Shown here: positions 1 to 64,000 of the stretch, piece after piece
How positions within the stretch are numbered: the first letter of the stretch is position 1
Layout: every line of letters starts with the position of its first letter
Assembly: GCA_030949385.1 (NCBI GenBank)
Contig: JAUZSP010000006.1
Span: forward strand, 190,121-254,120
Source of the DNA: Gammaproteobacteria bacterium
GTDB taxonomy: Bacteria > Pseudomonadota > Gammaproteobacteria > JAUZRS01
DNA: 64,000 bases
Direction of reading: 5' to 3'
Program-made: the position numbers and the translations under genes
Notes under the pieces: model-generated
The model's input: the letters and a program-made list of their open reading frames with translations, nothing else
What the model was told of the DNA's origin: nothing
Database searches by the model: none

Positions 1-2614
1 GCTTCATAAACAGGTCGGGAATCCAGTTGGCGCTGTTCATGTCGTGGGTGCGACGACGCTCGTCACCGGTGTTTTTGCGCAGCTCTAAAAAGTCCTCGAT
101 GTCCAAATGCCAGGTTTCCAGATAGGCGCACATGGCTCCCTTGCGTTTGCCACCGTTGTGCGCCAGCGCGCTGGTGGTCATGTACGACTCATCGCCCTCG
201 ACCTTTAGATCGTAGACAAACGGCACAGCGGTGAGGGGGGTGACGGAGCGTACCCGACTGAAAATGTGGCCGTTCCAGCTCAGCCAGTTCTGCTTTTTGA
301 GGGGTTGGCAGTTGACCCGCTCGGCAATCTCTTGAGTGGCTGGAATGCGCAGATCGTAGGATGTACACAGGCCGTTGAACTGAATGGTGCTGCCATCGGC
401 ACGTTGGCCTTGATGGTTCTGTTGCCGTTCGCGGTACTGACCGGCAGAGGGCACACCCAAACGCAGCAGTTGATAACGCAAACCTTCAATCAGGGCTTGA
501 GAGGTGTTGCTGAAGGTGATCTCTTTGCCGCGACTGACGTTGCCGTCGGTTTCGATCAAACCTTGAATCAGAGACAGGGTTTGTGAGCGGGGCAGGTGAG
601 CGTAACGGCGGGCAATGCGTTTTTTGCCGTGGTGGTCGTAGAGGTCTTCGCGGCTGAAAGTAAAACCGCTGGCGCTGCCACGGACAAATTGACCGCTGGT
701 GGCTTCACGGGCGAGACCGCAGTTTTGCGCCCAGCGAATTTGCAGATCATTTTCTCTCTCGCCGCTCTGCCAATAGTGCAAGCCGCGAGCCTCCAGATAA
801 TTGCGGATAAAATCCAGATGGGCATCGCTGTTGGGGTTGGGGGAGATGCCCCACTCAAGGCCGTTTTTGCTGCAATGGCCGTCGCCGAGCAGCAGGCCGT
901 AGAGGCGAGCGTCGTCGTCGTCAAAGCCGTCAACCGGTGTGACTTCTTGGGGGATCACTTGGGCAACAAAGTCGCCTTTTTTCAGTTCACCGGCATCACG
1001 CCACTGTGGGCTGACTTTGCCGCTCTCCAGTTGGCGGTAACTGCGTTGGTTGGTTTGCCCCAGAGGAAGGCCACTCAACGCCCAAAGGGGATGGCCGCTG
1101 GTGACGTGAAGCGGTGAGATGGCGTGTTTGACCTTGATTTCCACCATCGCATCGGTCTGGTTGTAGGCGAAGCGTTTTTGCACTTCGCGGTAGTGACCTC
1201 GTTGGCCTAAGACCAGATCACCGGCCTGCACGTCTTTGATTTTTTTGATGCCATCGCCGGTGTGCAGCAGGGTGTCGGGGGCAAAACATTGGTTCACGGC
1301 CACCGCCGTATCGTTGGCCACTTTCAGAAACGGCACCACCCCTTGGGATTTGCCGTTGGTGCCTTTGATGTGCGAGCCCATCGCCCGTACTGGGGTCCAG
1401 TCATTGCCCAGACCTCCGGCAAATTTGGAGAGCATGGCATCGTCTTTGATCGCATCAAAAATACCGTAAAGGTCATCGGGCACGGTGGTCAGATAACAGG
1501 AGCTGAGCTGCGGACGCAAGGTGCCGGAGTTAAACAGGGTTGGGGTGCTGCTCATAAAGTCGAAGCTGGAGAGCAGTTGGTAGAACTCGATGGCGCGGGT
1601 TTCTCTGTCCACTTCGTTGATCGCCAGTCCCATTGCGACGCGCATAAAGAAGGCTTGTGGCAGTTCAATGCGGGTGTCGTAGTGGTGGATAAAGTAGCGG
1701 TCATAGAGGGTTTGTAGACCGAGATAGGTGAACTGGTTGTCCCGTTCGGGCAGCAGGGCGTAACCGAGCCGTTCTAGGTCGTATTCGTTGGCCAGTTTTT
1801 CGTCTAGCAGTTCCAGCTCAGCGGCGCGTTTGATGTATTGGGCGAAGTAGTGCGGATAACGTTCGGCCATTTCGCTCTGGGTGGCTTCGCTGTTGTGGCC
1901 GCTGAGGAAGCTGAGGGCTTCGCGGCGCATGTGATCCATCAACAGACGTGCCGCCACTTGGCTGTAGTTGGGCTCCCGTTCGATCAACATACTGGCGCTC
2001 ATCACCAGGGCGCTGCTGAGCTCTTTTTCCGTCACGCCGTCGTAGAGGTTGCGGCGGACTTCTTTGAGGATCAATTCTTGATCGACCTCTGCTAAGTTCT
2101 GGCAGGCTTCGGTGATGATGGTTTGCAGACGCGCCACATCAAGGGCTTTGCGGCTGCCGTTGCTCAGCAGCACAGACAGTTGGCTCTCTTGCAGAGCGGT
2201 GATGATCTCCGTAGGGGCGATCTCTTCACTTTCTGGGACGCTGGACTGGATTTCAGCTTCGTTGGCAGCGCGTTTGCGGGCGTGTTCTTCACGGTAGATG
2301 ACGTATGCGCGGGCAATTTTATGTTCGCCAGCGCGCATCAGTGACAGCTCGACTTGATCTTGTATGTCTTCGATATGAAAGGTGCCGCCGCTGGGGCGGC
2401 TGCGCATGAGGGCGTAACTGACCTGTTCGGTGAGTTTATCGACCACTTCATGGATGCGACGACTGGCGGAGGCGCTGTCGCCTTCAACGGCCAGAAAACT
2501 TTTGCTCATGGCCAGTTTGATCTTTTCTTTGTCAAACGGGGTGGTTTTGCCATTACGGCGCATAACACGGTAATTGATCGAAGTATTGGCTTGTTTCTGT
2601 TGTTCGCTGGACAT
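1..2614 (-). CDS. nrdA: Ribonucleoside-diphosphate reductase, large subunit (class Ia), intein-containing, 3' end beyond window
   Basis: Reduces ribonucleoside diphosphates to deoxyribonucleotides together with a small radical-bearing subunit, not seen here. Translating the minus strand from ATG 2614 gives an N-terminal ATP-cone (INYRVMRRNGKTTPFDKEKI), a second cone-like segment, and then the catalytic barrel with the LSSCYLTT cysteine region and the NDTAVAVNQ segment. There an intein interrupts the protein (155-1288). The host sequence resumes at GGKRKGAMCAYLETWHLDIE and runs off the window edge. The N-extein is 442 residues; 51 residues of C-extein are visible. The frame is open throughout. 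No strong Shine-Dalgarno precedes the ATG; it is chosen because the cone begins just after it. Antisense frames over this gene are shadows. Confidence 0.93.
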   Translation of the reverse strand, partial: MSSEQQKQANTSINYRVMRRNGKTTPFDKEKIKLAMSKSFLAVEGDSASASRRIHEVVDKLTEQVSYALMRSRPSGGTFHIEDIQDQVELSLMRAGEHKIARAYVIYREEHARKRAANEAEIQSSVPESEEIAPTEIITALQESQLSVLLSNGSRKALDVARLQTIITEACQNLAEVDQELILKEVRRNLYDGVTEKELSSALVMSASMLIEREPNYSQVAARLLMDHMRREALSFLSGHNSEATQSEMAERYPHYFAQYIKRAAELELLDEKLANEYDLERLGYALLPERDNQFTYLGLQTLYDRYFIHHYDTRIELPQAFFMRVAMGLAINEVDRETRAIEFYQLLSSFDFMSSTPTLFNSGTLRPQLSSCYLTTVPDDLYGIFDAIKDDAMLSKFAGGLGNDWTPVRAMGSHIKGTNGKSQGVVPFLKVANDTAVAVNQCFAPDTLLHTGDGIKKIKDVQAGDLVLGQRGHYREVQKRFAYNQTDAMVEIKVKHAISPLHVTSGHPLWALSGLPLGQTNQRSYRQLESGKVSPQWRDAGELKKGDFVAQVIPQEVTPVDGFDDDDARLYGLLLGDGHCSKNGLEWGISPNPNSDAHLDFIRNYLEARGLHYWQSGERENDLQIRWAQNCGLAREATSGQFVRGSASGFTFSREDLYDHHGKKRIARRYAHLPRSQTLSLIQGLIETDGNVSRGKEITFSNTSQALIEGLRYQLLRLGVPSAGQYRERQQNHQGQRADGSTIQFNGLCTSYDLRIPATQEIAERVNCQPLKKQNWLSWNGHIFSRVRSVTPLTAVPFVYDLKVEGDESYMTTSALAHNGGKRKGAMCAYLETWHLDIEDFLELRKNTGDERRRTHDMNSANWIPDLFMK
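155..1288 (-). mobile_element. In-frame intein with LAGLIDADG homing endonuclease inside nrdA (378 residues)
   Basis: The inserted segment starts with Cys (CFAPDTLLHTGDGIKKI, splicing block A) and has a TSGH block-B motif (VTSGHPLWAL). Two LAGLIDADG motifs follow (LYGLLLGDGH near 870-905 and LIQGLIETDG near 550-590). It ends FVYDLKVEGDESY...ALAHN, giving blocks F and G with the terminal His-Asn. It is exactly 378 codons, so splicing would leave AVNQ joined to GGKRKG, the uninterrupted sequence expected in this family. Odd point: the first C-extein residue is Gly, whereas canonical splicing uses Cys, Ser or Thr at +1. Insertion at a conserved catalytic-region site is typical of inteins in ribonucleotide reductases. 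Confidence 0.9.
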
Positions 2615-2708
2615 GCTTGTTCGGTCTTTTTTTAATGAATAAGAGTTGGGTTGGGCGTTCCACTTAATTGGCGCAGGCACAATACCATGGGTTAATTTTT
2701 ATCGCAAA

Positions 2709-2743
2709 ACACAACTTGTTGTGTTTGTGGCTATATATGGTGT
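2709..2743. promoter_or_regulatory. Tandem NrdR-box-like palindromes upstream of nrdA
   Basis: Two 16-bp palindromic boxes are visible: ACACAACTTGTTGTGT (2709-2724) and TGGCTATATATGGTGT (2728-2743; ACACCATATATAGCCA on the coding strand). NrdR, the zinc/ATP-cone repressor of ribonucleotide reductase operons, binds pairs of ACAC...GTGT boxes near nrd promoters. The start-to-start spacing here is 19 bp, slightly under two helical turns. Box 1 matches at its ends but not in the usual AT-rich core, so the assignment is probable rather than certain. Confidence 0.55.
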
Positions 2744-2760
2744 TTTTCCTCTGTTGTAAA
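2732..2760 (-). promoter_or_regulatory. Predicted sigma-70 promoter of nrdA
   Basis: On the minus strand a -35 TTTACA (2755-2760) and a -10 TATATA (2732-2737) are separated by exactly 17 nt. The start of transcription would be near 2725, about 110 nt upstream of the nrdA ATG. The -10 lies inside the second NrdR-like palindrome, so repressor binding would block the polymerase. Confidence 0.55.
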
Positions 2761-3080
2761 TAAGGTCTTCATATGGGCCTTAAGCCACTGTTGTTGCGGC
2801 TGATTGAGGCGCTGTAGAAGGTTGCTGAACAACTTACTTTTGCGGCTTGTTTCTATATCTTGTGTTTGAATCAAAAGCGGGATTTTTTGATTGTTGCTTG
2901 AATGAAATAAAAACGATGATGTCAAGTTGGTTTTGTTAGAATTTCGCCTCTTTTTCAGACTAAATTCGAGAGAAATTTTTGAGTAATGTAGGGGATTGTC
3001 AAGCCCTTGATAACTAGAACTTTAAGTCTTTGTTGGGGTGTTTTTGAGCTAACTTCTTCATTATTTAGGGAAAACTATCA

Positions 3081-3115
3081 TTATCCACAGACTCTGTGGA
3101 TAACTCTGTGGATTA
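3081..3115. promoter_or_regulatory. Cluster of three DnaA boxes between nrdA and mak
   Basis: TTATCCACA (3081-3089, plus strand), TGTGGATAA (3095-3103) and TGTGGATTA (3107-3115), the last two being DnaA boxes on the minus strand. The first two are perfect matches to the high-affinity box. DnaA is known to control nrdAB in E. coli, so control of nrdA is the simplest reading. The cluster is about 320 bp upstream of the predicted nrdA -35. Confidence 0.6.
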
Positions 3116-3310
3116 GTTGTTAATTAGGCTCATTGAGGACGTTTTGACGGGCTTTGAAACAAAATGATGTTTTTTTGATCAAAAAAATAAAGTCAATAAA
3201 AAACAATGAGTTAATCTTTTTTAAAATTTTTTTGTCTGTTAGGACATTTTTTGATAGGTTTTTAAATCTAAAAAAAGAGTGTGTGTATAAGTATCCAATG
3301 TCAAGTGCAA
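3116..3310. other. AT-rich non-coding stretch upstream of mak
   Basis: This gap is dominated by A and T runs. No credible gene was seen. It sits directly beside the DnaA-box cluster, which is why it is noted, but no dnaA, dnaN, gidA or other origin-linked gene is in the window. Confidence 0.4.
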
Positions 3311-3325
3311 AAAGGTGAACATAAG

Positions 3326-4216
3326 ATGCGAATTGGGATTGATTTGGGTGGTACCAAGATTGAAGCGGTGCTGATGCAAGAGGACGGTCTGATTGTGCAG
3401 CGCCAACGGGTGCCAACCCCTAAAGGCGATTACTCCGCTACGTTGCAAGCGGTGGTGGATCTGGTGCGGATGTTTGAGGCACAAGTGGGGTGTTCGTGCA
3501 GTGTGGGTATGGGTACTCCGGGGGCGATCTCGCCCGCCACGGGGCTGCATAAAAACTCCAGCAATGTGGGTTTGAATGGCAAACGGTTTCAGCAGGACAT
3601 TGAGCGACGGCTTGAGCGTTCGGTGCCGATGGCCAACGATGCCAACTGTTTTGCTTTGTCGGAGGCCACCGACGGTGCAGGGGCTGGGGCGAATGTGGTG
3701 TTTGGGGTGATTGTCGGTACCGGTTGCGGTGGTGGCGTAGTGGTTCATGGGCGTGTGTTGCACGGCTCCAATGCCATTGCCGGTGAGTGGGGGCATAACC
3801 CGCTGCCGTGGCCGAGGGAAGAGGAGCTGCCTGGAGCGAGTTGTTATTGCGGCCAAGAGGGCTGCATTGAGACGTGGATCTCCGGTACCGGTTTGGCGCG
3901 GGATCATTTGGCGGTTACTTCGATGGCTTTGTCCGGTGAACAGATTGTGGCGCAGGCGAGCGCGGGAGATGTGGTCTGTGAGGCAACCCTGCGGCGTTAT
4001 GAGGATCGCATGGCGCGTTCCTTGGCGCAGATCATCAATGTGCTGGATCCTGAGGTGATTGTATTGGGGGGAGGACTCTCTAAAGTGAGCCGTTTGTATG
4101 ACAACGTGCCCAAGCTTTGGGGTAAGTATGTGTTTTCTGATCAGGTGAACACCCGTTTGTTGCCGCCTGTGCATGGCGACAGCAGTGGGGTTCGGGGTGC
4201 GGCGTGGTTGGTTTAG
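3326..4216 (+). CDS. mak: Fructokinase, ROK family (Mak type)
   Basis: Phosphorylates fructose (and related hexoses) at C6 with ATP in the cytoplasm. The 296-residue protein begins MRIGIDLGGTKIEAVLMQED, the ROK ATP-binding phosphate loop. It carries the zinc-binding signature CYCGQEGCIE with catalytic-region NDANC upstream, the GTGCGGGV and AGEWGHNPLPWP motifs, and ends HGDSSGVRGAAWLV. These closely follow E. coli Mak in order and spacing. The start at 3326 is preceded by AAAGGTG at a suitable distance; an upstream in-frame ATG at 3281 would add 15 poorly conserved residues. It stands alone on this strand, with the next gene about 390 bp downstream. Confidence 0.9.
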   Translation: MRIGIDLGGTKIEAVLMQEDGLIVQRQRVPTPKGDYSATLQAVVDLVRMFEAQVGCSCSVGMGTPGAISPATGLHKNSSNVGLNGKRFQQDIERRLERSVPMANDANCFALSEATDGAGAGANVVFGVIVGTGCGGGVVVHGRVLHGSNAIAGEWGHNPLPWPREEELPGASCYCGQEGCIETWISGTGLARDHLAVTSMALSGEQIVAQASAGDVVCEATLRRYEDRMARSLAQIINVLDPEVIVLGGGLSKVSRLYDNVPKLWGKYVFSDQVNTRLLPPVHGDSSGVRGAAWLV

Positions 4217-4262
4217 CTTATTAACGGGTATTACGCAGTAGTGAAGGCAAGCAGTTTAGGAC

Positions 4263-4308
4263 TGCGTAGGGAGCACCAACCAAAGGGCAGTGCGCCGATA
4301 AAACAAGC
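4263..4308 (-). repeat. Dispersed element, reverse copy (family B)
   Basis: Read on the minus strand this segment contains CGGCGCACTGCCCTTTGGTT followed by a GGTGC(T/C)(C/G)CCCTACG-like tail. The same core occurs on the plus strand at 21086-21162 and 21660-21740, 17 kb away. It has no coding potential. Confidence 0.75.
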
Positions 4309-4337
4309 CCCGAATCATGATATACAGTGGTCTTGCT

Positions 4338-4416
4338 CGTCATTCCCGCGAAGGCGGGAATCTATACAAGACGATCAAATTCTCATGTGGATTCCCGCCT
4401 TCGCGGGAATGACGGG
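4338..4416. repeat. Inverted repeat with CGTCATTCCCGCGAAGGCGGGAAT arms
   Basis: The left arm (4338-4361) reads CGTCATTCCCGCGAAGG then CGGGAATC. The right arm (4390-4415) is its reverse complement, ending GCGGGAATGACG. Each arm is itself a small palindrome, CCCGC(G)AAGGCGGG. Such paired palindromes are widespread bacterial intergenic repeats of REP/MITE type; mobility cannot be judged from one copy. Confidence 0.8.
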
Positions 4417-4609
4417 GGTTACGATGCACTTATTTTTTAACCAATTACGTAACATCAGTTATTAACGGGTATTACGCACCGATATGATTTTCTTGGCAAT
4501 CAAGTATGAGACTCAGCTCCCAAATCAGCACCTTAGGACTTGGTGGAATGCGCTTCAGCTTCTATGATGGCTTATAGATCCGTTATTTATTGTCCTCAAG
4601 GAGCGTGTT

Positions 4610-6331
4610 ATGAACAAGAAATGGCAAATGTCCCTACCCGTATTAAGTGCTTTGGTGTTGGCGGCTTGTGGCGGCGGTGGCGGTTCGACCCCCGTTGATA
4701 CGGGCTTGCTGAAAAACGTGCCTGAGACCTACAGTATTAATATCCCTAAATCATTGCTCAGTAACGGCACGGTGAAAAGCCTACGGGTGGCGGATGGTAC
4801 AACGCCCGTTGTGGTGAATCCCTCGCCTACGGTGGCAGCGCCGGTCAGTTTTGGTTATCAGCGTTTGCAGGCTTTTGCTCGCAATATGAAAGCCCGTCAG
4901 GCACAGATTGCCGATCAGTTTGTTTTAGTGGATAAATTGTGGGATTCGCTGGTGGCCGAGTGTCAATTGACTGTGGTTGATGACGTGTGTTCTGTGGCCA
5001 AAGGCACCTTTGAGCTGACCTACACCCAAACGATGGCAGACGCGGTTTATGCGGCGTTGGAAGCCAAAATTTTGGATGACGATGATCTCAGCAAAGCAGA
5101 GGTTGATGCCGCTTTGTTGGCGGCACGAGATCGTGCCAACGGTGTGGGAGCCAACAGTGCATGGCCTAAAGTGGGCAGCTTGATCGCGATTGATAACGAG
5201 TTTGAGTTCACTACTTTAACGACCGCTTTGGCAACGGATTATCTCTATCGTCTGAAAATGGTTGCTGCACCGTTGAACTACGTGGTGGTCTTGCCTGCAA
5301 GCACCCCAGCCGCAGATGCAGCGGGTAATGGTGCATCGGATGCTGGAGCTGGAGCTGGAGCTGGAGCTGGCGGAACAACCGTTCAATTGCGTGACTTTGC
5401 TGAAAATGAAGTCGCAGATTTCACCCTGCAATGGTCTGAAGATGAGTCTCGGGTCTCCTTATTGGAAGAGATTAACAAAGGCAGCGAGATTGAATCCTTC
5501 CAGTACACCTTTATTGCTGACGCTGTGAATGGCGACAGCATGACGGTGACGGGCAGCAAGGAAGAGACTGAAAAAGACAAAACCGAGCTGAAAGAGTCTC
5601 TGTTGACGATTAAAGAGGTGCCTTCTGAAACGGCCATCAGCGGTGTGGAGTTGAGTTTCAGTGAGAACGAATCCAAAACCAAGACCAAAAACGGTGCGGT
5701 GATCTCCAAGTCTGAAGCGGCGACCGTTGAAGGCCGTGCGGATGACACGGGTGGTTTTGTACGCAGCATGCAGCAGGATGATGAAGAGGGTCTCTCCTCG
5801 GTTGAACACCGCAAAGAAGAGTTTGATGCCAATGGCGGTCTGTTGTTGGCCACCTTCTGCCGTGATGAGGACATCAATGATGCCAACGGCGACAGCTGCT
5901 TTGATACCAACGGTGTGGCGGTGGACACCAACTGGCAGATTCATGATCCAAACGGTGTCGGTGTCTTTGCTCGCGAACTGGACGACGATGCTTTGGATGC
6001 GGCGGCCAATGCGGCCACCAGTCGCTTGGTTAAAGTAGCGGTCAGTGGCCTGCCAGTGGTGACCCCCGTTGCGCCGCTGAAAGAAGTTAAAACACGCTTT
6101 GAGCTTTATGTGGGTGATCCTAATGATGCCAATGTTGTTTCTGAGCAGGTGGGTGAAGGCAAACAGGAGGTGAAGGCCGATGGTCGGGTCAAAGTCAAAG
6201 TGCGTTATTGGGGCACTCAAGCGCAGTTGGATGCGGGTGTTGCAGTGTATGAGATGAGTTACGATGCGCTGACAGGTACGACTACTCGGGTGTTGATTGC
6301 TGGTGCTGCGGTGATGGTTGCCGCTCTCTAA
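4610..6331 (+). CDS. Large lipoprotein of unknown function
   Basis: A 573-residue protein with a lipoprotein signal peptide: MNKKWQMSLPVLSALVLAAC, lipobox LAAC with the acylated Cys at residue 20, followed by GGGGGS. It is therefore probably anchored in a membrane facing the periplasm or outside. Near residue 245 there is a short Gly-Ala run encoded by tandem GGAGCT hexanucleotides, separating an N-terminal part from an acidic, Glu/Lys-rich C-terminal part. No domain was recognised. The start is well supported by AAGGAG seven bases upstream of the ATG. A strong terminator follows, so it is a single-gene unit. Confidence 0.8.
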   Translation: MNKKWQMSLPVLSALVLAACGGGGGSTPVDTGLLKNVPETYSINIPKSLLSNGTVKSLRVADGTTPVVVNPSPTVAAPVSFGYQRLQAFARNMKARQAQIADQFVLVDKLWDSLVAECQLTVVDDVCSVAKGTFELTYTQTMADAVYAALEAKILDDDDLSKAEVDAALLAARDRANGVGANSAWPKVGSLIAIDNEFEFTTLTTALATDYLYRLKMVAAPLNYVVVLPASTPAADAAGNGASDAGAGAGAGAGGTTVQLRDFAENEVADFTLQWSEDESRVSLLEEINKGSEIESFQYTFIADAVNGDSMTVTGSKEETEKDKTELKESLLTIKEVPSETAISGVELSFSENESKTKTKNGAVISKSEAATVEGRADDTGGFVRSMQQDDEEGLSSVEHRKEEFDANGGLLLATFCRDEDINDANGDSCFDTNGVAVDTNWQIHDPNGVGVFARELDDDALDAAANAATSRLVKVAVSGLPVVTPVAPLKEVKTRFELYVGDPNDANVVSEQVGEGKQEVKADGRVKVKVRYWGTQAQLDAGVAVYEMSYDALTGTTTRVLIAGAAVMVAAL

Positions 6332-6344
6332 GCTTTTATTGTTC

Positions 6345-6391
6345 GCTAAAAAAAGCCCTCGCTCTGTTGAACAGGGCGGGGGCTTTTTTGT
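6345..6391 (+). terminator. Rho-independent terminator after the lipoprotein gene
   Basis: AAGCCCTCGC and GGCGGGGGCTT form the stem around CTCTGTTGAACAG, followed by TTTTTT. It begins about 15 bp after the stop codon. Confidence 0.8.
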
Positions 6392-6409
6392 GGGTGTTTT
6401 TGTTTACCC

Positions 6410-6503
6410 GTAGGGGCGGAACATTTTCCGCCCTATTCTGGTTGTTATGGAAGGGCAACCACAAGGGTTGCTACAGAAGGGCAACCACAAGGGTTGCCCC
6501 TAC
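6410..6503. repeat. GTAGGGGC...GCCCCTAC palindromic intergenic element (family A)
   Basis: It starts GTAGGGGCGGAACATTTTCC and ends GGGTTGCCCCTAC. Inside are two copies of GGGCAACCACAAGGGTTGC. Relatives occur at 21600-21627 and 22809-22834, so this is a small dispersed family with GTAGGGGC ends. It overlaps the last few codons of the minus-strand gene that follows. Confidence 0.7.
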
Positions 6504-6940
6504 TGTTGTTTGAAACGTTGTTCGGCGTTTTGTTTGCTGCGTTGTTCGGCTTGAATGGCGCGGTGTTTCATCTGCTTGGCCTGTTGTTCGGCATTTTGCA
6601 TGGGGCGTGGCATTGCGGGCTGACGATTTTGGTGCGGGTTGGCAGGGTAGGGCATTTGAGACTGCATGTAACGTTGCCACTCTTGTGGGCTCATGCGGCG
6701 TTGGGTTGCAGAGCTGGTGCTGTCCATTGGTGGCTGGTGAGGGTTGCTGCTGTGATAACGGTCTTTTTTGTCATCATCATGATCGTCGTCGTCATTATCG
6801 TCATCACGGTCATGGTGTTTGTTTTTGCGTTTTTTCTTGTCGTCGTCATCGTCATCGTCATCGGCGAGCAGATGATGAATCGGGGCGCTGGCCAGTAGGC
6901 CGGTGGCGAGGTAGGTTAAAAATCGGCGGCGTGTTGTCAT
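6500..6940 (-). CDS. Small Tat-exported Asp/Lys-rich protein
   Basis: A 146-residue protein starting MTTRRRFLTYLATGLLASAP, a twin-arginine signal (RRRFL). A run of eight Asp (DDDDDDDDKKKRKNKHHDRD) directly follows the predicted cleavage region, then more Asp/His/Lys. The C-terminal half is rich in Gln, Met and Pro. No family is recognised. The start at 6940 has GGAGAG just upstream and opens the Tat signal; an extension to 7030 would overlap the preceding gene. It lies 13 bp after the ATP-grasp gene on the same strand, so the two are almost certainly co-transcribed. The protein could be that enzyme's substrate or a metal-binding exported protein; both are inference. Confidence 0.7.
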   Translation of the reverse strand: MTTRRRFLTYLATGLLASAPIHHLLADDDDDDDDKKKRKNKHHDRDDDNDDDDHDDDKKDRYHSSNPHQPPMDSTSSATQRRMSPQEWQRYMQSQMPYPANPHQNRQPAMPRPMQNAEQQAKQMKHRAIQAEQRSKQNAEQRFKQQ

Positions 6941-6953
6941 AAGACTCTCCAGA

Positions 6954-7787
6954 TTAGGTTGTTTTTTCGGTTCTGCTTTTTGCACGTAAATAATCCAATA
7001 TTTTACCACTGATATCAACACCGCCTTCATTTTGTTGGTCGGCGAAATAGCAGGGGAAATTCAGCTCGGCAAACATCAAGCGGCCATCGGGCTGGGCTAA
7101 AATATCCACCCCACCGAATTCCAGTTGCAAAATCTGCGCGGCGTGCAGCGCCATTTCTTTTGCTGCTGTTGGCACCTCAGGTTGATAATCGCTCTGACCG
7201 CCGTGGCTGTTACTGCGAAAATCAGCGGTGGCGGGGTAGAGGGTTTTCGTGGCGATGACCTCATCACCGAGCACCACCAAACGATAAGAGCAGCGGTGTT
7301 CGATGTATTCCATCAACAGCGGCGAACCACCTAAGTGATCCAGTAAGGAGGTCAGGGCGGGGTAGGAATCCACCTGAATCAAACCCATGCCACCCTCGGA
7401 GCCCGGTATTTTTATCACCAGCGGAAAGCCGCCTAAATATTCAATGTGGCGGGTTAATAAACGCCGATCAGCGCGCAGCGAGTAGACGGTTTTCGGGGTG
7501 GGGATGCCTGCTTTTTGCAATAAAATAGTTTGTTCTAAGCATTCAAAAAAGGGCTGTTGATAGAGACCACAGACCCCATGTTTAAACAGAAATTTTTCCA
7601 GTCGAATGCAGGCGATGTCGGCACCAGATCGGTAGATCAGGTCGCCTTTTTCGGGGCGTGGGGTGCGCTGATAATCAAAGGTTTCGGCGGTGATTTCTAG
7701 GTAGAGAATGTTGCGTTGTTCGCAACTTTTTTGAAACAGTGGGTTGGTGTCGTGTAGGTCGTGTTCGGTGATGTGGTAGAAGTTCAT
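6954..7787 (-). CDS. ATP-grasp domain ligase (RimK-like)
   Basis: A 277-residue protein with the ATP-grasp fold. The N-terminal pre-ATP-grasp part contains RTPRPEKGDLIYRSG, then AGIPTPKTVYSL. The ATP-binding lysine region is FPLVIKIPGSEGGMGLIQV, then LLMEYIEH. Metal-binding acidic residues lie near GGVDILAQPDGRLMFAELNF. RimK-type members join an amino acid or amine to a carboxylate through an acyl phosphate; the substrate cannot be read from sequence. Members of this fold also build peptide macrocycles (graspetides). The next gene downstream encodes an Asp/Lys-rich exported protein 13 bp away, so a paired modification system is possible. Confidence 0.8.
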   Translation of the reverse strand: MNFYHITEHDLHDTNPLFQKSCEQRNILYLEITAETFDYQRTPRPEKGDLIYRSGADIACIRLEKFLFKHGVCGLYQQPFFECLEQTILLQKAGIPTPKTVYSLRADRRLLTRHIEYLGGFPLVIKIPGSEGGMGLIQVDSYPALTSLLDHLGGSPLLMEYIEHRCSYRLVVLGDEVIATKTLYPATADFRSNSHGGQSDYQPEVPTAAKEMALHAAQILQLEFGGVDILAQPDGRLMFAELNFPCYFADQQNEGGVDISGKILDYLRAKSRTEKTT

Positions 7788-7802
7788 GGTGTGGGTTTTA
7801 TT

Positions 7803-8201
7803 TTATTCGGTTTGGTTTAAGTGAGTCGCTGATGCGTGTTTCGATAGTTTTTTATCAAAGGTGTAGAGGCTGCATTGTTTTTCTTGATTTTTAGTTAAAA
7901 TCAGTGCGTCGGAAAACTCAAAAGCATGGCTTCGATACGTCTCTAAAGCGTTTTCAAGCGTATTTTTATCATCGAATACGAGGGTGCTTTGTAACAACAA
8001 ACGCTCTATGGTTGAGATGATTTGAGGTTTTTTAATACTGTAAGCACGCTGTATGACCCAAATTGTCTCGATCAACACGGTGTCGGTGATGAGGGTTTTT
8101 TCATGCTTTAACAACAGTGACCGAGCTTGTTCACACTGTTTTTTTGCTTTGTGATCGTCAATCAATACGCGAACTAAGACGTTGGTGTCAATGCCGATCA
8201 T
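7803..8201 (-). CDS. vapC: PIN-domain toxin, VapC family
   Basis: A 132-residue ribonuclease toxin. PIN hallmarks are visible: the first acidic residue in MIGIDTNVLVRVL, the conserved Glu in TDTVLIETIWV, the Asp of FEFSDALIL and the last acidic residue in LYTFDKKL. Such toxins cleave RNA, often initiator tRNA or rRNA, unless bound by their antitoxin. The start overlaps the upstream antitoxin stop by four bases (ATGA), the usual translationally coupled arrangement. The ATP-grasp gene follows 15 bp downstream on the same strand and may be read from the same transcript. Confidence 0.88.
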   Translation of the reverse strand: MIGIDTNVLVRVLIDDHKAKKQCEQARSLLLKHEKTLITDTVLIETIWVIQRAYSIKKPQIISTIERLLLQSTLVFDDKNTLENALETYRSHAFEFSDALILTKNQEKQCSLYTFDKKLSKHASATHLNQTE

Positions 8202-8428
8202 TTGAGCATTACCTGTGCGATGGCTTCTTCAATTTCATTCAAAGAGACCGCTTTATCGCTCTTAATGATGCCAAATAGGCTGCTGATGTCGTTGCACAGC
8301 GGTTCGGCAATGATTTTATTGTCTTGCAAGGTAAAGACGATGCGATCCCCTGTTTTTAAATTTAATTGCTTACGAATGGAGGCTGGTAGGGTTACTTGCC
8401 CTTTGCTGGTTAGGTTGGATGTCTGCAT
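8198..8428 (-). CDS. vapB: AbrB/MazE-type antitoxin, VapB
   Basis: A 76-residue antitoxin with an N-terminal swapped-hairpin DNA-binding domain (TSKGQVTLPASIRKQLNLKT) and a C-terminal tail that would mask the toxin. The ATG at 8428 is preceded by AAAGGT; longer in-frame versions to 8491 would cross the operator and lack conservation. It is the first gene of the pair with the toxin at 7803-8201. An inverted repeat directly upstream suggests autoregulation by the antitoxin-toxin complex. Confidence 0.87.
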   Translation of the reverse strand: MQTSNLTSKGQVTLPASIRKQLNLKTGDRIVFTLQDNKIIAEPLCNDISSLFGIIKSDKAVSLNEIEEAIAQVMLK

Positions 8429-8432
8429 TTTT

Positions 8433-8458
8433 GTATTACCTTTTGATTTTTGTAATAC
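8433..8458. promoter_or_regulatory. Inverted-repeat operator of the vapBC pair
   Basis: GTATTAC (8433-8439) and GTAATAC (8452-8458) are exact inverted repeats with a 12-bp A/T-rich spacer, immediately upstream of the antitoxin start. AbrB-type antitoxins typically bind such repeats to repress their own operon. Confidence 0.6.
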
Positions 8459-8494
8459 CAATGAGTATAGAGGGTAGGGGGAGAATGTCAATGT

Positions 8495-8507
8495 AGATAA
8501 TTTATCT
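8495..8507. promoter_or_regulatory. 13-bp palindrome between vapB and cas3
   Basis: AGATAATTTATCT is a perfect palindrome (AGATAA, T, TTATCT) in the shared divergent upstream region of vapB and cas3. It could be an operator for either gene; no regulator can be named. Confidence 0.35.
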
Positions 8508-8583
8508 TGGTCTGGGTATTCTATTTATCCATCTTAATGTTATGCGAAATTTTTGATGGTCAACAACATTATGGAGTAAGTGA

Positions 8584-11310
8584 GTGGAAGATTATTATCG
8601 TTATTGGGGCAAGGCGGGGCGACAAAAAGAGGGGCAATCATTGGATTACCACCTGTTGCCTTATCACTGTCTGGATGTGGCTGCGGTGGGTGAGGTGCTA
8701 CTAAACCAGCAGCCTCGTTTGCGTAGGTTGTTGGCACGTTTGTGTGGTTTGGATGAAGTGGTGTTTCAGCAGTGGATGATCTTTTTTTTGGTGTTGCACG
8801 ATCTGGGAAAATTTACCGATAGTTTTCAGCAGCTTCGAACGGATGTGCAAAAAAAATTACAGGGGCGAGAAGGCGCGGAAGCCTCTATGCGTCACGACAG
8901 CTTGGGGTTTTTATTGTGGAGTGCAGAGCTGGGTGTGAGGGCGCACTTGCAAGAGAGCTGGGGGCTGCCTGCTAAGCGGCGTAGAGCAGCCAAAGAAGAT
9001 GGCTTGGATCATTGGGTGAGAGCGGTGACGGGTCATCATGGCCAGCCACCTAAAGAGGATTTTGGTGGCTTAAGAAATTATACGGGCGAGGATGATTTGC
9101 CTGCGGTGAAACAATTTGTTGGGGCGATAATTGAATTATTATTGCCTGATAAACCTGTATTACCTGATGCGAAAAAAATTAAAACAGCGGCGTGGTGGTT
9201 GAGTGGTTTTACCGTTCTGTGTGATTGGCTAGGGTCGAATGCAGAGGTTTTTTGCTATAAAACAGACCTTGTTCCTTTGATGGATTATTGGCGAAATACG
9301 GCGTTACCACGGGCTGATAACGTCGTTCAGTTGGCGGAATTAACTCCGTCACATTGCGATACTGAATTAAATTTAACGCGTTTGTTCGGTGCGTATATGG
9401 ATTCACCTACTCCGTTGCAGCAGCAAGCGGTTGAGTGTGAGATAGGATCAGAGCCTCAGCTGTTTATTTTGGAAGATGTAACTGGCAGTGGTAAAACGGA
9501 AGCGGCCTTGATTTTATCACAGCGTTTGATGGCGGCAAATTTGGCCAATGGACTCTATTTTGCCCTGCCGACAATGGCCACATCTAATGCCATGTACGAC
9601 CGCTTGGGTGCGGTGTATCGAAAATTGTATCAAGCAGAAGGAGCGAAACCTTCTTTGGTTTTGTCACATGGGGCGCGGCAGCTATCGGAGGCGTTTCGCA
9701 GCAGTTATTTACCGACCTTTGCAGCGTCATCAGCACGTTACGGTGATGACACTGTACCGGCAGATCTGCATTGCAGCGCGTGGTTGGCAGACAGTCGTAA
9801 AAAATCCCTGTTGGCTCAGGTGGGCGTTGGCACCATTGACCAAGCGTTATTGGCGATTTTACCGGCTCGGCATCAATCTCTGCGCTTGTTGGGTTTGTTG
9901 GATAAGGTGCTGTTGGTGGATGAGGTTCATGCGTGTGACAGTTACATGCACCGTCTTTTATGCCATCTATTGACGGTACATGCACAAGCGGGAGGATCGG
10001 CTATTTTACTTTCGGCTACTTTGCCTTTTAAACAGCGTGAAGAGTTGCTGACCGCCTATGCAAAAGGCCGTGATGGTGATCCTGTTCAGTTGCAACAACA
10101 AGGTTTGAATGATTACCCCCTCTTGAGTCACTGGAGCCGCGCAGGGTTGAGTGAGCAGGTCGTTGAGAGTCGCCCCAGTGTCAGTCGTTTTGTGACGGTT
10201 GATTTTGTCCATCAAAGTGAGTCTGTGGTTTCTCTGTTGCAGTCAGTGGTTGAAAAAGGTCAATGCGCGTGTTGGATACGCAACACCGTTAAGGATGCGC
10301 TGAAGAGTTTTTCTGAATTGAAAGAGGCGCATCCAGAATGGAATATTGTGCTGTTTCATGCTCGTTTTAGTTTGTCGGATCGTTTGAGAATTGAGCAAGA
10401 GGTGGTGAAGCGGTTTGGTAAACAGGGGGATGCTGCTGGGCGGCGTGGTGCTGTTTTGATTGCGACACAGGTGGTGGAGCAGTCATTGGATCTGGATTTT
10501 GATGTTCTGGTTACAGATTTGGCTCCGGTGGATCTATTAATTCAGAGGGCGGGGCGTTTGCAGCGTCACAGCCGTGATCTTCAAGGGCGGTTGGTTGAGA
10601 CAGAAGATCAGCGTGGAGGGGCGGTGTTGACGGTGTACAGTCCTGAAGTGACGGCTGATCCCAATGCGGATTGGTTTCGTGATTTTTTCCCAAGGGCGCA
10701 AAAGGTCTATGAAGATCATGCTCAGCTTTGGCTCACTGCGCGTTTATTGCAGCAACGTGGTGGGTTTGATATGCCGGAAGATGCACGTTTGTTGATTGAG
10801 GGCGTTTACGGCGTTGAGGCGGAGGATCAATTGCCTGAGAGTTTATTGAGCAATTGTTTTCAAGCGCAGGGTGTCGCAAAAGGGCGCAGCAGTGTGGCAA
10901 AAGAAAATGCTCTGAACATTGAGTTAGGCTATTGTTTTGATAGTAGTTTTAATTGGTGGGAGGAGGCGGTTACGCCAACTCGTTTGGCGGATGAGGAAAG
11001 TATGACGACCTATTTAGCGCGCTGGGAGGGGGGCTGTTTACACGCGTGGGCGGCAGATCAGGCGGCGTTTCAGTGGGATTACAGTGCGGTTCAGTTGCGT
11101 ACATCTCTGCTGGTGGAGACCTTTTTGCCAAAAGAAGTCACCGAATCTCAATATGAAGCGATACAGCAACAGTTACCGGCTCAGGGTAAGTGGAGCTTGC
11201 TTATGGTGCTGGAACAGCAGGGTGATATCTGGGTCGGATGTGGCAAAAATGCCAAGGGAGAAACGGTGCGTTTATTGTGTGACAGGGGGCAAGGGGTGCG
11301 TGTCGAATAA
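8584..11310 (+). CDS. cas3: CRISPR-associated helicase-nuclease Cas3 (type I-E)
   Basis: Recruited by Cascade to nick, unwind and degrade target DNA. The 908-residue protein has an N-terminal HD nuclease (His28, then HDLGKF at 72-77, and ...TGHHGQ further on). An SF2 helicase follows: Walker A VTGSGKTEAAL near 300, DEVH near 445, SATLP near 476, ATQVVEQSLDLDFD near 630 and QRAGRLQRH near 655. A C-terminal Cas3 domain ends the protein. The start is GTG 8584 with GGAG seven bases upstream. It is separated from the Cascade operon by 282 bp that hold a predicted regulatory RNA and the cse1 promoter, so cas3 is transcribed independently. Confidence 0.96.
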   Translation: MEDYYRYWGKAGRQKEGQSLDYHLLPYHCLDVAAVGEVLLNQQPRLRRLLARLCGLDEVVFQQWMIFFLVLHDLGKFTDSFQQLRTDVQKKLQGREGAEASMRHDSLGFLLWSAELGVRAHLQESWGLPAKRRRAAKEDGLDHWVRAVTGHHGQPPKEDFGGLRNYTGEDDLPAVKQFVGAIIELLLPDKPVLPDAKKIKTAAWWLSGFTVLCDWLGSNAEVFCYKTDLVPLMDYWRNTALPRADNVVQLAELTPSHCDTELNLTRLFGAYMDSPTPLQQQAVECEIGSEPQLFILEDVTGSGKTEAALILSQRLMAANLANGLYFALPTMATSNAMYDRLGAVYRKLYQAEGAKPSLVLSHGARQLSEAFRSSYLPTFAASSARYGDDTVPADLHCSAWLADSRKKSLLAQVGVGTIDQALLAILPARHQSLRLLGLLDKVLLVDEVHACDSYMHRLLCHLLTVHAQAGGSAILLSATLPFKQREELLTAYAKGRDGDPVQLQQQGLNDYPLLSHWSRAGLSEQVVESRPSVSRFVTVDFVHQSESVVSLLQSVVEKGQCACWIRNTVKDALKSFSELKEAHPEWNIVLFHARFSLSDRLRIEQEVVKRFGKQGDAAGRRGAVLIATQVVEQSLDLDFDVLVTDLAPVDLLIQRAGRLQRHSRDLQGRLVETEDQRGGAVLTVYSPEVTADPNADWFRDFFPRAQKVYEDHAQLWLTARLLQQRGGFDMPEDARLLIEGVYGVEAEDQLPESLLSNCFQAQGVAKGRSSVAKENALNIELGYCFDSSFNWWEEAVTPTRLADEESMTTYLARWEGGCLHAWAADQAAFQWDYSAVQLRTSLLVETFLPKEVTESQYEAIQQQLPAQGKWSLLMVLEQQGDIWVGCGKNAKGETVRLLCDRGQGVRVE

Positions 11311-11346
11311 AAAAGAAGGCGGTGTTGGCTTTTCCGACACCGCTTC
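11309..11346 (-). terminator. Intrinsic terminator of the CreR-like RNA (also downstream of cas3)
   Basis: Minus strand: GAAGCGGTGTCGG, loop AAAAG, CCAACACCGCCTTC, then TTTTTT, which overlaps the cas3 stop codon. The U-run is on the minus-strand side; in the plus direction only TTCTTG follows, so it best serves the minus-strand transcript. Confidence 0.75.
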
Positions 11347-11420
11347 TTGCCCTAAAACGTTAGGGAACGGGGCGTTAATCAACGACTAACACGGTTGATC
11401 CCACAGGCGTGTGGGAACGT
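11309..11420 (-). ncRNA. CreR-like Cas-regulating RNA: two degenerate CRISPR repeats flanking a 21-nt pseudo-spacer
   Basis: Minus strand, 5' to 3'. Pseudo-repeat 1 (11392-11420, 29 nt) begins ACGTTCCC, has hairpin CCCACA-CGCC-TGTGGG and ends ATCAACCG; it matches the array repeat at 18 of 29 positions, including eight-base 5'-handle ATTAACCG except one base. Pseudo-spacer (11371-11391, 21 nt) starts TGTTAGTCGTTGATTA. Pseudo-repeat 2 (11342-11370, 29 nt) starts CCGTTCCC with hairpin CCCTAA-CGTT-TTAGGG. Both hairpins occupy repeat positions 6-21, as in the real repeat, with compensating stem changes. A GC-rich stem (11315-11346) and TTTTTT (11309-11314) terminate it. A weak -10, TACACT, is at 11425-11430. 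Cas6e cleavage would give a short crRNA-like guide. Transcription is not shown. Confidence 0.8.
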
Positions 11421-11475
11421 GTGCAGTGTATCAGCTCGGTTTTCAAATCCCAGCCCCTTTCTTATTTCCCCTCCA

Positions 11476-11522
11476 TTGTCTTGCTTTTCACTTCGGCATA
11501 AAATAATTAACGATTAACACTT
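11476..11522 (+). promoter_or_regulatory. Predicted promoter of the cse1 operon with embedded Cascade target site
   Basis: The -35 TTGTCT (11476-11481) and -10 TAAAAT (11499-11504) are separated by 17 nt, giving a start near 11511. Over the -10 and start lies a protospacer-like site (11499-11519, minus strand TGTTAATCGTTAATTA...). It pairs with the pseudo-spacer of the neighbouring CreR-like RNA. Its 5' flank on the minus strand is AAG (11520-11522), a standard type I-E PAM. Of the first 16 positions 14 match; the mismatches are at 6 and 12. Positions 17-21 do not match. Binding here would block transcription initiation, and the short pairing would not be expected to license cleavage. Confidence 0.7.
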
Positions 11523-11592
11523 AATTTTTTGTTGATCTTTTCTTTTTCTGGGAGTACAGTTCATCTGTCTTTGAGATTAAGAGGGAAATCGG

Positions 11593-13192
11593 ATGAGTTT
11601 CAATTTACTGCAAGAGCCATTTTTAGCGGTGCGCTGTCTGGATGGAAGATTAAAAAAAATCCCTGTATGGCAGATCTCTGATCCCGATGTGTTGGCTTTG
11701 GCATCGCCTCGGGCTGATTTTAATGCGGCTTTGGTGCAATTTATCTTGGGTCTGTTGCAGACGGCGTTTGCGCCAAAAGATGAAGATGAGTGGTTGGATT
11801 TTTTTGCTGACCCCACCGACCCCTGAGACGCTTCAGTCTCACTTTCAAAAACATGAAAAGGCGTTTGAACTGCTGGGAGAGCAGCCCTGTTTTATGCAAG
11901 ATTTTGAATCTCAATTGGAGGGTGGGGCTAAGCCCATTGCGGCTCTGTTGATTGAAACGCCAGGTGAAAATACGCTGAAACAAAATACAGATCACTTTAT
12001 TAAACGCGGTCAAGCTGCGGCGCTTTGCCCCTGTTGTGCGGCCACGGCCTTATTTACTCTGCAAACCAATGCGCCAAGTGGGGGGGCGGGGCATCGTACG
12101 TCACTGCGGGGCGGGGGGCCGTTGACCACTTTGGTCTGTGCCGATCCCATTGTGGACGATGAGGACACGCCGCCTTCTTTATGGCGAGATCTTTGGTTGA
12201 ATGTTCTGCTGCGTTCCGAATTAGAGAGCAGCAGCGGCAATGCTTCACTGACGGCAGAGAGTGCGACTTTTCCGTGGTTGGCGGCAACGCGCAGCAGTGA
12301 AAAAAGCGGTGTGGATACGACACCGGAAGATGTGCATCCATTGCAGATGTATTGGGGGATGCCGCGCCGGATTCGACTGCTGGAAAGTGATTTGCCTGCG
12401 GCGGAGTGTGCTGTGTGCGGCGAGGTCAGTGATTCACTAATAGAGCAATTTATGACGCGAAACTATGGGGTGAATTACAGCGGTGCTTGGCGGCACCCAC
12501 TTTCACCTCACTACAGTGACAAACAGGGTATGCCGCTGTGTGAGCATCCACAGCCCGGTGGCTTTCCGTACCGATATTGGCTTACTTTTTCTCAAGATAA
12601 TAAAGACGAGAATCGTTCTGCTGCCACGATTGTTCAGCGTTACAACAAGAGAAAAATAAAAGAAGCGCAGTTGCGTTTGTGGGTCTTTGGTTATGACATG
12701 GACAACATGAAAGCGCGCTGCTGGCATGAAGGTTATTTTCCACTCTATATCATTGATGATGCTGAAAGGCGTACCTGTTTTATTGATGAAGTTAGAGCCA
12801 TGTTGTTGGGAGCCAAAGAGGTTGAGGGGTATGTCCGAAGCTGCATTAAGGAGGCGTGGTTTAAGCGTCCAAAAGATCATAAGGGGGATGTGAGTTTTTT
12901 AACTGCGACCTTTTATCAGCGCAGTGAAGCGGCATTTTATCGACAGTTGGCGGCGCTGAGTACGGTGGCCGAGAACAAAGAGCAGTGCCGAGATTTAATG
13001 GAGCTCTGGTATCAGAAATTGAGTTTGGATGCGCGTGCGCTGTTTGATGAGCAGGTGGTAAGGGGGGGGGTTGTATTTTCTGATCCACAGCGCATCAGTG
13101 CAGCGCATAAAAAATTATCTGGGTTATTACGTGGTAAAAAAATAAGGGCTGTTTTAAATATGGCCCCTTTAAATAAAAGGAGCGCAACATGA
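11593..13192 (+). pseudogene. casA: Cascade large subunit Cse1/CasA (Cas8e), apparent +1 frameshift
   Basis: Cse1 recognises the PAM and recruits Cas3. The first frame (11593-11826) reads MSFNLLQEPFLAVRCLDGRL... and stops at TGA 11824. The next frame (+1) continues to 13192 with FMQDFE, CPCC, GGAGHRTSLRGGGPLTTL and CAVCGEV, all typical of the family. Removing one T from the seven-T run at 11799-11805 gives a seamless WLDF-LLTPPTPETLQ junction and a 532-residue protein, close to the usual 500-550. An alternative slip at CCC TGA (11821) is less natural. The cause may be a real mutation, polymerase slippage on the T run, or an assembly error. The start has GAGGGA upstream. Its stop overlaps cse2 by ATGA. 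Confidence 0.88.
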
Positions 13193-13686
13193 AAATTGAA
13201 TTTTCCGCTGAAAGTGAATTAGGTCAGGCGATGCACGCATGGTGGTTGTCGCTGGAGTCGGATAACGGTGGACGGGCGGAATTGCGGCGGGCGAAGACGT
13301 TGACGACGGTAATTGTCTCTCCCTGTTTTCAACGACTTTATGGGCAAGTTAGACCCTTATTGAGCTCCGCTCGGGGGGATTGGCCGAGTCGTCTGGCCAT
13401 GATTGCGGTGGTCTTGGCGCATGTGAAGCAGGCCGATAATAAGGAGATTGCGATGCAGTTGGCCAGCCCTAAAGCGGGGGGGAGCAACGCTCGTTTGAGT
13501 AATTTACGCTTTCGTCGTCTGCTGCAACGCAGCCGTGATGATGTGTGGTTGGCGCTGGTGCGGGTGTTGCCGATGTTGGATCGAAAAGCCAATATTTTTG
13601 ATTTGGCTAACAGTCTTTTTTATTGGGGAGATAAAGTAAAGCAGCGATGGGCGTACGCTTATTTTGCTAAAGCGTCTGTCAAATAA
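13189..13686 (+). CDS. casB: Cascade small subunit Cse2/CasB (Cas11e)
   Basis: A 165-residue, helical, basic protein that forms the dimeric belly of type I-E Cascade and stabilises the R-loop. Family features are visible: an N-terminal WWLSLESDNGGRAELRRAK stretch, then RLAMIAVVLAHVK, and the conserved C-terminal SNLRFRRLLQRSRDD and RWAYAYF segments. It overlaps the cse1 stop by four bases (ATGA), so it is translationally coupled to it. A 56-bp T-rich gap separates it from cas7e. Confidence 0.93.
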   Translation: MKIEFSAESELGQAMHAWWLSLESDNGGRAELRRAKTLTTVIVSPCFQRLYGQVRPLLSSARGDWPSRLAMIAVVLAHVKQADNKEIAMQLASPKAGGSNARLSNLRFRRLLQRSRDDVWLALVRVLPMLDRKANIFDLANSLFYWGDKVKQRWAYAYFAKASVK

Positions 13687-13742
13687 AGCGAAGGTTGATG
13701 TGTTTTTTCTCTTTTTTATTTTGTTGTTAGGAGTGGTATTTT

Positions 13743-14846
13743 ATGAGCCGTTTTATTCAGTTGCATCTTTTAACCTCTTATCCACCTGCGAATTTAAACC
13801 GTGATGATTTGGGTCGGCCAAAAACCGCAGTGATGGGCGGAGCGCCGCGTTTACGGGTCTCTTCACAGAGTTTGAAGCGCGCATGGCGAACCTCAGATCT
13901 GTTTCAAGAGGCGATGAATGGCCATGTGGGAACACGCACCAAGTCAATGGGGGGTGAGATTTTTAACCGCTTTATTGAGGCTGAGGTAAAAGAGAAGCAG
14001 GCGTTTGAGTGGGCAAAATCAATTGCTGAGCCGTTTGGTAAATTAAAAGTGGATAAGGATCTGGCGAAAAAATTAAAAGAATCGAATGCATCCGATGAGG
14101 AGCGTTTGAAGCTCTATCGAGAAAATGTGCAGATTGAGCAGTTAATGCACTTCAGTGTTGAGGAGCGAGCGGCCATTGATGATCTGGTGGCGGTGGTGAT
14201 TGAGCGTCAAGAGGCTCCCACAGAAGACGAATTGAAACTGTTGCGTAAGGATCATACGGCGGTGGATATTGCGCTGTTTGGGCGCATGTTGGCTTCCTCT
14301 CCGAGCTTTAATACCGAAGCAGCGGCACAAGTTGCTCACGCCATTTCGGTGCATAAAGTTATGGTGGAGGATGATTTTTTTACCGCAGTGGATGATCTGA
14401 ACAGCGGTAATGAAGATATGGGTGCGGGTCACATGGGGGAGACGGAGTTTGCCGCTGGTCTGTTTTATCTCTACCTCTGTATTGATTACAGTTTGCTGGT
14501 GGATAATTTAGGCGGCGATGAGACGTTGGCCAAGAATGCTCTGGCGGCGTTGATTGAGTCGGCGGCAACGGTGGCTCCGACGGGAAAACAGAACAGTTTT
14601 GCTTCTCGGGCGCGGGCTTCGTATCTGTTGTGTGAGGCGGGGAATCAGCAACCGCGTTCGCTGTCGGTGGCGTTTTTAAAACCGGTCTGGGGTGCGGATC
14701 TGTTGGGCGATTCAATCAAGGCCTTGGAGAGCTGTTATGAAAATATGGATCGGGCTTATGGGGCGTGTGCGGATCGTCGAGTGGCGGTGAATGTGGTGCA
14801 GGGTGAGGGGACGTTGGCTGAGTTGATCGCGTGTGCCACGGAGTAA
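13743..14846 (+). CDS. casC: Cascade backbone subunit Cas7e/CasC (Cse4)
   Basis: Forms the backbone that coats the crRNA spacer and kinks it every sixth base. The 367-residue protein starts MSRFIQLHLLTSYPPANLNR and has the family sequence GRPKTAVMGGAPRLRVSSQSLKR within the first 50 residues. The C-terminal region includes PTGKQNSFASRA. Length equals the family norm (about 350-370). GGAG precedes the ATG. cas5e follows directly. Confidence 0.96.
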   Translation: MSRFIQLHLLTSYPPANLNRDDLGRPKTAVMGGAPRLRVSSQSLKRAWRTSDLFQEAMNGHVGTRTKSMGGEIFNRFIEAEVKEKQAFEWAKSIAEPFGKLKVDKDLAKKLKESNASDEERLKLYRENVQIEQLMHFSVEERAAIDDLVAVVIERQEAPTEDELKLLRKDHTAVDIALFGRMLASSPSFNTEAAAQVAHAISVHKVMVEDDFFTAVDDLNSGNEDMGAGHMGETEFAAGLFYLYLCIDYSLLVDNLGGDETLAKNALAALIESAATVAPTGKQNSFASRARASYLLCEAGNQQPRSLSVAFLKPVWGADLLGDSIKALESCYENMDRAYGACADRRVAVNVVQGEGTLAELIACATE

Positions 14847-14849
14847 GTG

Positions 14850-15581
14850 ATGATGAGATCGTATCTGTTGGTTCGATTGTATGGGGCGATGGCCTCGTGG
14901 GGTGAACATGCCGTTGGTGGACCGCGCTTATCGGCAGGCCGTCCGACGAAATCAGCGGTGGTGGGTTTGTTGGCCGCTGCTTTGGGGGTGCATCGTGCAG
15001 AAGAAAAAGCGTTGTTGGCGTTGCAGCGGGGGTACGGTTTTGCCGTGAGAGTGGAAGCCGCTGGGGAGTTGTTGCGGGATTATCACACCACACAAGTGCC
15101 GTCGGCGCAGGAAAAGGTGGTTTACGCCACTCGTCGTGAGGAGTTGCAGAAGACTGAGAAGAAGAAAATCAATACGATTTTGTCACAACGGGATTATCAT
15201 CTTGATGCGTGTTACAGCGTTGCTTTTTGGTCTCGTGAGTCAGCGCCATACGATTTGAGTGTGTTGCAAGAGGCGCTGTGCGAGCCGAAATTTGCGCTCT
15301 ATTTGGGGCGTAAATCCTGTCCTTTTGGCTTGCCGATAGAGGCTCAGGTGGTGAGTTCGGAGAGTTTAAAAGCCGCTTTCGATGGTGTTGAGTGGCGAGG
15401 GGATGCCTTTCTTAAGGCGTTGCCTCGGGGCAAGGTGTCTCATTATTGGGAGGATCTGAATCCGCAACAGGCGGGCATGTCGGCGGATCTGCAATTGATT
15501 CGTGGTGATGAATTGGTCAGCCGTAAGCGGTGGCAGTTTTCTAATCGTCAGGAGTTTCAGCATTTGGGAGGAGAAGAGTGA
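14850..15581 (+). CDS. casD: Cascade subunit Cas5e/CasD
   Basis: Binds the 5' handle of the crRNA and contacts Cse1. About 243 residues, beginning MRSYLLVRLYGAMASWGEHA followed by GGPRLSAGRPTKSAVVGLLAAAL, the conserved N-terminal glycine-rich fold of Cas5e. Three candidate starts are consecutive (GTG 14847, ATG 14850, ATG 14853); ATG 14850 has the best distance from GGAG at 14840. The gene begins right after the cas7e stop and ends in TGATG shared with cas6e. Confidence 0.94.
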   Translation: MMRSYLLVRLYGAMASWGEHAVGGPRLSAGRPTKSAVVGLLAAALGVHRAEEKALLALQRGYGFAVRVEAAGELLRDYHTTQVPSAQEKVVYATRREELQKTEKKKINTILSQRDYHLDACYSVAFWSRESAPYDLSVLQEALCEPKFALYLGRKSCPFGLPIEAQVVSSESLKAAFDGVEWRGDAFLKALPRGKVSHYWEDLNPQQAGMSADLQLIRGDELVSRKRWQFSNRQEFQHLGGEE

Positions 15582-16252
15582 TGCATTATTTTAGTCGGAT
15601 TCGGTTGCGACCTGACCTTTCTCATCATCAGTTGGCTCAGTGGGCGTTGGCGGATCGGTATCGTGAGCATCAATTGGTGTGGCGGTTTTTCTCTGCTGAA
15701 ATGGAAAAACGCGCTTTTCTGTATCATCGAGATCAATCGGCAGAGACGGCTTGTTATTATTTATTGTCCGAAGATCGGCCACAGGATGAGGCGGGTGTTT
15801 GGCAGATTGAGAGCCGTCCTTATAAGCCGGTGTTGCATGTGGGGCAGCGGTTGTCTTTTCGCTTGCGGGTGAATCCGGTGGTAACGCGCCGCGATGAAAA
15901 GGGGCGGCATTGTCGGCATGATGTGGTGATGAACGCCAAACATGAGTTGAAGCGTCAAGCTGTGCCTAAAGATCAGTGGCCAAGTATGGCGCAGTTGTGC
16001 CAGCAAGAGGGGGCTAGATGGTTGCAAAGACGAGCGGAAAAACAGGGCTTTTCTTGTGAGTCAGGTGAGATGCTGGTGGAGGGCTACGATCAACAGCGTT
16101 TGGATAAAAAGCGTGGGATTAGGTTTAGTACCTTGGATTTGAGCGGGGTGTTGACGGTGACGCAGGTGGATGACTTTTTGCAAACCCTGTATCAGGGTTT
16201 GGGGTCAGCAAAGGGGTTTGGTTGTGGCCTGTTGTTGGTAAAACCCCTGTAG
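15581..16252 (+). CDS. casE: CRISPR RNA endonuclease Cas6e/CasE
   Basis: Cleaves the repeat hairpin on its 3' side to release crRNAs with an eight-base 5' handle, and stays in Cascade. The 223-residue protein starts MHYFSRIRLRPDLSHHQLA and ends with the glycine-rich RNA-binding loop GLGSAKGFGCGLLLVKPL, diagnostic for Cas6. Start ATG 15581 overlaps the cas5e stop by one base and has GGGAGGAG upstream. It is the last gene before the array, and the same enzyme would be expected to process the CreR-like RNA at 11309-11420. Confidence 0.95.
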   Translation: MHYFSRIRLRPDLSHHQLAQWALADRYREHQLVWRFFSAEMEKRAFLYHRDQSAETACYYLLSEDRPQDEAGVWQIESRPYKPVLHVGQRLSFRLRVNPVVTRRDEKGRHCRHDVVMNAKHELKRQAVPKDQWPSMAQLCQQEGARWLQRRAEKQGFSCESGEMLVEGYDQQRLDKKRGIRFSTLDLSGVLTVTQVDDFLQTLYQGLGSAKGFGCGLLLVKPL

Positions 16253-16350
16253 ATTTTTGCTCTTTTACAATTGAGACTTTTTACTAGCAAATTTGGTAAC
16301 TTTTGTCAAGGGCAGATAACTCTATGATAATAAAGTTATACTTGCTAAGT
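16253..16350 (+). promoter_or_regulatory. CRISPR leader with predicted array promoter
   Basis: A 98-bp AT-rich segment between the cas6e stop and the first repeat. TTGTCA (16303-16308) and GATAAT (16326-16331) are spaced 17 nt apart, predicting a start just before the first repeat. The leader is placed on this side because degenerate repeats lie at the other end of the array. Confidence 0.7.
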
Positions 16351-19300
16351 GTGTTCCCCACAGTCGTGGGGATTAACCGTACAGGCTAATCCTCACGCTG
16401 AGACTATAGAACTGTGTTCCCCACAGTCGTGGGGATTGCCCAGCGTAGCCCGGTATCCGACGGTGCAGTGTTCCCCACAGTCGTGGGGATTAACCGCTCG
16501 CCTCACCAGTACTGCTTGGTCTTTGGTGTTCCCCACAGTCGTGGGGATTAACCGACAATCCCAATCCGAACCTATACGAAACTGTCTGAGTGTTCCCCAC
16601 AGTCGTGGGGATTAACCGGTAGTTCGGGCGTGGGTGTGAAGGTTTCGATGGTGTTCCCCACAGTCGTGGGGATTAACCGGCCAGCAGGCATACCATGCTC
16701 ATACTCCTGCGGTGTTCCCCACAGTCGTGGGGATTAACCCTTTCTCAGCCACCACGACCCACTCCTCATCCTGTGTTCCCCACAGTCGTGGGGATTAACC
16801 GGATGCAGTGACTCGTGTGATTTAATTACCTCAGTGTTCCCCACAGTCGTGGGGATTAACCGTGCTGATAGGGTTCTGATTTTATCCGGGTTACGTGTTC
16901 CCCACAGTCGTGGGGATTAACCGCCATTTATGCAGTTGGTGGGGTATTGGTGGTGGTGTTCCCCACAGTCGTGGGGATTAACCGACGCTTGTAATTGCAG
17001 TAACCCTCTGAAATCTGTGTTCCCCACAGTCGTGGGGATTAACCGGTAGTTCAGGAGTGGGGGTAAAGGTTGCGATGGTGTTCCCCACAGTCGTGGGGAT
17101 TAACCGGAGCTGCCCATTGATCGTGATTGTCATTGTGTAGTGTTCCCCACAGTCGTGGGGATTAACCGCGATGATGATCAGTGACCGATTCGTCACTCCT
17201 GTGTTCCCCACAGTCGTGGGGATTAACCGCCGACTCTGAATAAAATGCGCTTGGTGAGTTTGTGTTCCCCACAGTCGTGGGGATTAACCGCCTGGAGAGG
17301 CGCGCATCTGCCGGGATCATGCGTGTTCCCCACAGTCGTGGGGATTAACCGTTTAATAAGCTTTTGCTCTCTATTTCAGCCAAGTGTTCCCCACAGTCGT
17401 GGGGATTAACCGATCAGAAATAACAGGGAATACCATCGCCTTTCGTGTTCCCCACAGTCGTGGGGATTAACCGAAATGACTGAAAATAAATTTGATTAGT
17501 AATTTGTGTTCCCCACAGTCGTGGGGATTAACCGCTGTTGTTTTGGTCCCTGAGTCGGATGATGAGGTGTTCCCCACAGTCGTGGGGATTAACCGCCACT
17601 GCCAATCAATTGGCGCTTGCTAGAAAAGTGTTCCCCACAGTCGTGGGGATTAACCGGCCCTCTGAAATTATTAGCGCGATAATCGACCGTGTTCCCCACA
17701 GTCGTGGGGATTAACCGGGATGGATGATTCTCAAATCACTGGGGCTGCGGTGTTCCCCACAGTCGTGGGGATTAACCGGCGCTATCAAGAGCGCCTAAAC
17801 TATGCAGAATGTGTTCCCCACAGTCGTGGGGATTAACCGTATGCAGTTTTGTTGAATTTGGCGTTAGGCGGGTGTTCCCCACAGTCGTGGGGATTAACCG
17901 GATGGTTTAACAGGCCGAAGTTTCTGGGTGTTGTGTTCCCCACAGTCGTGGGGATTAACCGTGCTCTATCTACTGCCTTTTCTGCCATAAATGGTGTTCC
18001 CCACAGTCGTGGGGATTAACCGTGTATTTGGTGGGCACCAACAAGGCGAAAGATGTGTTCCCCACAGTCGTGGGGATTAACCGTGCTCTATCTACTGCCT
18101 TTTCTGCCATAAATGGTGTTCCCCACAGTCGTGGGGATTAACCGTGTATTTGGTGGGCACCAACAAGGCGAAAGATGTGTTCCCCACAGTCGTGGGGATT
18201 AACCGGTAAAGGTCATCGGCTAGTTCTGACTTTAGTAGTGTTCCCCACAGTCGTGGGGATTAACCGGCCAATTGCTAAAATCCATTTTTCGCCATCCTGT
18301 GTTCCCCACAGTCGTGGGGATTAACCGATGAGAAATTCAGCAGGCCAACGCCTGCCGTAGTGTTCCCCACAGTCGTGGGGATTAACCGCTGTCCAACCGT
18401 TATTTAAATTAGACACGCGAGGTGTTCCCCACAGTCGTGGGGATTAACCGAACTGCCTTGACGTTCGATGTAATCGCGCTGCGTGTTCCCCACAGTCGTG
18501 GGGATTAACCGTAACATGACCATGAACGGCGTTAATTAACTGCGTGTTCCCCACAGTCGTGGGGATTAACCGGCACGTCGATGCCATAATTGTTTTATCG
18601 CTGTGTGTTCCCCACAGTCGTGGGGATTAACCGTAGCAGAACAGGGAAAAATCACATCCACAGTCGTGTTCCCCACAGTCGTGGGGATTAACCGTTCTTG
18701 CAGCGTATTAAGGGCAGAGGGTGCTGGTGTTCCCCACAGTCGTGGGGATTAACCGTTTCTATCTCAAACATGTATCTGATCCTGTTTGTGTTCCCCACAG
18801 TCGTGGGGATTAACCGATCATCCAATGGAGAGCCACGGCTAATAGCGGGTGTTCCCCACAGTCGTGGGGATTAACCGCAGAACAGGTTTGACCGCCTCTA
18901 AAATATCCTCGTGTTCCCCACAGTCGTGGGGATTAACCGGCACGTCGATGCCATAATTGTTTTATCGCTGTGTGTTCCCCACAGTCGTGGGGATTAACCG
19001 ACACAACAATATTTGTGGCCGGGGAACTAATAGTGTTCCCCACAGTCGTGGGGATTAACCGAACAGGCGCTAGGTAAGCTAAAAGCCTACACAGTGTTCC
19101 CCACAGTCGTGGGGATTAACCGTTTCCCGGCGGAAAAAACCGAGTAATTCATTTGTGTTCCCCACAGTCGTGGGGATTAACCGCAGGTCGCCGTCCCGCT
19201 CAATCATTTTTTATCAGTGTTCCCCACAGTCGTGGGGATTAACCGCCCGGCAGGCATACCTTTCTCAAACTCCTGAGGTGTTCCCCACAGTCGTGGGGAT

Positions 19301-19677
19301 TAACCGTCAACACGAAGAACCAGATCAGACAAGGTCAAGTGTTCCCCACAGTCGTGGGGATTAACCGCTGTCGTGGGGGTAGGTTTGGGGTTGGTGGGGA
19401 GTGTTCCCCACAGTCGTGGGGATTAACCGTTAAAGGTCTGGCTATTATGGCCGGTGTCGGTGTGTTCCCCACAGTCGTGGGGATTAACCGCACTGATTTA
19501 GACACAGCAGTAAAAGTGGAAAGTGTTCCCCACAGTTGTGGGGATTAACCGCTGCCTGCGACGATGTTGGGCATTCCGAATAAGTGTTCCCCACGACCGT
19601 GGGGATTAACCGACCCTCTATCTATAAAATGGCCGCTAATCGCACCAAGTGTTCCCCACGACCGTGGGGATTATCGT
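16351..19677 (+). CRISPR. Type I-E CRISPR array, 55 repeats and 54 spacers
   Basis: The 29-bp repeat begins GTGTTCCCCACAGTCGTGGG and ends GGATTAACCG; the hairpin is CCCCAC-AGTC-GTGGGG. Spacers are mostly 32 bp (61-bp period). I counted 55 repeat starts from 16351 to 19649. Irregular units occur near the leader: repeat starts 16351, 16414, 16468, 16526, 16590, and the second repeat loses its AACCG end. Trailer-end repeats degenerate: 19523 has GTTG, 19584 and 19649 have loop GACC, and the last is truncated (GGGGATTATCG). Spacers 17962-17993/18084-18115, 18023-18054/18145-18176 and 18573-18604/18940-18971 are identical pairs. The array is transcribed on the plus strand, and cas1 and cas2 lie beyond its trailer. 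Confidence 0.99.
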
Positions 19678-19817
19678 TATCATTAAAGTTGGCCGTTTCA
19701 AAACAGCCCTGTTCCCTAGAGCTGTTCGGTGAAGCACTGGAAAAATTAATTTTTTCTGAAATTAAATTTGGCCAGTTAACACTGTCTTTTTTAGCTGTGA
19801 ATTAAGGAGAAAAATAG

Positions 19818-21000
<1,183 letters not shown>

Positions 21001-21085
21001 AATTAGAGAAGCGAGTAAAAAAATACAGCCCGGTTGTTTAAAATCTACTGAGGGGTTAGGGCTTTGGCTTCCCGCTTTGAAGAAG

Positions 21086-21162
21086 GGGGGCGAGGGGGAT
21101 GTGCTCTGCTTATTTTTATCGGCGCACTGCCCTTTGGTTAGTGCCGCCCTACGAAGGGTGCT
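21086..21162 (+). repeat. Dispersed element, copy 1 (family B)
   Basis: It begins GGGGGCGAGGGGGATGTGCT and contains CGGCGCACTGCCCTTTGGTT, then AGTGCCGCCCTACG. The same sequence recurs with few changes at 21660-21740 and in reverse at 4263-4308. The gap 21001-21301 holds nothing else I can identify. Confidence 0.8.
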
Positions 21163-21301
21163 GTATGGGTTCTTTTTTGTTGGGTGTCAGATAACGATGG
21201 GTGGTCGGCCATTCCACCATATCCAGCGCTGTTGCCCTAGGCAGGTCCGCCGTAATTTCCTGTCGTCATCGTTAGCTGGCAAATTGAATATAGCATAGCC
21301 T

Positions 21302-21546
21302 TTAAACCAGCTGAACTAACTCGCTGTATTGCGCTAATATTTTATCTTGGGTGAGTAAAATCAGGGGTTCCCTTTTAAGCTGCCAAAACAGAAGGTATTA
21401 CTATGGCCACTTTTTTCATTGAGAGGAACGAGCTTAGCAAGGGGTTTGCCCGGTTTGGCAATGATAAAACTGCTGCCTTTGCTGGCCTCTTAGACCCGTT
21501 GTGAAAGGTGGATTTTTGTCTCATAAAGGTTGAGTTGCTGCATCAT
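21302..21546 (-). pseudogene. Decayed toxin-antitoxin remnant: Phd-type antitoxin with nonsense codon joined to a PIN toxin tail
   Basis: On the minus strand from 21546 the reading is MMQQLNLYETKIHLSQRV, stop (TAA), EASKGSSFIIAKPGKPLAKL, VPL. This is the N-terminal half of a Phd/YefM antitoxin in which a GAA-like codon appears to have become TAA. Antitoxin similarity then ends. In another frame, 21380-21302 reads LKREPLILLTQDKILAQYSE and LVQLV before a stop, the C-terminal signature of a VapC-type PIN toxin. The middle of both genes is missing, so an internal deletion has fused the ends. The piece is not functional as written. Confidence 0.65.
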
Positions 21547-21599
21547 TTTTTCTCCGAGTTGTGTTTAGAATAACAGATGTTACGCACTGAACAAGAACG

Positions 21600-21627
21600 G
21601 TAGGGGCGGAACATTTCCCGCCCTTTC
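21600..21627. repeat. GTAGGGGC palindromic element (family A), short copy
   Basis: GTAGGGGCGGAACATTTCCC continuing GCCC, almost identical to the left part of the element at 6410. GGGGCGG and CCGCCC can pair around ACATTT. Confidence 0.6.
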
Positions 21628-21659
21628 GCTGGTTTCCACGCAGGAGCATGGGGAACTAA

Positions 21660-21740
21660 GGGGGCGAGGGGGATGTGCTCTTGCTTGTTTTTACCGGCGC
21701 ACTGCCCTTTGGTTAGTGCCGCCCTACGGAAGGGTGCGGT
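21660..21740 (+). repeat. Dispersed element, copy 2 (family B), with a trailing partial copy
   Basis: GGGGGCGAGGGGGATGTGCT to CCCTACGGAAGGGTGCGGT, near-identical to 21086-21162. A partial tail copy, GGTTGGTGCCGCCCTACGG, follows at 21756-21774. Together with the family A copy at 21600 they fill the gap before the next gene. Confidence 0.8.
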
Positions 21741-21839
21741 GTGAGTCAGTCGATTGGTTGGTGCCGCCCTACGGTGCTTGAAAATTGACCCTCAAAATCC
21801 TGTGATACAATCGCCCTTCTTTTATTGCGAGTATTCACG

Positions 21840-22268
21840 ATGTCCGATGCGTACCTCACCGCCTTTAAAGGCGCGTTCACCAGCCTGTTGCGCTGGTCTG
21901 ATCTGGATGATTTTTGGCTGCGTTTAAAAGCGCAATCGGGTGAGGATTGGTACCTCTACGCCGTCGGTGAAGCGCCGCCGATGGATGTTGCCAGCCGTGA
22001 TGGCTTTCACCGTTTTTTAGCTGAAATGGATTTACTCTTGAGACGGGAACACGAAGAGGATTACTGTGGCATTGTTTACGCCGATGATCTGCACAGCCCG
22101 ACGTTTATCAAAATTTATGACCCGAACAACTTGGGTGTGAGCTGCGGTTTTAGTGACAACCCACCGCTGCCGGGTTGGGTGTTGTCGAAGTTGCCGCCCA
22201 TTGACCTACAGGTGGCGCTGCCACCGCCTAACAATCGCCGTCGCTGGTGGAACAAACTCTGGAGTTGA
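21840..22268 (+). CDS. Uncharacterised cytoplasmic protein
   Basis: A 142-residue protein, MSDAYLTAFKGAFTSLLRWS onward, without a signal peptide or membrane segment. The sequence is acidic and aromatic (DDFWLRL, EDWYLYAVG) and ends in a basic Trp-rich tail (NNRRRWWNKLWS). No family recognised. The start at 21840 is chosen over an upstream ATG at 21825 because it opens the folded sequence. The next gene begins two bases after its stop, so the two are co-transcribed. Confidence 0.7.
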   Translation: MSDAYLTAFKGAFTSLLRWSDLDDFWLRLKAQSGEDWYLYAVGEAPPMDVASRDGFHRFLAEMDLLLRREHEEDYCGIVYADDLHSPTFIKIYDPNNLGVSCGFSDNPPLPGWVLSKLPPIDLQVALPPPNNRRRWWNKLWS

Positions 22269-22270
22269 GT

Positions 22271-22795
22271 ATGAGAGCTGTTTATGGCCTGTTGCTGCTG
22301 GTCTGTTCACTGGCGCAAGCGGAGATTAATTACGACCTGACCCCGATCTCGTTGCAGGCTCAGATTGAAAAACAGGGCGCAAAACCGCTGCTGGAAGCGC
22401 TGTTTGCCGATCACACGGCGATGAATATTGTCCTGTTGTCGATGGATTCCGGTACACCGGAGTGGTTGGCGCTGGCCAAGGTGTTTGCTGAGGTGGCAGA
22501 GGGACAGAATCGCGCCATGATCGGCATGGCGGTGGGTGAGGCGTTGCAGTGGCAACCGGCAGCGGTGTTGGCGTGGCAACAAGATCTGTTTCCATTGCCC
22601 AAATTGTGCGGTCTGCAAGGGCTGTACGAGTGGCGCACGATGTCGCGCCAGTTGGCGCTGGTGGCGTTGCAGCGGCGTGAGGCGGCGGTGACATTGGTGG
22701 ATGATGAGGCGTTGCGGGCAAAACGCTCGCTCTGTTTAATGAGTTTGGCGCAGGCCAAGGATCAGGCATTAAAATTGTTAAATAATCGTCCGTGA
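22271..22795 (+). CDS. Uncharacterised secreted protein
   Basis: A 174-residue protein with a cleavable signal peptide, MRAVYGLLLLVCSLAQA followed by EINYD, so probably periplasmic. The mature part is helical, with a CGLQGLYEW segment and a second Cys near the end (RSLCLMSL) that could form a disulfide. No family recognised. GGAG lies at the end of the preceding gene, just upstream of ATG 22271. Confidence 0.7.
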   Translation: MRAVYGLLLLVCSLAQAEINYDLTPISLQAQIEKQGAKPLLEALFADHTAMNIVLLSMDSGTPEWLALAKVFAEVAEGQNRAMIGMAVGEALQWQPAAVLAWQQDLFPLPKLCGLQGLYEWRTMSRQLALVALQRREAAVTLVDDEALRAKRSLCLMSLAQAKDQALKLLNNRP

Positions 22796-22808
22796 GGTGC
22801 GATGTATT

Positions 22809-22834
22809 GTAGGGGCAGATTCTATATCTGCCCT
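22809..22834. repeat. GTAGGGGC palindromic element (family A), short copy
   Basis: GTAGGGGCAGATTCTATATC continuing TGCCC. The arms GGGCAGAT and ATCTGCCC pair around TCTAT, giving a small hairpin between two genes. Confidence 0.6.
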
Positions 22835-22861
22835 GATTAAATATCTTAAAGGAGTTGAACG

Positions 22862-23191
22862 ATGAAAAACGTATGGATGGTGTTGTTGTTATTACCCGCT
22901 TTGCTCATGGCGGCAGAGGAAGAAGAGCTGCTGTTGGACGAGGATATGTTATTGGAAGAGGAGGTGCTGCCCGAGCGGGTCTGTCAGCCGGAGGTGCTGC
23001 GGGTGACGGGCAAAATGGCGCGCTCCAAAGAGGCGGGGCAGTTTCATGCGGTGCGCGCTTGGAGCCACAAGGCGAAAAGTAAATACGGCAAAAAATATTC
23101 GTGGTTTAAAGCCGAACGGGAGCCGGATACGGGCTGTGAACAGAACGAGGGGCATTGGCGCTGCACCGTGGCGGCTCGCGCTTGCGAGTGA
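22862..23191 (+). CDS. Small secreted acidic-basic protein
   Basis: A 109-residue protein with signal peptide MKNVWMVLLLLPALLMAA, followed by an acidic patch (EEEELLLDEDMLLEEE). A basic Trp-containing domain with three cysteines follows (RVCQPEV, GCEQNEGHW-RC, ARACE). Export to the periplasm is likely. No named family is recognised. GGAG lies eight bases upstream of the ATG. It is convergent with the OmpA-family gene that ends seven bases downstream. Confidence 0.7.
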   Translation: MKNVWMVLLLLPALLMAAEEEELLLDEDMLLEEEVLPERVCQPEVLRVTGKMARSKEAGQFHAVRAWSHKAKSKYGKKYSWFKAEREPDTGCEQNEGHWRCTVAARACE

Positions 23192-23197
23192 GCGGCT

Positions 23198-24208
23198 CTA
23201 GTTGAGGCGTTTTAATTCGACTCGGCGGTTTTTGGCGCGCCCCGTTTCGCTGTGGTTGTCTGCCAATGGGCGACTTTTGCCGTAACCTTGGGCTATGAGT
23301 GGGCTGCTGACGCCTTGTTGGCGCAGGTATCTGAGCACACTCTCTGCCCGTCGTTGGGATAACTCTATGTTGTACTCTTGGTTGCCCTTGGCATCGGTGT
23401 GACCAGCGATCTCTAAACTGAGGTCGGGGTGTTTGAGCAGGGTGACGGAGAGACGATTGAGGATGAGTAGGGAGTCTCGGGTCAGCTCGGCTGAGTCGTG
23501 GTGAAAGTTGACCCCTTTGAGGTGGATGGCGATTTTGATGGGGCAACCAATCTCATCAACGGGGGTGTTGGGCGGTGTGGCGCGACAGAGATCACGGCTG
23601 TTGGAAACGCCGTCGTTGTCATTGTCTCGTTCGCGGTAACGAATGACGAAGGTGAGGTCGTTGACCTTTTCGGCAAAGAAGGTGAGGGTGCTTTTGCGTT
23701 TGACCCAGTTGCCGGGGCGATTGCTGCGGTAGTCGATCAGTTCCAGATTGGCGGGCAGCAGCCAAGCGTAGTTAAAGCGGTCGTAATTGCCCGGTTCGTG
23801 CCACATGCCGTAGTGGCCATCGGGGCGGGTGTAGCCGTCCCAACTGCGGTAGGTCATTACGCCTTGGGTATCTTGAGTTAATTCGCTGCGGCTGAATTTG
23901 CCCGGATGAATGATGGTGTAACTGCCTTGGTTGAAGGTCAGGATGTTGTTTTTTGGGTCGCTGCTGCTGTCCCACTCAAATTCGTTAGGGTCAACGTAGC
24001 TGAGGTCGTTGGGTTGTAATGTTTTGTCTACATGAAAACGGTGGCGCTTAAAGTCGGAGCGAATTACCCGTTGGCGCAGGAAGTTATGGCCGTCCGGCTC
24101 CAGAAAGATCAGGGTTTCGCTGACCACTTGAGCCTGTGCATTGCCGTTGAGCAGTAACGTTGCGATGAGGGTCAAGAGGGTGAGGATTGGGTGGCCTAAT
24201 TTTGGCAT
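23198..24208 (-). CDS. OmpA-family outer membrane protein with thrombospondin type 3 segment
   Basis: A 336-residue exported protein (signal peptide ending NGNAQA). The N-terminal 190 residues form a domain I do not recognise. A short calcium-binding type 3 repeat, DNDNDGVSNSRDLC, follows near 195-210. The C-terminal 110 residues are an OmpA-like peptidoglycan-binding domain (LEIAGHTDAKGNQEYN, LSQRRAESVLRYL, GYGKSRPLADN, NRRVEL). It probably links the outer membrane or a periplasmic complex to peptidoglycan. It is transcribed alone, divergent from the gene at 24450. Confidence 0.85.
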   Translation of the reverse strand: MPKLGHPILTLLTLIATLLLNGNAQAQVVSETLIFLEPDGHNFLRQRVIRSDFKRHRFHVDKTLQPNDLSYVDPNEFEWDSSSDPKNNILTFNQGSYTIIHPGKFSRSELTQDTQGVMTYRSWDGYTRPDGHYGMWHEPGNYDRFNYAWLLPANLELIDYRSNRPGNWVKRKSTLTFFAEKVNDLTFVIRYRERDNDNDGVSNSRDLCRATPPNTPVDEIGCPIKIAIHLKGVNFHHDSAELTRDSLLILNRLSVTLLKHPDLSLEIAGHTDAKGNQEYNIELSQRRAESVLRYLRQQGVSSPLIAQGYGKSRPLADNHSETGRAKNRRVELKRLN

Positions 24209-24449
24209 TGTTTGTTCTCCGCAGCGTTTTGGTCTGGTGCGCCAGTATCCTGTTTTGTTGAGGGTTATTCAACTTTTGGGCTGATTTGTGGCGCGATGTC
24301 AGAAAAATGTCGATTCGATCAAACAATGCGGCATTTGGCCTTCGAATCTGTGAACTGCTTCCCTTTCCTGTGCGGAGCGTTTGCTAAATTACACCTCAAC
24401 GGCGGGGACGACTCGCAACGAAGCTTATTTAAGACAGAGGTAGAGACTG

Positions 24450-24806
24450 ATGAAAAACAACAAAAATAAAAAAGCAGCCCTCGATTTTAACGAAACAGTG
24501 CCACTGGTCTTTTTCTGGTTGGCGGGCATGGTTGGCATGGCCTTCATCGCTTTTAACGCGATGGGCGTTGATATGAGCGGCTGGAACTTGATGAGCTTGG
24601 ACTTTTTGGTGACCGGCATGGTGTGGAAACTGGCGGTTAACAAAGCGTCGCGGGTCGATAAAGTCTTGAAAGAGTGCTACAACGAAGTGGCGCGTCGCAG
24701 CAAAGCAAAATTGGGTTACGGTTCGTATGACCTGTTGAGCAAACAGCAGAGTCGTTTTTCCTCTATGGTGCAACGCAGCTTTCCTTCTTGCCCCGTGGCG
24801 TACTGA
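24450..24806 (+). CDS. Small membrane protein of unknown function
   Basis: A 118-residue protein with a basic N-terminus (MKNNKNKKAALDF) and probably two membrane segments: one around residues 17-37 (VPLVFFWLAGMVGMAFIAFN) and a second weaker one near 48-60. A basic cytoplasmic tail follows. No family recognised. A strong terminator follows the stop, making it a single-gene unit; the 241 bp before it hold only its own upstream region. Confidence 0.65.
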   Translation: MKNNKNKKAALDFNETVPLVFFWLAGMVGMAFIAFNAMGVDMSGWNLMSLDFLVTGMVWKLAVNKASRVDKVLKECYNEVARRSKAKLGYGSYDLLSKQQSRFSSMVQRSFPSCPVAY

Positions 24807-24837
24807 GCGGCATAATCTGAGTCGATTTTCGTTTTAA

Positions 24838-24873
24838 CGGCCTGCCAAGGTTTCTTGGCAGGCCGTTTTTGTG
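24838..24873 (+). terminator. Rho-independent terminator
   Basis: ACGGCCTGCCAAG, loop GTTT, CTTGGCAGGCCGT, then TTTT: a perfect 13-bp stem directly after the preceding gene. Confidence 0.9.
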
Positions 24874-24906
24874 TGGTGTGGGTTTTGTCCAGGGGTAGGA
24901 TTTTTT

Positions 24907-25311
24907 ATGCTTCGTTTCGTGATGTTTTTCGCTGTTTCGCTGGTTTTATCCCCAAGTTTGCTCATCGCTGCGGAACCGGCTGACGCAAAGGTGATGCGGG
25001 CGATTTTTACCCCAGGTGTGAAAGATTTTGAGCCGATGGGCAGCAGTGACTATTTTTATACCACCTGTGCGCAGCTCTACTTTTTCACTGAGTTGTATGG
25101 TTTCAAAGGTCAGGTGTTAAAACACCGCTGGTTTTACAACGATAAGATGGTCTCTGAGGTGAAAGTAACCGTGCGTTCACATTTGTGGCGCGCCTCTACT
25201 AAGAAGAGTTTGCCAAAAAGTTGGGTCGGTGATTGGCGGGCTGAGGTGCTGAACGCTGCGGGGGTGGTGTTGGCGAGCAAACATTTTGAGTATCGAAACC
25301 TGCCTTATTGA
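24907..25311 (+). CDS. DUF2914 domain secreted protein
   Basis: A 134-residue protein with a signal peptide (MLRFVMFFAVSLVLSPSLLI, AA). It carries the pattern of DUF2914: YFFTELYGFKGQVLKHRWFY, a VRSHLWRASTKKSLP segment, and WVGDWRAEVLNAAGVVLASK. The domain has no established function. The ATG at 24907 has GTAGGA upstream and opens the signal peptide. Confidence 0.8.
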   Translation: MLRFVMFFAVSLVLSPSLLIAAEPADAKVMRAIFTPGVKDFEPMGSSDYFYTTCAQLYFFTELYGFKGQVLKHRWFYNDKMVSEVKVTVRSHLWRASTKKSLPKSWVGDWRAEVLNAAGVVLASKHFEYRNLPY

Positions 25312-25388
25312 TGTTCTTAGAGGTAAAGAAAGTTCTATTTTGGCCGCGATATGAGCTGTAGGTTGCCCAACCTCGTGAGGGTCTCATA

Positions 25389-26675
25389 TTGGCACAGAAT
25401 CAAGCCGACACCGGTTGCGCGGCTCAATCCATCAATCCCGTATCACTGAGTTTTTTTCAGCCTCTGCAAGCATTGTCTGAGAGGATGCTTGAAGAGGTGA
25501 TGGCGCGTGGGCAACTGCTTAATTATTCCGCTCATCGCCGCCTTCTCATCGAGGGTCGTCAGTCTCGTTATTCGGTTTTCCTGTTGGCCGGTGAATTGCG
25601 TTTTGATGATCCTCTCGGGGGATCGCTGTTGATCGTCAGTGGCAGTGACAGTGCGCGTCATTGCCTCTGTGATCGAGCGGACAAAGACACCATGTTGACC
25701 TCACTCAATGATGTGCAGCTGCTACGGGTCAATAAAGCCTTTTTGGAAAAACTGACCGGCGAATCGCACTCTTTGGGTAAGATTGAAGTTGAAGAGCTGA
25801 CTGAAGATGACCCTCTGTACGCAAATCGTCTGCTGTTTGATGTGTATCACCAATACATGAGAGATGATCTGGCCATTCCCAGCTTGCCTGGTTTGGCTCT
25901 GCGGGTACGTAAAGCGGTGTTGGATCCTGAGATCGCTTTGAGTGAGGTGGCTATTCTGGTGCAATCCGATCCGGCCATTGCCAGCGGTCTGATTCAGGCC
26001 ACCAACAGCGTGTTGAATCGTGGCGTGGTGGCGGTGGCGGACTGCCAAGGAGCGGTGGCACGTTTGGGTCTCAATACCACTCGCGATCTGGTCACCAGCT
26101 TTGCCTTACACAGTTTGTTTCGCGCTAAAACTCCGTCGGTAAAAAAGCGCATGTTGGCGCTGTGGAAACACAGCACGTCGGTGGCGGCGATCAGTGCGGT
26201 GATTGCCCGTTCGGTACCGCGTTTAAACCCAGATCGTGCGTTGTTGGCGGGTTTGACTCACGACATTGGGATATTGGTGCTGCTGGCGCTGATTGATAAG
26301 TTGGGTACGGATAATTTTGATCCCAATTTGGTGGACAGTACGTTGGCGACGTTGCGTGCTCAAGTGGGGGCAATGGTGCTGAGGAAATGGAAGTTGGGTG
26401 ACGACCTGGTGCAGGTGGCGCTGGAGTCCGATGAGTGGATGCGCGATACGAAAAAAATTGATTATTGTGATGTGGTGTTGGTGGCGCAGTTGCACAGTTT
26501 TGTCGGTACACCTGAGCAAAAAAAGTATCCGCGTTTGGTGGAGGTACCGGCGTTTAAAAAGCTGCCACTGAGCGATAAAGGCCCAAAAGAGAGTTTGAAG
26601 GTGTTGCACCGTGCCCAAGAAGACATTGTGCAGATGCGGCAGCTGTTGATGGGCAAAAAAAGCGGACGTATTTAG
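25389..26675 (+). CDS. HDOD-domain signalling protein with N-terminal cyclic-nucleotide-binding-like domain
   Basis: A 428-residue cytoplasmic protein. Residues 20-130 resemble a cNMP-binding fold (LIEGRQSRYSVFLLAGELRF). Residues about 165-360 form an HDOD domain: LPGLALRVRKAVLDPEIALS, VQSDPAIASGLIQATNS, AVARLGLNTTRDLV, and a GLTHDIGILVLL segment. HDOD proteins relay signals and lack the full HD catalytic set. It starts at TTG 25389 with GAGGG upstream; no better ATG is in frame before the conserved region. Its stop overlaps the convergent gene at 26672. Confidence 0.82.
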   Translation: MAQNQADTGCAAQSINPVSLSFFQPLQALSERMLEEVMARGQLLNYSAHRRLLIEGRQSRYSVFLLAGELRFDDPLGGSLLIVSGSDSARHCLCDRADKDTMLTSLNDVQLLRVNKAFLEKLTGESHSLGKIEVEELTEDDPLYANRLLFDVYHQYMRDDLAIPSLPGLALRVRKAVLDPEIALSEVAILVQSDPAIASGLIQATNSVLNRGVVAVADCQGAVARLGLNTTRDLVTSFALHSLFRAKTPSVKKRMLALWKHSTSVAAISAVIARSVPRLNPDRALLAGLTHDIGILVLLALIDKLGTDNFDPNLVDSTLATLRAQVGAMVLRKWKLGDDLVQVALESDEWMRDTKKIDYCDVVLVAQLHSFVGTPEQKKYPRLVEVPAFKKLPLSDKGPKESLKVLHRAQEDIVQMRQLLMGKKSGRI

Positions 26676-26999
26676 TCGGCCTCTTCTAATCCTTGGGTGT
26701 GGGTTTCGTTGATCTGGCTGAGCAGAAATTTAAACGGCAACATGCTGATGTGGGTGCTGGTTAACCAGCGGCATCATGGCCAGATCTTGGCCAGAAAATT
26801 GGTAGCTGCCTTCTTCCATAGCGCTCTGTAGTGTTTTGATCTCATGTTCAATGGGATCAAGCAAGGGGATTGAAGAGGACATGGATTCGCTGTCAAACTC
26901 AATCGCTGCGCGCAGATCATCTACTTCATAGCGTGCTTGCTTGAGCATCTCTGCATAGGCCGCCATGCTGGTGGCACGTCTGATTTGGGTCTTCATCAT
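26672..26999 (-). pseudogene. Small hypothetical protein, apparent frameshift near the 3' end
   Basis: From ATG 26999 the frame reads MMKTQIRRATSMAAYAEMLK..., then QFSGQDLAMMPLV, and stops early at 26730 after a low-complexity NQHPHQHVAV tail. One base over, the frame reads TSTHISMLPFKFLLSQINET, then HTQGLEEAD, and stops at 26672. Removing one base near 26757-26768 joins the two parts into a 108-residue protein, a far more natural ending. It lies one base after the stop of the nitronate-monooxygenase-like gene and is probably co-transcribed with it. Whether the frameshift is real or an assembly error is unknown. No family recognised. Confidence 0.55.
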
Positions 27000-27000
27000 C

Positions 27001-28272
27001 TTAGTTGGCATCCACTGGATCGGTTTCACGCTCGGGTAGGCTGATCTCGTGATTGACGCTGAACTGGTAATCTTTAAAGATGTGTTCGGCGGTCAAAATC
27101 TGGTAGCTGCCATCGGCGCGTTGATGGGTGGTGTCCTTGAGGCGGTAGGTGTATTGGCCGCAGGTCCAGCACTGGAATTTACGCATGTGGGTACAGAGGC
27201 AGGTTTTGTCAGGAATCACCACTTTGCGTGCGTCGGGGTGCAGTTCCACTTCACGATTGTAAGCGTCGATGTAGGCACATTTGCCGTTGCGATCCAGTAG
27301 GTAGCCGTAGGATTCGCAATTAGGGCGGATGCTGGAGCGAGTCGCAGGGCAGGATTTGATCATCCGCATCGGGTAGCCGGTGGGAGAGAGCAGATTGACT
27401 TCAATGTCTTCTTCATTGGCTTTGAAGTATTCTTGCTGCACTTTTTCCGGCAGGCCGCATTCGTGGGCGACGGTGAAGCGGGTGGCGACTTGTACTGCTG
27501 CTGCGCCCATCTCCATGTACTCCACCGCATCGGTACCGGTGAAGATGCCACCGGCAGGGATGACGGGGATGTTCAGACCTTCGTCGGCGAGAAATTTCAT
27601 CACATCGGCGGTGATGATTTTCAGGTCGTAGTCGGCCCAGTCGTCACCAAAACCTAAGTGACCTCCAGCCAATGGGCCTTCAACCACAACAAAGTCGGGC
27701 AGTCGTTTGAGGCGGGCTGATTTGGTCAAAAAGAGTTTCAGTGCGCGCGGTGAGGAGACGATGATGCCGATGGTGACATCACGAAAGCGGGGGTGATCTT
27801 TTACCAGAGCCATCGAACCCAGATGCAATCCAGCACTGAGGGTGATGCCGTCCACACCAGCATCCATCGCCGCGATCATGCGCGCGCGCAAGGTCTCTTT
27901 GGGGTTGTTCATCCCCAGTTTTTCCATGATATTAATGTAGATTTGACCAGAGCCTTGTTTGGCTTCCATGGTCTTGGTGACGTGCAGGCGGCTGGCTTCG
28001 GCGATTTCACCCAGATCGAACTGCACCACCGCTTTGTCGCTGTTGTTGACGTTGAATTTGTATTTTTTCAGCTTCTCTTTGACGTACGATGTTTTGTAAC
28101 GTCGGTCGGTCAAAGTGGGGGTCATGGCATCTGAGATATGGCCAATGCCACCGAGACGACAGGCTTCAAGTGCTAATTCGGTTGCCGAGATGTCCACTCC
28201 CATGCCACCGACAATAAGCGGTACCAGCTCCTGGTTGCCGAGTTTCAAGCGGAAATCGTTGAGTTGTTTCAT
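27001..28272 (-). CDS. Nitronate monooxygenase-like flavoenzyme
   Basis: A 423-residue FMN-dependent TIM-barrel enzyme of the nitronate monooxygenase (2-nitropropane dioxygenase) family. Seen: LVPLIVGGMGVDISATELAL at the N-terminus, GVDGITLSAGLHLG, VVEGPLAGGHLGFG, IPVIPAGGIFTGTDAVEYME and MGAAAVQVATRF. The C-terminal 80 residues have a Cys cluster (CLCTHMRKFQCWTCG) that could bind a metal and is not part of the core barrel. ATG 28272 with GGAGAA upstream is the supported start; a 13-residue longer version exists. Substrate is unknown. Confidence 0.82.
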   Translation of the reverse strand: MKQLNDFRLKLGNQELVPLIVGGMGVDISATELALEACRLGGIGHISDAMTPTLTDRRYKTSYVKEKLKKYKFNVNNSDKAVVQFDLGEIAEASRLHVTKTMEAKQGSGQIYINIMEKLGMNNPKETLRARMIAAMDAGVDGITLSAGLHLGSMALVKDHPRFRDVTIGIIVSSPRALKLFLTKSARLKRLPDFVVVEGPLAGGHLGFGDDWADYDLKIITADVMKFLADEGLNIPVIPAGGIFTGTDAVEYMEMGAAAVQVATRFTVAHECGLPEKVQQEYFKANEEDIEVNLLSPTGYPMRMIKSCPATRSSIRPNCESYGYLLDRNGKCAYIDAYNREVELHPDARKVVIPDKTCLCTHMRKFQCWTCGQYTYRLKDTTHQRADGSYQILTAEHIFKDYQFSVNHEISLPERETDPVDAN

Positions 28273-28396
28273 TAGTTCTCCGTGGACAGTTTGGAGCCAA
28301 GTTTTGGCCAATCTGTCAATTATGCCGCTTTGGGCGCTTTTTTGCCAAACCCCTTTTGTGATTTTTGCGGTTTGGCAGTGGTTTTGCGATTAAAAA

Positions 28397-30286
28397 TTAG
28401 CCTTCTAGGCTTTCCCAGCGAGCATAGGCACTTTCCAGCTCAGTTTCAATCTGTTCCAGTCGTTCGGTGCTGGTGGCGCTTTGCTGCGGTTCTTGTTGAT
28501 AAAAGCTCGGATCGGTCATGATCTTGTGCAGTTTTGCTTGTTCTTGCTCCAGTGTTTCGATCTGTTTGGTGAGCTGTTTCAGCTCTTGTTGATCTTTGTA
28601 ACTGGGTTTATTGGCGGTTTTATTGACCACGTTTGCCGGAGCAGCCTTGGCTTTTTTTTGGCTTCTGTTTTTTTGCGGTTTTGCTGTTGTAACGGGGCGT
28701 TGGCGTAACCAGTCGTCGTAACCGCCAATGTAACCGTTGAGGCTGCCGTTGCCTTCAAACACCAAGGTGTGGGTGACGACGTTGTCGAGAAAGACTCGAT
28801 CATGGCTCACCAGCAGCAGAGTGCCTTGATAATCCATCAGACGCTCTTCTAGAAGCTCCAGAGTTTCTACATCCAGATCATTGGTGGGTTCATCCATGAC
28901 CAACAGGTTGCTGGGTTGAGCAAACAGACGTGCCAGCAGCAAGCGATTTCGTTCGCCGCCGGAGAGGGCTTTGACGGGGGTTCTGGCGCGTTGTGGCGAA
29001 AAGAGAAAATCTTGTAAGTAACTGATCACATGGCGCGGTTGGCCGTTGATCTCGATCATCTCGCTGCCGTGGGCGAGGTTTTCGATCACGCTCTGGGTTT
29101 CGTCCAGTTGGGCGCGCAGTTGATCAAAGTAGGCGATTTCTAGGTTAGTGCCGCATTTGATCTTGCCTTTATTGGGTTGCAGTTTGCCCAGCAGCAGGTT
29201 GATCAGAGTGGTTTTACCGCAGCCATTGGGGCCGATGATGCCGATTTTATCGCCGCGCATGAGGGTGGTGCTGGCGTTGTTGAGGATGGCTTTGTCGGCG
29301 TAGCGGTAGCTGACCTGCTCCATTTCGATGACAATCTTGCCGGAGCGTTCTGCTTGTTGCACTTGCATCTGCACTTTGCCCATTTTTTGGCGGCGGCTGC
29401 TAAACTCTTCGCGCATCTTTTTCAGCGCGCGTACACGGCCTTCGTTGCGGGTGCGGCGCGCTTTGATGCCTTGGCGAATCCAGACTTCTTCTTGTGCCAT
29501 TTTTTTATCAAAGCGGGCATTTTCTTCATCTTCGGCGTGCAGGGCGGCGGCTTTTTGTTCTAGGTAAGTGTGGTAATCGCCTGGCCAGCTGGTGAGGCGG
29601 CCACGATCCAGCTCGATGATGCGGGTGGCCAATTTTTGTAAAAAGCGCCGATCATGGCTGACAAACAGCAGGGTGGTTTTGAGACCCAAAAGCAGCTCTT
29701 CAAGCCAGTTGATGGCTTCGATGTCGAGGTGGTTGGTGGGTTCGTCAAGCAGCAGCAGATCCGGCTCTTGTACCAGTGCTTGTGCCATCAGCACACGGCG
29801 TTTTAGTCCTCCAGAGAGAGAATCAAAGGCGCTTTCGGCAGGCAGCTTGAGGCGTGAGATAACGCTGTCGATCTGCTGCTGAAATTGCCAGCCGCCTTTG
29901 GCTTCCAGTTGGTGCTGGGTCTCTTCGAGGTCTTTCATCAAGGCATCACTGCTGTCGTGCATCAGTTGAGCACTGAGGTGTTGATAACGTGCCAGCAGTG
30001 CGCCTGCTTCGCCGAGACCTTCTGCCACCACATCAAAGACGCTGCCGTCAGTGTTACTGGGGACTTCTTGATTGAGGCGGGCAATGCGCAGTTGTTGACG
30101 GGTTTGACGTTCGCCTTCATCGGCTTTGAATTCGCCGCTGATGAGTTTCATCAGGGTGGATTTGCCGGTGCCGTTGCGTCCGATCAAGCAGAGGCGTTCA
30201 CCGGCGTGAATGCTGAGGTTGAGGTTTTCCAATAGAGGTGCGCCACCGAATCCGGCGGTGATTGATTTGAGCTGTAACAGGGGCAT
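28397..30286 (-). CDS. uup: ABC-F ATPase Uup
   Basis: A 629-residue soluble tandem ABC ATPase. The first cassette has GRNGTGKST and LSGGLKRRVLMA; the second GPNGCGKTT and LSGGERNRLLLA; both have DEPTN(H/D)LD Walker B motifs. The linker carries the Uup-specific region RQGIKARRTRNEGRVRALKK. The C-terminal tail is a charged coiled coil (LKQLTKQIETLEQEQAKLHK), which binds DNA in Uup. ABC-F proteins act on ribosomes, and Uup is also linked to transposon excision. It lies alone on the minus strand. Confidence 0.93.
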   Translation of the reverse strand: MPLLQLKSITAGFGGAPLLENLNLSIHAGERLCLIGRNGTGKSTLMKLISGEFKADEGERQTRQQLRIARLNQEVPSNTDGSVFDVVAEGLGEAGALLARYQHLSAQLMHDSSDALMKDLEETQHQLEAKGGWQFQQQIDSVISRLKLPAESAFDSLSGGLKRRVLMAQALVQEPDLLLLDEPTNHLDIEAINWLEELLLGLKTTLLFVSHDRRFLQKLATRIIELDRGRLTSWPGDYHTYLEQKAAALHAEDEENARFDKKMAQEEVWIRQGIKARRTRNEGRVRALKKMREEFSSRRQKMGKVQMQVQQAERSGKIVIEMEQVSYRYADKAILNNASTTLMRGDKIGIIGPNGCGKTTLINLLLGKLQPNKGKIKCGTNLEIAYFDQLRAQLDETQSVIENLAHGSEMIEINGQPRHVISYLQDFLFSPQRARTPVKALSGGERNRLLLARLFAQPSNLLVMDEPTNDLDVETLELLEERLMDYQGTLLLVSHDRVFLDNVVTHTLVFEGNGSLNGYIGGYDDWLRQRPVTTAKPQKNRSQKKAKAAPANVVNKTANKPSYKDQQELKQLTKQIETLEQEQAKLHKIMTDPSFYQQEPQQSATSTERLEQIETELESAYARWESLEG

Positions 30287-30429
30287 GACGATCTCGATAA
30301 CTAAAAGGGCAAGGCGAAACGACGCTAGGGTAGCGAGTTAGGGCAGGACTGAAAAGGGTTTGTTTGTGTTCCCAAGTGGGTTGCGCGCAGAAAAGCGCGC
30401 GAGAACGTCTGTTTTAGAGCGAAACTGCT

Positions 30430-30621
30430 TTAATAAAGCTCATCCCAATAGTCGATGCTTTGAGGTTTTGGCGCTTGACGTTCATGTTCGTAGGCATCAG
30501 CCCAGTCACATTCGGGTTGAACGTAAGGGCGTTCGTAACGCGCTTGCTCTTGTTGGCGTTTTTGAATAACAAGCTCCAGCGGAGCAATCTCAGCGGCGGT
30601 CTGGATTCGTGGCTTGTGCAT
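30430..30621 (-). CDS. Small hypothetical protein
   Basis: A 63-residue acidic, Pro/Tyr-rich protein: MHKPRIQTAAEIAPLELVIQ, then a C-terminal part with ERPYVQPECDWADAYEHE. The ribosome-binding site AAGGAG lies six bases before the ATG, which is why this short frame is accepted. No transmembrane segment or known family is seen. It is upstream of uup on the same strand, 144 bp away. Confidence 0.55.
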   Translation of the reverse strand: MHKPRIQTAAEIAPLELVIQKRQQEQARYERPYVQPECDWADAYEHERQAPKPQSIDYWDELY

Positions 30622-30916
30622 ACGTCAACTCCTTGGTTAAAAAGATAAGACTTATCTCGCTTTTGTTCTTTAATGAACTTCATCATAACAGCAAAAACTG
30701 GGATTTGACTTCACTCTTAGCAAAGCTATCGACCCCGTTGCAGAGAACTTTGAGTCACCCTTGCCTTGTAAGGTAGGGGCAATTTACCGGTTTCCAAGCC
30801 TTCGTGCTCAGTTGTGTGTTATTAAAAGCCGTTTTCTGTTCGCTTTCTATGACTTAGGTACCGGTTTAGCGTAAAAGTTTGTTCGTATATTCTTCTTAAC
30901 CGTATTAGGAGTGTGT
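30622..30916. other. Gap without a recognisable gene
   Basis: No gene or clear hairpin was found. A short GTAGGGGC match near 30773 may be a fragment of the family A element. Promoters for the small gene at 30621 must lie here. Confidence 0.4.
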
Positions 30917-31159
30917 TTATTGCTGCTGTGCTTGCCACTCTTCTGGAGTGTACGCCTTGATGGTGAGGGCGTGAATGGCACCGCTGGTGATGTGTTCATT
31001 TAGGGTGGCGTAGACCAGCTGGTGTTTTTTCAGCAGGCTGAGGCCGCTGAATTGTTCGCTGATGACCACCGCTTCAAATTTGCTGCCGTCACCGGTTACG
31101 GTGGCTTTGCTGTTGTTGATACCGGCTTCAATTTGCTGGGAAAAATAGTCCATGTTCAT
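30917..31159 (-). CDS. ibaG: BolA-family protein IbaG
   Basis: An 80-residue BolA-like protein that works with monothiol glutaredoxins in iron-sulfur cluster trafficking. Seen: VTGDGSKFEAVVISEQFSGL, SLLKKHQLVYATLNEHI and the C-terminal AIHALTIKAYTPEEWQAQQQ, close to E. coli IbaG. The conserved His in the KKHQ region fits cluster binding. The usual cell-envelope neighbours of ibaG are not adjacent here. Confidence 0.88.
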   Translation of the reverse strand: MNMDYFSQQIEAGINNSKATVTGDGSKFEAVVISEQFSGLSLLKKHQLVYATLNEHITSGAIHALTIKAYTPEEWQAQQQ

Positions 31160-31299
31160 TGTGATGTCTCATTGGCTAAAAATTAGGCGGCCATTATAGC
31201 CGTAAATCTGTTTAAGATTCGAGAGTGCTGTGTGAGTCGGGAATTTACAGGGGGGGTAAAGGAGCCGATCAGCAGATTGATCGGCTGGAACAGAGGACG

Positions 31300-32133
31300 T
31301 TAGCGCCCCGTAGAGTGGATCAAACGCACATTGGTGGCGATTTTACCGTTGTCTTTTTGATCGCTCTCGGCTAAGTAAAAATCAAGGATGGTTTCACGGC
31401 TGAGCAGGTCATCGACGCTGACCCCTTCGGCCAATTCGTTGGCGTGACAAAAAACGCTCTCATAAGGTGAGTTCTCTTCCCGTGAATCGGTGATCCAGAG
31501 GTTGGGGTCAAGACGTTTGATGAAGCGTAAAAAGCCGTAGCCTTTGTCGGGGAACCATTTGGTACAGACCCCACGCACGCAGGAGCCGACTTCGCCCCAT
31601 TCGTTGTTGGGTTCGTAGGAGTAGGGCAGCAAGTTGGGGATCAGATACCCAGAGTAGAAGGCATCTACTTGGCGTTTCAGTTGGCGCGAGATGTTCTTAA
31701 AGGCCAGTAGCTCTACACGGCAGCCGCGATTTTGCAGTGCGGTGACGACTTGTAAGAAGTCGCCGTCACCGGTGACCAGCAAAATGGAGTCGAGGTTTTC
31801 GGCTTGCAACATGGCATCCACAGCCAAATCGAGGTCGGCGTTGGCTTTGGTGGTGACGTTGCCCTCATCGTCGGTGTAACGACGGACAAATTTGACGATG
31901 ATCTTCCAGCCAAAATCACGCACCATCTGCTGATAGGCATCGGATTTTTTCTTGTATTCAATGTCCTCTTTGGCGCGGTCTTTATCAAAGGCCAGATAGG
32001 TGTTGAGTCGTAATAGGTGGCCGCCGTCACGTCCGGCAAAGTTGCGCAGTACGTCGTAACGCAGTTGATAGCCGCCATTGAGTTTAATGTTTTCAGCATC
32101 GACAAAGACGCCGACTTTTAATGCATTGCTCAA
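31300..32133 (-). CDS. NYN-domain (LabA/DUF88) protein with C-terminal cold-shock-like domain
   Basis: About 277 residues. The NYN ribonuclease-like fold shows acidic residues in VGVFVDAENIK, the ANADLDLAVDAML segment and SILLVTGDGDFLQVV. After residue 190 a short OB-type segment (VCTKWFPDKGYGFLRF...FCHANEL) resembles a cold-shock domain and may bind RNA. TTG 32133 with GAAAGGA eight bases upstream is preferred; an upstream TTG at 32148 is also in frame. Function is likely RNA processing, by inference. Confidence 0.8.
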   Translation of the reverse strand: MSNALKVGVFVDAENIKLNGGYQLRYDVLRNFAGRDGGHLLRLNTYLAFDKDRAKEDIEYKKKSDAYQQMVRDFGWKIIVKFVRRYTDDEGNVTTKANADLDLAVDAMLQAENLDSILLVTGDGDFLQVVTALQNRGCRVELLAFKNISRQLKRQVDAFYSGYLIPNLLPYSYEPNNEWGEVGSCVRGVCTKWFPDKGYGFLRFIKRLDPNLWITDSREENSPYESVFCHANELAEGVSVDDLLSRETILDFYLAESDQKDNGKIATNVRLIHSTGR

Positions 32134-32341
32134 AATAGTTCCTTTCAATCTCTAAAAAATAGTATCAAAGTGGGTTTAATGGGTGTCAATGTTACCTGCT
32201 GGCTAAGCCAGATTTCGCTAATAGAGGCCGTAATGTACGTTAATCTGTTGTTGTCTGCCGCTTTTTATACTGCTCTGATTAAATCAGCCACCGCTTAAAT
32301 CTCGCTTAATAGCCTGTTTTTCCTTCTGTTGTTCTCTTTGC

Positions 32342-33328
32342 TTAAGCGATGTTGCGTTTGTAATAACGCCGTAGCAAGAGAAGCAAAGGGATGACCAACA
32401 ACCAACGATAGGCGAGTATTGGCAGGTTGTGGTAGAAGGCAAAGCTGAGAAAAAAGCCTCCGAAGACTGGCAGGCTTAGGCTGATCCAGCTTTGTGGGTT
32501 GAGTTTTCCTGTTTGATCTAAGCTGCGGTAAAACAACAGCACACCAATGGCCAGCCCCGCCAGAGCACTGTGGCTTAGATTGAGCAGATAACTGGGGACT
32601 AAGATGCAGTAGATAAAATTGCTGATCGCCGCCAGTAGAATGAGTATGTTGAAGAGGATCGAGCGCAGAAACAGCATGCTCAGGGCGATGGCCAGTAGGG
32701 CAACGGTAAAGTGCAGCGCCCATTGCTGCATCTCTTGGTAGTCCCATACGACCATGGTGAGATCGAAAATCAGCAACATTAAACTGTAACTGAGCACGGC
32801 GGAGAGTTCCGCTAGAGGTTTGAGGGTCAGCGGTTGCAGTCTTTGAACGTGTGCAAAAGGGGAGAGGGAAAAAATAAGCGCCAGCATAAAAAATCCGGCC
32901 AGAGGAGAGTACCAACTCAAACTCCAGCAAAACGCGAGGATCAATAACGCGCTAAAGAGTTGCTGGCTGCTGGGTTTTTTCAGCTGTAGCGCTGAACTGT
33001 AGGCAATAAGGTAGGAGACGATGCCAAGCAGACCGGTGAGCAGCGCTTGGCGTACTGAGTATTCGTCCCAGTGGTGTAAATGCAGTGGAGAATAGAGCAG
33101 TAGGGCGCTGAGGGTGCCGATCAAGGGCAGCAGAATCGTTACCCAAGGCTGGCTTAATTGGTGGCTACGGTTTTTTAACATGCGTTGCAGCAGCGGAATC
33201 AGCAGTAGAGGAGCCAAATAGGCGGCGCCGATGAGACCCTTAAAATTGGAACCGTAGACCCCCAAGGCAATATAGGTCAGAGGCAGATAGAGTAGGGTGA
33301 ATTGCAGTGCCAGCAAGTGATGGATCAC
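32342..33328 (-). CDS. Polytopic inner membrane protein of unknown function
   Basis: A 328-residue, very hydrophobic protein with roughly ten predicted membrane segments and no recognised signature. It starts at GTG 33328, overlapping the stop of the upstream phosphoesterase gene by four bases (GTGA), so the two are coupled and may act together, possibly in envelope metabolism. Few charged residues lie between helices except near the C-terminus (RRYYKRN), which would be cytoplasmic. Confidence 0.75.
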   Translation of the reverse strand: MIHHLLALQFTLLYLPLTYIALGVYGSNFKGLIGAAYLAPLLLIPLLQRMLKNRSHQLSQPWVTILLPLIGTLSALLLYSPLHLHHWDEYSVRQALLTGLLGIVSYLIAYSSALQLKKPSSQQLFSALLILAFCWSLSWYSPLAGFFMLALIFSLSPFAHVQRLQPLTLKPLAELSAVLSYSLMLLIFDLTMVVWDYQEMQQWALHFTVALLAIALSMLFLRSILFNILILLAAISNFIYCILVPSYLLNLSHSALAGLAIGVLLFYRSLDQTGKLNPQSWISLSLPVFGGFFLSFAFYHNLPILAYRWLLVIPLLLLLRRYYKRNIA

Positions 33329-34695
33329 AGTTTGAGCTCTTTTTGGGTGCGCAGTTTCAGGGTGATGCGGCTGTCGGCGGGCAGATCAAATTCGATCTGA
33401 TACTGTTTTTGTTTTCCTGCCGAGATGATTTGCACAATGTGGCCGTAGTTAACAGCGGAGATCTTTTGATCCGCTGGGGCGCTGAGCGTGACGGTGGCGC
33501 GTTTAAAATCTTCGTAGAGGGCGTTAATGACATTGATGCTGCCGTCGGCCTGTGTGTTGATCTGTATTTTTCCACTGGGAATGGAGCTGTCGGCATCGCG
33601 GTAACCGTCACCGTCAAAATCGGTGCTGTAGTTGCGAATTTGATTGCCCAGCATTCGCACCAAGCGGTAACCGTTGTGGGGTGGGGCGACGGCATCGGAG
33701 GGGCGTGCGCCAGCGGCAGCGGCGGTGGTGATGATGTATTTGGTGCCAGGAAAGATGTAACTCAACATCTGGCGTTCGCCTTTGTTGTTAAAAATAGCGT
33801 CGCTGTGCCAGTGTCCGGCAAACACCGCCGGTACTTGATAGTGGTTAAACTCGTTGACCAATTCGTCACGCATGCCGATTAAATTGCGCCGAAAAAACAT
33901 CGGGTGGTGCATCTGTACCAAGTTAACTTGGGTGCGGTGTTGTTTTAGTTGAGCGCGCACCCAGCGGTATTGAGATTGAGTCAGTTGATCGCGTCCGTGG
34001 CTGGAGTTGAGGCTCAAAATGCTGTAATTGCCGATGTCCACCTGATGATAGGGGTAGGCAAAGGTGGCCAGATAACCGCCCCAACCTCGGTATTCGTGGT
34101 TGCCAGGCGCGACCACAACGGGGGCATCAAGTTTGGCTAAAATTTCTTTCATGCGTTGGTATTCAGGCCAGCGTCCGTTACCGGCAATGTCGCCACTGAT
34201 CAAGACAAAGTCGGGGTTGATCAGGTTGATCTCCTCTATTTGCTGCAACATGCGAGTGTAGCGTTCTTCGTCACCGACAATGCCCTCTTGATCGGCCAGA
34301 TGGATAAAGCGGACGTTGTTATCAAAAGAGGTTTTAATGTGTACTGCTTTAATTTGTCGATTGTATTGCTCGCCTTGGCTGAGTTGCAGGCTGTAAGCGC
34401 CGTTGTGCGCCTCGGTGGGAATGCGGACGGTTAAAATGCGCTTGGCTCCCTGTTGACGTTCGCTTTCGATGGGTAAGATTACATCGTCTTGATGCGGGCG
34501 TTGCAGCATCGCTTGCCACTGTCGTTGGCCAAAGGGTTGAGTTTGTTTAACCACGATTTCAAAGGTCTCTCCAGCTAACTGAACAGCCGGTACACCGAGG
34601 CGAGGTCTTAGAATAACAAAATCGTTGGGTTGGGTAATCCATATACCCATAGCGATTACCAGCAGTAAGGGAATAAAACGCAACAGGAGCTTCAC
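33325..34695 (-). CDS. Calcineurin-like metallophosphoesterase, membrane-anchored or exported
   Basis: A 456-residue protein with an uncleaved or cleaved N-terminal hydrophobic segment (MKLLLRFIPLLLVIAMGIWI). The metal-binding motifs are in order: VRFIHLADQEG (modified DxH), VLISGDIAGNG, VVVAPGNHEYRG, VQMHHPMFF and AVFAGHWHSDAI. A C-terminal beta-rich domain follows (after about 350) with FDGDGYRDAD. It should act on phosphoesters outside the cytoplasm. It is the first gene of a two-gene unit with the membrane protein at 32342. Confidence 0.85.
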   Translation of the reverse strand: MKLLLRFIPLLLVIAMGIWITQPNDFVILRPRLGVPAVQLAGETFEIVVKQTQPFGQRQWQAMLQRPHQDDVILPIESERQQGAKRILTVRIPTEAHNGAYSLQLSQGEQYNRQIKAVHIKTSFDNNVRFIHLADQEGIVGDEERYTRMLQQIEEINLINPDFVLISGDIAGNGRWPEYQRMKEILAKLDAPVVVAPGNHEYRGWGGYLATFAYPYHQVDIGNYSILSLNSSHGRDQLTQSQYRWVRAQLKQHRTQVNLVQMHHPMFFRRNLIGMRDELVNEFNHYQVPAVFAGHWHSDAIFNNKGERQMLSYIFPGTKYIITTAAAAGARPSDAVAPPHNGYRLVRMLGNQIRNYSTDFDGDGYRDADSSIPSGKIQINTQADGSINVINALYEDFKRATVTLSAPADQKISAVNYGHIVQIISAGKQKQYQIEFDLPADSRITLKLRTQKELKL

Positions 34696-34831
34696 AAGCC
34701 GTTTCTCATCAGTTTGGGGAGGGGCATTATACCCGTTCTGGCTTTAAGGGTTTTTTAGTCTTAACTTGAAAATTGGCATGAATTTTTAGAACTGGTTCAC
34801 ACTATTAGTATTTCCTTAAGGGTTTTAACCT

Positions 34832-34857
34832 AAGGGTAAGGTTTTAAACTTACCCTT
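34832..34857. promoter_or_regulatory. Inverted repeat upstream of the NHL/cytochrome gene
   Basis: AAGGGTAAG and CTTACCCTT are perfect inverted repeats around GTTTTAAA, 86 bp before the start of the next gene. No T-run follows, so an operator is as likely as a terminator. Confidence 0.4.
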
Positions 34858-34942
34858 CATGCTAGTTTTGTTTGCGTCTGTCGGTGTTGGCTGGTTTTCA
34901 GTTGGCATTTAGGTACGGAAACCATAAAATTTTTTAGGGAGC

Positions 34943-36814
34943 ATGATTATGTTTACATTGAAACGATCACGACAGTTTGTTGCTTTGACTTTGGGTTGTT
35001 TGCTGAGTGGGGCTGCTTTGGCGGGCACCATCAGCACGTTTGCCGGTTCAGGTACCAATGGCCATCAGGACGGTGCTTTGAGTGTGGCGCAATTTAGTGC
35101 GCCAATGGCTTTGGCGCTGGACGGTGTCAGTAGCACCTTGTATCTGTCTGATTCTCACAGCATTCGCAGCATTCAAAATGGGGTGGTAACCACTCTGGCC
35201 GGTGACGGCACCACGGCGGTGTTTAATCTACCTTCTGATCTGGCTTTGGATAACGTCGGTAATCTCTACATCATTGATCAGAATAATCAATCACTGAAGC
35301 GTTTGGAGCTGGCCACCGGTCTGGTTACAGTGGTGCTGGATGGCACCCAGCTGACCGACCCACAAGGGGTGACGGTGGATGACACGGGCATGGTTTATGT
35401 TGCCGATGCCGGTGCCAATCAAATTTTAAAGGTGGATGTCAGTGTCACGCCTGCAACCTCTACGGTGTTGGCGCTGGATGCGGCCGCTACGGCCTTGAAC
35501 AGCCCGCAGGGGTTGGCCATTAACGGTACTAAGCTGTTTGTGGCTGAGCCTTTGGCTCAGCGGGTGCGGGTGATTGATTTGAGTGCAGCTCCTGCAACCT
35601 TGTTTACTGTTGCCGGTGGCACAGGGAAGACCTTCTATAATTTTGCTAACCCTGGTATCACAGGTGCGCAAGCGAATTTGAAAACCCCCACGGACTTGGT
35701 TTTGGACAGTGCAGGCAATCTTTACATCAGTGATGTGGGGCACAATCGAGTGTTGAAGTGGGACGTTGCAACACAACTGGTGACCGTGGTTGCCGGAGTG
35801 GGCAGTTCACTGGGTGTCGGTGGTTTTTCTGGTGATGGTGGTCAGGGGCGTTTGGCTGAGATTGATTTGCCGGTCGGTTTAGCAGTGGACAGTGCGGGGG
35901 TGCTTTATTTTGCGGACAGCAACAATCAGCGTGTTCGCAGTGTGGCGAACGATATGATGGCTGTGCCGGTAACCACGACAACGACGACTGCACCAACTAC
36001 AACGGGTAACGCTGCAACAGGCAGCAGTGCTACTGGACAAACACTCTATGTGGCGAGTTGTGCGAGTTGTCATGGTGCCGATCCGGTGACTAATACTCTA
36101 AAAGTTGCTAATGGCACCTCAGCGGGCATCATTACTACCCAACATGCTTTTGTGGGTGCAGCCGATGCATTGAATTTAGCTGCTTACATCAGCAGTCGTG
36201 TCGGTACGGCAACCACTCCAGTAACGGGTACAACGACAACAACTCCAGCGACGGGGACAAGCACAACAGGCAGCAGTGCTAACGGACAAGTTCTTTATGC
36301 GGCTGGGTGTGCAAATTGTCACGGTGGAGATCCGATAAACAATGGATTGAACGTTGCCAACGGCATTTCTGCATTGGTTATTACCAGTACTCACAGCTTT
36401 GTTGTATCAGCTGATGCCGTTGATTTGGCAGCCTATATCAGCAGTCGTGTTGGTACGGCAACAACGCCAGTAACGGGTACGAGCAGCGGTGGTGCTGCGC
36501 TTTATGCCAGTAAATGTGCGGGTTGTCACGGTGCAGATCCGATTAACGACCGACAAGACATTGCCAGTGGTACCTCTGCCAGTGAAATCAGCAAGCAGCA
36601 CGGTACGCAGTATTCCACCAGTGCAGAGTCCACTCAGATTGCATCCTACATCAGCAGTCGGGTGTTGAGTTCAGGAGGATCGGCTGTGGATTCGGTCAGC
36701 AGTGCTTCAGGGGATGATGACGACGACGATGAAGGCTTTGGTGGCTCTACTGCGCCGATGTTGTTGCTGATGTTGCTGGGGGCTGCTGTGTTGCGCCGCC
36801 AGTTTGTTGCATAA
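34943..36814 (+). CDS. NHL-repeat protein with three c-type cytochrome domains and a GlyGly-CTERM-like tail
   Basis: A 623-residue exported protein (signal peptide ending SGAALAG). Residues 30-330 form an NHL beta-propeller with repeats such as VDDTGMVYVADAGANQILKV and LDSAGNLYISDVGHNRVLKW. Three cytochrome c domains follow, each with a heme motif (CASCHGADP, CANCHGGDP, CAGCHGADP) and joined by Thr-rich linkers. The C-terminus has an acidic patch, then GGSTAPMLLLMLLGAAVLRR, a GlyGly-CTERM-type sorting tail. Surface display and electron transfer are inferred. AGGGAG lies before ATG 34943. A terminator follows. Confidence 0.85.
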   Translation: MIMFTLKRSRQFVALTLGCLLSGAALAGTISTFAGSGTNGHQDGALSVAQFSAPMALALDGVSSTLYLSDSHSIRSIQNGVVTTLAGDGTTAVFNLPSDLALDNVGNLYIIDQNNQSLKRLELATGLVTVVLDGTQLTDPQGVTVDDTGMVYVADAGANQILKVDVSVTPATSTVLALDAAATALNSPQGLAINGTKLFVAEPLAQRVRVIDLSAAPATLFTVAGGTGKTFYNFANPGITGAQANLKTPTDLVLDSAGNLYISDVGHNRVLKWDVATQLVTVVAGVGSSLGVGGFSGDGGQGRLAEIDLPVGLAVDSAGVLYFADSNNQRVRSVANDMMAVPVTTTTTTAPTTTGNAATGSSATGQTLYVASCASCHGADPVTNTLKVANGTSAGIITTQHAFVGAADALNLAAYISSRVGTATTPVTGTTTTTPATGTSTTGSSANGQVLYAAGCANCHGGDPINNGLNVANGISALVITSTHSFVVSADAVDLAAYISSRVGTATTPVTGTSSGGAALYASKCAGCHGADPINDRQDIASGTSASEISKQHGTQYSTSAESTQIASYISSRVLSSGGSAVDSVSSASGDDDDDDEGFGGSTAPMLLLMLLGAAVLRRQFVA

Positions 36815-36842
36815 CAACCCTTTTTTATCGGTTGAATTGATG

Positions 36843-36869
36843 AAGCCCCGTTTTTACGGGGCTTTTTTT
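36843..36869 (+). terminator. Rho-independent terminator
   Basis: AAGCCCCG, loop TTTTTA, CGGGGCTT, then TTTTT, 28 bp after the stop of the cytochrome gene. Confidence 0.9.
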
Positions 36870-36954
36870 ATGTTTTTTTGTCCCAATTAAGTGCAATGTG
36901 GCACAATGATCGGTTGGTAAATAATATTTTAACAATGAGGTTTGACTGGTTTTT

Positions 36955-38181
36955 ATGTTTACTAAAAGTTTTGATACACCTAATCCAATTCCTGATGAGG
37001 CCATTGACGCTGCTGTGGCGCTGATGAAACACGGCATGTTGTATCGTTATGGTCATGTGGATGAGGCGCATAAAAGCGATGATGGATTGCCTGCGGATGC
37101 CAGTGAAGTTTCTAAATTAGAGCAGGTGTTTTGTGATTATACGGGGCATAAATACGCCGTTGCGGTGAACTCCTGCGGCAGTGCGATGTTTATTGCACTT
37201 AAGGCGATGGGCATCAAGCAGGGGGATAAGGTTCTCACCAACGCCTTTACCTTTACAGCCGTCCCTAGCAGCATTGTTCACGCAGGTGGGGTGCCGGTGT
37301 ACGTGGAGTGTACGCGTCAATATGTGGTTGACTTGCAGAGCTTGAATGCTCAAATCGAAGCGAACCCTGATATTAACTACTTCATCTTGTCGCATATGCG
37401 AGGCCACGTTGCTGAGTTGGATAAAATCAAAACCCTCTGTGATGAGCATCATATTCGCCTTATTGAAGATTGTGCGCACGGCTTGGGCAAACGTTGGAAC
37501 ACCGACAACCACGGCAACAAAGAGGGGTTTGTGGGGCATCATTGTGAAATTGCCTGTTACAGCAGCCAATCACATAAAATGTTGAACTCGGGAGAGGGTG
37601 GCTTTATTGCCACCAATGACGATCAATTGGCCGCCTATTGCATCTTGGCCGCCGGTTCTTACGAACAGTTGTATAAAAAACATCTGGCCCGACCGGCGGA
37701 CGATCAGTTATTTGAGGCCATCAAATTTCAGGTGCCTAATTTCAGTTTGCGGATGAACAACTTGATTGCCGCCGTGCTGCGGCCTCAGGTGGCCTTGATT
37801 GATGAACGCATTGCCTCATACAAAAATAAATATGAACGCATCATTGAGATTCTGTCGGTGTCGGTTAAATTGGATATTCCCGCACCCGTGGTGGGAACGG
37901 AGAACGTCGGTGACAGTTTGCAGTTCACCTTGCTGGGTTTTGATCAAGCTAAAAAAGAGCGCTTTATTGCTAAAACTGCTGCTCGTGGGGTGGTCATACA
38001 AATTTTTGGTACGCTGGAAAATGCTCGGGATTTTCGTAATTGGAAATACTCCTTTGAGGAGGTTCCTGCGATGCACAACACCGCTGAAATCATTTCTTAC
38101 ACCTGTGATTTGCGTCTGCCGTTGACCTTTACGCTGGAGGACATTGAGCAGATTGGTGCAATTATTTTAGACTCTCTGTGA
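36955..38181 (+). CDS. DegT/DnrJ/EryC1/StrS family PLP-dependent aminotransferase
   Basis: A 408-residue enzyme of the sugar-aminotransferase family. Seen: YAVAVNSCGSAMFIALKAMG (cofactor phosphate site), TNAFTFTAVPSSIVHAGGVP, the acidic RLIEDCAHGLG that contacts the pyridine ring, and the internal aldimine lysine in SSQSHKMLNSGEGG. Such enzymes transfer an amino group to nucleotide-linked keto sugars for surface glycans or antibiotics, but no glycan genes are adjacent, so the substrate is open. It is followed by a terminator. Confidence 0.85.
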   Translation: MFTKSFDTPNPIPDEAIDAAVALMKHGMLYRYGHVDEAHKSDDGLPADASEVSKLEQVFCDYTGHKYAVAVNSCGSAMFIALKAMGIKQGDKVLTNAFTFTAVPSSIVHAGGVPVYVECTRQYVVDLQSLNAQIEANPDINYFILSHMRGHVAELDKIKTLCDEHHIRLIEDCAHGLGKRWNTDNHGNKEGFVGHHCEIACYSSQSHKMLNSGEGGFIATNDDQLAAYCILAAGSYEQLYKKHLARPADDQLFEAIKFQVPNFSLRMNNLIAAVLRPQVALIDERIASYKNKYERIIEILSVSVKLDIPAPVVGTENVGDSLQFTLLGFDQAKKERFIAKTAARGVVIQIFGTLENARDFRNWKYSFEEVPAMHNTAEIISYTCDLRLPLTFTLEDIEQIGAIILDSL

Positions 38182-38220
38182 TGATCTGATCCTCCTAGAC
38201 CGATTTCTGGTGTGGCTTGA

Positions 38221-38263
38221 GCCGCTGCAACAACGTTTTTTTCGTTGAGTCAGCGGCTTTTTT
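38221..38263 (+). terminator. Rho-independent terminator
   Basis: GCCGCTG (38221-38227) pairs with CAGCGGC (38251-38257), with an inner AACG/CGTT pairing, then TTTTTT. Confidence 0.8.
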
Positions 38264-38344
38264 GTGGGTTTCTCGCTTTTAACCCAGTAGAATTGTCGGG
38301 AATTCCACTGCCGATGAGGCAGCCCTTTTTTTGGAGAGTCTGTT

Positions 38345-39439
38345 ATGAACGTTGCCCCCCCCAACCAGAGTGATTACCAGCTGGTGGAAACCCGTCTGCA
38401 AGAGAAGTTGGACAACGGCCTGACCCGCTGCAACCTCTGTCTTTGGCACTGCAAATTGAAACACGGTCAGCGCGGGTTTTGTCAGGCGCACGTCAATCGC
38501 CACGGTACGCTTTATAACCTTTCCTACGGCATCATCTCTGCGATGGACAAAGGCCCGATTGAGGGCAAGCCGGTGCGTCATTTTCGTCCTGGTACCGAGG
38601 TGCTCTCTATTGGCAGCTACGGCTGTAATTTCCGCTGCGGTGGTTGCCATAATCTGGAGATCTCTTGGGGCGTGACGGCGCTGGATGATCTGGCCAAGGG
38701 TGAGTCCAAAGCCGCTTACGTCACCCCTGCGGAGATGGTGGCGGCGACGTTGCGCAGCGGTGCGCAGGGCATCGCCTTTACCTACTCGGAACCGGCGGTT
38801 TGGTTGGAGTACGTCTTGGATACGGCTAAACTGGCTAAAGAGGCGGGGCTGTATACGGTCTATGTCTCCAATAGTTTTGTTACCGACGAAGCACTGGAGC
38901 TGATAGCACCTTATCTGGATGTGCTTTGTTCTGACATCAAAAGCTTGAGTGATGATTTTTATCACGACATCTGTCCGACGGCCAAGGTTTCGCAGGTCTT
39001 GGGCAGCATCAAAAAAGCCGCTCAGTTGGGCATTCACGTGGAGACGCGCACCAACATCATTCCAGGTAAAAACGACGATCCAGCGGAGTTGAAAGCCATT
39101 GCTGAGTGGATTCGAGACAATTTGGGCGCTGATAGCCCGTGGCACATCACCAAATTTTTCCCTGCTTACAAGCTCTCTGATGTGCCGCCCACACCGCGCC
39201 CGATCATGCAGACCGCATACGACAATGGCCTTGCCGTGGGTTTGAACAACGTCTATCTGGAAGCAGATAAAGGCTGCGATTGTGCTGAGGGCAATTTGCC
39301 ACTGGAAGCCTATTTAAGCGGTTCAGCTGAGGATTTGCATCAAGTGAAAAAGTGCGCTTCATCGGACTGTTGTGGTGATGAAGGCATCGTGCTAAAAAAA
39401 TACGAACAGGTGGCGAGTATTGATGGCAAAGTTGGATAG
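38345..39439 (+). CDS. amrS: AmmeMemoRadiSam-system radical SAM enzyme
   Basis: A 364-residue radical SAM protein related to pyruvate formate-lyase activase. Cys-rich N-terminus TRCNLCLWHCKLKHGQRGFC, then the cluster motif SYGCNFRCGGCHN (CxxxCxxC). Radical SAM core features include AFTYSEPAVWLEYVLD and VYVSNSFVTDEAL. A C-terminal Cys region ends the protein (KGCDCAEGN, CASSDCCGDEG). This family usually travels with Memo-like and AMMECR1-like partners, neither of which is in the window. The product is unknown. GGAG lies upstream of the ATG. Confidence 0.85.
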   Translation: MNVAPPNQSDYQLVETRLQEKLDNGLTRCNLCLWHCKLKHGQRGFCQAHVNRHGTLYNLSYGIISAMDKGPIEGKPVRHFRPGTEVLSIGSYGCNFRCGGCHNLEISWGVTALDDLAKGESKAAYVTPAEMVAATLRSGAQGIAFTYSEPAVWLEYVLDTAKLAKEAGLYTVYVSNSFVTDEALELIAPYLDVLCSDIKSLSDDFYHDICPTAKVSQVLGSIKKAAQLGIHVETRTNIIPGKNDDPAELKAIAEWIRDNLGADSPWHITKFFPAYKLSDVPPTPRPIMQTAYDNGLAVGLNNVYLEADKGCDCAEGNLPLEAYLSGSAEDLHQVKKCASSDCCGDEGIVLKKYEQVASIDGKVG

Positions 39440-39519
39440 GATGCTCGCAGTTCTTGGATTGAACGGCATAAATGGCCGTTATGCAATGGAATTTTTATTA
39501 AAGTTGAAGGTGAAATACA

Positions 39520-39801
39520 ATGAATAAAGTCAATTGTGTGGTGTTAAAACACGAAGCAGAGGCGCTTGATAACGTGCCTCACTCTGGTGAATTAGGCATA
39601 CGAATCTTTGAAAACGTCTCTAAAGAAGGTTGGCAGAAGTGGCTGGAGCGTCTGACCATGATCATCAATGAAAACGGCCTGAGCACCGCTGACCCTCGCA
39701 GTGTCGGTGTGATTGAGCAGCACATGCTGGGTTTCTTTTTTGGCGAAGGGGATATGGGGCAAACTCCTGATGGTTTCCAGGCCCCGGGCGCTAAAAAGTA
39801 A
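39520..39801 (+). CDS. yggX: Fe(2+)-trafficking / oxidative damage protection protein YggX
   Basis: A 93-residue small cytoplasmic protein: VVLKHEAEALDNVPHSGELG, then GIRIFENVSKEGWQKWLERL and MLGFFFGEG. This is the YggX fold, linked to iron handling and protection of labile clusters. The conserved Cys (NCVVL) is present. The family often lies beside mutY, which is not nearby. It is on its own, between amrS and a CobW-family GTPase. Confidence 0.93.
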   Translation: MNKVNCVVLKHEAEALDNVPHSGELGIRIFENVSKEGWQKWLERLTMIINENGLSTADPRSVGVIEQHMLGFFFGEGDMGQTPDGFQAPGAKK

Positions 39802-39885
39802 GTTTATCTTAACTGAGTAAGATTGTTTTCGTGGTGCCTGAGATAAAGGTGCGGAGGACAATATTAACGTTCTAAGGAGCAGAAT

Positions 39886-40962
39886 ATGCAATTAAATAAA
39901 ATCCCTGCCACGGTGGTGACGGGGTTTCTGGGCAGTGGCAAAACCACGCTGTTGTCGCAGATGTTGAAACAGGCCAACGGCAAACGCATTGCGGTGATCG
40001 TCAATGAGTTTGGTGAGTTGGACATTGATGCCGATTTGCTGCGTAACTGCCCCTTGGAGTGCGATGAGGGTCAGGAGGGCGCTGTAACCAGTGCTAAAAA
40101 TGGCATTTATGAGCTGGCCAATGGCTGCATCTGTTGCACGGTGGAAGAGGAGTTTTTGCCGGTGATGCAGGAGCTGGTGCGCCGTCGGGATGAGATCGAC
40201 CATATTCTGATTGAGACCAGTGGTTTGGCGCTGCCCAAACCGTTGGTGCAGGCCTTTAATTGGCCGGAGATTAAACAGCATTGCACGGTGGATGCGGTGA
40301 TCACGGTGGTGGACGGACCGGCGGTGGCAGAAGGGCGCTTTGCCGATGATGTGGAGCGGGTTGAAGCGCAGCGCCGTGCCGATGAGAGCCTTAATCACGA
40401 TCCTGATCTGCAAGAGTTGTTGGATGATCAGCTCAGTGCAGCGGATTTGGTGATTGTGAGTAAAAATGATCTGTTGAACGATGCTCAGCGCAAGCAGGTG
40501 GAAAAAACCGTTTTGGCTAAGGTGTCCAGTTCGGTAAAAATCAGCTACATCAATCACGGCGAGGCGTCACTGGATGTGGTGATGGGGATCAATGCCGCAG
40601 CAGAAGAGCAGATTGAAGCGTTACACACCCATCATGATCATCATCATGCGCACGGTGGACATCATGAACACGCGCATGAAAAATTTGATTCCCATGTGTT
40701 GACCTTGGGGGTGGTGGACGGTGAAAAATTGCAGACTGTGATTAAGCAGTTATTGATTGATGAGCAGATTTATCGAGTGAAAGGGTTTGTGGCGTTGGCG
40801 AATAAACCGATGCGGCAGGTGTTGCAGGTGGTGGGTGAGCGTTTAGAGGTTCACTTTGATCGTTTGTGGCAGGCGGAAACGCCTCAGACAAAGTTGGTGT
40901 TTATTGGTAAGTCGTTGCAGCATGAGCGTTTGATGAAGGTGTTGCAACAGGCAGAACTCTAG
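39886..40962 (+). CDS. cobW: CobW/COG0523-family GTPase (metal chaperone)
   Basis: A 358-residue G3E GTPase. Seen: Walker A TGFLGSGKTTLL near 13-24, the metal-binding CxCC motif GCICCTVEEEF, the Walker B region IDHILIETSGLALPKP, and SKND for base recognition. A His-rich loop (HTHHDHHHAHGGHHEHAHE) before the C-terminal domain is typical of zinc- or cobalt-linked members. The length and sequence fit CobW of cobalamin synthesis, but no other cob genes are here, so zinc or another metal remains possible. Confidence 0.85.
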   Translation: MQLNKIPATVVTGFLGSGKTTLLSQMLKQANGKRIAVIVNEFGELDIDADLLRNCPLECDEGQEGAVTSAKNGIYELANGCICCTVEEEFLPVMQELVRRRDEIDHILIETSGLALPKPLVQAFNWPEIKQHCTVDAVITVVDGPAVAEGRFADDVERVEAQRRADESLNHDPDLQELLDDQLSAADLVIVSKNDLLNDAQRKQVEKTVLAKVSSSVKISYINHGEASLDVVMGINAAAEEQIEALHTHHDHHHAHGGHHEHAHEKFDSHVLTLGVVDGEKLQTVIKQLLIDEQIYRVKGFVALANKPMRQVLQVVGERLEVHFDRLWQAETPQTKLVFIGKSLQHERLMKVLQQAEL

Positions 40963-41003
40963 CCGAGATTGCCTCGACTAGACCGTTTTACGGCGGAGTT
41001 AAC

Positions 41004-44000
41004 TTACTCCGCTTTGTCGTCTTTTTTCTCTGTTTGAGGTGGGGTTGCCGTATCTAAACTTTCTGCGGGTTTGGCTTTGTACAGCCCGGCTTTGATTTCG
41101 ATAACTTTTTCAGCCTTTTCAGCCTTTTCAGCCTTTTCTTTCTTAGCCTTTTTGGCTGCTCTGGCCTTTTTGGCTTTTGCAGCGGCCTCGGCTTTTGCAG
41201 CGGCCTCGGCTTTTGCAGCGGCCTCGGCTTTTGCAGCGGCCTCGGCTTTTGCAGCGGCTTCGGCTTGTGCAGCGGCCTCGGCTTGTGCAGCGGCCTCGGC
41301 TTGTGCAGCGGCCTCGGCTTGTGCAGTGGCTTCGGCTTGTGCAGTGGCTTCGGCTTGTGCAGTGGCTTCGGCTTGTGCCGTGGCTTCGGCTTGTGCCGTG
41401 GCTTCGGCTTGTGCCGTGGCTTCGGCTTGTGCCGTGGCTTCGGCTTGTGCCGTGGCTTCGGCTTGTGCCGTGGCTTCGGCTTGTGCCGTGGCTTCGGCTT
41501 GTGCCGTGGCTTCGGCTTGTGCAGCGGCTTCGGCTTGTGCAGCGGCTTGTGCTTGTGCAGCGGCTTCGGTTTTTTCGACAACTGGTTCTGCTATGGGAGC
41601 CGTTGTAGGCTGCTCTCCTTCTGAGGTGTTGTTTACGGAAGTCGTTTGTGGGGATTGCTCCGCTGCGTCAGCGTTTTTCTCCTGCACATTGCCATTATTG
41701 TCTCCGTTTGAGCTGTTTCTGCGACCGCGTGAGCGGCGGTTGCGACTCGATTTTTTTGGCTCAGAGGCAATAGGATCGACGTTGTCGTTATTCAACGGCT
41801 GCTTCTCATCCGCTGCATCATCAGTGGCGTTGTCTTGTTCTTGATGGGCTTTTTTCTTCCCTTCTTTTTCCATCGCCAGAGATCTAACCGAGCTGCTTAA
41901 TTCGCTCGGTTGGCGTGCAGAGACACGGATGGGGTCGGAGGTTGGGGCGCTGGCTTTTTCTGCCTGAACGTCCGGCTCAGAAGCCGTTGGGGGTGTTTTT
42001 TCTTCTGTTTCCACAGCCGCTTGCACGGTTGGGGTGGCTGCTTGAACGGGCGCTGGAGTGGTCTCAAGCGTTTCTTGGTTTAGGTTATCTTCCTCGCTGT
42101 TCTGCTGCTGTTCTGCATCTGCGCTCTTGTTGCGATCTTGACCACTGCGACGACGGCGACCTCGACGGGTACGACGTCCGTTCGGTTTGTTGCTATTTTC
42201 TTGAACGGGTGTGTTTGTCGCCGCTGTCTCGGTTGTGGTTGCAATCGCAGTTACCTCGACCTCGTCTTGAACAACGGGAGTGGGAGGGGTGTTTTTGCTG
42301 CCTTTCTGCTGTGCTTCTTGAGCCGCAGCTGCTTTGCTACGCAACAAATTTTGCGCTTGTTGACGGTCATCGCTGGGTGGGGGCATCTGGCCGCGTTTAC
42401 CACGGCTGTTTTCACTTCGGCCACCGTCTGCGTTGCGTGCGGGTGGTCGACCTTCGTTGTTGCGACCCTCACGGCGGCGACTTTGGTTTGGACGACCGTT
42501 GTTACGACCTCGACGTTGCGGTGAACTGCGTTGTGGTCGTGCAGCCGGAGCCGTTGGCGCTTCAGTCGTGGTTGGAGTGCTTTCGGCTGGTGTTGTTTCG
42601 CTGCCGACCAGAGCTGTCCAGAGACGGCTGATTACTCCAGGTGGTGGAGAGTTTGCCGCCGGAGGAGCTGCCACTGGAGTGGGCACGGTTGCTGGCGTTG
42701 GCGCGACTGGAGCAGGTGCAGGTGCAGGTGTTGGAGCCGGAGCTGGGGCAGGCAGTTCTGGAGAAACGCCTTTGACTGCCGGTTGCTCAACGGGCGGTTT
42801 GGGCGCTTCGTTGGCGCTCGGTTGGTAGGTTTCCCGTTTAATGTCGGCCAATTCATGGCTCGATTTGCCATCACTGACGTGTTCGCCTTCGTTTTGGCGA
42901 ATGCGTTCGACAGAGTAGTGAGGCGTCTCCATATCGGGATTGGGAACGACCATTAGACGAGAGTTATTGCGTTTTTCAATCTCGGCAATTTGATCGCGCT
43001 TTTCATTTAGCAGATAGGTTGCTACTGAGATTGGCATCTGGGCAATGACGCGGGCGGTGTTTTCCTTCATGGTCTCTTCGTCCATGAGGCGCAAAATGGC
43101 CAACGCTAAGGATTCAACGTCGCGGATGGTGCCGTGACCGCTGCAACGGGGACAGGTCATTTCGGAGCCTTCGCCCAAAGAGGGGCGCAGCCGTTGGCGT
43201 GACATCTCTAACAAACCGAAACGGGAGATGCGACCAATCTGTACCCGTGCTCGATCCAGTTGCAGTGCGTCTTTAATGCGGCTCTCAACGGCACGTTGGT
43301 TTTTGTTGTTCATCATGTCGATAAAATCAATCACCACCAAGCCACCCAAGTCACGTAACCGCAGTTGGCGGGCAATTTCGTCCGCCGCTTCGAGGTTGGT
43401 GTTGGTGGCGGTTTCTTCGATGTCTGCGCCTTTGGTGGCACGGGCGGAGTTGATGTCAATGGCGATCAATGCTTCGGTGTGGTCGATAACAATGGCACCG
43501 CCGGAGGGAAGACTGACTTCGCGTTGGAAGACCGATTCGATTTGAGTTTCGATCTGAAAGCGGTTGAAGAGCGGAATGCTGTCGTCGTAGAACTTCAGTT
43601 TGCGTAGATTGTGAGGCATGCACTGTTCAACAAATTCACGCGCTTGATCGTAAGTGGCGGGGTGATCAATGAGAATTTCACTGATTTCTTTGCGGAAATG
43701 ATCCCGTAAGGCGCGAATAATGACGTTGCTTTCTTGATAAATCAGAAAGGGGGCGCTGGCCTCTTCGGAGGCTTTATGGATTGAGTTCCAGATTTCCATC
43801 TGGTAGTTCAGGTCCCACTGCAACTCTTCACCGGTGCGACCGACTCCGGCGGTACGAACGATGGTGCCCATGCCTTCGGGGATGTCCATTTGCGCCATGG
43901 CTTGACGCAGATCGGAGCGTTCTTTGCCTTCAATGCGACGGGAGATGCCGCCAGCACGGGGGTTGTTGGGCATCAGGACGAGATAACGCCCAGCGAGGCT

Positions 44001-44363
44001 GATAAAGGTGGTGAGAGCTGCGCCTTTGTTGCCGCGCTCCTCTTTTTCCACCTGTACGACCAGCTCTTGGCCTTCTTTAATGCCGTCTTTGACCGCAGGG
44101 CGACCGCTGCCTTTGAGGGCTTCAGGCGAGAGGTAGCTGCGTGCGACTTCTTTAAAGGGCAAAAAGCCGTGGCGTTCGGCACCGTAGTCCACAAACACCG
44201 CTTCCAAGCTGGGTTCGATGCGGGTGATGACCGCTTTGTAGATGTTGGACTTTTTCTGTTCTCGTGAGCAGTGTTCGATGTCGAGGTTGTCGAGTTTTTG
44301 GCCATCGACGATGGCGACACGCAACTCTTCTTGTTGCGTGGCATTGATGAGCATTCTTTTCAT
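41004..44363 (-). CDS. rne: Ribonuclease E
   Basis: An 1,119-residue endoribonuclease that drives mRNA decay and rRNA/tRNA maturation. The N-terminus [20 protein letters not shown] matches the family exactly. An S1 domain follows (residues about 38-120), then the catalytic DNase I-like region ([16 protein letters not shown] and VVIDFIDM carrying the metal-binding Asp pair) and the zinc link [12 protein letters not shown]. The C-terminal half is disordered: Pro/Ala, Arg-rich ([12 protein letters not shown]) and a long Ala-rich repeat (about 41171-41571) before a conserved-looking tail. It is divergent from rluC, the classic arrangement; the long 5' region may carry autoregulation. Confidence 0.97.
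41171..41571. repeat. 18-bp tandem repeat encoding the Ala-rich tail of RNase E
   Basis: About 20 copies of an 18-bp unit such as GGCTTGTGCCGTGGCTTC. Translated on the minus strand it gives [12 protein letters not shown] and AEAAAK blocks in groups. As 18 is divisible by three, copy-number changes keep the frame. Frames on other strands here look coding only because of the repeat. Confidence 0.95.
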
Positions 44364-44912
44364 GGGTTTTACGATCCGTTGGACACCGTAAACGATCAGT
44401 CAGGGCGGTCGCCAAAGCGGAAAAATCCGCTGATACATTCTCTCGTGCTGAGTTGAATGGGCGCAGCGCAACGTTTGCCACGGGCAGCAGAAAACCACCG
44501 AGGAGGCAAAAGGACCAAAGCGTGAAGGCGTCGTAAAAATTCATCATAAAAATCACCGGTTTGAAACGGTGTACGTTGTTATTGGCAGGCTCCATTGGCT
44601 GGAGAGTGCTGAAAATCGGTTCTGTTTCGTGGAGCTAACCATGCACGGTTGGCTCCAAAAGCGAAGTTTTTTCCTGCATACGTTAATCTATGCCAAAGTA
44701 CGCAGAGGAATCAGGGGGGTAACTCGGCCTATTGATTTGGCTTGTTTTCGAGTTTTAGCTGCATCGAATGACAAGCTTATAATAATTGTGACCCACTGAA
44801 GACGCTACTGCGTCTGTTTTAGCCAATACACGATTGGATAAAATCCACAGTGGACTATATCAGTGATAACAAAATGCTTCAAACCTCTGTGTGAATTGTT
44901 ATCATCCGCGTC
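44364..44912. other. Divergent rne / rluC intergenic region
   Basis: A 549-bp gap holding the promoters of both genes and probably a long rne 5' untranslated leader, as RNase E genes are often autoregulated through their leader. No specific hairpin or gene was accepted here. Confidence 0.5.
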
Positions 44913-45848
44913 ATGGAAAACAGTCAACCTTCAGCAACGGTTCGTTTGCTTCAAATCGATGCAAATAATGCCGGTCAGCGTATTGATAACTTTTTGCTCA
45001 CGGAGTTGAAAGGCGTACCCAAAAGTCGCATCTACCGTATTTTGCGTAAGGGAGAGGTGCGGGTGAACGGTGGGCGCATAAAGCCGACCTATCGTTTGCA
45101 GTTAGAGGATAAAGTGCGCATTCCGCCGGTGAGAATTGAAGAGCGCAAAAAGGGTGAGGTGCCGTACTCTATGCAAGTACAGCTTAAAGAGGCGGTGTTG
45201 TACGAAGATGAGCGTTTTTTAGTTCTAAACAAACCCTCGGGCATGGCGGTTCATGCGGGTAGTGGCATTGAGTTTGGGGTCATTGAGGTGTTACGTTCGT
45301 TGCGAGACGAGGGCGATTTTTTGGAGCTGGTGCATCGTCTGGATCGTGACACCAGTGGTTGTCTATTGATTGCCAAAGAGCGTGAGACTTTGTTGAGTCT
45401 GAATGAAAAGCTCAAAGGCGATGGGGTTGAAAAACATTATTTGGCCTTGCTACAAGGTGCTTGGCAGGGGGGGATTAAGACCATTGACGCGCCGTTGCAG
45501 AAAAACAGCGTGCGCGGCGGTGAACGCATGGTGATGGTCTCGGCGGAGGGCAAAGAGGCGTTGAGCTTTTTTAAACCGCTGCGCCGTTTTGAGCAGGCGA
45601 CGTTGGTGGATGTGGAGATTAAAACCGGTCGCACTCACCAAATTCGGGTTCATGCGACTCATTTTGGCCAGCCTCTGGCGGGTGATCAAAAATACGGCAA
45701 CAGGGGGTTTAACCGTCAACTGAAAAAGTTGGGTTTGAAACGACTCTTTTTGCATGCGGAGCGTTTGAGTTTTACCTTGTACAAACCGTTTGAGTTTCGT
45801 GCGCCATTACCCGATGCGCTGGAACGTCTGTTAAATAAATTGGATTAA
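44913..45848 (+). CDS. rluC: 23S rRNA pseudouridine synthase RluC
   Basis: Makes pseudouridines at several 23S rRNA positions (955, 2504 and 2580 in E. coli numbering). The 311-residue protein has an N-terminal S4 RNA-binding domain (QRIDNFLLTELKGVPKSRIY), then the catalytic core with the nucleophilic Asp in LVHRLDRDTSGCLL. TGRTHQIRVHATHFGQPLAG and ERLSFTLYKPFEFRAPLP follow. It opens a four-gene run with the phosphatase, S49 peptidase and tsaE. Confidence 0.95.
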   Translation: MENSQPSATVRLLQIDANNAGQRIDNFLLTELKGVPKSRIYRILRKGEVRVNGGRIKPTYRLQLEDKVRIPPVRIEERKKGEVPYSMQVQLKEAVLYEDERFLVLNKPSGMAVHAGSGIEFGVIEVLRSLRDEGDFLELVHRLDRDTSGCLLIAKERETLLSLNEKLKGDGVEKHYLALLQGAWQGGIKTIDAPLQKNSVRGGERMVMVSAEGKEALSFFKPLRRFEQATLVDVEIKTGRTHQIRVHATHFGQPLAGDQKYGNRGFNRQLKKLGLKRLFLHAERLSFTLYKPFEFRAPLPDALERLLNKLD

Positions 45849-45854
45849 GAATGT

Positions 45855-46535
45855 ATGGCCGATTATAAATTATTGGTGTTTGATTGGGACGGTACGTTGA
45901 TGGATTCGCAAGCGTTGATCATCTCCTCGATGCAGGCGGCCATCGCCGATGCGGGTGGAGAAGTGCGCAGCGATGCACAGGTGCGCAACATCATCGGTTT
46001 GGGTCTCAAAGAGGCGATTCAAGCGTTGTTTCCACAGCAGAGCGGCGTGTTTGTGCAGGCGGTGCGGGACGCGTATCGTGAGCAGTTTTTTCATCAGAAT
46101 CAAACGCCATCAAGGCTGTTTCCGGGTGTGCGGGCGGTTTTGGACGAACTGCTGGAAGAGGGCTACTGGTTGGCAGTGGCCACCGGCAAAGGCACAGCGG
46201 GTCTGCGTAAAGTGTTGGCGGAAACGGAGATGAAAGGGCTGTTTCACGCCACCCGCACCGCTGAGGAGACCTGTTCCAAGCCCGATCCCATGATGTTGTT
46301 TGAGTTGATGCAGGAGTTGGATTTCCGCCCTGATGAGACCTTGTTAATTGGCGATACGGAGTACGACTTGAATATGGCGCGGGCGGCCAAAGTGGATGGG
46401 CTAGGTGTGGCGTGTGGCGCACATGAGGTGGATCGTCTCTGGGATTGTAAGCCTGTGGGTGTGTTGCAGGATGTGCGTGCGTTGCCCGCGTGGTTGCAGA
46501 CCTTGGGTGCGGCAGGCTGCGAAAGCGGCTGCTGA
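45855..46535 (+). CDS. HAD-superfamily phosphatase (phosphoglycolate-phosphatase-like)
   Basis: A 226-residue HAD subfamily IA hydrolase. Motif I is VFDWDGTLMDSQ, motif II AVATGKGTAGLRKVL, motif III with Lys in ETCSKPDPMM and motif IV LLIGDTEYDLNMA. The cap domain lies between motifs I and II. The substrate is not fixed by sequence. It begins six bases after rluC and is surely in the same operon, an arrangement common in gammaproteobacteria. Confidence 0.85.
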   Translation: MADYKLLVFDWDGTLMDSQALIISSMQAAIADAGGEVRSDAQVRNIIGLGLKEAIQALFPQQSGVFVQAVRDAYREQFFHQNQTPSRLFPGVRAVLDELLEEGYWLAVATGKGTAGLRKVLAETEMKGLFHATRTAEETCSKPDPMMLFELMQELDFRPDETLLIGDTEYDLNMARAAKVDGLGVACGAHEVDRLWDCKPVGVLQDVRALPAWLQTLGAAGCESGC

Positions 46536-46565
46536 ACTGGATTAAATTACAAGTGAGTTTTAAGT

Positions 46566-47519
46566 ATGAGTGAGAAGGAAAAAGATCAAGAGTGGCAACA
46601 AGAGTTGATTACCCGTTTGGCGTCATCGGCGCTGACGGAGCAACGGCGTTCTCGGCGTTGGGGTATTTTTTTCAAACTTCTGATGTTCAGTTATTTGATC
46701 ACGGTTTTGCTGATGATTGCTGAACCTGAATGGCTAGCCGAGCCCATTGAGAGCGGCAAACACACGGCGGTGGTGGATCTGGAAGGGGTGATTGCACGCG
46801 GCCAGAAGGCCGATGCAGACCGAGTCATTAAGGGCTTGACGGCGGCCTTTGAGGATGAAAACAGCGCGGCGGTGATTTTGCGCATCAACAGTCCGGGCGG
46901 CAGCCCTGTGCAGTCGGGTATTATTTACGATGAGATGCGTCGCTTGCGTAAAAAGTACCCTGAAACGCCGCTGTATGCGGTGGTGGACGATGTTTGTGCT
47001 TCGGGCGGCTATTACATCGCGTCGGCTGCCGATAAAATTTACGCCGATCAGGCCAGCATTGTGGGTTCCATCGGGGTACGGATGGACGGTTTTGGTTTTG
47101 TTGAGGCGATGAAGTCCTTGGGAGTGGAGCGTCGTCTGTTGACCGCAGGCAGCAATAAGGCGTTGTTGGATCCGTTTCTGCCGCAAAAAGCCGAGCAGAG
47201 CGCCCACATTGAGACGTTGTTGAATGAAATTCACCAGCAGTTCATCGACAAAGTCAAAGAGGGGCGAGGGGATCGCCTTCAGGATGACCCTTTGCTGTTC
47301 AGTGGTCTGATCTGGAGTGGCGCTGAAGGGGTAAAAAAAGGGTTGGTGGATGCGTTGGCCAATGTCAATGAAGTGGCCAGAGATGTGGTGGGTGAGGAAA
47401 AAATAGTCAACTTCACTGAAAGCGATGATCTGTTAACGCGCTTTTCTGATCGTCTGGGTGCCAGCATGATGAACCTATTTTCTGCTTCCAACAGCACTGC
47501 GCCGCAGTTATTGCCGTAG
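46566..47519 (+). CDS. sppA: Signal peptide peptidase-like S49 protease
   Basis: A 317-residue inner-membrane serine protease. An N-terminal cytoplasmic tail precedes one membrane helix (WGIFFKLLMFSYLITVLLMI, residues about 36-55). The S49 domain follows with RINSPGGSPVQSGIIYDEM and the catalytic serine in DDVCASGGYYIASAADKI. IVGSIGVRMDGFG follows. It degrades cleaved signal peptides or membrane proteins. The short form (about 310) is typical. It sits 30 bp after the phosphatase and 9 bp before tsaE. Confidence 0.88.
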   Translation: MSEKEKDQEWQQELITRLASSALTEQRRSRRWGIFFKLLMFSYLITVLLMIAEPEWLAEPIESGKHTAVVDLEGVIARGQKADADRVIKGLTAAFEDENSAAVILRINSPGGSPVQSGIIYDEMRRLRKKYPETPLYAVVDDVCASGGYYIASAADKIYADQASIVGSIGVRMDGFGFVEAMKSLGVERRLLTAGSNKALLDPFLPQKAEQSAHIETLLNEIHQQFIDKVKEGRGDRLQDDPLLFSGLIWSGAEGVKKGLVDALANVNEVARDVVGEEKIVNFTESDDLLTRFSDRLGASMMNLFSASNSTAPQLLP

Positions 47520-47528
47520 GTCGTAACG

Positions 47529-47951
47529 ATGGCGCGCGTTGAATACATGCCGGATACAGGCGAACAGATGGAGGCTTTGGGGCTTGAGTTGGCTCAGGGG
47601 TGTTCGGCTCCGGCGGTGATTTTTTTGCAGGGGGAGCTGGGTGCAGGGAAAACCACTTTGGTGCGTGGTTTTTTGCGTGGCATGGGTTATCAGGGCGCGG
47701 TCAAAAGCCCCACCTACACCTTGATCGAATCTTATCTGTGCGGTGATGTGACCTGTTACCACTTGGATCTCTATCGTCTGAATGACCCTGAAGAGTTGGA
47801 CTATCTGGGCTTGCGTGACATTTTTGCAGAAAACACCGTCTGTTTGATTGAGTGGCCGGAGCAATTTGTCTCCGTGTTGCCCTTGCCCAGCCACAAAATT
47901 GCCATTGAATACCGTCAATCAGGCCGTTCTGTGCGTATTGAGACAACGTAA
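47529..47951 (+). CDS. tsaE: tRNA threonylcarbamoyladenosine biosynthesis ATPase TsaE
   Basis: A 140-residue ATPase that recycles the TsaBD complex making t6A37 in tRNAs. Walker A GELGAGKTTLVRGFLRGMG, then KSPTYTLIESY, YHLDLYRLNDPEELDYLG and a Walker-B-like CLIEWPEQF. The length is normal. It is followed by an amidase gene, a common neighbour in gammaproteobacteria, but across a 133-bp gap with its own upstream region. Confidence 0.93.
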   Translation: MARVEYMPDTGEQMEALGLELAQGCSAPAVIFLQGELGAGKTTLVRGFLRGMGYQGAVKSPTYTLIESYLCGDVTCYHLDLYRLNDPEELDYLGLRDIFAENTVCLIEWPEQFVSVLPLPSHKIAIEYRQSGRSVRIETT

Positions 47952-48084
47952 ATTTCCTAATTTACTGCAAAGCTTTAACAATATGCTCTATCTTCTTGAA
48001 TTAGATTGAATAAGTCATAGGGTTTCTACTACAATTGTGGGTAGTATGGAGTTATGCTGTTTCGATAAATGATGGAGTATCCCA

Positions 48085-49302
48085 ATGAATAAGCCATTTT
48101 CCCTGAAAAAATTCTCTGAACGTCGCCAGTTTATGCAGCGTTTAGCGGGTTTGGGTGGCGTGGCTGCTCTGGGTCTGTTGCCACAAAACGTGTTGGCAAA
48201 GTCCCAAGCAGGCGTTAAAAAGTTGCGTCTTTCCAGTGATGGGGAGAGTTTGCGTTTGGTGTTTGATCTCGATGCCCCCGTGCGTCACACCCTGTTCTCT
48301 TTGAGTGGACCAGAGCGGGTGGTGATTGATCTGGATGATGCACACCTGTTGCAGACCTTGCCCAACGTGGGTAACGCTGGTGGCATTTTAAAACGGGTGC
48401 GCAGTGCGACTCGGGAAGGTAAAAATTTGCGGGTGGTATTGGACCTAAACCACCGCGTACGTTCAAAAAGTCAGTTGCTGCGTCCCAATGGCCAACACGG
48501 TTACCGTTTGGTGATTGATTTGACCGACAATCGCCTCTATTCAAAACCGAGTAAAAAACTCAAGAAACAGGATAAAAAACCTTTACGTAAGTTGGTGGTG
48601 GCCATTGATGCCGGTCATGGCGGTCGAGATCCTGGAGCGACGGGCTACAATAAAACCCGTGAAAAAGACGTTACCTTGGCGGTGGCGAAAAAATTATACG
48701 TTTTCCTTAAAAGAGAAAAGGGGATCAAACCGGTGATGATTCGCAATAAGGATCAGTACATCAGTTTGCGTGATCGAGTTAAAAAGGCTCGTCTGTATAA
48801 AGCCGACCTGTTGGTTTCTGTGCACGCCGATGCCTATCGGGATAGGCGTGCCAAAGGCGCTTCTGTTTATGCACTGTCGCTTAACGGTGCCAGTTCTGAG
48901 GCTGCTAAATGGTTGGCTGACAAAGAAAATGCCGTTGATCTGCTCGGTGGTGTGGCGTTGAATGACAAAGACGATCTGGTTGCCGAGGTGTTATTAGATC
49001 TGTCACAAACCGCCACGATTCAATCCAGTTTGGATGTGGGTAGCGATGTGTTGAAGAATCTGAAAAAAATCGGCGGGGTACACAAACGTCGGGTGCAACA
49101 AGCCGGTTTTGCTGTTTTGAAATCGCCTGATATTCCCTCGATTTTGGTGGAGACGGCGTTTATCTCCAATCGAGAAGAAGAGCGAAAATTGCGCAGTCAC
49201 AAACACCAACAACGCCTTGCTCGTGCCATTTTGAAGGGCGTTAAAGGCTATTTGTATCGTAATGCCCCTCCTGGGACGGTGCTTTCTACGTACAACACGT
49301 GA
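48085..49302 (+). CDS. amiC: N-acetylmuramoyl-L-alanine amidase (AmiC type)
   Basis: Splits the septal peptidoglycan by removing peptide stems. The 405-residue protein starts with a twin-arginine signal (SERRQFMQRLAGLGGVAALG), then an AMIN domain (residues 45-150; SLRLVFDLDAPVRHTLFSLS). The zinc amidase_3 domain shows VAIDAGHGGRDPGATG, VSVHADAYRDRRAKG and ILVETAFISNREEERKL. There is no LysM domain, so the architecture resembles AmiC even though the tsaE neighbour is typical for amiB. A terminator follows. Confidence 0.88.
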   Translation: MNKPFSLKKFSERRQFMQRLAGLGGVAALGLLPQNVLAKSQAGVKKLRLSSDGESLRLVFDLDAPVRHTLFSLSGPERVVIDLDDAHLLQTLPNVGNAGGILKRVRSATREGKNLRVVLDLNHRVRSKSQLLRPNGQHGYRLVIDLTDNRLYSKPSKKLKKQDKKPLRKLVVAIDAGHGGRDPGATGYNKTREKDVTLAVAKKLYVFLKREKGIKPVMIRNKDQYISLRDRVKKARLYKADLLVSVHADAYRDRRAKGASVYALSLNGASSEAAKWLADKENAVDLLGGVALNDKDDLVAEVLLDLSQTATIQSSLDVGSDVLKNLKKIGGVHKRRVQQAGFAVLKSPDIPSILVETAFISNREEERKLRSHKHQQRLARAILKGVKGYLYRNAPPGTVLSTYNT

Positions 49303-49353
49303 GTTTTAATTTCCACGCTTGCTATTCTGCCTAAGCCTCTTGGTTGCCTTTTT

Positions 49354-49379
49354 AATCGATCCGTTCTGGATCGATTTTT
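49354..49379 (+). terminator. Rho-independent terminator after the amidase gene
   Basis: AATCGATCC, loop GTTCT, GGATCGATT, then TTTG. The rest of the gap to 49549 has nothing I recognise. Confidence 0.7.
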
Positions 49380-49552
49380 GCTTTTTCATCATGATATTTA
49401 TTCCTTTCAGATTGATCTTCGTGTTGGAAAGCAAGAAATTAATAAGTTGAGTTGTGCGATTCTGCTCGCAGATAAGGGACTGCCGTGCGCTAGAGCGGAT
49501 TTTGTGCGGTCAGGGACTCTGGGTAACAGAGAAATAGGGAGGTGGAAGTGTG

Positions 49553-52500
49553 ATGAATCGTTGGTGTTTTTTATTATTGTTGGGCTTTGGGAGTGTTGTT
49601 TCGCAAAGTGCAAGTGCAGCAGGAGTCATCGAAACCGTTGCAGGCAATGGTCTGCGGGGTGTGGCCACGAGCAATGTTCTGGCAACCTCAAATCCGTTGA
49701 ATTTCCCACGTGATGTGTTGCTTGATGGTTTTGGCAATCGTTACCTTGCTGACAGTGGCAATCATCAAATTCATAAAATAGATGCTGCGGGCGTGATGCG
49801 CATCATTGCTGGAACGGGCGTGGCTGGGTTTGCCGGTGACGGTGGTTTGGCTAGCGCAGCGCAACTGAATACACCCTATGATTTGGCGCTGGATAAAAAT
49901 GGCAACCTCTACATTGCCGATGCGGCCAACCATCGAATTCGTAAAGTGACCCCAGCGGGTGTGATCAGTACGGTTGCTGGGACAGGCATCGCGGGCTTTT
50001 CTGCTGATCTGATTCCCGCCACACTCTCCAAGTTGAATTTTCCAACAGGAATTGCTGTGGACGATGGGGGGGATTTCTATATTGCCGATTCTAAAAATCA
50101 TCGGCTGCGTAAAGTGGACAGCAGTGGCACCATCAGCACTCTTGCCGGTAACGGTGTCTCTAATTTTACCGGTGATCTGGGTTTGGCCGTGAATGCCAAA
50201 TTGAATCTGCCCAGTGATGTGGCCTTGGATGACCAGAATAACCTCTACATTTTGGATCGTTGGTACGGTTATGTGCGCAAAATTGATGCCGTTAGCGGCA
50301 TCATTACCACCCTTGCGGGCAATGTTGCTAATGGAGCCGTTCAGTGTGCTCCGCAACCCTGTTACAACGGCGATCAGATTCCAGCATTGCAAGCGGATTT
50401 GAGCGAGCCGTCCGGCCTCTCGGTGGATCGCTGGGGCAATGTGTACGTTGCCGATACGGAAAATCATCGCGTGCGGCGCGTGGATCAACACGGTGTGATC
50501 ACCACCGTGGCCGGTACGGGAGCGCTCTATTTTAACGGCGATGGCATTGCCGCTGATACGGCATCGGTTTATCGTCCTTTTGCGGTGACGGTGGATCAAC
50601 AGGGTTTTCTCTTTATTGCTGATAAGGACAACCATCGGATTCGACGTGTGGCACTGGATCTTGCCGCCCCCTCTGGTTTAATCAGCACCGTGGCCATCAC
50701 CAATGGTTTGAGTGTGAACGTCAGCGCCTCTTGCAGTGATGACCTCAGTGGTTGTCTGGAGATGCGTTTGAGTAACGATGGCCTAAACTGGGCTGCTTGG
50801 CAGGCTTATGCTCCCAGTGTGAATTGGATTTTACCGGCTGGAGACGGTTTGAAAACGATTTTTGCGCAGTTCCGCGACGGTCTCGTGCAAGAGTCTGCTG
50901 TTGTCAGTACCTCGCTGTTGTTGGATACGCTAGCCCCGCCAGCACCACAGATTGTGAGCCCAGTTCATCCTACTTACAGTGCCGCAGCGAATCACATTTT
51001 GTCGGGTCAGGCGGAAGCGAACAGTACCGTTGAGCTGTTTGCCAACGGTGTTTCTGTTGCTTTGGTGAGTGCGGATGCCGGTGGTCAGTGGCAAATATCG
51101 CATCTGTTTCTTGAAGGGCATTATTCGATCAGTGCCACGGCGATGGATGTGGCAGGTAATGTGGGTGCAACAGCCGCTGCGGTGACGCTGTTGATTGATC
51201 AAACAGCACCCCAAATTACGCCACCACTGAATCACCTTTTAGAGGCGACAGGCGTAATCAGTACGTTGGTCTTAACGCCGCCAACGGTACTGGACACCTC
51301 GCCCGTGACCTTGAGTCACAATGGGCTGAATGGGTACCCTTTGGGTGTCACCTCCATTACTTGGACAGCGGTGGATGTGGTTGGTAATCGTGCTACGGCG
51401 ATAGAGACGGTGACCGTAGTGGACACTCAAGGGCCTTTGATGGGGCTGAATGGCAATGCCAATGTGACCTTAAAAATCAGCACTCCTTACCAAGAGTTGG
51501 GAGTGACTGCTGTTGATTTGGTGGATGGGGATGTGGGTGCGTCAGTACAGGTCAGCGGTATGGTTGACCCTTTTACCTTGGGTAGTTACACCCTGCGTTA
51601 CGATGTTCAAGACAGTCGAGGTAATGCTTCTTTTGTCTTAAGAACGGTGCAGGTAGTGCCTTTGCACGTTCCAGTGATCACGCTTAATGGTGGCGATGTC
51701 ACCTTGGAAGCGGGTGATGATTATCAGGATGTCGGTGCCACGGCGCTGGACGATTTGGGTAATGATTTAAGTGCCAATGTGGTGGTTAGCAGTACGGTTA
51801 ATATCTATGTTCCTGGGATTTATTCGGTGCTCTATCAGGTCAGTGATCAATTTGGCAATTCTGCGCAGTTGAGTCGGGTGGTGACGGTGTTGGATCGTAC
51901 GCCTGCGTCGCTGTCGTTGTTGGGTCTGGCCAATGTGACTTTGGAAGCGGGTGAGCTTTATCAAGAGGCGGGTGTCATTGCAACCGATATTGTGGACGCT
52001 GATCTTAGCGCAGCAGTACACATCTTAGGGCAGGTCAACAGTGCGCTGCCAGGCAACTATCAGTTAAATTACAGTGTGCGTGATGCAGCAGGAAATTTGA
52101 GCGTGCCTGTGCAACGCACGGTACAGGTGCAAGACACCACTGTGCCTGTGTTGACGCTGCCAGCAGACGTGATCGTGGTGACGGAGATGCTGTTGACGGC
52201 GGTTGATTTTGGTCAGGCTACAGCAAACGATCTGTTTCCAGTGAGCCTCAGCCACGATGCGCCAAGCCGTTTTCCTCTTGGTGAGACCCTTGTCACTTGG
52301 GTGGCCAGCGATTTTTATGGCAATCAGAGTCAAGCGCAGCAGAAGGTGACGTTGCTGGATCTCACTGCGCCCCGTCTCACCTTATTGGGTGAGGCGTCGT
52401 TTTCTATCTTGCAAGGTGAGCTTTATCAAGAGCCTGGTTTTGAAGCGTTGGATCAGGTGGAGGGAGATCTCTCTGCTCAGGTTCAGGTGAGCGGTCAGGT

Positions 52501-54211
52501 GGAGAGTGAGGTGGCTGGGATTTACACCTTACGTTACGGCGTCAGTGACAGTTCGGGCAATGCAGCCCCCGAGCTGATTCGTACGGTCTGGGTGATTAGT
52601 ATTTTGGATACTGATGGCGATGGCATTTTGAATGAGTTTGATCTGGATGACGATAACGATGGTCTGTCAGATCGGGTGGAAGGTCTGTTAGACAGCGATG
52701 GTGATGGTATTCCTGATTATTTGGATCTGGACAGCGATAACGACGGCTTGCCGGATCTACTGGAAGCTTTGGGTGTGGATGAGGGCAACGACGGTCTATG
52801 GGATCAGTTTGTAGACCTCAATGGTGATGGTCTTTCCGATGGCTTGTTGCTGATGCCGTTGCAGCCGATGGATACGGATAACGATGGCCTGTCCGATTAT
52901 CTCGATAACGATTCAGACAACGATACCTTGATGGACATCATTGAAGCCGGTGGTATGGATTACGACAACGACGGTCGAGTGGATCTATTTATTGATCAGA
53001 ACGGTGATGGTTGGTCGGATCAATTCATCGCTCAGCCGCTGCCGATGTTGGACAGCAATCAAGATGGTGTGGTGGATCAACTGGACAATGATCTTAAATT
53101 TGCTCTGAGTACCTCGGTGACGGGAGTGGGCAGCGCGGAACCCTTTTGGTTGTTGATGCTGTTTTCTCTGTTGATTTTGCGGCGGAAGAAATTGGCGGCG
53201 CTCTCTTTTTTGCCGATGTTGGCTTTTTCACCGGTCAGCTACAGTCGGACTTCCACTGCTGTCGATGCGAACCTTGAACCGTTACCGAACCCAACCTGGT
53301 CTCTAAATATTTTGACTGGCATCAGTCGTTTGCAGCCGAGCCGTACCCAGTTTGGCGTTGATATAGTAGACAATCGTTCCACCGCTTTGGGTGTTGCAGT
53401 CGGTTTCCAATGGCATAAAGAGTGGTTACTGGAAGGTTTTGCGCTGAATCTGGGAGAGGTGCGTCTCAAACATCGTTTGGCGCAAATTGGCGAGCTGGGC
53501 AGTTTGGCTTACAAAGCCTATGGTTTGAGCCTCGAATACCTGATTCAGCCGCCGAAAAAAAAGCTGCGACCTTATCTAAAAGGAGGGTTGCATATGTTGA
53601 GTACTGAGGCTACGGATTCGAGAATTGCATTACGCAATTTGAATGACATCGGCATCCATTGGGGTGCCGGTTTTTTGTGGCCAATCAATTCTCGGTGGGG
53701 CATTAAGCTGGATTACAGCCACTTTGATCGTGATGCTCAAGTGTTGGCGCTGGCGTTTCAGGCGCGTTGGGATCGCTCTTCTAGTGTGGTGAACACCGTT
53801 TCGCTGCCACCCCCTGTTGTCGTACAAAGGCAGGTGGTTGAAGTTAAAGAAAAACCTGTTCAGGTTGAGCCGTTGTTGATTCAATTTCGAATCGGTTTTG
53901 CCTACGATCAGTCTATTTTATCTAAGGCGGAGCAGACAGTTTTGCACGCTCTGGCTTTGCAGTTGCTCGAACGTGATGGGGCGATTTTATTGCTGGAGGG
54001 ACATGCGGACAGTCGTGGCAGTCAAGATTACAATCAACGTCTTTCTGTAGAACGTGCCGATGCGGTGCGGGATTATCTGCTTCAGCAAGGGGTGAGTGGC
54101 CGTCGTTTGCAAGTCAACGGTTATGGTGAGCGTCAGCCGTTGCGGAGTAATGCAACGGTTGCTGGGCGGACAGAAAATCGACGGGTGGAAATTCGCACTC
54201 TGTTGCCTTAA
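49553..54211 (+). CDS. Giant exported protein: NHL repeats, bacterial Ig-like domains, TSP3 repeats, outer-membrane barrel, OmpA domain
   Basis: A 1,552-residue exported protein (signal peptide MNRWCFLLLLGFGSVVSQSA, SA). In order: NHL propeller (about 30-370), a linker domain, several bacterial Ig/HYR-like domains (about 420-1020), type 3 Asp-rich repeats (ILDTDGDGILNEFDLDDDND onward, about 1020-1180), a hydrophobic segment with basic end near 1190-1215 (AEPFWLLMLFSLLILRRKKL), an OmpA-type beta-barrel (about 1235-1420) and a C-terminal OmpA peptidoglycan-binding domain. The hydrophobic segment resembles a C-terminal sorting tail now inside the protein. GGGAGG lies 10 bases before ATG 49553; GTG 49550 is an alternative start. 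Confidence 0.85.
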   Translation: MNRWCFLLLLGFGSVVSQSASAAGVIETVAGNGLRGVATSNVLATSNPLNFPRDVLLDGFGNRYLADSGNHQIHKIDAAGVMRIIAGTGVAGFAGDGGLASAAQLNTPYDLALDKNGNLYIADAANHRIRKVTPAGVISTVAGTGIAGFSADLIPATLSKLNFPTGIAVDDGGDFYIADSKNHRLRKVDSSGTISTLAGNGVSNFTGDLGLAVNAKLNLPSDVALDDQNNLYILDRWYGYVRKIDAVSGIITTLAGNVANGAVQCAPQPCYNGDQIPALQADLSEPSGLSVDRWGNVYVADTENHRVRRVDQHGVITTVAGTGALYFNGDGIAADTASVYRPFAVTVDQQGFLFIADKDNHRIRRVALDLAAPSGLISTVAITNGLSVNVSASCSDDLSGCLEMRLSNDGLNWAAWQAYAPSVNWILPAGDGLKTIFAQFRDGLVQESAVVSTSLLLDTLAPPAPQIVSPVHPTYSAAANHILSGQAEANSTVELFANGVSVALVSADAGGQWQISHLFLEGHYSISATAMDVAGNVGATAAAVTLLIDQTAPQITPPLNHLLEATGVISTLVLTPPTVLDTSPVTLSHNGLNGYPLGVTSITWTAVDVVGNRATAIETVTVVDTQGPLMGLNGNANVTLKISTPYQELGVTAVDLVDGDVGASVQVSGMVDPFTLGSYTLRYDVQDSRGNASFVLRTVQVVPLHVPVITLNGGDVTLEAGDDYQDVGATALDDLGNDLSANVVVSSTVNIYVPGIYSVLYQVSDQFGNSAQLSRVVTVLDRTPASLSLLGLANVTLEAGELYQEAGVIATDIVDADLSAAVHILGQVNSALPGNYQLNYSVRDAAGNLSVPVQRTVQVQDTTVPVLTLPADVIVVTEMLLTAVDFGQATANDLFPVSLSHDAPSRFPLGETLVTWVASDFYGNQSQAQQKVTLLDLTAPRLTLLGEASFSILQGELYQEPGFEALDQVEGDLSAQVQVSGQVESEVAGIYTLRYGVSDSSGNAAPELIRTVWVISILDTDGDGILNEFDLDDDNDGLSDRVEGLLDSDGDGIPDYLDLDSDNDGLPDLLEALGVDEGNDGLWDQFVDLNGDGLSDGLLLMPLQPMDTDNDGLSDYLDNDSDNDTLMDIIEAGGMDYDNDGRVDLFIDQNGDGWSDQFIAQPLPMLDSNQDGVVDQLDNDLKFALSTSVTGVGSAEPFWLLMLFSLLILRRKKLAALSFLPMLAFSPVSYSRTSTAVDANLEPLPNPTWSLNILTGISRLQPSRTQFGVDIVDNRSTALGVAVGFQWHKEWLLEGFALNLGEVRLKHRLAQIGELGSLAYKAYGLSLEYLIQPPKKKLRPYLKGGLHMLSTEATDSRIALRNLNDIGIHWGAGFLWPINSRWGIKLDYSHFDRDAQVLALAFQARWDRSSSVVNTVSLPPPVVVQRQVVEVKEKPVQVEPLLIQFRIGFAYDQSILSKAEQTVLHALALQLLERDGAILLLEGHADSRGSQDYNQRLSVERADAVRDYLLQQGVSGRRLQVNGYGERQPLRSNATVAGRTENRRVEIRTLLP

Positions 54212-54264
54212 TGGCTTAAAATGGTGAGCTCTGCTTATCCACTGTTCAGTTAAGGTTTTTTTGT

Positions 54265-56286
54265 ATGTCTGGTCAGAGCGACTCTTTTTGGCATTCTCGC
54301 CGTTTGCGTTTTTTATTCTTTTTAACTCTCTTTCATTTTGCTGCCTTTCTGCTGTTTCGGCTTGGCTTTTTGTTCTCCTTTTGGCCGTCTGATTCGATTT
54401 CGTTTGTCAGTGCGGTGCAAGCCTTTTATCTGGGAGCCAAATTTGATCTGCGTTTGGTGATGCTGCTGAGTTTGCCAATTCTGTTTCTGGCCGCCTTGCC
54501 ACGGTTTAATCTGCTGCATTCGCTCTGGGTACGCACATTGGGGCAGCTCTATTTAGTGTGTGTCATGGCTTTTATTTCGTTGGCCTACTTTCTTGATTTT
54601 GGTCATTACGCTTATTTGAAAGAGCGCCTGAACGCCTCTGTGTTGCGTTTTGTTGATAACCCTGAGATCTCCGCCAGTATGTTGTGGCAGAGTTACCCCA
54701 TAGTAAAAATAACCTTGTTATGGTTGCTTTTAGTGGGCTTATACGCCTTTTTTCTGCATAAATTGACTCAGCGTTTTTTGACTGGAAAAGCATCTGATTT
54801 ACGTTGGCGTGAGAAATTAATCGCGGCGCTGCTGGTGTTCGTTGTCATGGTGTCGGGGCTGTACGGCAAATTATCGTGGTATCCGTTGCGTTGGAGTGAT
54901 GCCTTTGTGGAGAACAACGCCTTTGCCTCGGCGTTGGCGCTCAATCCGATGCTGTTCTATTTTGATACGCTGAAATACGAGGTGGCTCAGCCTTACGATG
55001 CGGAGCAAACGCGCTTTGCTTATCCGTTAATGACCCGATTTTTAGGTTTGTCGCAGGGTGAGGCGACAGAGCCGCTGAGTTATCGACGTGAGGTGGTGAG
55101 TCAACGTAAACCAGCGAAACAACCCAATATTGTTTATGTGCTGGTGGAGTCTTTGGGCGCGAATCAATTGGGCTTGTTTGGTAACACGCTGAATGCCACC
55201 CCCAATTTGGATCGTCTGGCGCGTGAAGGGCTGTTTTTTGATCGTTTTTATGTGCCAGTGGGTGGCACGGCGCGCTCGGTGTTTGCCTTGCTGACCGGTA
55301 TCCCTGATGTTTCGCCAGTGCGCACCGCCAGCCGCAACCCGTTGATCGTCAATCAGCAGATGTTATTGAGTCAATTTGAGGGTTATGAAAAGTACTATTT
55401 TATCGGTGGTAGCGCCAGTTGGGGCAATATTCGGGGGGTGTTGCAAAACAACATCAAGGATCTAAATCTTTACGAAGAGGGGCGTTATTCCGCCCCCAAA
55501 GTTGATGTTTGGGGCATTTCGGATCTGGATCTGTTTCGTGAAGCCAGCAGGGTGTTTGTTCAGCGTGATGCAGATAAACCGTTTATTGCGCTGATTCAGA
55601 CCGCCGGTAATCACCCGCCTTTTACCATTCCTGAAGATAATTTGGATTTTGAAATTAAAGCCTTACCCGAAGATAAAAAGCAGTGGCAAGGTTTTCCCTT
55701 GCAGGGGCGTTACAACGGTGTGCGTCTGGTGGATTATTTTATCGGTGAATTAATTAAATTGGGTGAGCAGGCGGGTTATGGCGAGAATACGATTTATGTT
55801 TTTCATGGTGATCACGGCATTACCAGCAGCCCCTCGCCGCACATGGGTAAAGCCTATGATGCTTTGAATTTATTCACTTACCACACGCCGCTGATTATCT
55901 ACTCACCAAACTATGTGCAGCCTCGGCGTATTTCTCAGGTGACCAGTGAAGTGGATGTGTTCCCGACCTTAGCCGGTTTGGCCGGTTTGAGTTATAAAAA
56001 TACCACCTTGGGACGTGACGCACTGCAACGAAATGAGAATGCCGATTCGTTGGCTTTTCTTTATGGTTTTAACAGTCGTTTGGGGGTGATGAGCGAGCGT
56101 TTTGTCTCGGCTACGGATTTTAGAGCCGAGCAGAATAAAACGTATTTGTATGATCTGGATAGTGAAACACCGGCTCTGGACGTGGCGGCAGAGTTTCCTG
56201 ATGAAGCGCAGCGCCTTGCAGAGTACGGACGCGCCTTTTATGAAACCGCCCGTTACATGCTCTATTTTAATGGCGGATCAAAATAA
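54265..56286 (+). CDS. LTA synthase/sulfatase-family membrane phosphotransferase
   Basis: A 673-residue protein with five or so N-terminal membrane helices (residues 15-220) and a large periplasmic sulfatase-fold domain. It has the family start NIVYVLVESLGANQLGLFGN, the nucleophile region GGTARSVFALLTGIPDVSPV and metal-binding YVFHGDHGITSSPSPHMG. Relatives transfer phosphoglycerol or similar groups to membrane glycans or lipids; the substrate here is unknown. It is 53 bp downstream of the giant OmpA gene and its 3' end overlaps the convergent sensor gene by nine bases. Confidence 0.83.
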   Translation: MSGQSDSFWHSRRLRFLFFLTLFHFAAFLLFRLGFLFSFWPSDSISFVSAVQAFYLGAKFDLRLVMLLSLPILFLAALPRFNLLHSLWVRTLGQLYLVCVMAFISLAYFLDFGHYAYLKERLNASVLRFVDNPEISASMLWQSYPIVKITLLWLLLVGLYAFFLHKLTQRFLTGKASDLRWREKLIAALLVFVVMVSGLYGKLSWYPLRWSDAFVENNAFASALALNPMLFYFDTLKYEVAQPYDAEQTRFAYPLMTRFLGLSQGEATEPLSYRREVVSQRKPAKQPNIVYVLVESLGANQLGLFGNTLNATPNLDRLAREGLFFDRFYVPVGGTARSVFALLTGIPDVSPVRTASRNPLIVNQQMLLSQFEGYEKYYFIGGSASWGNIRGVLQNNIKDLNLYEEGRYSAPKVDVWGISDLDLFREASRVFVQRDADKPFIALIQTAGNHPPFTIPEDNLDFEIKALPEDKKQWQGFPLQGRYNGVRLVDYFIGELIKLGEQAGYGENTIYVFHGDHGITSSPSPHMGKAYDALNLFTYHTPLIIYSPNYVQPRRISQVTSEVDVFPTLAGLAGLSYKNTTLGRDALQRNENADSLAFLYGFNSRLGVMSERFVSATDFRAEQNKTYLYDLDSETPALDVAAEFPDEAQRLAEYGRAFYETARYMLYFNGGSK

Positions 56287-57225
56287 TTCGCCAAACCAGA
56301 AGTTTATGCCGCGTTTGAGAAATTCATCAAAGCGCAGGTAGTGAGTGCCGTCGCAAGAAAAATTGAGCGCCACCATGCCGTTGCAGAGGTTTAGCGAAAG
56401 AGAGCGCAGATAAACCGTTTCATCGGCAAAACGCAGCTGCTGCCCCATTTCCAAAATGGGTAAAATCTCATTGGGAGCCACAATAGCCTGTTGCAGATAA
56501 GGGCGACGTGGGTAGGCGAGACAGGTGTCGGGATCAATTAACTCATCGAAATTGAGCAGTCGATAGGCGTACGGGCTGTCCAGCGCCCAAATGGTGGCAC
56601 GGCTGCTGGAAAAATGCAGTTTGCAGTGGAACACGCCGTGGTTGACCATCAGTTCGTTCATCAGCGGCAGAATGGTGTCGAGGTTGCCATCCATCGCGCT
56701 CTCCGCTCGCTGCTGAGCAAACAGGCCGCCACGAATGGCGGGGTCGCCTTTGATCTGTCGCCAATCTTGCGACTCTTGGTAAATTTCCTCGGTGCCTGGC
56801 AGTTCACGCAGGTCGTAATCCGCCCCGAGAAAACCGATGTGTTGCTGCTCAGCATCTCGAATGACATGAATGGCGGTCAAGGAAGGGCGTTTGTTGTTGC
56901 GGCTGATGTAAGCTTCGGAGAGTTTAAAATCGGTGCTGCCGATAATGTCTTGCATGTAAGGACGGTCGAGACGATCACGGCCAAAATGAGCTTCATCAAG
57001 GCCGTCATCGGTGACGTTGTCGGTCAACTGAATGCCGTTTTGATCCATTATATAGAGGTGTTTGCAGCGAATTTCAGTCAAAGCCTGTTGCAGCATCTTC
57101 TCTAAGGCGGTGCGATCATGCAGTTGTGTGGCGCTGTTTTTGGCCAAAGTGCGCATGCTTTTGCTCAACAGAACTGCGAGGTGTTCACGCTGACGGTAAA
57201 TGGCTTCTTTTAAACTGCTGCTCAT
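56278..57225 (-). CDS. PDC/Cache sensor-domain protein
   Basis: A 315-residue protein without a signal peptide or membrane helix. Residues about 40-160 resemble a PDC sensor domain (CKHLYIMDQNGIQLTDNVTD, DRPYMQDIIGSTDFKLSEAY, LTAIHVIRDAEQQHIGFLGA), usually a ligand-binding domain in chemoreceptors and kinases. No output domain is recognisable in the remaining half. It is convergent with the LTA-synthase-like gene and divergent from fumC. Confidence 0.7.
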   Translation of the reverse strand: MSSSLKEAIYRQREHLAVLLSKSMRTLAKNSATQLHDRTALEKMLQQALTEIRCKHLYIMDQNGIQLTDNVTDDGLDEAHFGRDRLDRPYMQDIIGSTDFKLSEAYISRNNKRPSLTAIHVIRDAEQQHIGFLGADYDLRELPGTEEIYQESQDWRQIKGDPAIRGGLFAQQRAESAMDGNLDTILPLMNELMVNHGVFHCKLHFSSSRATIWALDSPYAYRLLNFDELIDPDTCLAYPRRPYLQQAIVAPNEILPILEMGQQLRFADETVYLRSLSLNLCNGMVALNFSCDGTHYLRFDEFLKRGINFWFGELF

Positions 57226-57412
57226 GAGGCGTCCATAAAGTAAACAAAGTCTTAATTATACCCAACTGTTGTGACGGGCTGGTGACTTTTTTGTTTACTT
57301 TGTTTGGGGCTGATTTATGGAACGCTCCTTTGTGGTGCAGAAGATTAGGCCTGTGGGCGGGAAACCGCTAAACTGCGCCCATATTTGTCTGTGATCGGTT
57401 GGAGGAGGTGTT

Positions 57413-58795
57413 ATGAGTCAGGTGAAGTTTCGCAGTGAACACGACAGCATGGGTGAGCTACAGGTGCCGAAAGAGGCCTTGTATGGGGCGCAGACCCAGC
57501 GAGCGGTGGAGAATTTTCCCATCAGTGGGTTGCGCCTGCCTCGTGAGATGATTCGTGCGTTGGGGCTGTTAAAACACGCTTGCGCGCAGGCCAATTTTGA
57601 TCTGGGGCTGCTCAGCCAAGATCGCTGCGGCTCGATTCAAAAGGCGGCACTGGAGGTCGCCGCCGGTCAACACGACGCTCATTTTCCGGTGGATATTTTT
57701 CAGACCGGTTCCGGTACCAGCTCGAACATGAACTGCAACGAAGTGGTGGCGCATTTGGCCAGCGAGTACGGTCATAAGACGGTGCATCCCAACGACCATG
57801 TGAACATGAGTCAAAGTTCCAACGATGTCTTTCCCAGTACGATTCACATCGCCGCTGTTCTGGCGCTGCACGAACAACTGCTGCCTGCGTTGGTGCAGTT
57901 GGCCGAAGCCATTGAGGCGCGTGCCGACGAACTAAAAGATAAGGTTAAAACCGGTCGCACCCATCTGATGGACGCGATGCCGGTGCGTATGGATCAAGAA
58001 CTGGGGGGCTGGGCGGCGCAGATTCGCCACGGCATTGAGCGCATTGAAGCCTCTTTGCCGCGTCTACTGGAGATCGCCTCCGGTGGCACGGCGGTGGGTA
58101 CGGGCATCAACGCTCATGCTGAATTTGGTTCGCGGGTGGCGCGGGTGCTGGCCGCTGAGAGCGGTTTGCCCTTCGTGACGATGGAGAACTATTTTGAGGC
58201 GCTGAGCTGCCAAGATGCGGCGGCAGAGATGAGCGGCCAGCTAAAAGTGGTGGCCATCAGTTTGATGAAAATCGCCAACGATCTGCGCTGGATGAACAGC
58301 GGGCCGCTGGCAGGGCTGGGTGAGATCGCACTGCCTGTGCTGCAACCGGGCAGCAGCATCATGCCAGGTAAGGTAAATCCGGTGGTGCCGGAGGCGATCT
58401 GCATGCTGGCAGCACAGGTGATGGGCAATGACAGCGCGATTACCGTCGGCGCGCAGGCGGGCAATTTTCAGCTCAATGTGATGTTGCCGATGATCGCGTA
58501 TAACTTGTTGCAGAGCATCACCCTGCTGGCCAATGGCAGTCGTGTGTTGGCAGAAAAAGCCATCGCGGGTTTCACGGTCAATGATGAGCATTTGAGTCAC
58601 GCTTTGGAGTGCAATCCCATTTTGGTCACGGCGCTGAACGGCGTGATTGGTTATGAAAAAGGCGCAGCCATTGCCAAGCAGGCGTATCGTGAAAACCGCC
58701 CTGTTCTGGAGGTGGCATTGGAAAATACCGATTTATCAGAGGTGGAATTGAAACGTCTGCTTGATCCGGCCAAATTAACTCAAGGTGGGTTGTAG
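57413..58795 (+). CDS. fumC: Fumarate hydratase, class II
   Basis: Interconverts fumarate and malate in the TCA cycle. The 460-residue tetrameric lyase has KFRSEHDSMGELQVPKEALY, the active-site TGSGTSSNMNCNEVVAHLA, SSNDVFPSTIHIAAVLALHE, GRTHLMDAMPVRMDQELGGW and the catalytic-loop signature GSSIMPGKVNPV. The length is normal. GGAGG lies seven bases upstream of the ATG. cmoA follows after six bases, so the two share a transcript. Confidence 0.96.
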   Translation: MSQVKFRSEHDSMGELQVPKEALYGAQTQRAVENFPISGLRLPREMIRALGLLKHACAQANFDLGLLSQDRCGSIQKAALEVAAGQHDAHFPVDIFQTGSGTSSNMNCNEVVAHLASEYGHKTVHPNDHVNMSQSSNDVFPSTIHIAAVLALHEQLLPALVQLAEAIEARADELKDKVKTGRTHLMDAMPVRMDQELGGWAAQIRHGIERIEASLPRLLEIASGGTAVGTGINAHAEFGSRVARVLAAESGLPFVTMENYFEALSCQDAAAEMSGQLKVVAISLMKIANDLRWMNSGPLAGLGEIALPVLQPGSSIMPGKVNPVVPEAICMLAAQVMGNDSAITVGAQAGNFQLNVMLPMIAYNLLQSITLLANGSRVLAEKAIAGFTVNDEHLSHALECNPILVTALNGVIGYEKGAAIAKQAYRENRPVLEVALENTDLSEVELKRLLDPAKLTQGGL

Positions 58796-58801
58796 GCAGC
58801 G

Positions 58802-59524
58802 GTGAAGGTTAAAGATCAGATTTACCAGCAGCCGTTGACGGAGGTGGCTGGGTTCAGTTTCGATGCGGCGGTGGCGCAGGTGTTCCCCGATATGATTCAG
58901 CGTTCGGTGCCCGGTTACCTCACTCTGGTGGAGAACATCGGCGTGATCGGCGCGCAATTTTACCAAACAGGCAGCCGTTGTTACGATCTGGGCTGTTCTT
59001 TGGGGGCGGTTAGCTTTTCTTTGCGGCGGCAAAATCCGCAGGTGCCCATTGTGGCGGTGGACAACTCCGAGGCGATGTTGGCGCGTTGCGATGAACATCT
59101 GCGCCGTGCTGGTGAGGGTGAGAACATCGAGCTGCGCTGTGCCGATATTACTCAGCTAAAAATCGAAAATGCATCGGTGGTGGTGCTTAATTTTACCCTG
59201 CAATTTGTGGAGTTGGCGCAGCGTGAGGCGTTGTTGGCGGAGATTTACGCCGGTTTGAATCGTGGCGGGGTGTTGATTTTATCGGAGAAAATCGCGCTGG
59301 AATCGGCAGAAAAAGAGCAGCGGTTTGTTGATCTGCACCACGGCTTTAAACGCGCCAATGGTTACAGTGATCTGGAAATCAGTCAAAAACGTTCGGCGCT
59401 GGAGAATGTCTTGATTCCTGAGACCGTGCAGCAGCATCAACAGCGGTTGCAGGCGGTGGGGTTTGAATCGGTTGAGGTTTGGTTTCAGTGTTGGAATTTT
59501 GTTTCGTTGTTGGCGGTGAAGTGA
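58802..59524 (+). CDS. cmoA: Carboxy-S-adenosyl-L-methionine synthase CmoA
   Basis: Makes carboxy-SAM from SAM and prephenate, used by CmoB to modify wobble uridine 34 of tRNAs. The 240-residue protein has FSFDAAVAQVFPDMIQRSVP, the SAM-binding YDLGCSLGAVSFSL, VAVDNSEAMLARC and VVVLNFTLQFVE. Arg-containing RSVPGYLTL fits the carboxylate site. It starts at GTG 58802. The usual partner cmoB is not directly downstream in this window. Confidence 0.93.
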   Translation: MKVKDQIYQQPLTEVAGFSFDAAVAQVFPDMIQRSVPGYLTLVENIGVIGAQFYQTGSRCYDLGCSLGAVSFSLRRQNPQVPIVAVDNSEAMLARCDEHLRRAGEGENIELRCADITQLKIENASVVVLNFTLQFVELAQREALLAEIYAGLNRGGVLILSEKIALESAEKEQRFVDLHHGFKRANGYSDLEISQKRSALENVLIPETVQQHQQRLQAVGFESVEVWFQCWNFVSLLAVK

Positions 59525-59565
59525 GTTTTTTAATAAAATTGGATAGAAAATTTATAGGAGTGAAT

Positions 59566-59640
59566 ATGACAGATAAAGCGATTTTTTGGCGGGTTTGTGA
59601 TGGTTTTGTTGATAATTGGGACGTTCTTTCTGATGTATAA
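59566..59640 (+). CDS. Possible 24-residue small protein
   Basis: MTDKAIFWRVCDGFVDNWDV then LSDV and a stop, preceded by TAGGAG at 6 bases. It ends three bases before the next gene. It may be a leader peptide or the remnant of a larger gene; no homologue is known to me. Confidence 0.3.
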   Translation: MTDKAIFWRVCDGFVDNWDVLSDV

Positions 59641-59643
59641 AAT

Positions 59644-60621
59644 ATGTCAATACCTCTGAATAAAATCATTCTTAAAACCACCAAAGCTACAGACCTCTTC
59701 GACGCTGGCACCATTCAAAGCCTCTGGAGCGGTTACGGCAGCATCGACCGTTACGGCTTGATCGGTTCATCTCGCAGCAGTGTGGTGGTGAAACACGTTC
59801 GTTTGCCGGATCAGAGTCAACACCCACGGGGCTGGGACAGCGACCGCTCTCATCAGCGAAAAGTACGCTCCTACCAAGTGGAGAGCGAATGGTATCGCCA
59901 GTGGTCGGCTCGTTGTGGCGAGTCAGCGCGTGTGCCCGAATGTCTGGCATTGGAGCAGCATGAGGGTGAGTGGTTGATGGTTTTGGAGGATCTGGACAGC
60001 TCCGGTTATTCGCAACGCAAAGATCAGGTGACGCTGGATGAGATGCGCGTCTGTTTGAGTTGGTTAGCCCATTTTCATGCGCAATTTATGGGCGAAACGC
60101 CAGCGGGTTTGTGGCCGGTGGGCTGTTATTGGCACTTGGAAACGCGCCCTGATGAGTTGGCCAGTATGGAAGAGGGGGCGCTGAAAGAAGCCGCTGAGGC
60201 GTTGGATAAGCTGTTAACGACTGCGCCGTTTCAAACCGTTGTTCATGGCGATGCCAAATTGGCTAATTTCTGTTTTTCCGCTGAAGGTGATCTTGTGGCC
60301 GCAGTGGATTTTCAGTACGTCGGTGGCGGTTGCGGCATGAAAGATGTGGCTTATTTTATCGGCAGTTGTCTGAATGAATCGGAATGTGAGCGTCTGGAAG
60401 ACGTCTTGTTGACGCATTATTTCTCTGCTCTCAACGTTGCTTTGTCAGAGCACCAACCAGAGATTAATCCTGATGAAGTGGAGGCCGCTTGGCGACCCCT
60501 TTACCCCGTGGCGTGGACGGATTTTTACCGTTTTCTCAAGGGCTGGAGTCCTGATCATTGGAAAATTCACCGTTACAGTGAACGACTGGCCAAAGAGGTG
60601 GTTGCGGCGTTGGCTTTTTGA
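59644..60621 (+). CDS. Aminoglycoside/choline-kinase-like phosphotransferase
   Basis: A 325-residue protein with the protein-kinase-like fold of the APH/ecdysteroid-kinase group. The Lys region is [15 protein letters not shown]. The catalytic loop is [17 protein letters not shown] (HGDxxxxN) and the metal-binding Asp is in [16 protein letters not shown]. Such enzymes phosphorylate small alcohols or amino compounds; the substrate is unknown. It is on its own, before a toxin-antitoxin pair. Confidence 0.8.
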
Positions 60622-60679
60622 CAAACCTGAAAATAACGATTAGTGTCTAGTCATACTGGTTTGATTTGGGGGTGTGATG

Positions 60680-60934
60680 ATGAAAGACAATACGTGGCAA
60701 TTACAGGAAGCAAAGAGCAGGTTTAGCCAGTTGGTTGAAGATGCCATGCACAAGGAGCCGCAGATCGTGACCAAACACGGTGATAAAGCGGTGGTGGTAC
60801 TTTCTTTTGAAGAGTACACAAAAATAACCAAACCAAAAACGGATTTAGTCGATTTTCTGCGCGATTCTCCTCTGGCTGAGTTGGAACTTGAAACAATCCG
60901 AGATAAAAAATTACCGAGAGAGATTGATCTGTGA
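60680..60934 (+). CDS. Phd/YefM-family antitoxin
   Basis: About 84 residues: WQLQEAKSRFSQLVEDAMHK, then QIVTKHGDKAVVVLSFEEYT, the Phd DNA-binding fold, and a C-terminal toxin-neutralising tail. Three consecutive candidate starts occur (GTG 60674, ATG 60677, ATG 60680). GGGGG upstream serves as the ribosome site. Its stop overlaps the toxin start (GTGA). Confidence 0.85.
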   Translation: MKDNTWQLQEAKSRFSQLVEDAMHKEPQIVTKHGDKAVVVLSFEEYTKITKPKTDLVDFLRDSPLAELELETIRDKKLPREIDL

Positions 60935-61356
60935 AGTATCTGTTGGATACCTGTGTTATTTCTGAAGCAGTCAGACCTAAACCGAATAAAAACGTGATTC
61001 AATGGTTGCAAAAACAGGATGAGTCAGCACTTTATCTGAGTGTACTCACCTTTGGTGAAATTGAGAAAGGCATAAAAAAATCGTCTGATGAGATTAGAAA
61101 AAACCGTTTTAGATTATGGCTTGAGAATGATTTAAAACAGCGTTTCAAGGGACGAGTTTTACCCATTGATCTGCGTGTTGCATCAAAGTGGGGTGAAATA
61201 CAGGGTGCTTCAGAGATCGTGGGTAAGCCCTTGCCCGCCATTGATGGTTTGATTGCGGTGACGGGTTTAATCAATCACTGTGTGGTGGTGACGCGCAATA
61301 TTTCAGATATGCAGCAGAGTTCAGTAGAGCTTTATAATCCTTGGGAAAACAGTTGA
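60931..61356 (+). CDS. PIN-domain toxin (VapC/FitB family)
   Basis: A 141-residue ribonuclease toxin: MKYLLDTCVISEAVRPKPNK with the first metal-binding Asp, a conserved Glu in LSVLTFGEIEKGIKK, Asp in LPAIDGLIAVTGL and the last in VTRNISDMQ. It starts at GTG 60931 inside the antitoxin stop. The order (Phd antitoxin, PIN toxin) matches FitAB-type modules. Its 3' end overlaps the next gene by 16 bp. Confidence 0.87.
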   Translation: MKYLLDTCVISEAVRPKPNKNVIQWLQKQDESALYLSVLTFGEIEKGIKKSSDEIRKNRFRLWLENDLKQRFKGRVLPIDLRVASKWGEIQGASEIVGKPLPAIDGLIAVTGLINHCVVVTRNISDMQQSSVELYNPWENS

Positions 61357-62252
61357 ATTTTAACGTTCAACAGTTAAATGAATTAAAACAACTGGCGATT
61401 AAAGCCGCCCTTGCCGCAGGGGCGATCATCAACGCTCATCGTCACAGCTCGTTTCATATCCAGCAAAAAGACATCGGCAGCAGTGCCGCGTCGCAGATCG
61501 TGACCGAAGTGGATCACAAAGCCCAAGCGGCCATTCTGGCCATTTTACAGCCCAGTTGTTTGTTGTATGACTTGGCTCTTTTGACTGAAGAATCCAATGA
61601 CGATGGCCAGCGTCATCAGAAAGCGGCTTTTTGGTGCATTGACCCTATGGATGGCACCTTGGCTTTTGTGAAGCAGGTGGCTGGTTTTTCGGTCTCCATT
61701 GCGCTGGTGGCACAAAATGGCACAGCATGGATTGGAGTGGTTTTTGATCCCGTTACCGAAACGATTTTCAGCGCTGTTCGGGGGCAGGGAGCGTATAAAA
61801 ATGGCTGTTTAATGCAGCGGCCTACATTGGATCAGGCTCAGCCCTTGGTGTTAACCACTGATTTCAGTTTTCAGCAGCATCCGTGGTTGCAGCAGACCCA
61901 AACGGGGTTAGAGGCCATTGCGAATGCTTTGGATTTGCCGGGCGCTGAAATTCGTTTTCGCATCGGTGCGGTTCTTAATGCGTGCCATCTGTTAGAAACG
62001 CCAAATCACTGTTATTTTAAATATCCACGAGAGGGTGCCAGCGGGGGCAGTCTGTGGGATTACGCCGCCACTGCCTGTCTGTTTCATGAAGTAGGTGCGG
62101 TGGCATCAGACATTGAGGGGCAACCGCTGGAGCTGAATCGTTTGGCTACGACCTTTATGAACCATCGTGGGTTATTGTATGTTGGTGATGAGAGCGTGGC
62201 TGAGCAGATTATGGGCTTGTATCGGCAAATCATAAACAGTGAGAAAGGTTGA
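61341..62252 (+). CDS. Inositol monophosphatase-family phosphatase
   Basis: A 303-residue Mg-dependent phosphatase. Signature motifs: the acidic LLTEESNDDG, WCIDPMDGTLAFVKQVAGFS (DPxDGT) and ASGGSLWDYAATACLFHEVG (WDxxA). Relatives hydrolyse inositol phosphate, fructose bisphosphate or PAP; the substrate cannot be set. It starts at a TTG (61341), within the end of the toxin gene. Its stop overlaps the LysE fragment by one base. Confidence 0.82.
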   Translation: MGKQLNFNVQQLNELKQLAIKAALAAGAIINAHRHSSFHIQQKDIGSSAASQIVTEVDHKAQAAILAILQPSCLLYDLALLTEESNDDGQRHQKAAFWCIDPMDGTLAFVKQVAGFSVSIALVAQNGTAWIGVVFDPVTETIFSAVRGQGAYKNGCLMQRPTLDQAQPLVLTTDFSFQQHPWLQQTQTGLEAIANALDLPGAEIRFRIGAVLNACHLLETPNHCYFKYPREGASGGSLWDYAATACLFHEVGAVASDIEGQPLELNRLATTFMNHRGLLYVGDESVAEQIMGLYRQIINSEKG

Positions 62253-62328
62253 TGTCGCTCGAATCTATTGCAACGTTTTTTGTGATTGTTCTTGTGGCCA
62301 CGGCAACACCGGGACCGACGATGCTTTC
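62252..62328 (+). pseudogene. LysE/RhtB exporter, N-terminal fragment
   Basis: From ATG 62252: MSLESIATFFVIVLVATATP followed by GPTML. This is the conserved first helix and PGP motif of LysE/RhtB amino acid exporters. The sequence then runs into IS-derived DNA, so the remaining roughly 180 residues are missing. The start shares TGATG with the gene before it. Confidence 0.75.
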
Positions 62329-62880
62329 AACTCATCATAAACCAACTCGACTTTTTGACACGATCTGTCCAAACCCAACTTGTCAAAAAGTATGTTCATC
62401 AAATGTTGGTTGAATTTCTTACGTCGCCACAAAGCAATGGAAATCACCGAAGATTCGGAACTGTTCTCCGAGCATCCAATGCGTACGCCGTTCGACTTTG
62501 AAGATCAATACGGCAAATCAACGACAGTTCCAAACCGACCATCGCCTGACCCAAAGCGCCGTTATAAAACCAGCCCAATCCTGCCGTTTTCTGGCCGCTT
62601 TTTTTCATAAAGCTGGCATCAATGGCGGCAATTTGATCGTTCTCTTGTGACAGCTCTTGTTGAAGCAGACCTCCGTTGAATTGAGCAAAATCAAACGAAC
62701 GCCGAAACCAGCGTGACAGACGTTTTTCATGCAACGAACTGTAACGGCTTAAAGTACGGAAAGTAGCTTTGCCTTGAAAAACCATCAAAGCGGAAAACAG
62801 AGCTGCAAGAAAAAGACGTTGCGGTTTTTTAATGCTGGACAGGGAGAGCAAAACAGATTCTACTACGAATTCCACAGGCG
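62329..62880 (-). mobile_element. Internally deleted insertion-sequence remnant (DDE transposase)
   Basis: On the minus strand 62875-62444 encodes the first 143 residues of a transposase: SSIKKPQRLFLAALFSALMV, SRYSSLHEKRLSRWFRRSFD, then IAAIDASFMKKSGQKTAGLG with the first catalytic Asp. A second frame (62447-62265) gives a transposase C-terminus, ISIALWRRKKFNQHLMNILF then DKLGLDRSCQK. The central catalytic part is missing, so it cannot transpose by itself. It interrupts the LysE gene at 62328. Ends are approximate and no target duplication was identified. Confidence 0.7.
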
Positions 62881-63064
62881 GCCTTCTTTGATTGTCGCTT
62901 TTAGAGAATCGTATTTTTTCAGAATCCGCTTGTAGTTCCTACCTTTTTCCCGCTAAAACTGTCCGAAGTATTGGAAAATAAAGCAGGTATAAAATTGTTG
63001 TCTACACTGTTTGCTCTCTGGCGAAGAAGTTGCACCTCTCCTTTGAAAAATAGGAGGGGGTGGG
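62881..63064. other. Gap between IS remnant and metallopeptidase gene
   Basis: No gene accepted. It contains AGGAGGGGG directly before the next ATG and presumably the promoter of that gene. Minus-strand frames here end quickly. Confidence 0.4.
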
Positions 63065-64000
63065 ATGGATTACAAAGCGGGTTTGTTGTTGGGGTTGTTG
63101 CTGAGCTGTTCTCATCTACAGGCCATGCCGGAGGTATTGTCCATTGATGCCGCACCGTGGGCAGCGGAGTTGCTGGATTCAGCTGCCGTTTTACCCACCG
63201 CGCCGATCAATCAGCGCAGCAAACGCCCGATCAAGGTCAACCACACCCAACTTACCCAACAGTTGAGATCGGCACTCTTTCAACCTTCTGAGCCAAAAAT
63301 AACCCTATTGCAGCAGAGAAGTTTGGCGCGCTTGGCGCAGTTCAGTGGGGGGGTGAATCCGGCGCATTTTAATCCAGACAACGGCACGCCGACGGCGCTG
63401 CGTTTTTTACTGCCTGCGGCAAACAAAACCAACATAAGAAAAAAAGCCAGCGCAGAAACCGTGGCGCGGCGCTTTTTAAACGACTTTCGTGAGCTGTTAA
63501 AACTGTACCAGCCCGAGCAGGAGTTGCTGCTGCTGCGCAGCAGTACCGATGCGCTGGGCAATCGCCACCTGCATTTTCAACAGTTGCATCACGGTGTGCC
63601 GGTGTGGGGTAAGCAGTTGGTGGTGCATCTCGATGCACTGGACCGAGTGTTCTATTTTAACGGTCGTTATCAGCCCTCGTTTGTCACCGCACCCCGCCGC
63701 GTGCAACTCTCTGAGCAAGAGGTGAAAGAGCGTGTTTTGGCTGACCTGAGAATTGTTAAGGCGTGGCAGATTAAGCTTGAACAGGTGATTTACGGCGATA
63801 ACCCCCCCCGTCTGACTTATCGCGTGGATGTGAACCCCACGCTGGACAGTCGTTGGCTTTATTTTGTTGATGCCAGCAGCGGTGAGATTTTGCATCGTTT
63901 AAACAATCTACATGAGGCTGTGCAGCGCAGCAGCGGGGTTGATCTGTTGGGGCGAGCGCAGACCTTCAGCAGTTGGTCACAAGACGGTTTCTCTTACTTG
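63065..64000 (+). CDS. M4 (thermolysin-like) metallopeptidase, propeptide region only (partial)
   Basis: The first 312 residues of a secreted protein: signal peptide MDYKAGLLLGLLLSCSHLQA, then a long propeptide with the fungalysin/thermolysin propeptide pattern (LHFQQLHHGVPVWGKQLVVH, DRVFYFNGRYQPS) and a PepSY-type segment (YFVDASSGEILHRLNNLHE). The zinc-binding HExxH catalytic domain lies beyond the window, so family assignment rests on the propeptide. AGGAGGGGG precedes ATG 63065. It faces away from the IS remnant. Confidence 0.75.
   Translation, partial: MDYKAGLLLGLLLSCSHLQAMPEVLSIDAAPWAAELLDSAAVLPTAPINQRSKRPIKVNHTQLTQQLRSALFQPSEPKITLLQQRSLARLAQFSGGVNPAHFNPDNGTPTALRFLLPAANKTNIRKKASAETVARRFLNDFRELLKLYQPEQELLLLRSSTDALGNRHLHFQQLHHGVPVWGKQLVVHLDALDRVFYFNGRYQPSFVTAPRRVQLSEQEVKERVLADLRIVKAWQIKLEQVIYGDNPPRLTYRVDVNPTLDSRWLYFVDASSGEILHRLNNLHEAVQRSSGVDLLGRAQTFSSWSQDGFSYL

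Follow-up and report, generated by a model that had tools for sequence, protein, structure and literature searches.

A probable CreR element upstream of cse1 and the comparative footprint of guide-target pairing in type I-E CRISPR-Cas loci of proteobacteria

Cas-regulating RNAs (CreRs) were described by Liu et al. (2023, Cell Host Microbe, doi 10.1016/j.chom.2023.08.005, as cited in PMC12737573, PMC13131331 and PMC12948488). As summarized in reviews, they mediate autorepression in CRISPR-Cas types I-B, I-E and V-A through partial complementarity to a promoter, and this repression is relieved by crRNA abundance and by anti-CRISPRs (PMC13131331, PMC12737573). Cascade binding is satisfied by an AAG PAM and about 5 bp of pairing, interference needs more than 18 bp, and the type I-E complex flips out bases at every sixth position (PMC5904413). 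A 2018 study in E. coli found off-target Cascade sites to be without transcriptional effect and deliberate promoter targeting to be repressive (PMC5904413). In type I-B, strong repression without interference is seen with spacers of 21-24 nt, and weak repression with spacers of 20 nt (PMC10989794).

The window analysed here, a 64-kb stretch of gammaproteobacterial DNA taken in full, contains a type I-E locus whose components are listed in Table 1. The four leader-end spacers of its array (16351-16580) measure 34, 25, 29 and 35 nt, nearly all others being 32 or 33 nt; the second repeat in this region carries three mismatches, and two spacer-repeat units at 17932-18175 are tandemly duplicated with 100% identity. 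Beside cas3, on the minus strand (7803-8491), lie two small ORFs that, as judged from their translation, resemble a PIN-domain toxin and an AbrB-like antitoxin of the VapBC type.

Table 1. Coordinates of the cas genes, the mini-CRISPR and its target site in the window.
Feature	Position	Strand	Basis or remark
cas3 (HD nuclease-helicase), upstream of the mini-CRISPR	8584-11310	+	NCBIfam cas3 models, E 2e-152
Intrinsic terminator predicted for the CreR RNA, stem GAAGCGGTGTCGG/CCAACACCGCCTTC and T run overlapping the cas3 stop codon	11309-11346	-	fold
psi-R2 (second degenerate repeat) CCGTTCCCTAACGTTTTAGGGCAAGAAGC	11342-11370	-	6-bp stem, 4-nt loop
Pseudo-spacer (guide), 21 nt, TGTTAGTCGTTGATTAACGCC	11371-11391	-	array spacers 32-33 nt
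psi-R1 (first degenerate repeat) ACGTTCCCACACGCCTGTGGGATCAACCG	11392-11420	-	compared with array repeat
Extended -10-like element TGATACACT, from which the CreR RNA is predicted to start	11425-11433	-	read from the sequence; 4 nt upstream of psi-R1
Predicted cse1 promoter TTGTCT-17-TAAAAT	11476-11504	+	sole promoter-like site found in 11250-11650
Protospacer paired by guide positions 1-16	11504-11519	-	mismatches at 6 and 12
PAM AAG (plus strand CTT)	11520-11522	-	5' of protospacer
cse1/cas8e	11593-13189	+	TIGR02547 matches in two frames
cse2, cas7, cas5e, cas6e (remaining Cascade operon)	13189-16252	+	NCBIfam
CRISPR array with 55 copies of the repeat GTGTTCCCCACAGTCGTGGGGATTAACCG, supplying the competing crRNAs	16351-19677	+	repeat comparison
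cas1e and cas2e	19818-20999	+	NCBIfam

Between cas3 and cse1, about 5 kb from the array, the minus strand holds a mini-CRISPR of two repeats and one spacer (11342-11420), which reads as psi-R1, pseudo-spacer and psi-R2; beyond psi-R2 there is a strong hairpin, then a T run where cas3 has its stop codon. Compared with the array repeat, psi-R1 is identical at seven of the eight handle positions, and its stem is complete, with three of the six pairs altered on both sides; in psi-R2 the six pairs are likewise intact, two of them altered on both sides, and the 3' handle is lost. The putative Cas6e stem is hence maintained through compensated changes in both repeats, and the handle missing from psi-R2 is one that a CreR RNA would not need. 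On sequence grounds alone, stems and handle are compatible with Cas6 processing and Cascade loading. The element is bracketed by predicted expression signals, a promoter-like and a terminator-like sequence. Elements resembling the former occur upstream of psi-R1 in 73% of the CreR loci identified below, against 25.5% of shuffles, and the latter folds with -16.1 kcal/mol (z -4.2). Searching 11200-11700 with Rfam covariance models gave no hit at an E-value of 1 or below.

Both the pseudo-spacer (TGTTAGTCGTTGATTA) and its target site (TGTTAATCGTTAATTA) were verified in place. A preliminary description of this locus had proposed that the guide pairs beside an AAG PAM with mismatches only at positions 6 and 12, leaving positions 17-21 unpaired, and the comparison agrees with it on every point: 14 of 16 bases are identical, the mismatches fall exactly at 6 and 12, and positions 17-21 are unmatched. 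Searches with the guide-target pattern AAGTGTTANTCGTTNATTA allowing up to three mismatches returned only the target (0 mismatches) and the pseudo-spacer itself (2) in the 64-kb window, and one extra site, with 2 mismatches, in the whole 2.87-Mb genome when up to two were allowed. A second target was detected neither at cas3 nor in any other part of the window, whether with up to three mismatches or with a shorter seed and one mismatch. For a random guide of the same composition, the chance expectation of an AAG followed by identity at all 14 non-flipped positions within the 282-bp intergenic region is 1.2e-7, and 2.1e-5 with any PAM.

The target site had further been described as spanning 11499-11522 and covering the -10 element and start of the cse1 promoter. 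The overlap with the predicted promoter stands: its -10, TAAAAT, occupies 11499-11504 and is touched by the protospacer proper, which starts at 11504. The promoter is nonetheless a consensus match, a prediction also as to its exact place, and the sister genome considered below does not retain the -10. The anatomy of the element, with psi-R1, pseudo-spacer, psi-R2 and a partial match flanked by a PAM, is shared with CreTA modules, in which an 11-bp seed match is used (PMC10989794), and the RNA could accordingly repress the promoter of a small toxin gene located at the target, cse1 being a mere neighbour. We regard this as very unlikely, given that no toxin gene was seen in the 70 bp separating the target from the start of cse1, where there is neither an ATG nor an obvious small ORF, and that the target lies directly upstream of cse1 in other loci too.

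A total of 147 type I-E loci were surveyed, comprising a main set of 124 usable loci, obtained through a Cas7-alignment scan of genome contigs and cse1-family searches of whole genomes, and a held-out set of 23. Detection relied on a guide that comes directly after a repeat-handle-like sequence and matches elsewhere in the same cse1-upstream region, with every sixth position ignored. Scores of at least 12 were obtained for 20 of the 124 main-set loci, compared with 11 of 980 cross-locus pairings in which guides were tried on the regions of other loci. Among the 20 are the window's sister locus and L120, which was detected through a palindrome match, its true guide lying elsewhere. Ignoring phase 6 yielded these 20 loci, and ignoring other phases yielded 3 to 5. 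The AAG PAM was present in 16 of the 21 loci scoring at least 11. After inspection we kept 22 loci, adding L032, L046, L062 and the true L120 pair and omitting the sister.

In these 22 loci, guide and target match with frequencies of 1.0, 1.0, 1.0, 1.0 and 0.95 at positions 1-5, of 1.0, 1.0, 0.95, 0.86 and 0.86 at positions 7-11, and of 0.91, 0.82, 0.86 and 0.77 at positions 13-16. The frequency drops to 0.23 and 0.32 at positions 6 and 12, respectively, and to 0.59 at position 17, and is near chance thereafter. Detection left positions 6, 12 and 18 unused, so that the selection of loci does not account for their neutrality. Matches at 6 and 12 number 12 of 44, which is the neutral rate and is what the flipping of every sixth base, on which the preliminary description had drawn, would lead one to expect. 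Active selection for mismatches at these positions was considered and rejected on the same count and on that of the held-out loci (5 of 16). The conservation profile hence reads as the footprint of type I-E Cascade.

The held-out set, which stems from another proteobacterial order, behaved similarly: seven of its 23 loci scored at least 12 at phase 6, against one or two at other phases, and eight were kept after inspection. In the order of L129, L147, L150, L161, L155, L152, L149 and L158, the CreR-like elements lie mostly on the plus strand, unlike those of the Gammaproteobacteria, which indicates that the strand is not fixed. Altogether, about 30 loci share the layout with unrelated guides, and each of these guides fits the cse1-upstream region of its own locus, in most cases next to an AAG. 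Independent drift of guide and promoter in homologous loci, the outcome that the preliminary description had named as refuting its proposal, is thus not what either set shows.

In ten loci (L037, L011, L036, L062, L046, L006, L066, L108, L101 and L078) no more than about 40 nt separate psi-R1 from the target upstream of it, and Cascade bound there would cover the CreR promoter as well; CreR may in these loci repress both the cas operon and itself. The corresponding gap in the window is about 83 nt.

The same comparison bears on two readings that dispense with a guide acting on its target. The site is AT-rich and partly palindromic, and the two matching sequences could be operators of a DNA-binding regulator, formed by a partial inverted repeat (TTAA-TCG-TTAA). 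An operator duplication was rejected, and we deem it scarcely credible, on the grounds that the sequences are unrelated between loci under a constant architecture, with a repeat handle invariably preceding one copy and an AAG preceding most of the partners; it also leaves the 6-nt periodicity of the mismatches unexplained. Alternatively, the RNA might serve mainly as a decoy occupying Cas proteins, with promoter binding being secondary. Any crRNA-like RNA will load Cas proteins, and the solitary repeat units of phages (Racrs) inhibit in this manner (PMC10651486). A guide match would be superfluous for such a decoy, yet strong, position-specific constraint acts on the match of each guide to its own promoter, making this possibility close to negligible.

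A search of the order and family of the window returned a single other genome (G001), belonging to the same genus; one of the surveyed loci, from a Gammaproteobacteria MAG (L035, isolate 12ROV5_HD12-AMOR20_M1286), has the same sequence. Between the window and this sister genome there are zero changes over about 100 nt encompassing psi-R1, the guide and most of psi-R2, the flanks being about 95% identical, and the protospacer and PAM are preserved as well. The predicted -10 of cse1 is changed, and the terminator arms have diverged with a long stem still present. The change in the -10, with guide, target and PAM kept, indicates that the guide-target pair is better conserved than the consensus promoter match. 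Within the window, a run of seven T (11799-11805) has one T too many and disrupts the cse1 frame near 11799-11826; cse1 is intact in the sister genome. A homopolymer assembly error is the likelier cause; a genuine frameshift would leave this strain with no active Cascade and no working circuit.

A closely related pair in the main set is also informative. The cse1 genes of L011 and L062 are about 91% identical and their guides (CTTAGCTCAACCGCAAAAAGA and TAAAACCCATTTGTTTCTGGG) are unrelated, each guide fitting its own upstream site adjoining an AAG. Judged by sequence comparison, this pair represents the guide-target covariation among relatives that had been put forward as a check. Three close relatives of the CreR-bearing L006 (L005, L008 and L010) showed no CreR in the alignment.

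These data also speak to the nature of the mini-CRISPR itself. Degenerate repeats and a short spacer are what one would see in a decayed mini-array, or in a solo repeat left by recombination, that resembles the promoter by chance and has no function. Compensated stems, a chance expectation on the order of 1e-7, the roughly 100 nt left unchanged in the sister genome and the 30 or so loci with the same layout and different sequences all argue against decay, and on the last two of these it was rejected as extremely unlikely.

Taken together, the evidence leads us to read the element as a type I-E CreR operating the circuit set out here, with a probability of about 0.88. A minus-strand transcript would start from the extended -10 promoter, run through psi-R1, the 21-nt guide and psi-R2, and end at the terminator at the 3' end of cas3. 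Cas6e cleavage after each of the kept stems would release an RNA of about 50 nt, consisting of an 8-nt handle, the guide and a 3' hairpin. Cascade loaded with this RNA would settle on the AAG-flanked site at 11504-11522, over the predicted -10 and start of cse1, and block RNA polymerase. Pairing ends at about 16-17 bases, which would leave Cas3 unlicensed and the chromosome uncut. The 21-nt guide fits repression without interference, since type I-B spacers of 21-24 nt behave in this way (PMC10989794). Plentiful array crRNAs, or a disabled Cascade, would reduce the amount of guide-loaded Cascade and raise cse1-cas6e expression, as suggested by published work on CreR. While anatomy, match, conservation and covariation are directly observed, transcription, Cas6e processing, loading, repression and relief by crRNAs are what we infer from them. 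The autoregulatory circuit advanced in the preliminary description is hence well supported by locus-specific guide-target pairs and by conservation in the sister genome, but it is not new, as it corresponds to CreR. The interest lies in the comparative footprint and, should they be confirmed, in the length and hairpin patterns of the guides.

Two further features of the guides may be new: their lengths, which go in steps of about 6 nt, and an over-representation of hairpins within the guide. Guides measure 20-22 nt in 10 of the 22 main-set loci, the window included, and 31-34 nt in the other 12, with that of L032 taken as about 32 nt on assumption, its second stem not having been found. The held-out guides, read from the sequences, measure 21, 21, 26, 32, 32, 32, 32 and 34 nt, and 1705 of 1709 array spacers in the same collection measure 32-33 nt. 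Length classes are scattered across the cse1 tree, with at least five changes forced by supported branches. The number of Cas7 subunits follows crRNA length (PMC6828817), and steps of about 6 nt would fit the loss of one or two of them.

The guide of the window can form a 9-bp self-hairpin (-8.1 kcal/mol, P 0.002), part of whose stem is supplied by its differences from the target at positions 12 and 17-20; the protospacer does not fold. Over the 22 loci, guide folding has a mean z of -1.37, against -0.10 for 813 array spacers, and hairpins at free positions are in excess (P 2e-8), a trend first spotted by eye in six of these loci. The excess persists when those six are left out (P 0.003, n=16) and was not replicated in the eight held-out loci (mean z -0.35, P 0.21). 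The guide hairpin is for these reasons a lead only, having been noticed by eye on loci that were then tested and having failed to replicate in the held-out set. It is conceivable, though doubtful, that CreR guides are weak Cascade ligands, shortened by whole Cas7 steps (20-22, 26 and 31-34 nt) and with the seed hidden by a hairpin built from the unpaired positions 6, 12 and beyond 16, so that array crRNAs outcompete them and repression reports crRNA scarcity. Should both patterns hold, hairpins and guide lengths, they would account for a sensor that is set to lose against real crRNAs.

Sequence comparison thus points to repeated recruitment of type I-E Cascade in proteobacteria for the regulation of its own operon. 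The approximately 30 natural guide-target pairs provide an evolutionary readout of how Cascade reads its target, with positions 1-5, 7-11 and 13-16 held, each sixth base neutral and positions beyond 17 irrelevant. The footprint yields a simple rule for finding CreR elements, and the crRNA-sensing model is testable in cultured hosts; Leucothrix pacifica (L038), Sedimenticola hydrogenitrophicus (L046) and Saccharophagus sp. K07 (L108) are cultured and carry an element of this kind.

Several described systems resemble parts of this arrangement. The scaRNA of Francisella novicida Cas9, as outlined in PMC9458426, is also an RNA with a degenerate repeat that directs a Cas effector, through about 15 bp of complementarity, to repress transcription, but it acts with Cas9 on lipoprotein genes and not with Cascade on cse1. 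SpyCas9 autorepression (Workman et al., as reported in PMC13131331) similarly has an effector repress its own operon, with relief by anti-CRISPRs; it belongs to type II, uses another guide RNA and, in that account, operates without a mini-CRISPR. The Racr RNA-based anti-CRISPRs (PMC10651486) share a repeat-like RNA that is loaded by Cas proteins. They are solitary phage repeats that inhibit immunity, whereas the element reported here is of the host and presents two repeats and a spacer with a promoter-matching guide, inside a chromosomal cas locus and not on a mobile element. Closer is the CreA antitoxin of the CreTA modules of type I-B haloarchaea (PMC9458426), in which psi-R1 and psi-R2 also flank a pseudo-spacer with a partial seed match at a promoter; there, however, the target is a toxin gene and the repeat hairpin was not found to be conserved, whereas here the target is cse1, no toxin is seen and both stems are kept. 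Closest are the CreRs as portrayed in reviews, and no feature of this locus speaks against placing it among them. It combines a predicted crRNA-like RNA, a mini-CRISPR near the cas genes and outside the array, a PAM-flanked partial complementarity to a predicted cas promoter without a toxin, and a guide and target that have been kept together in evolution.
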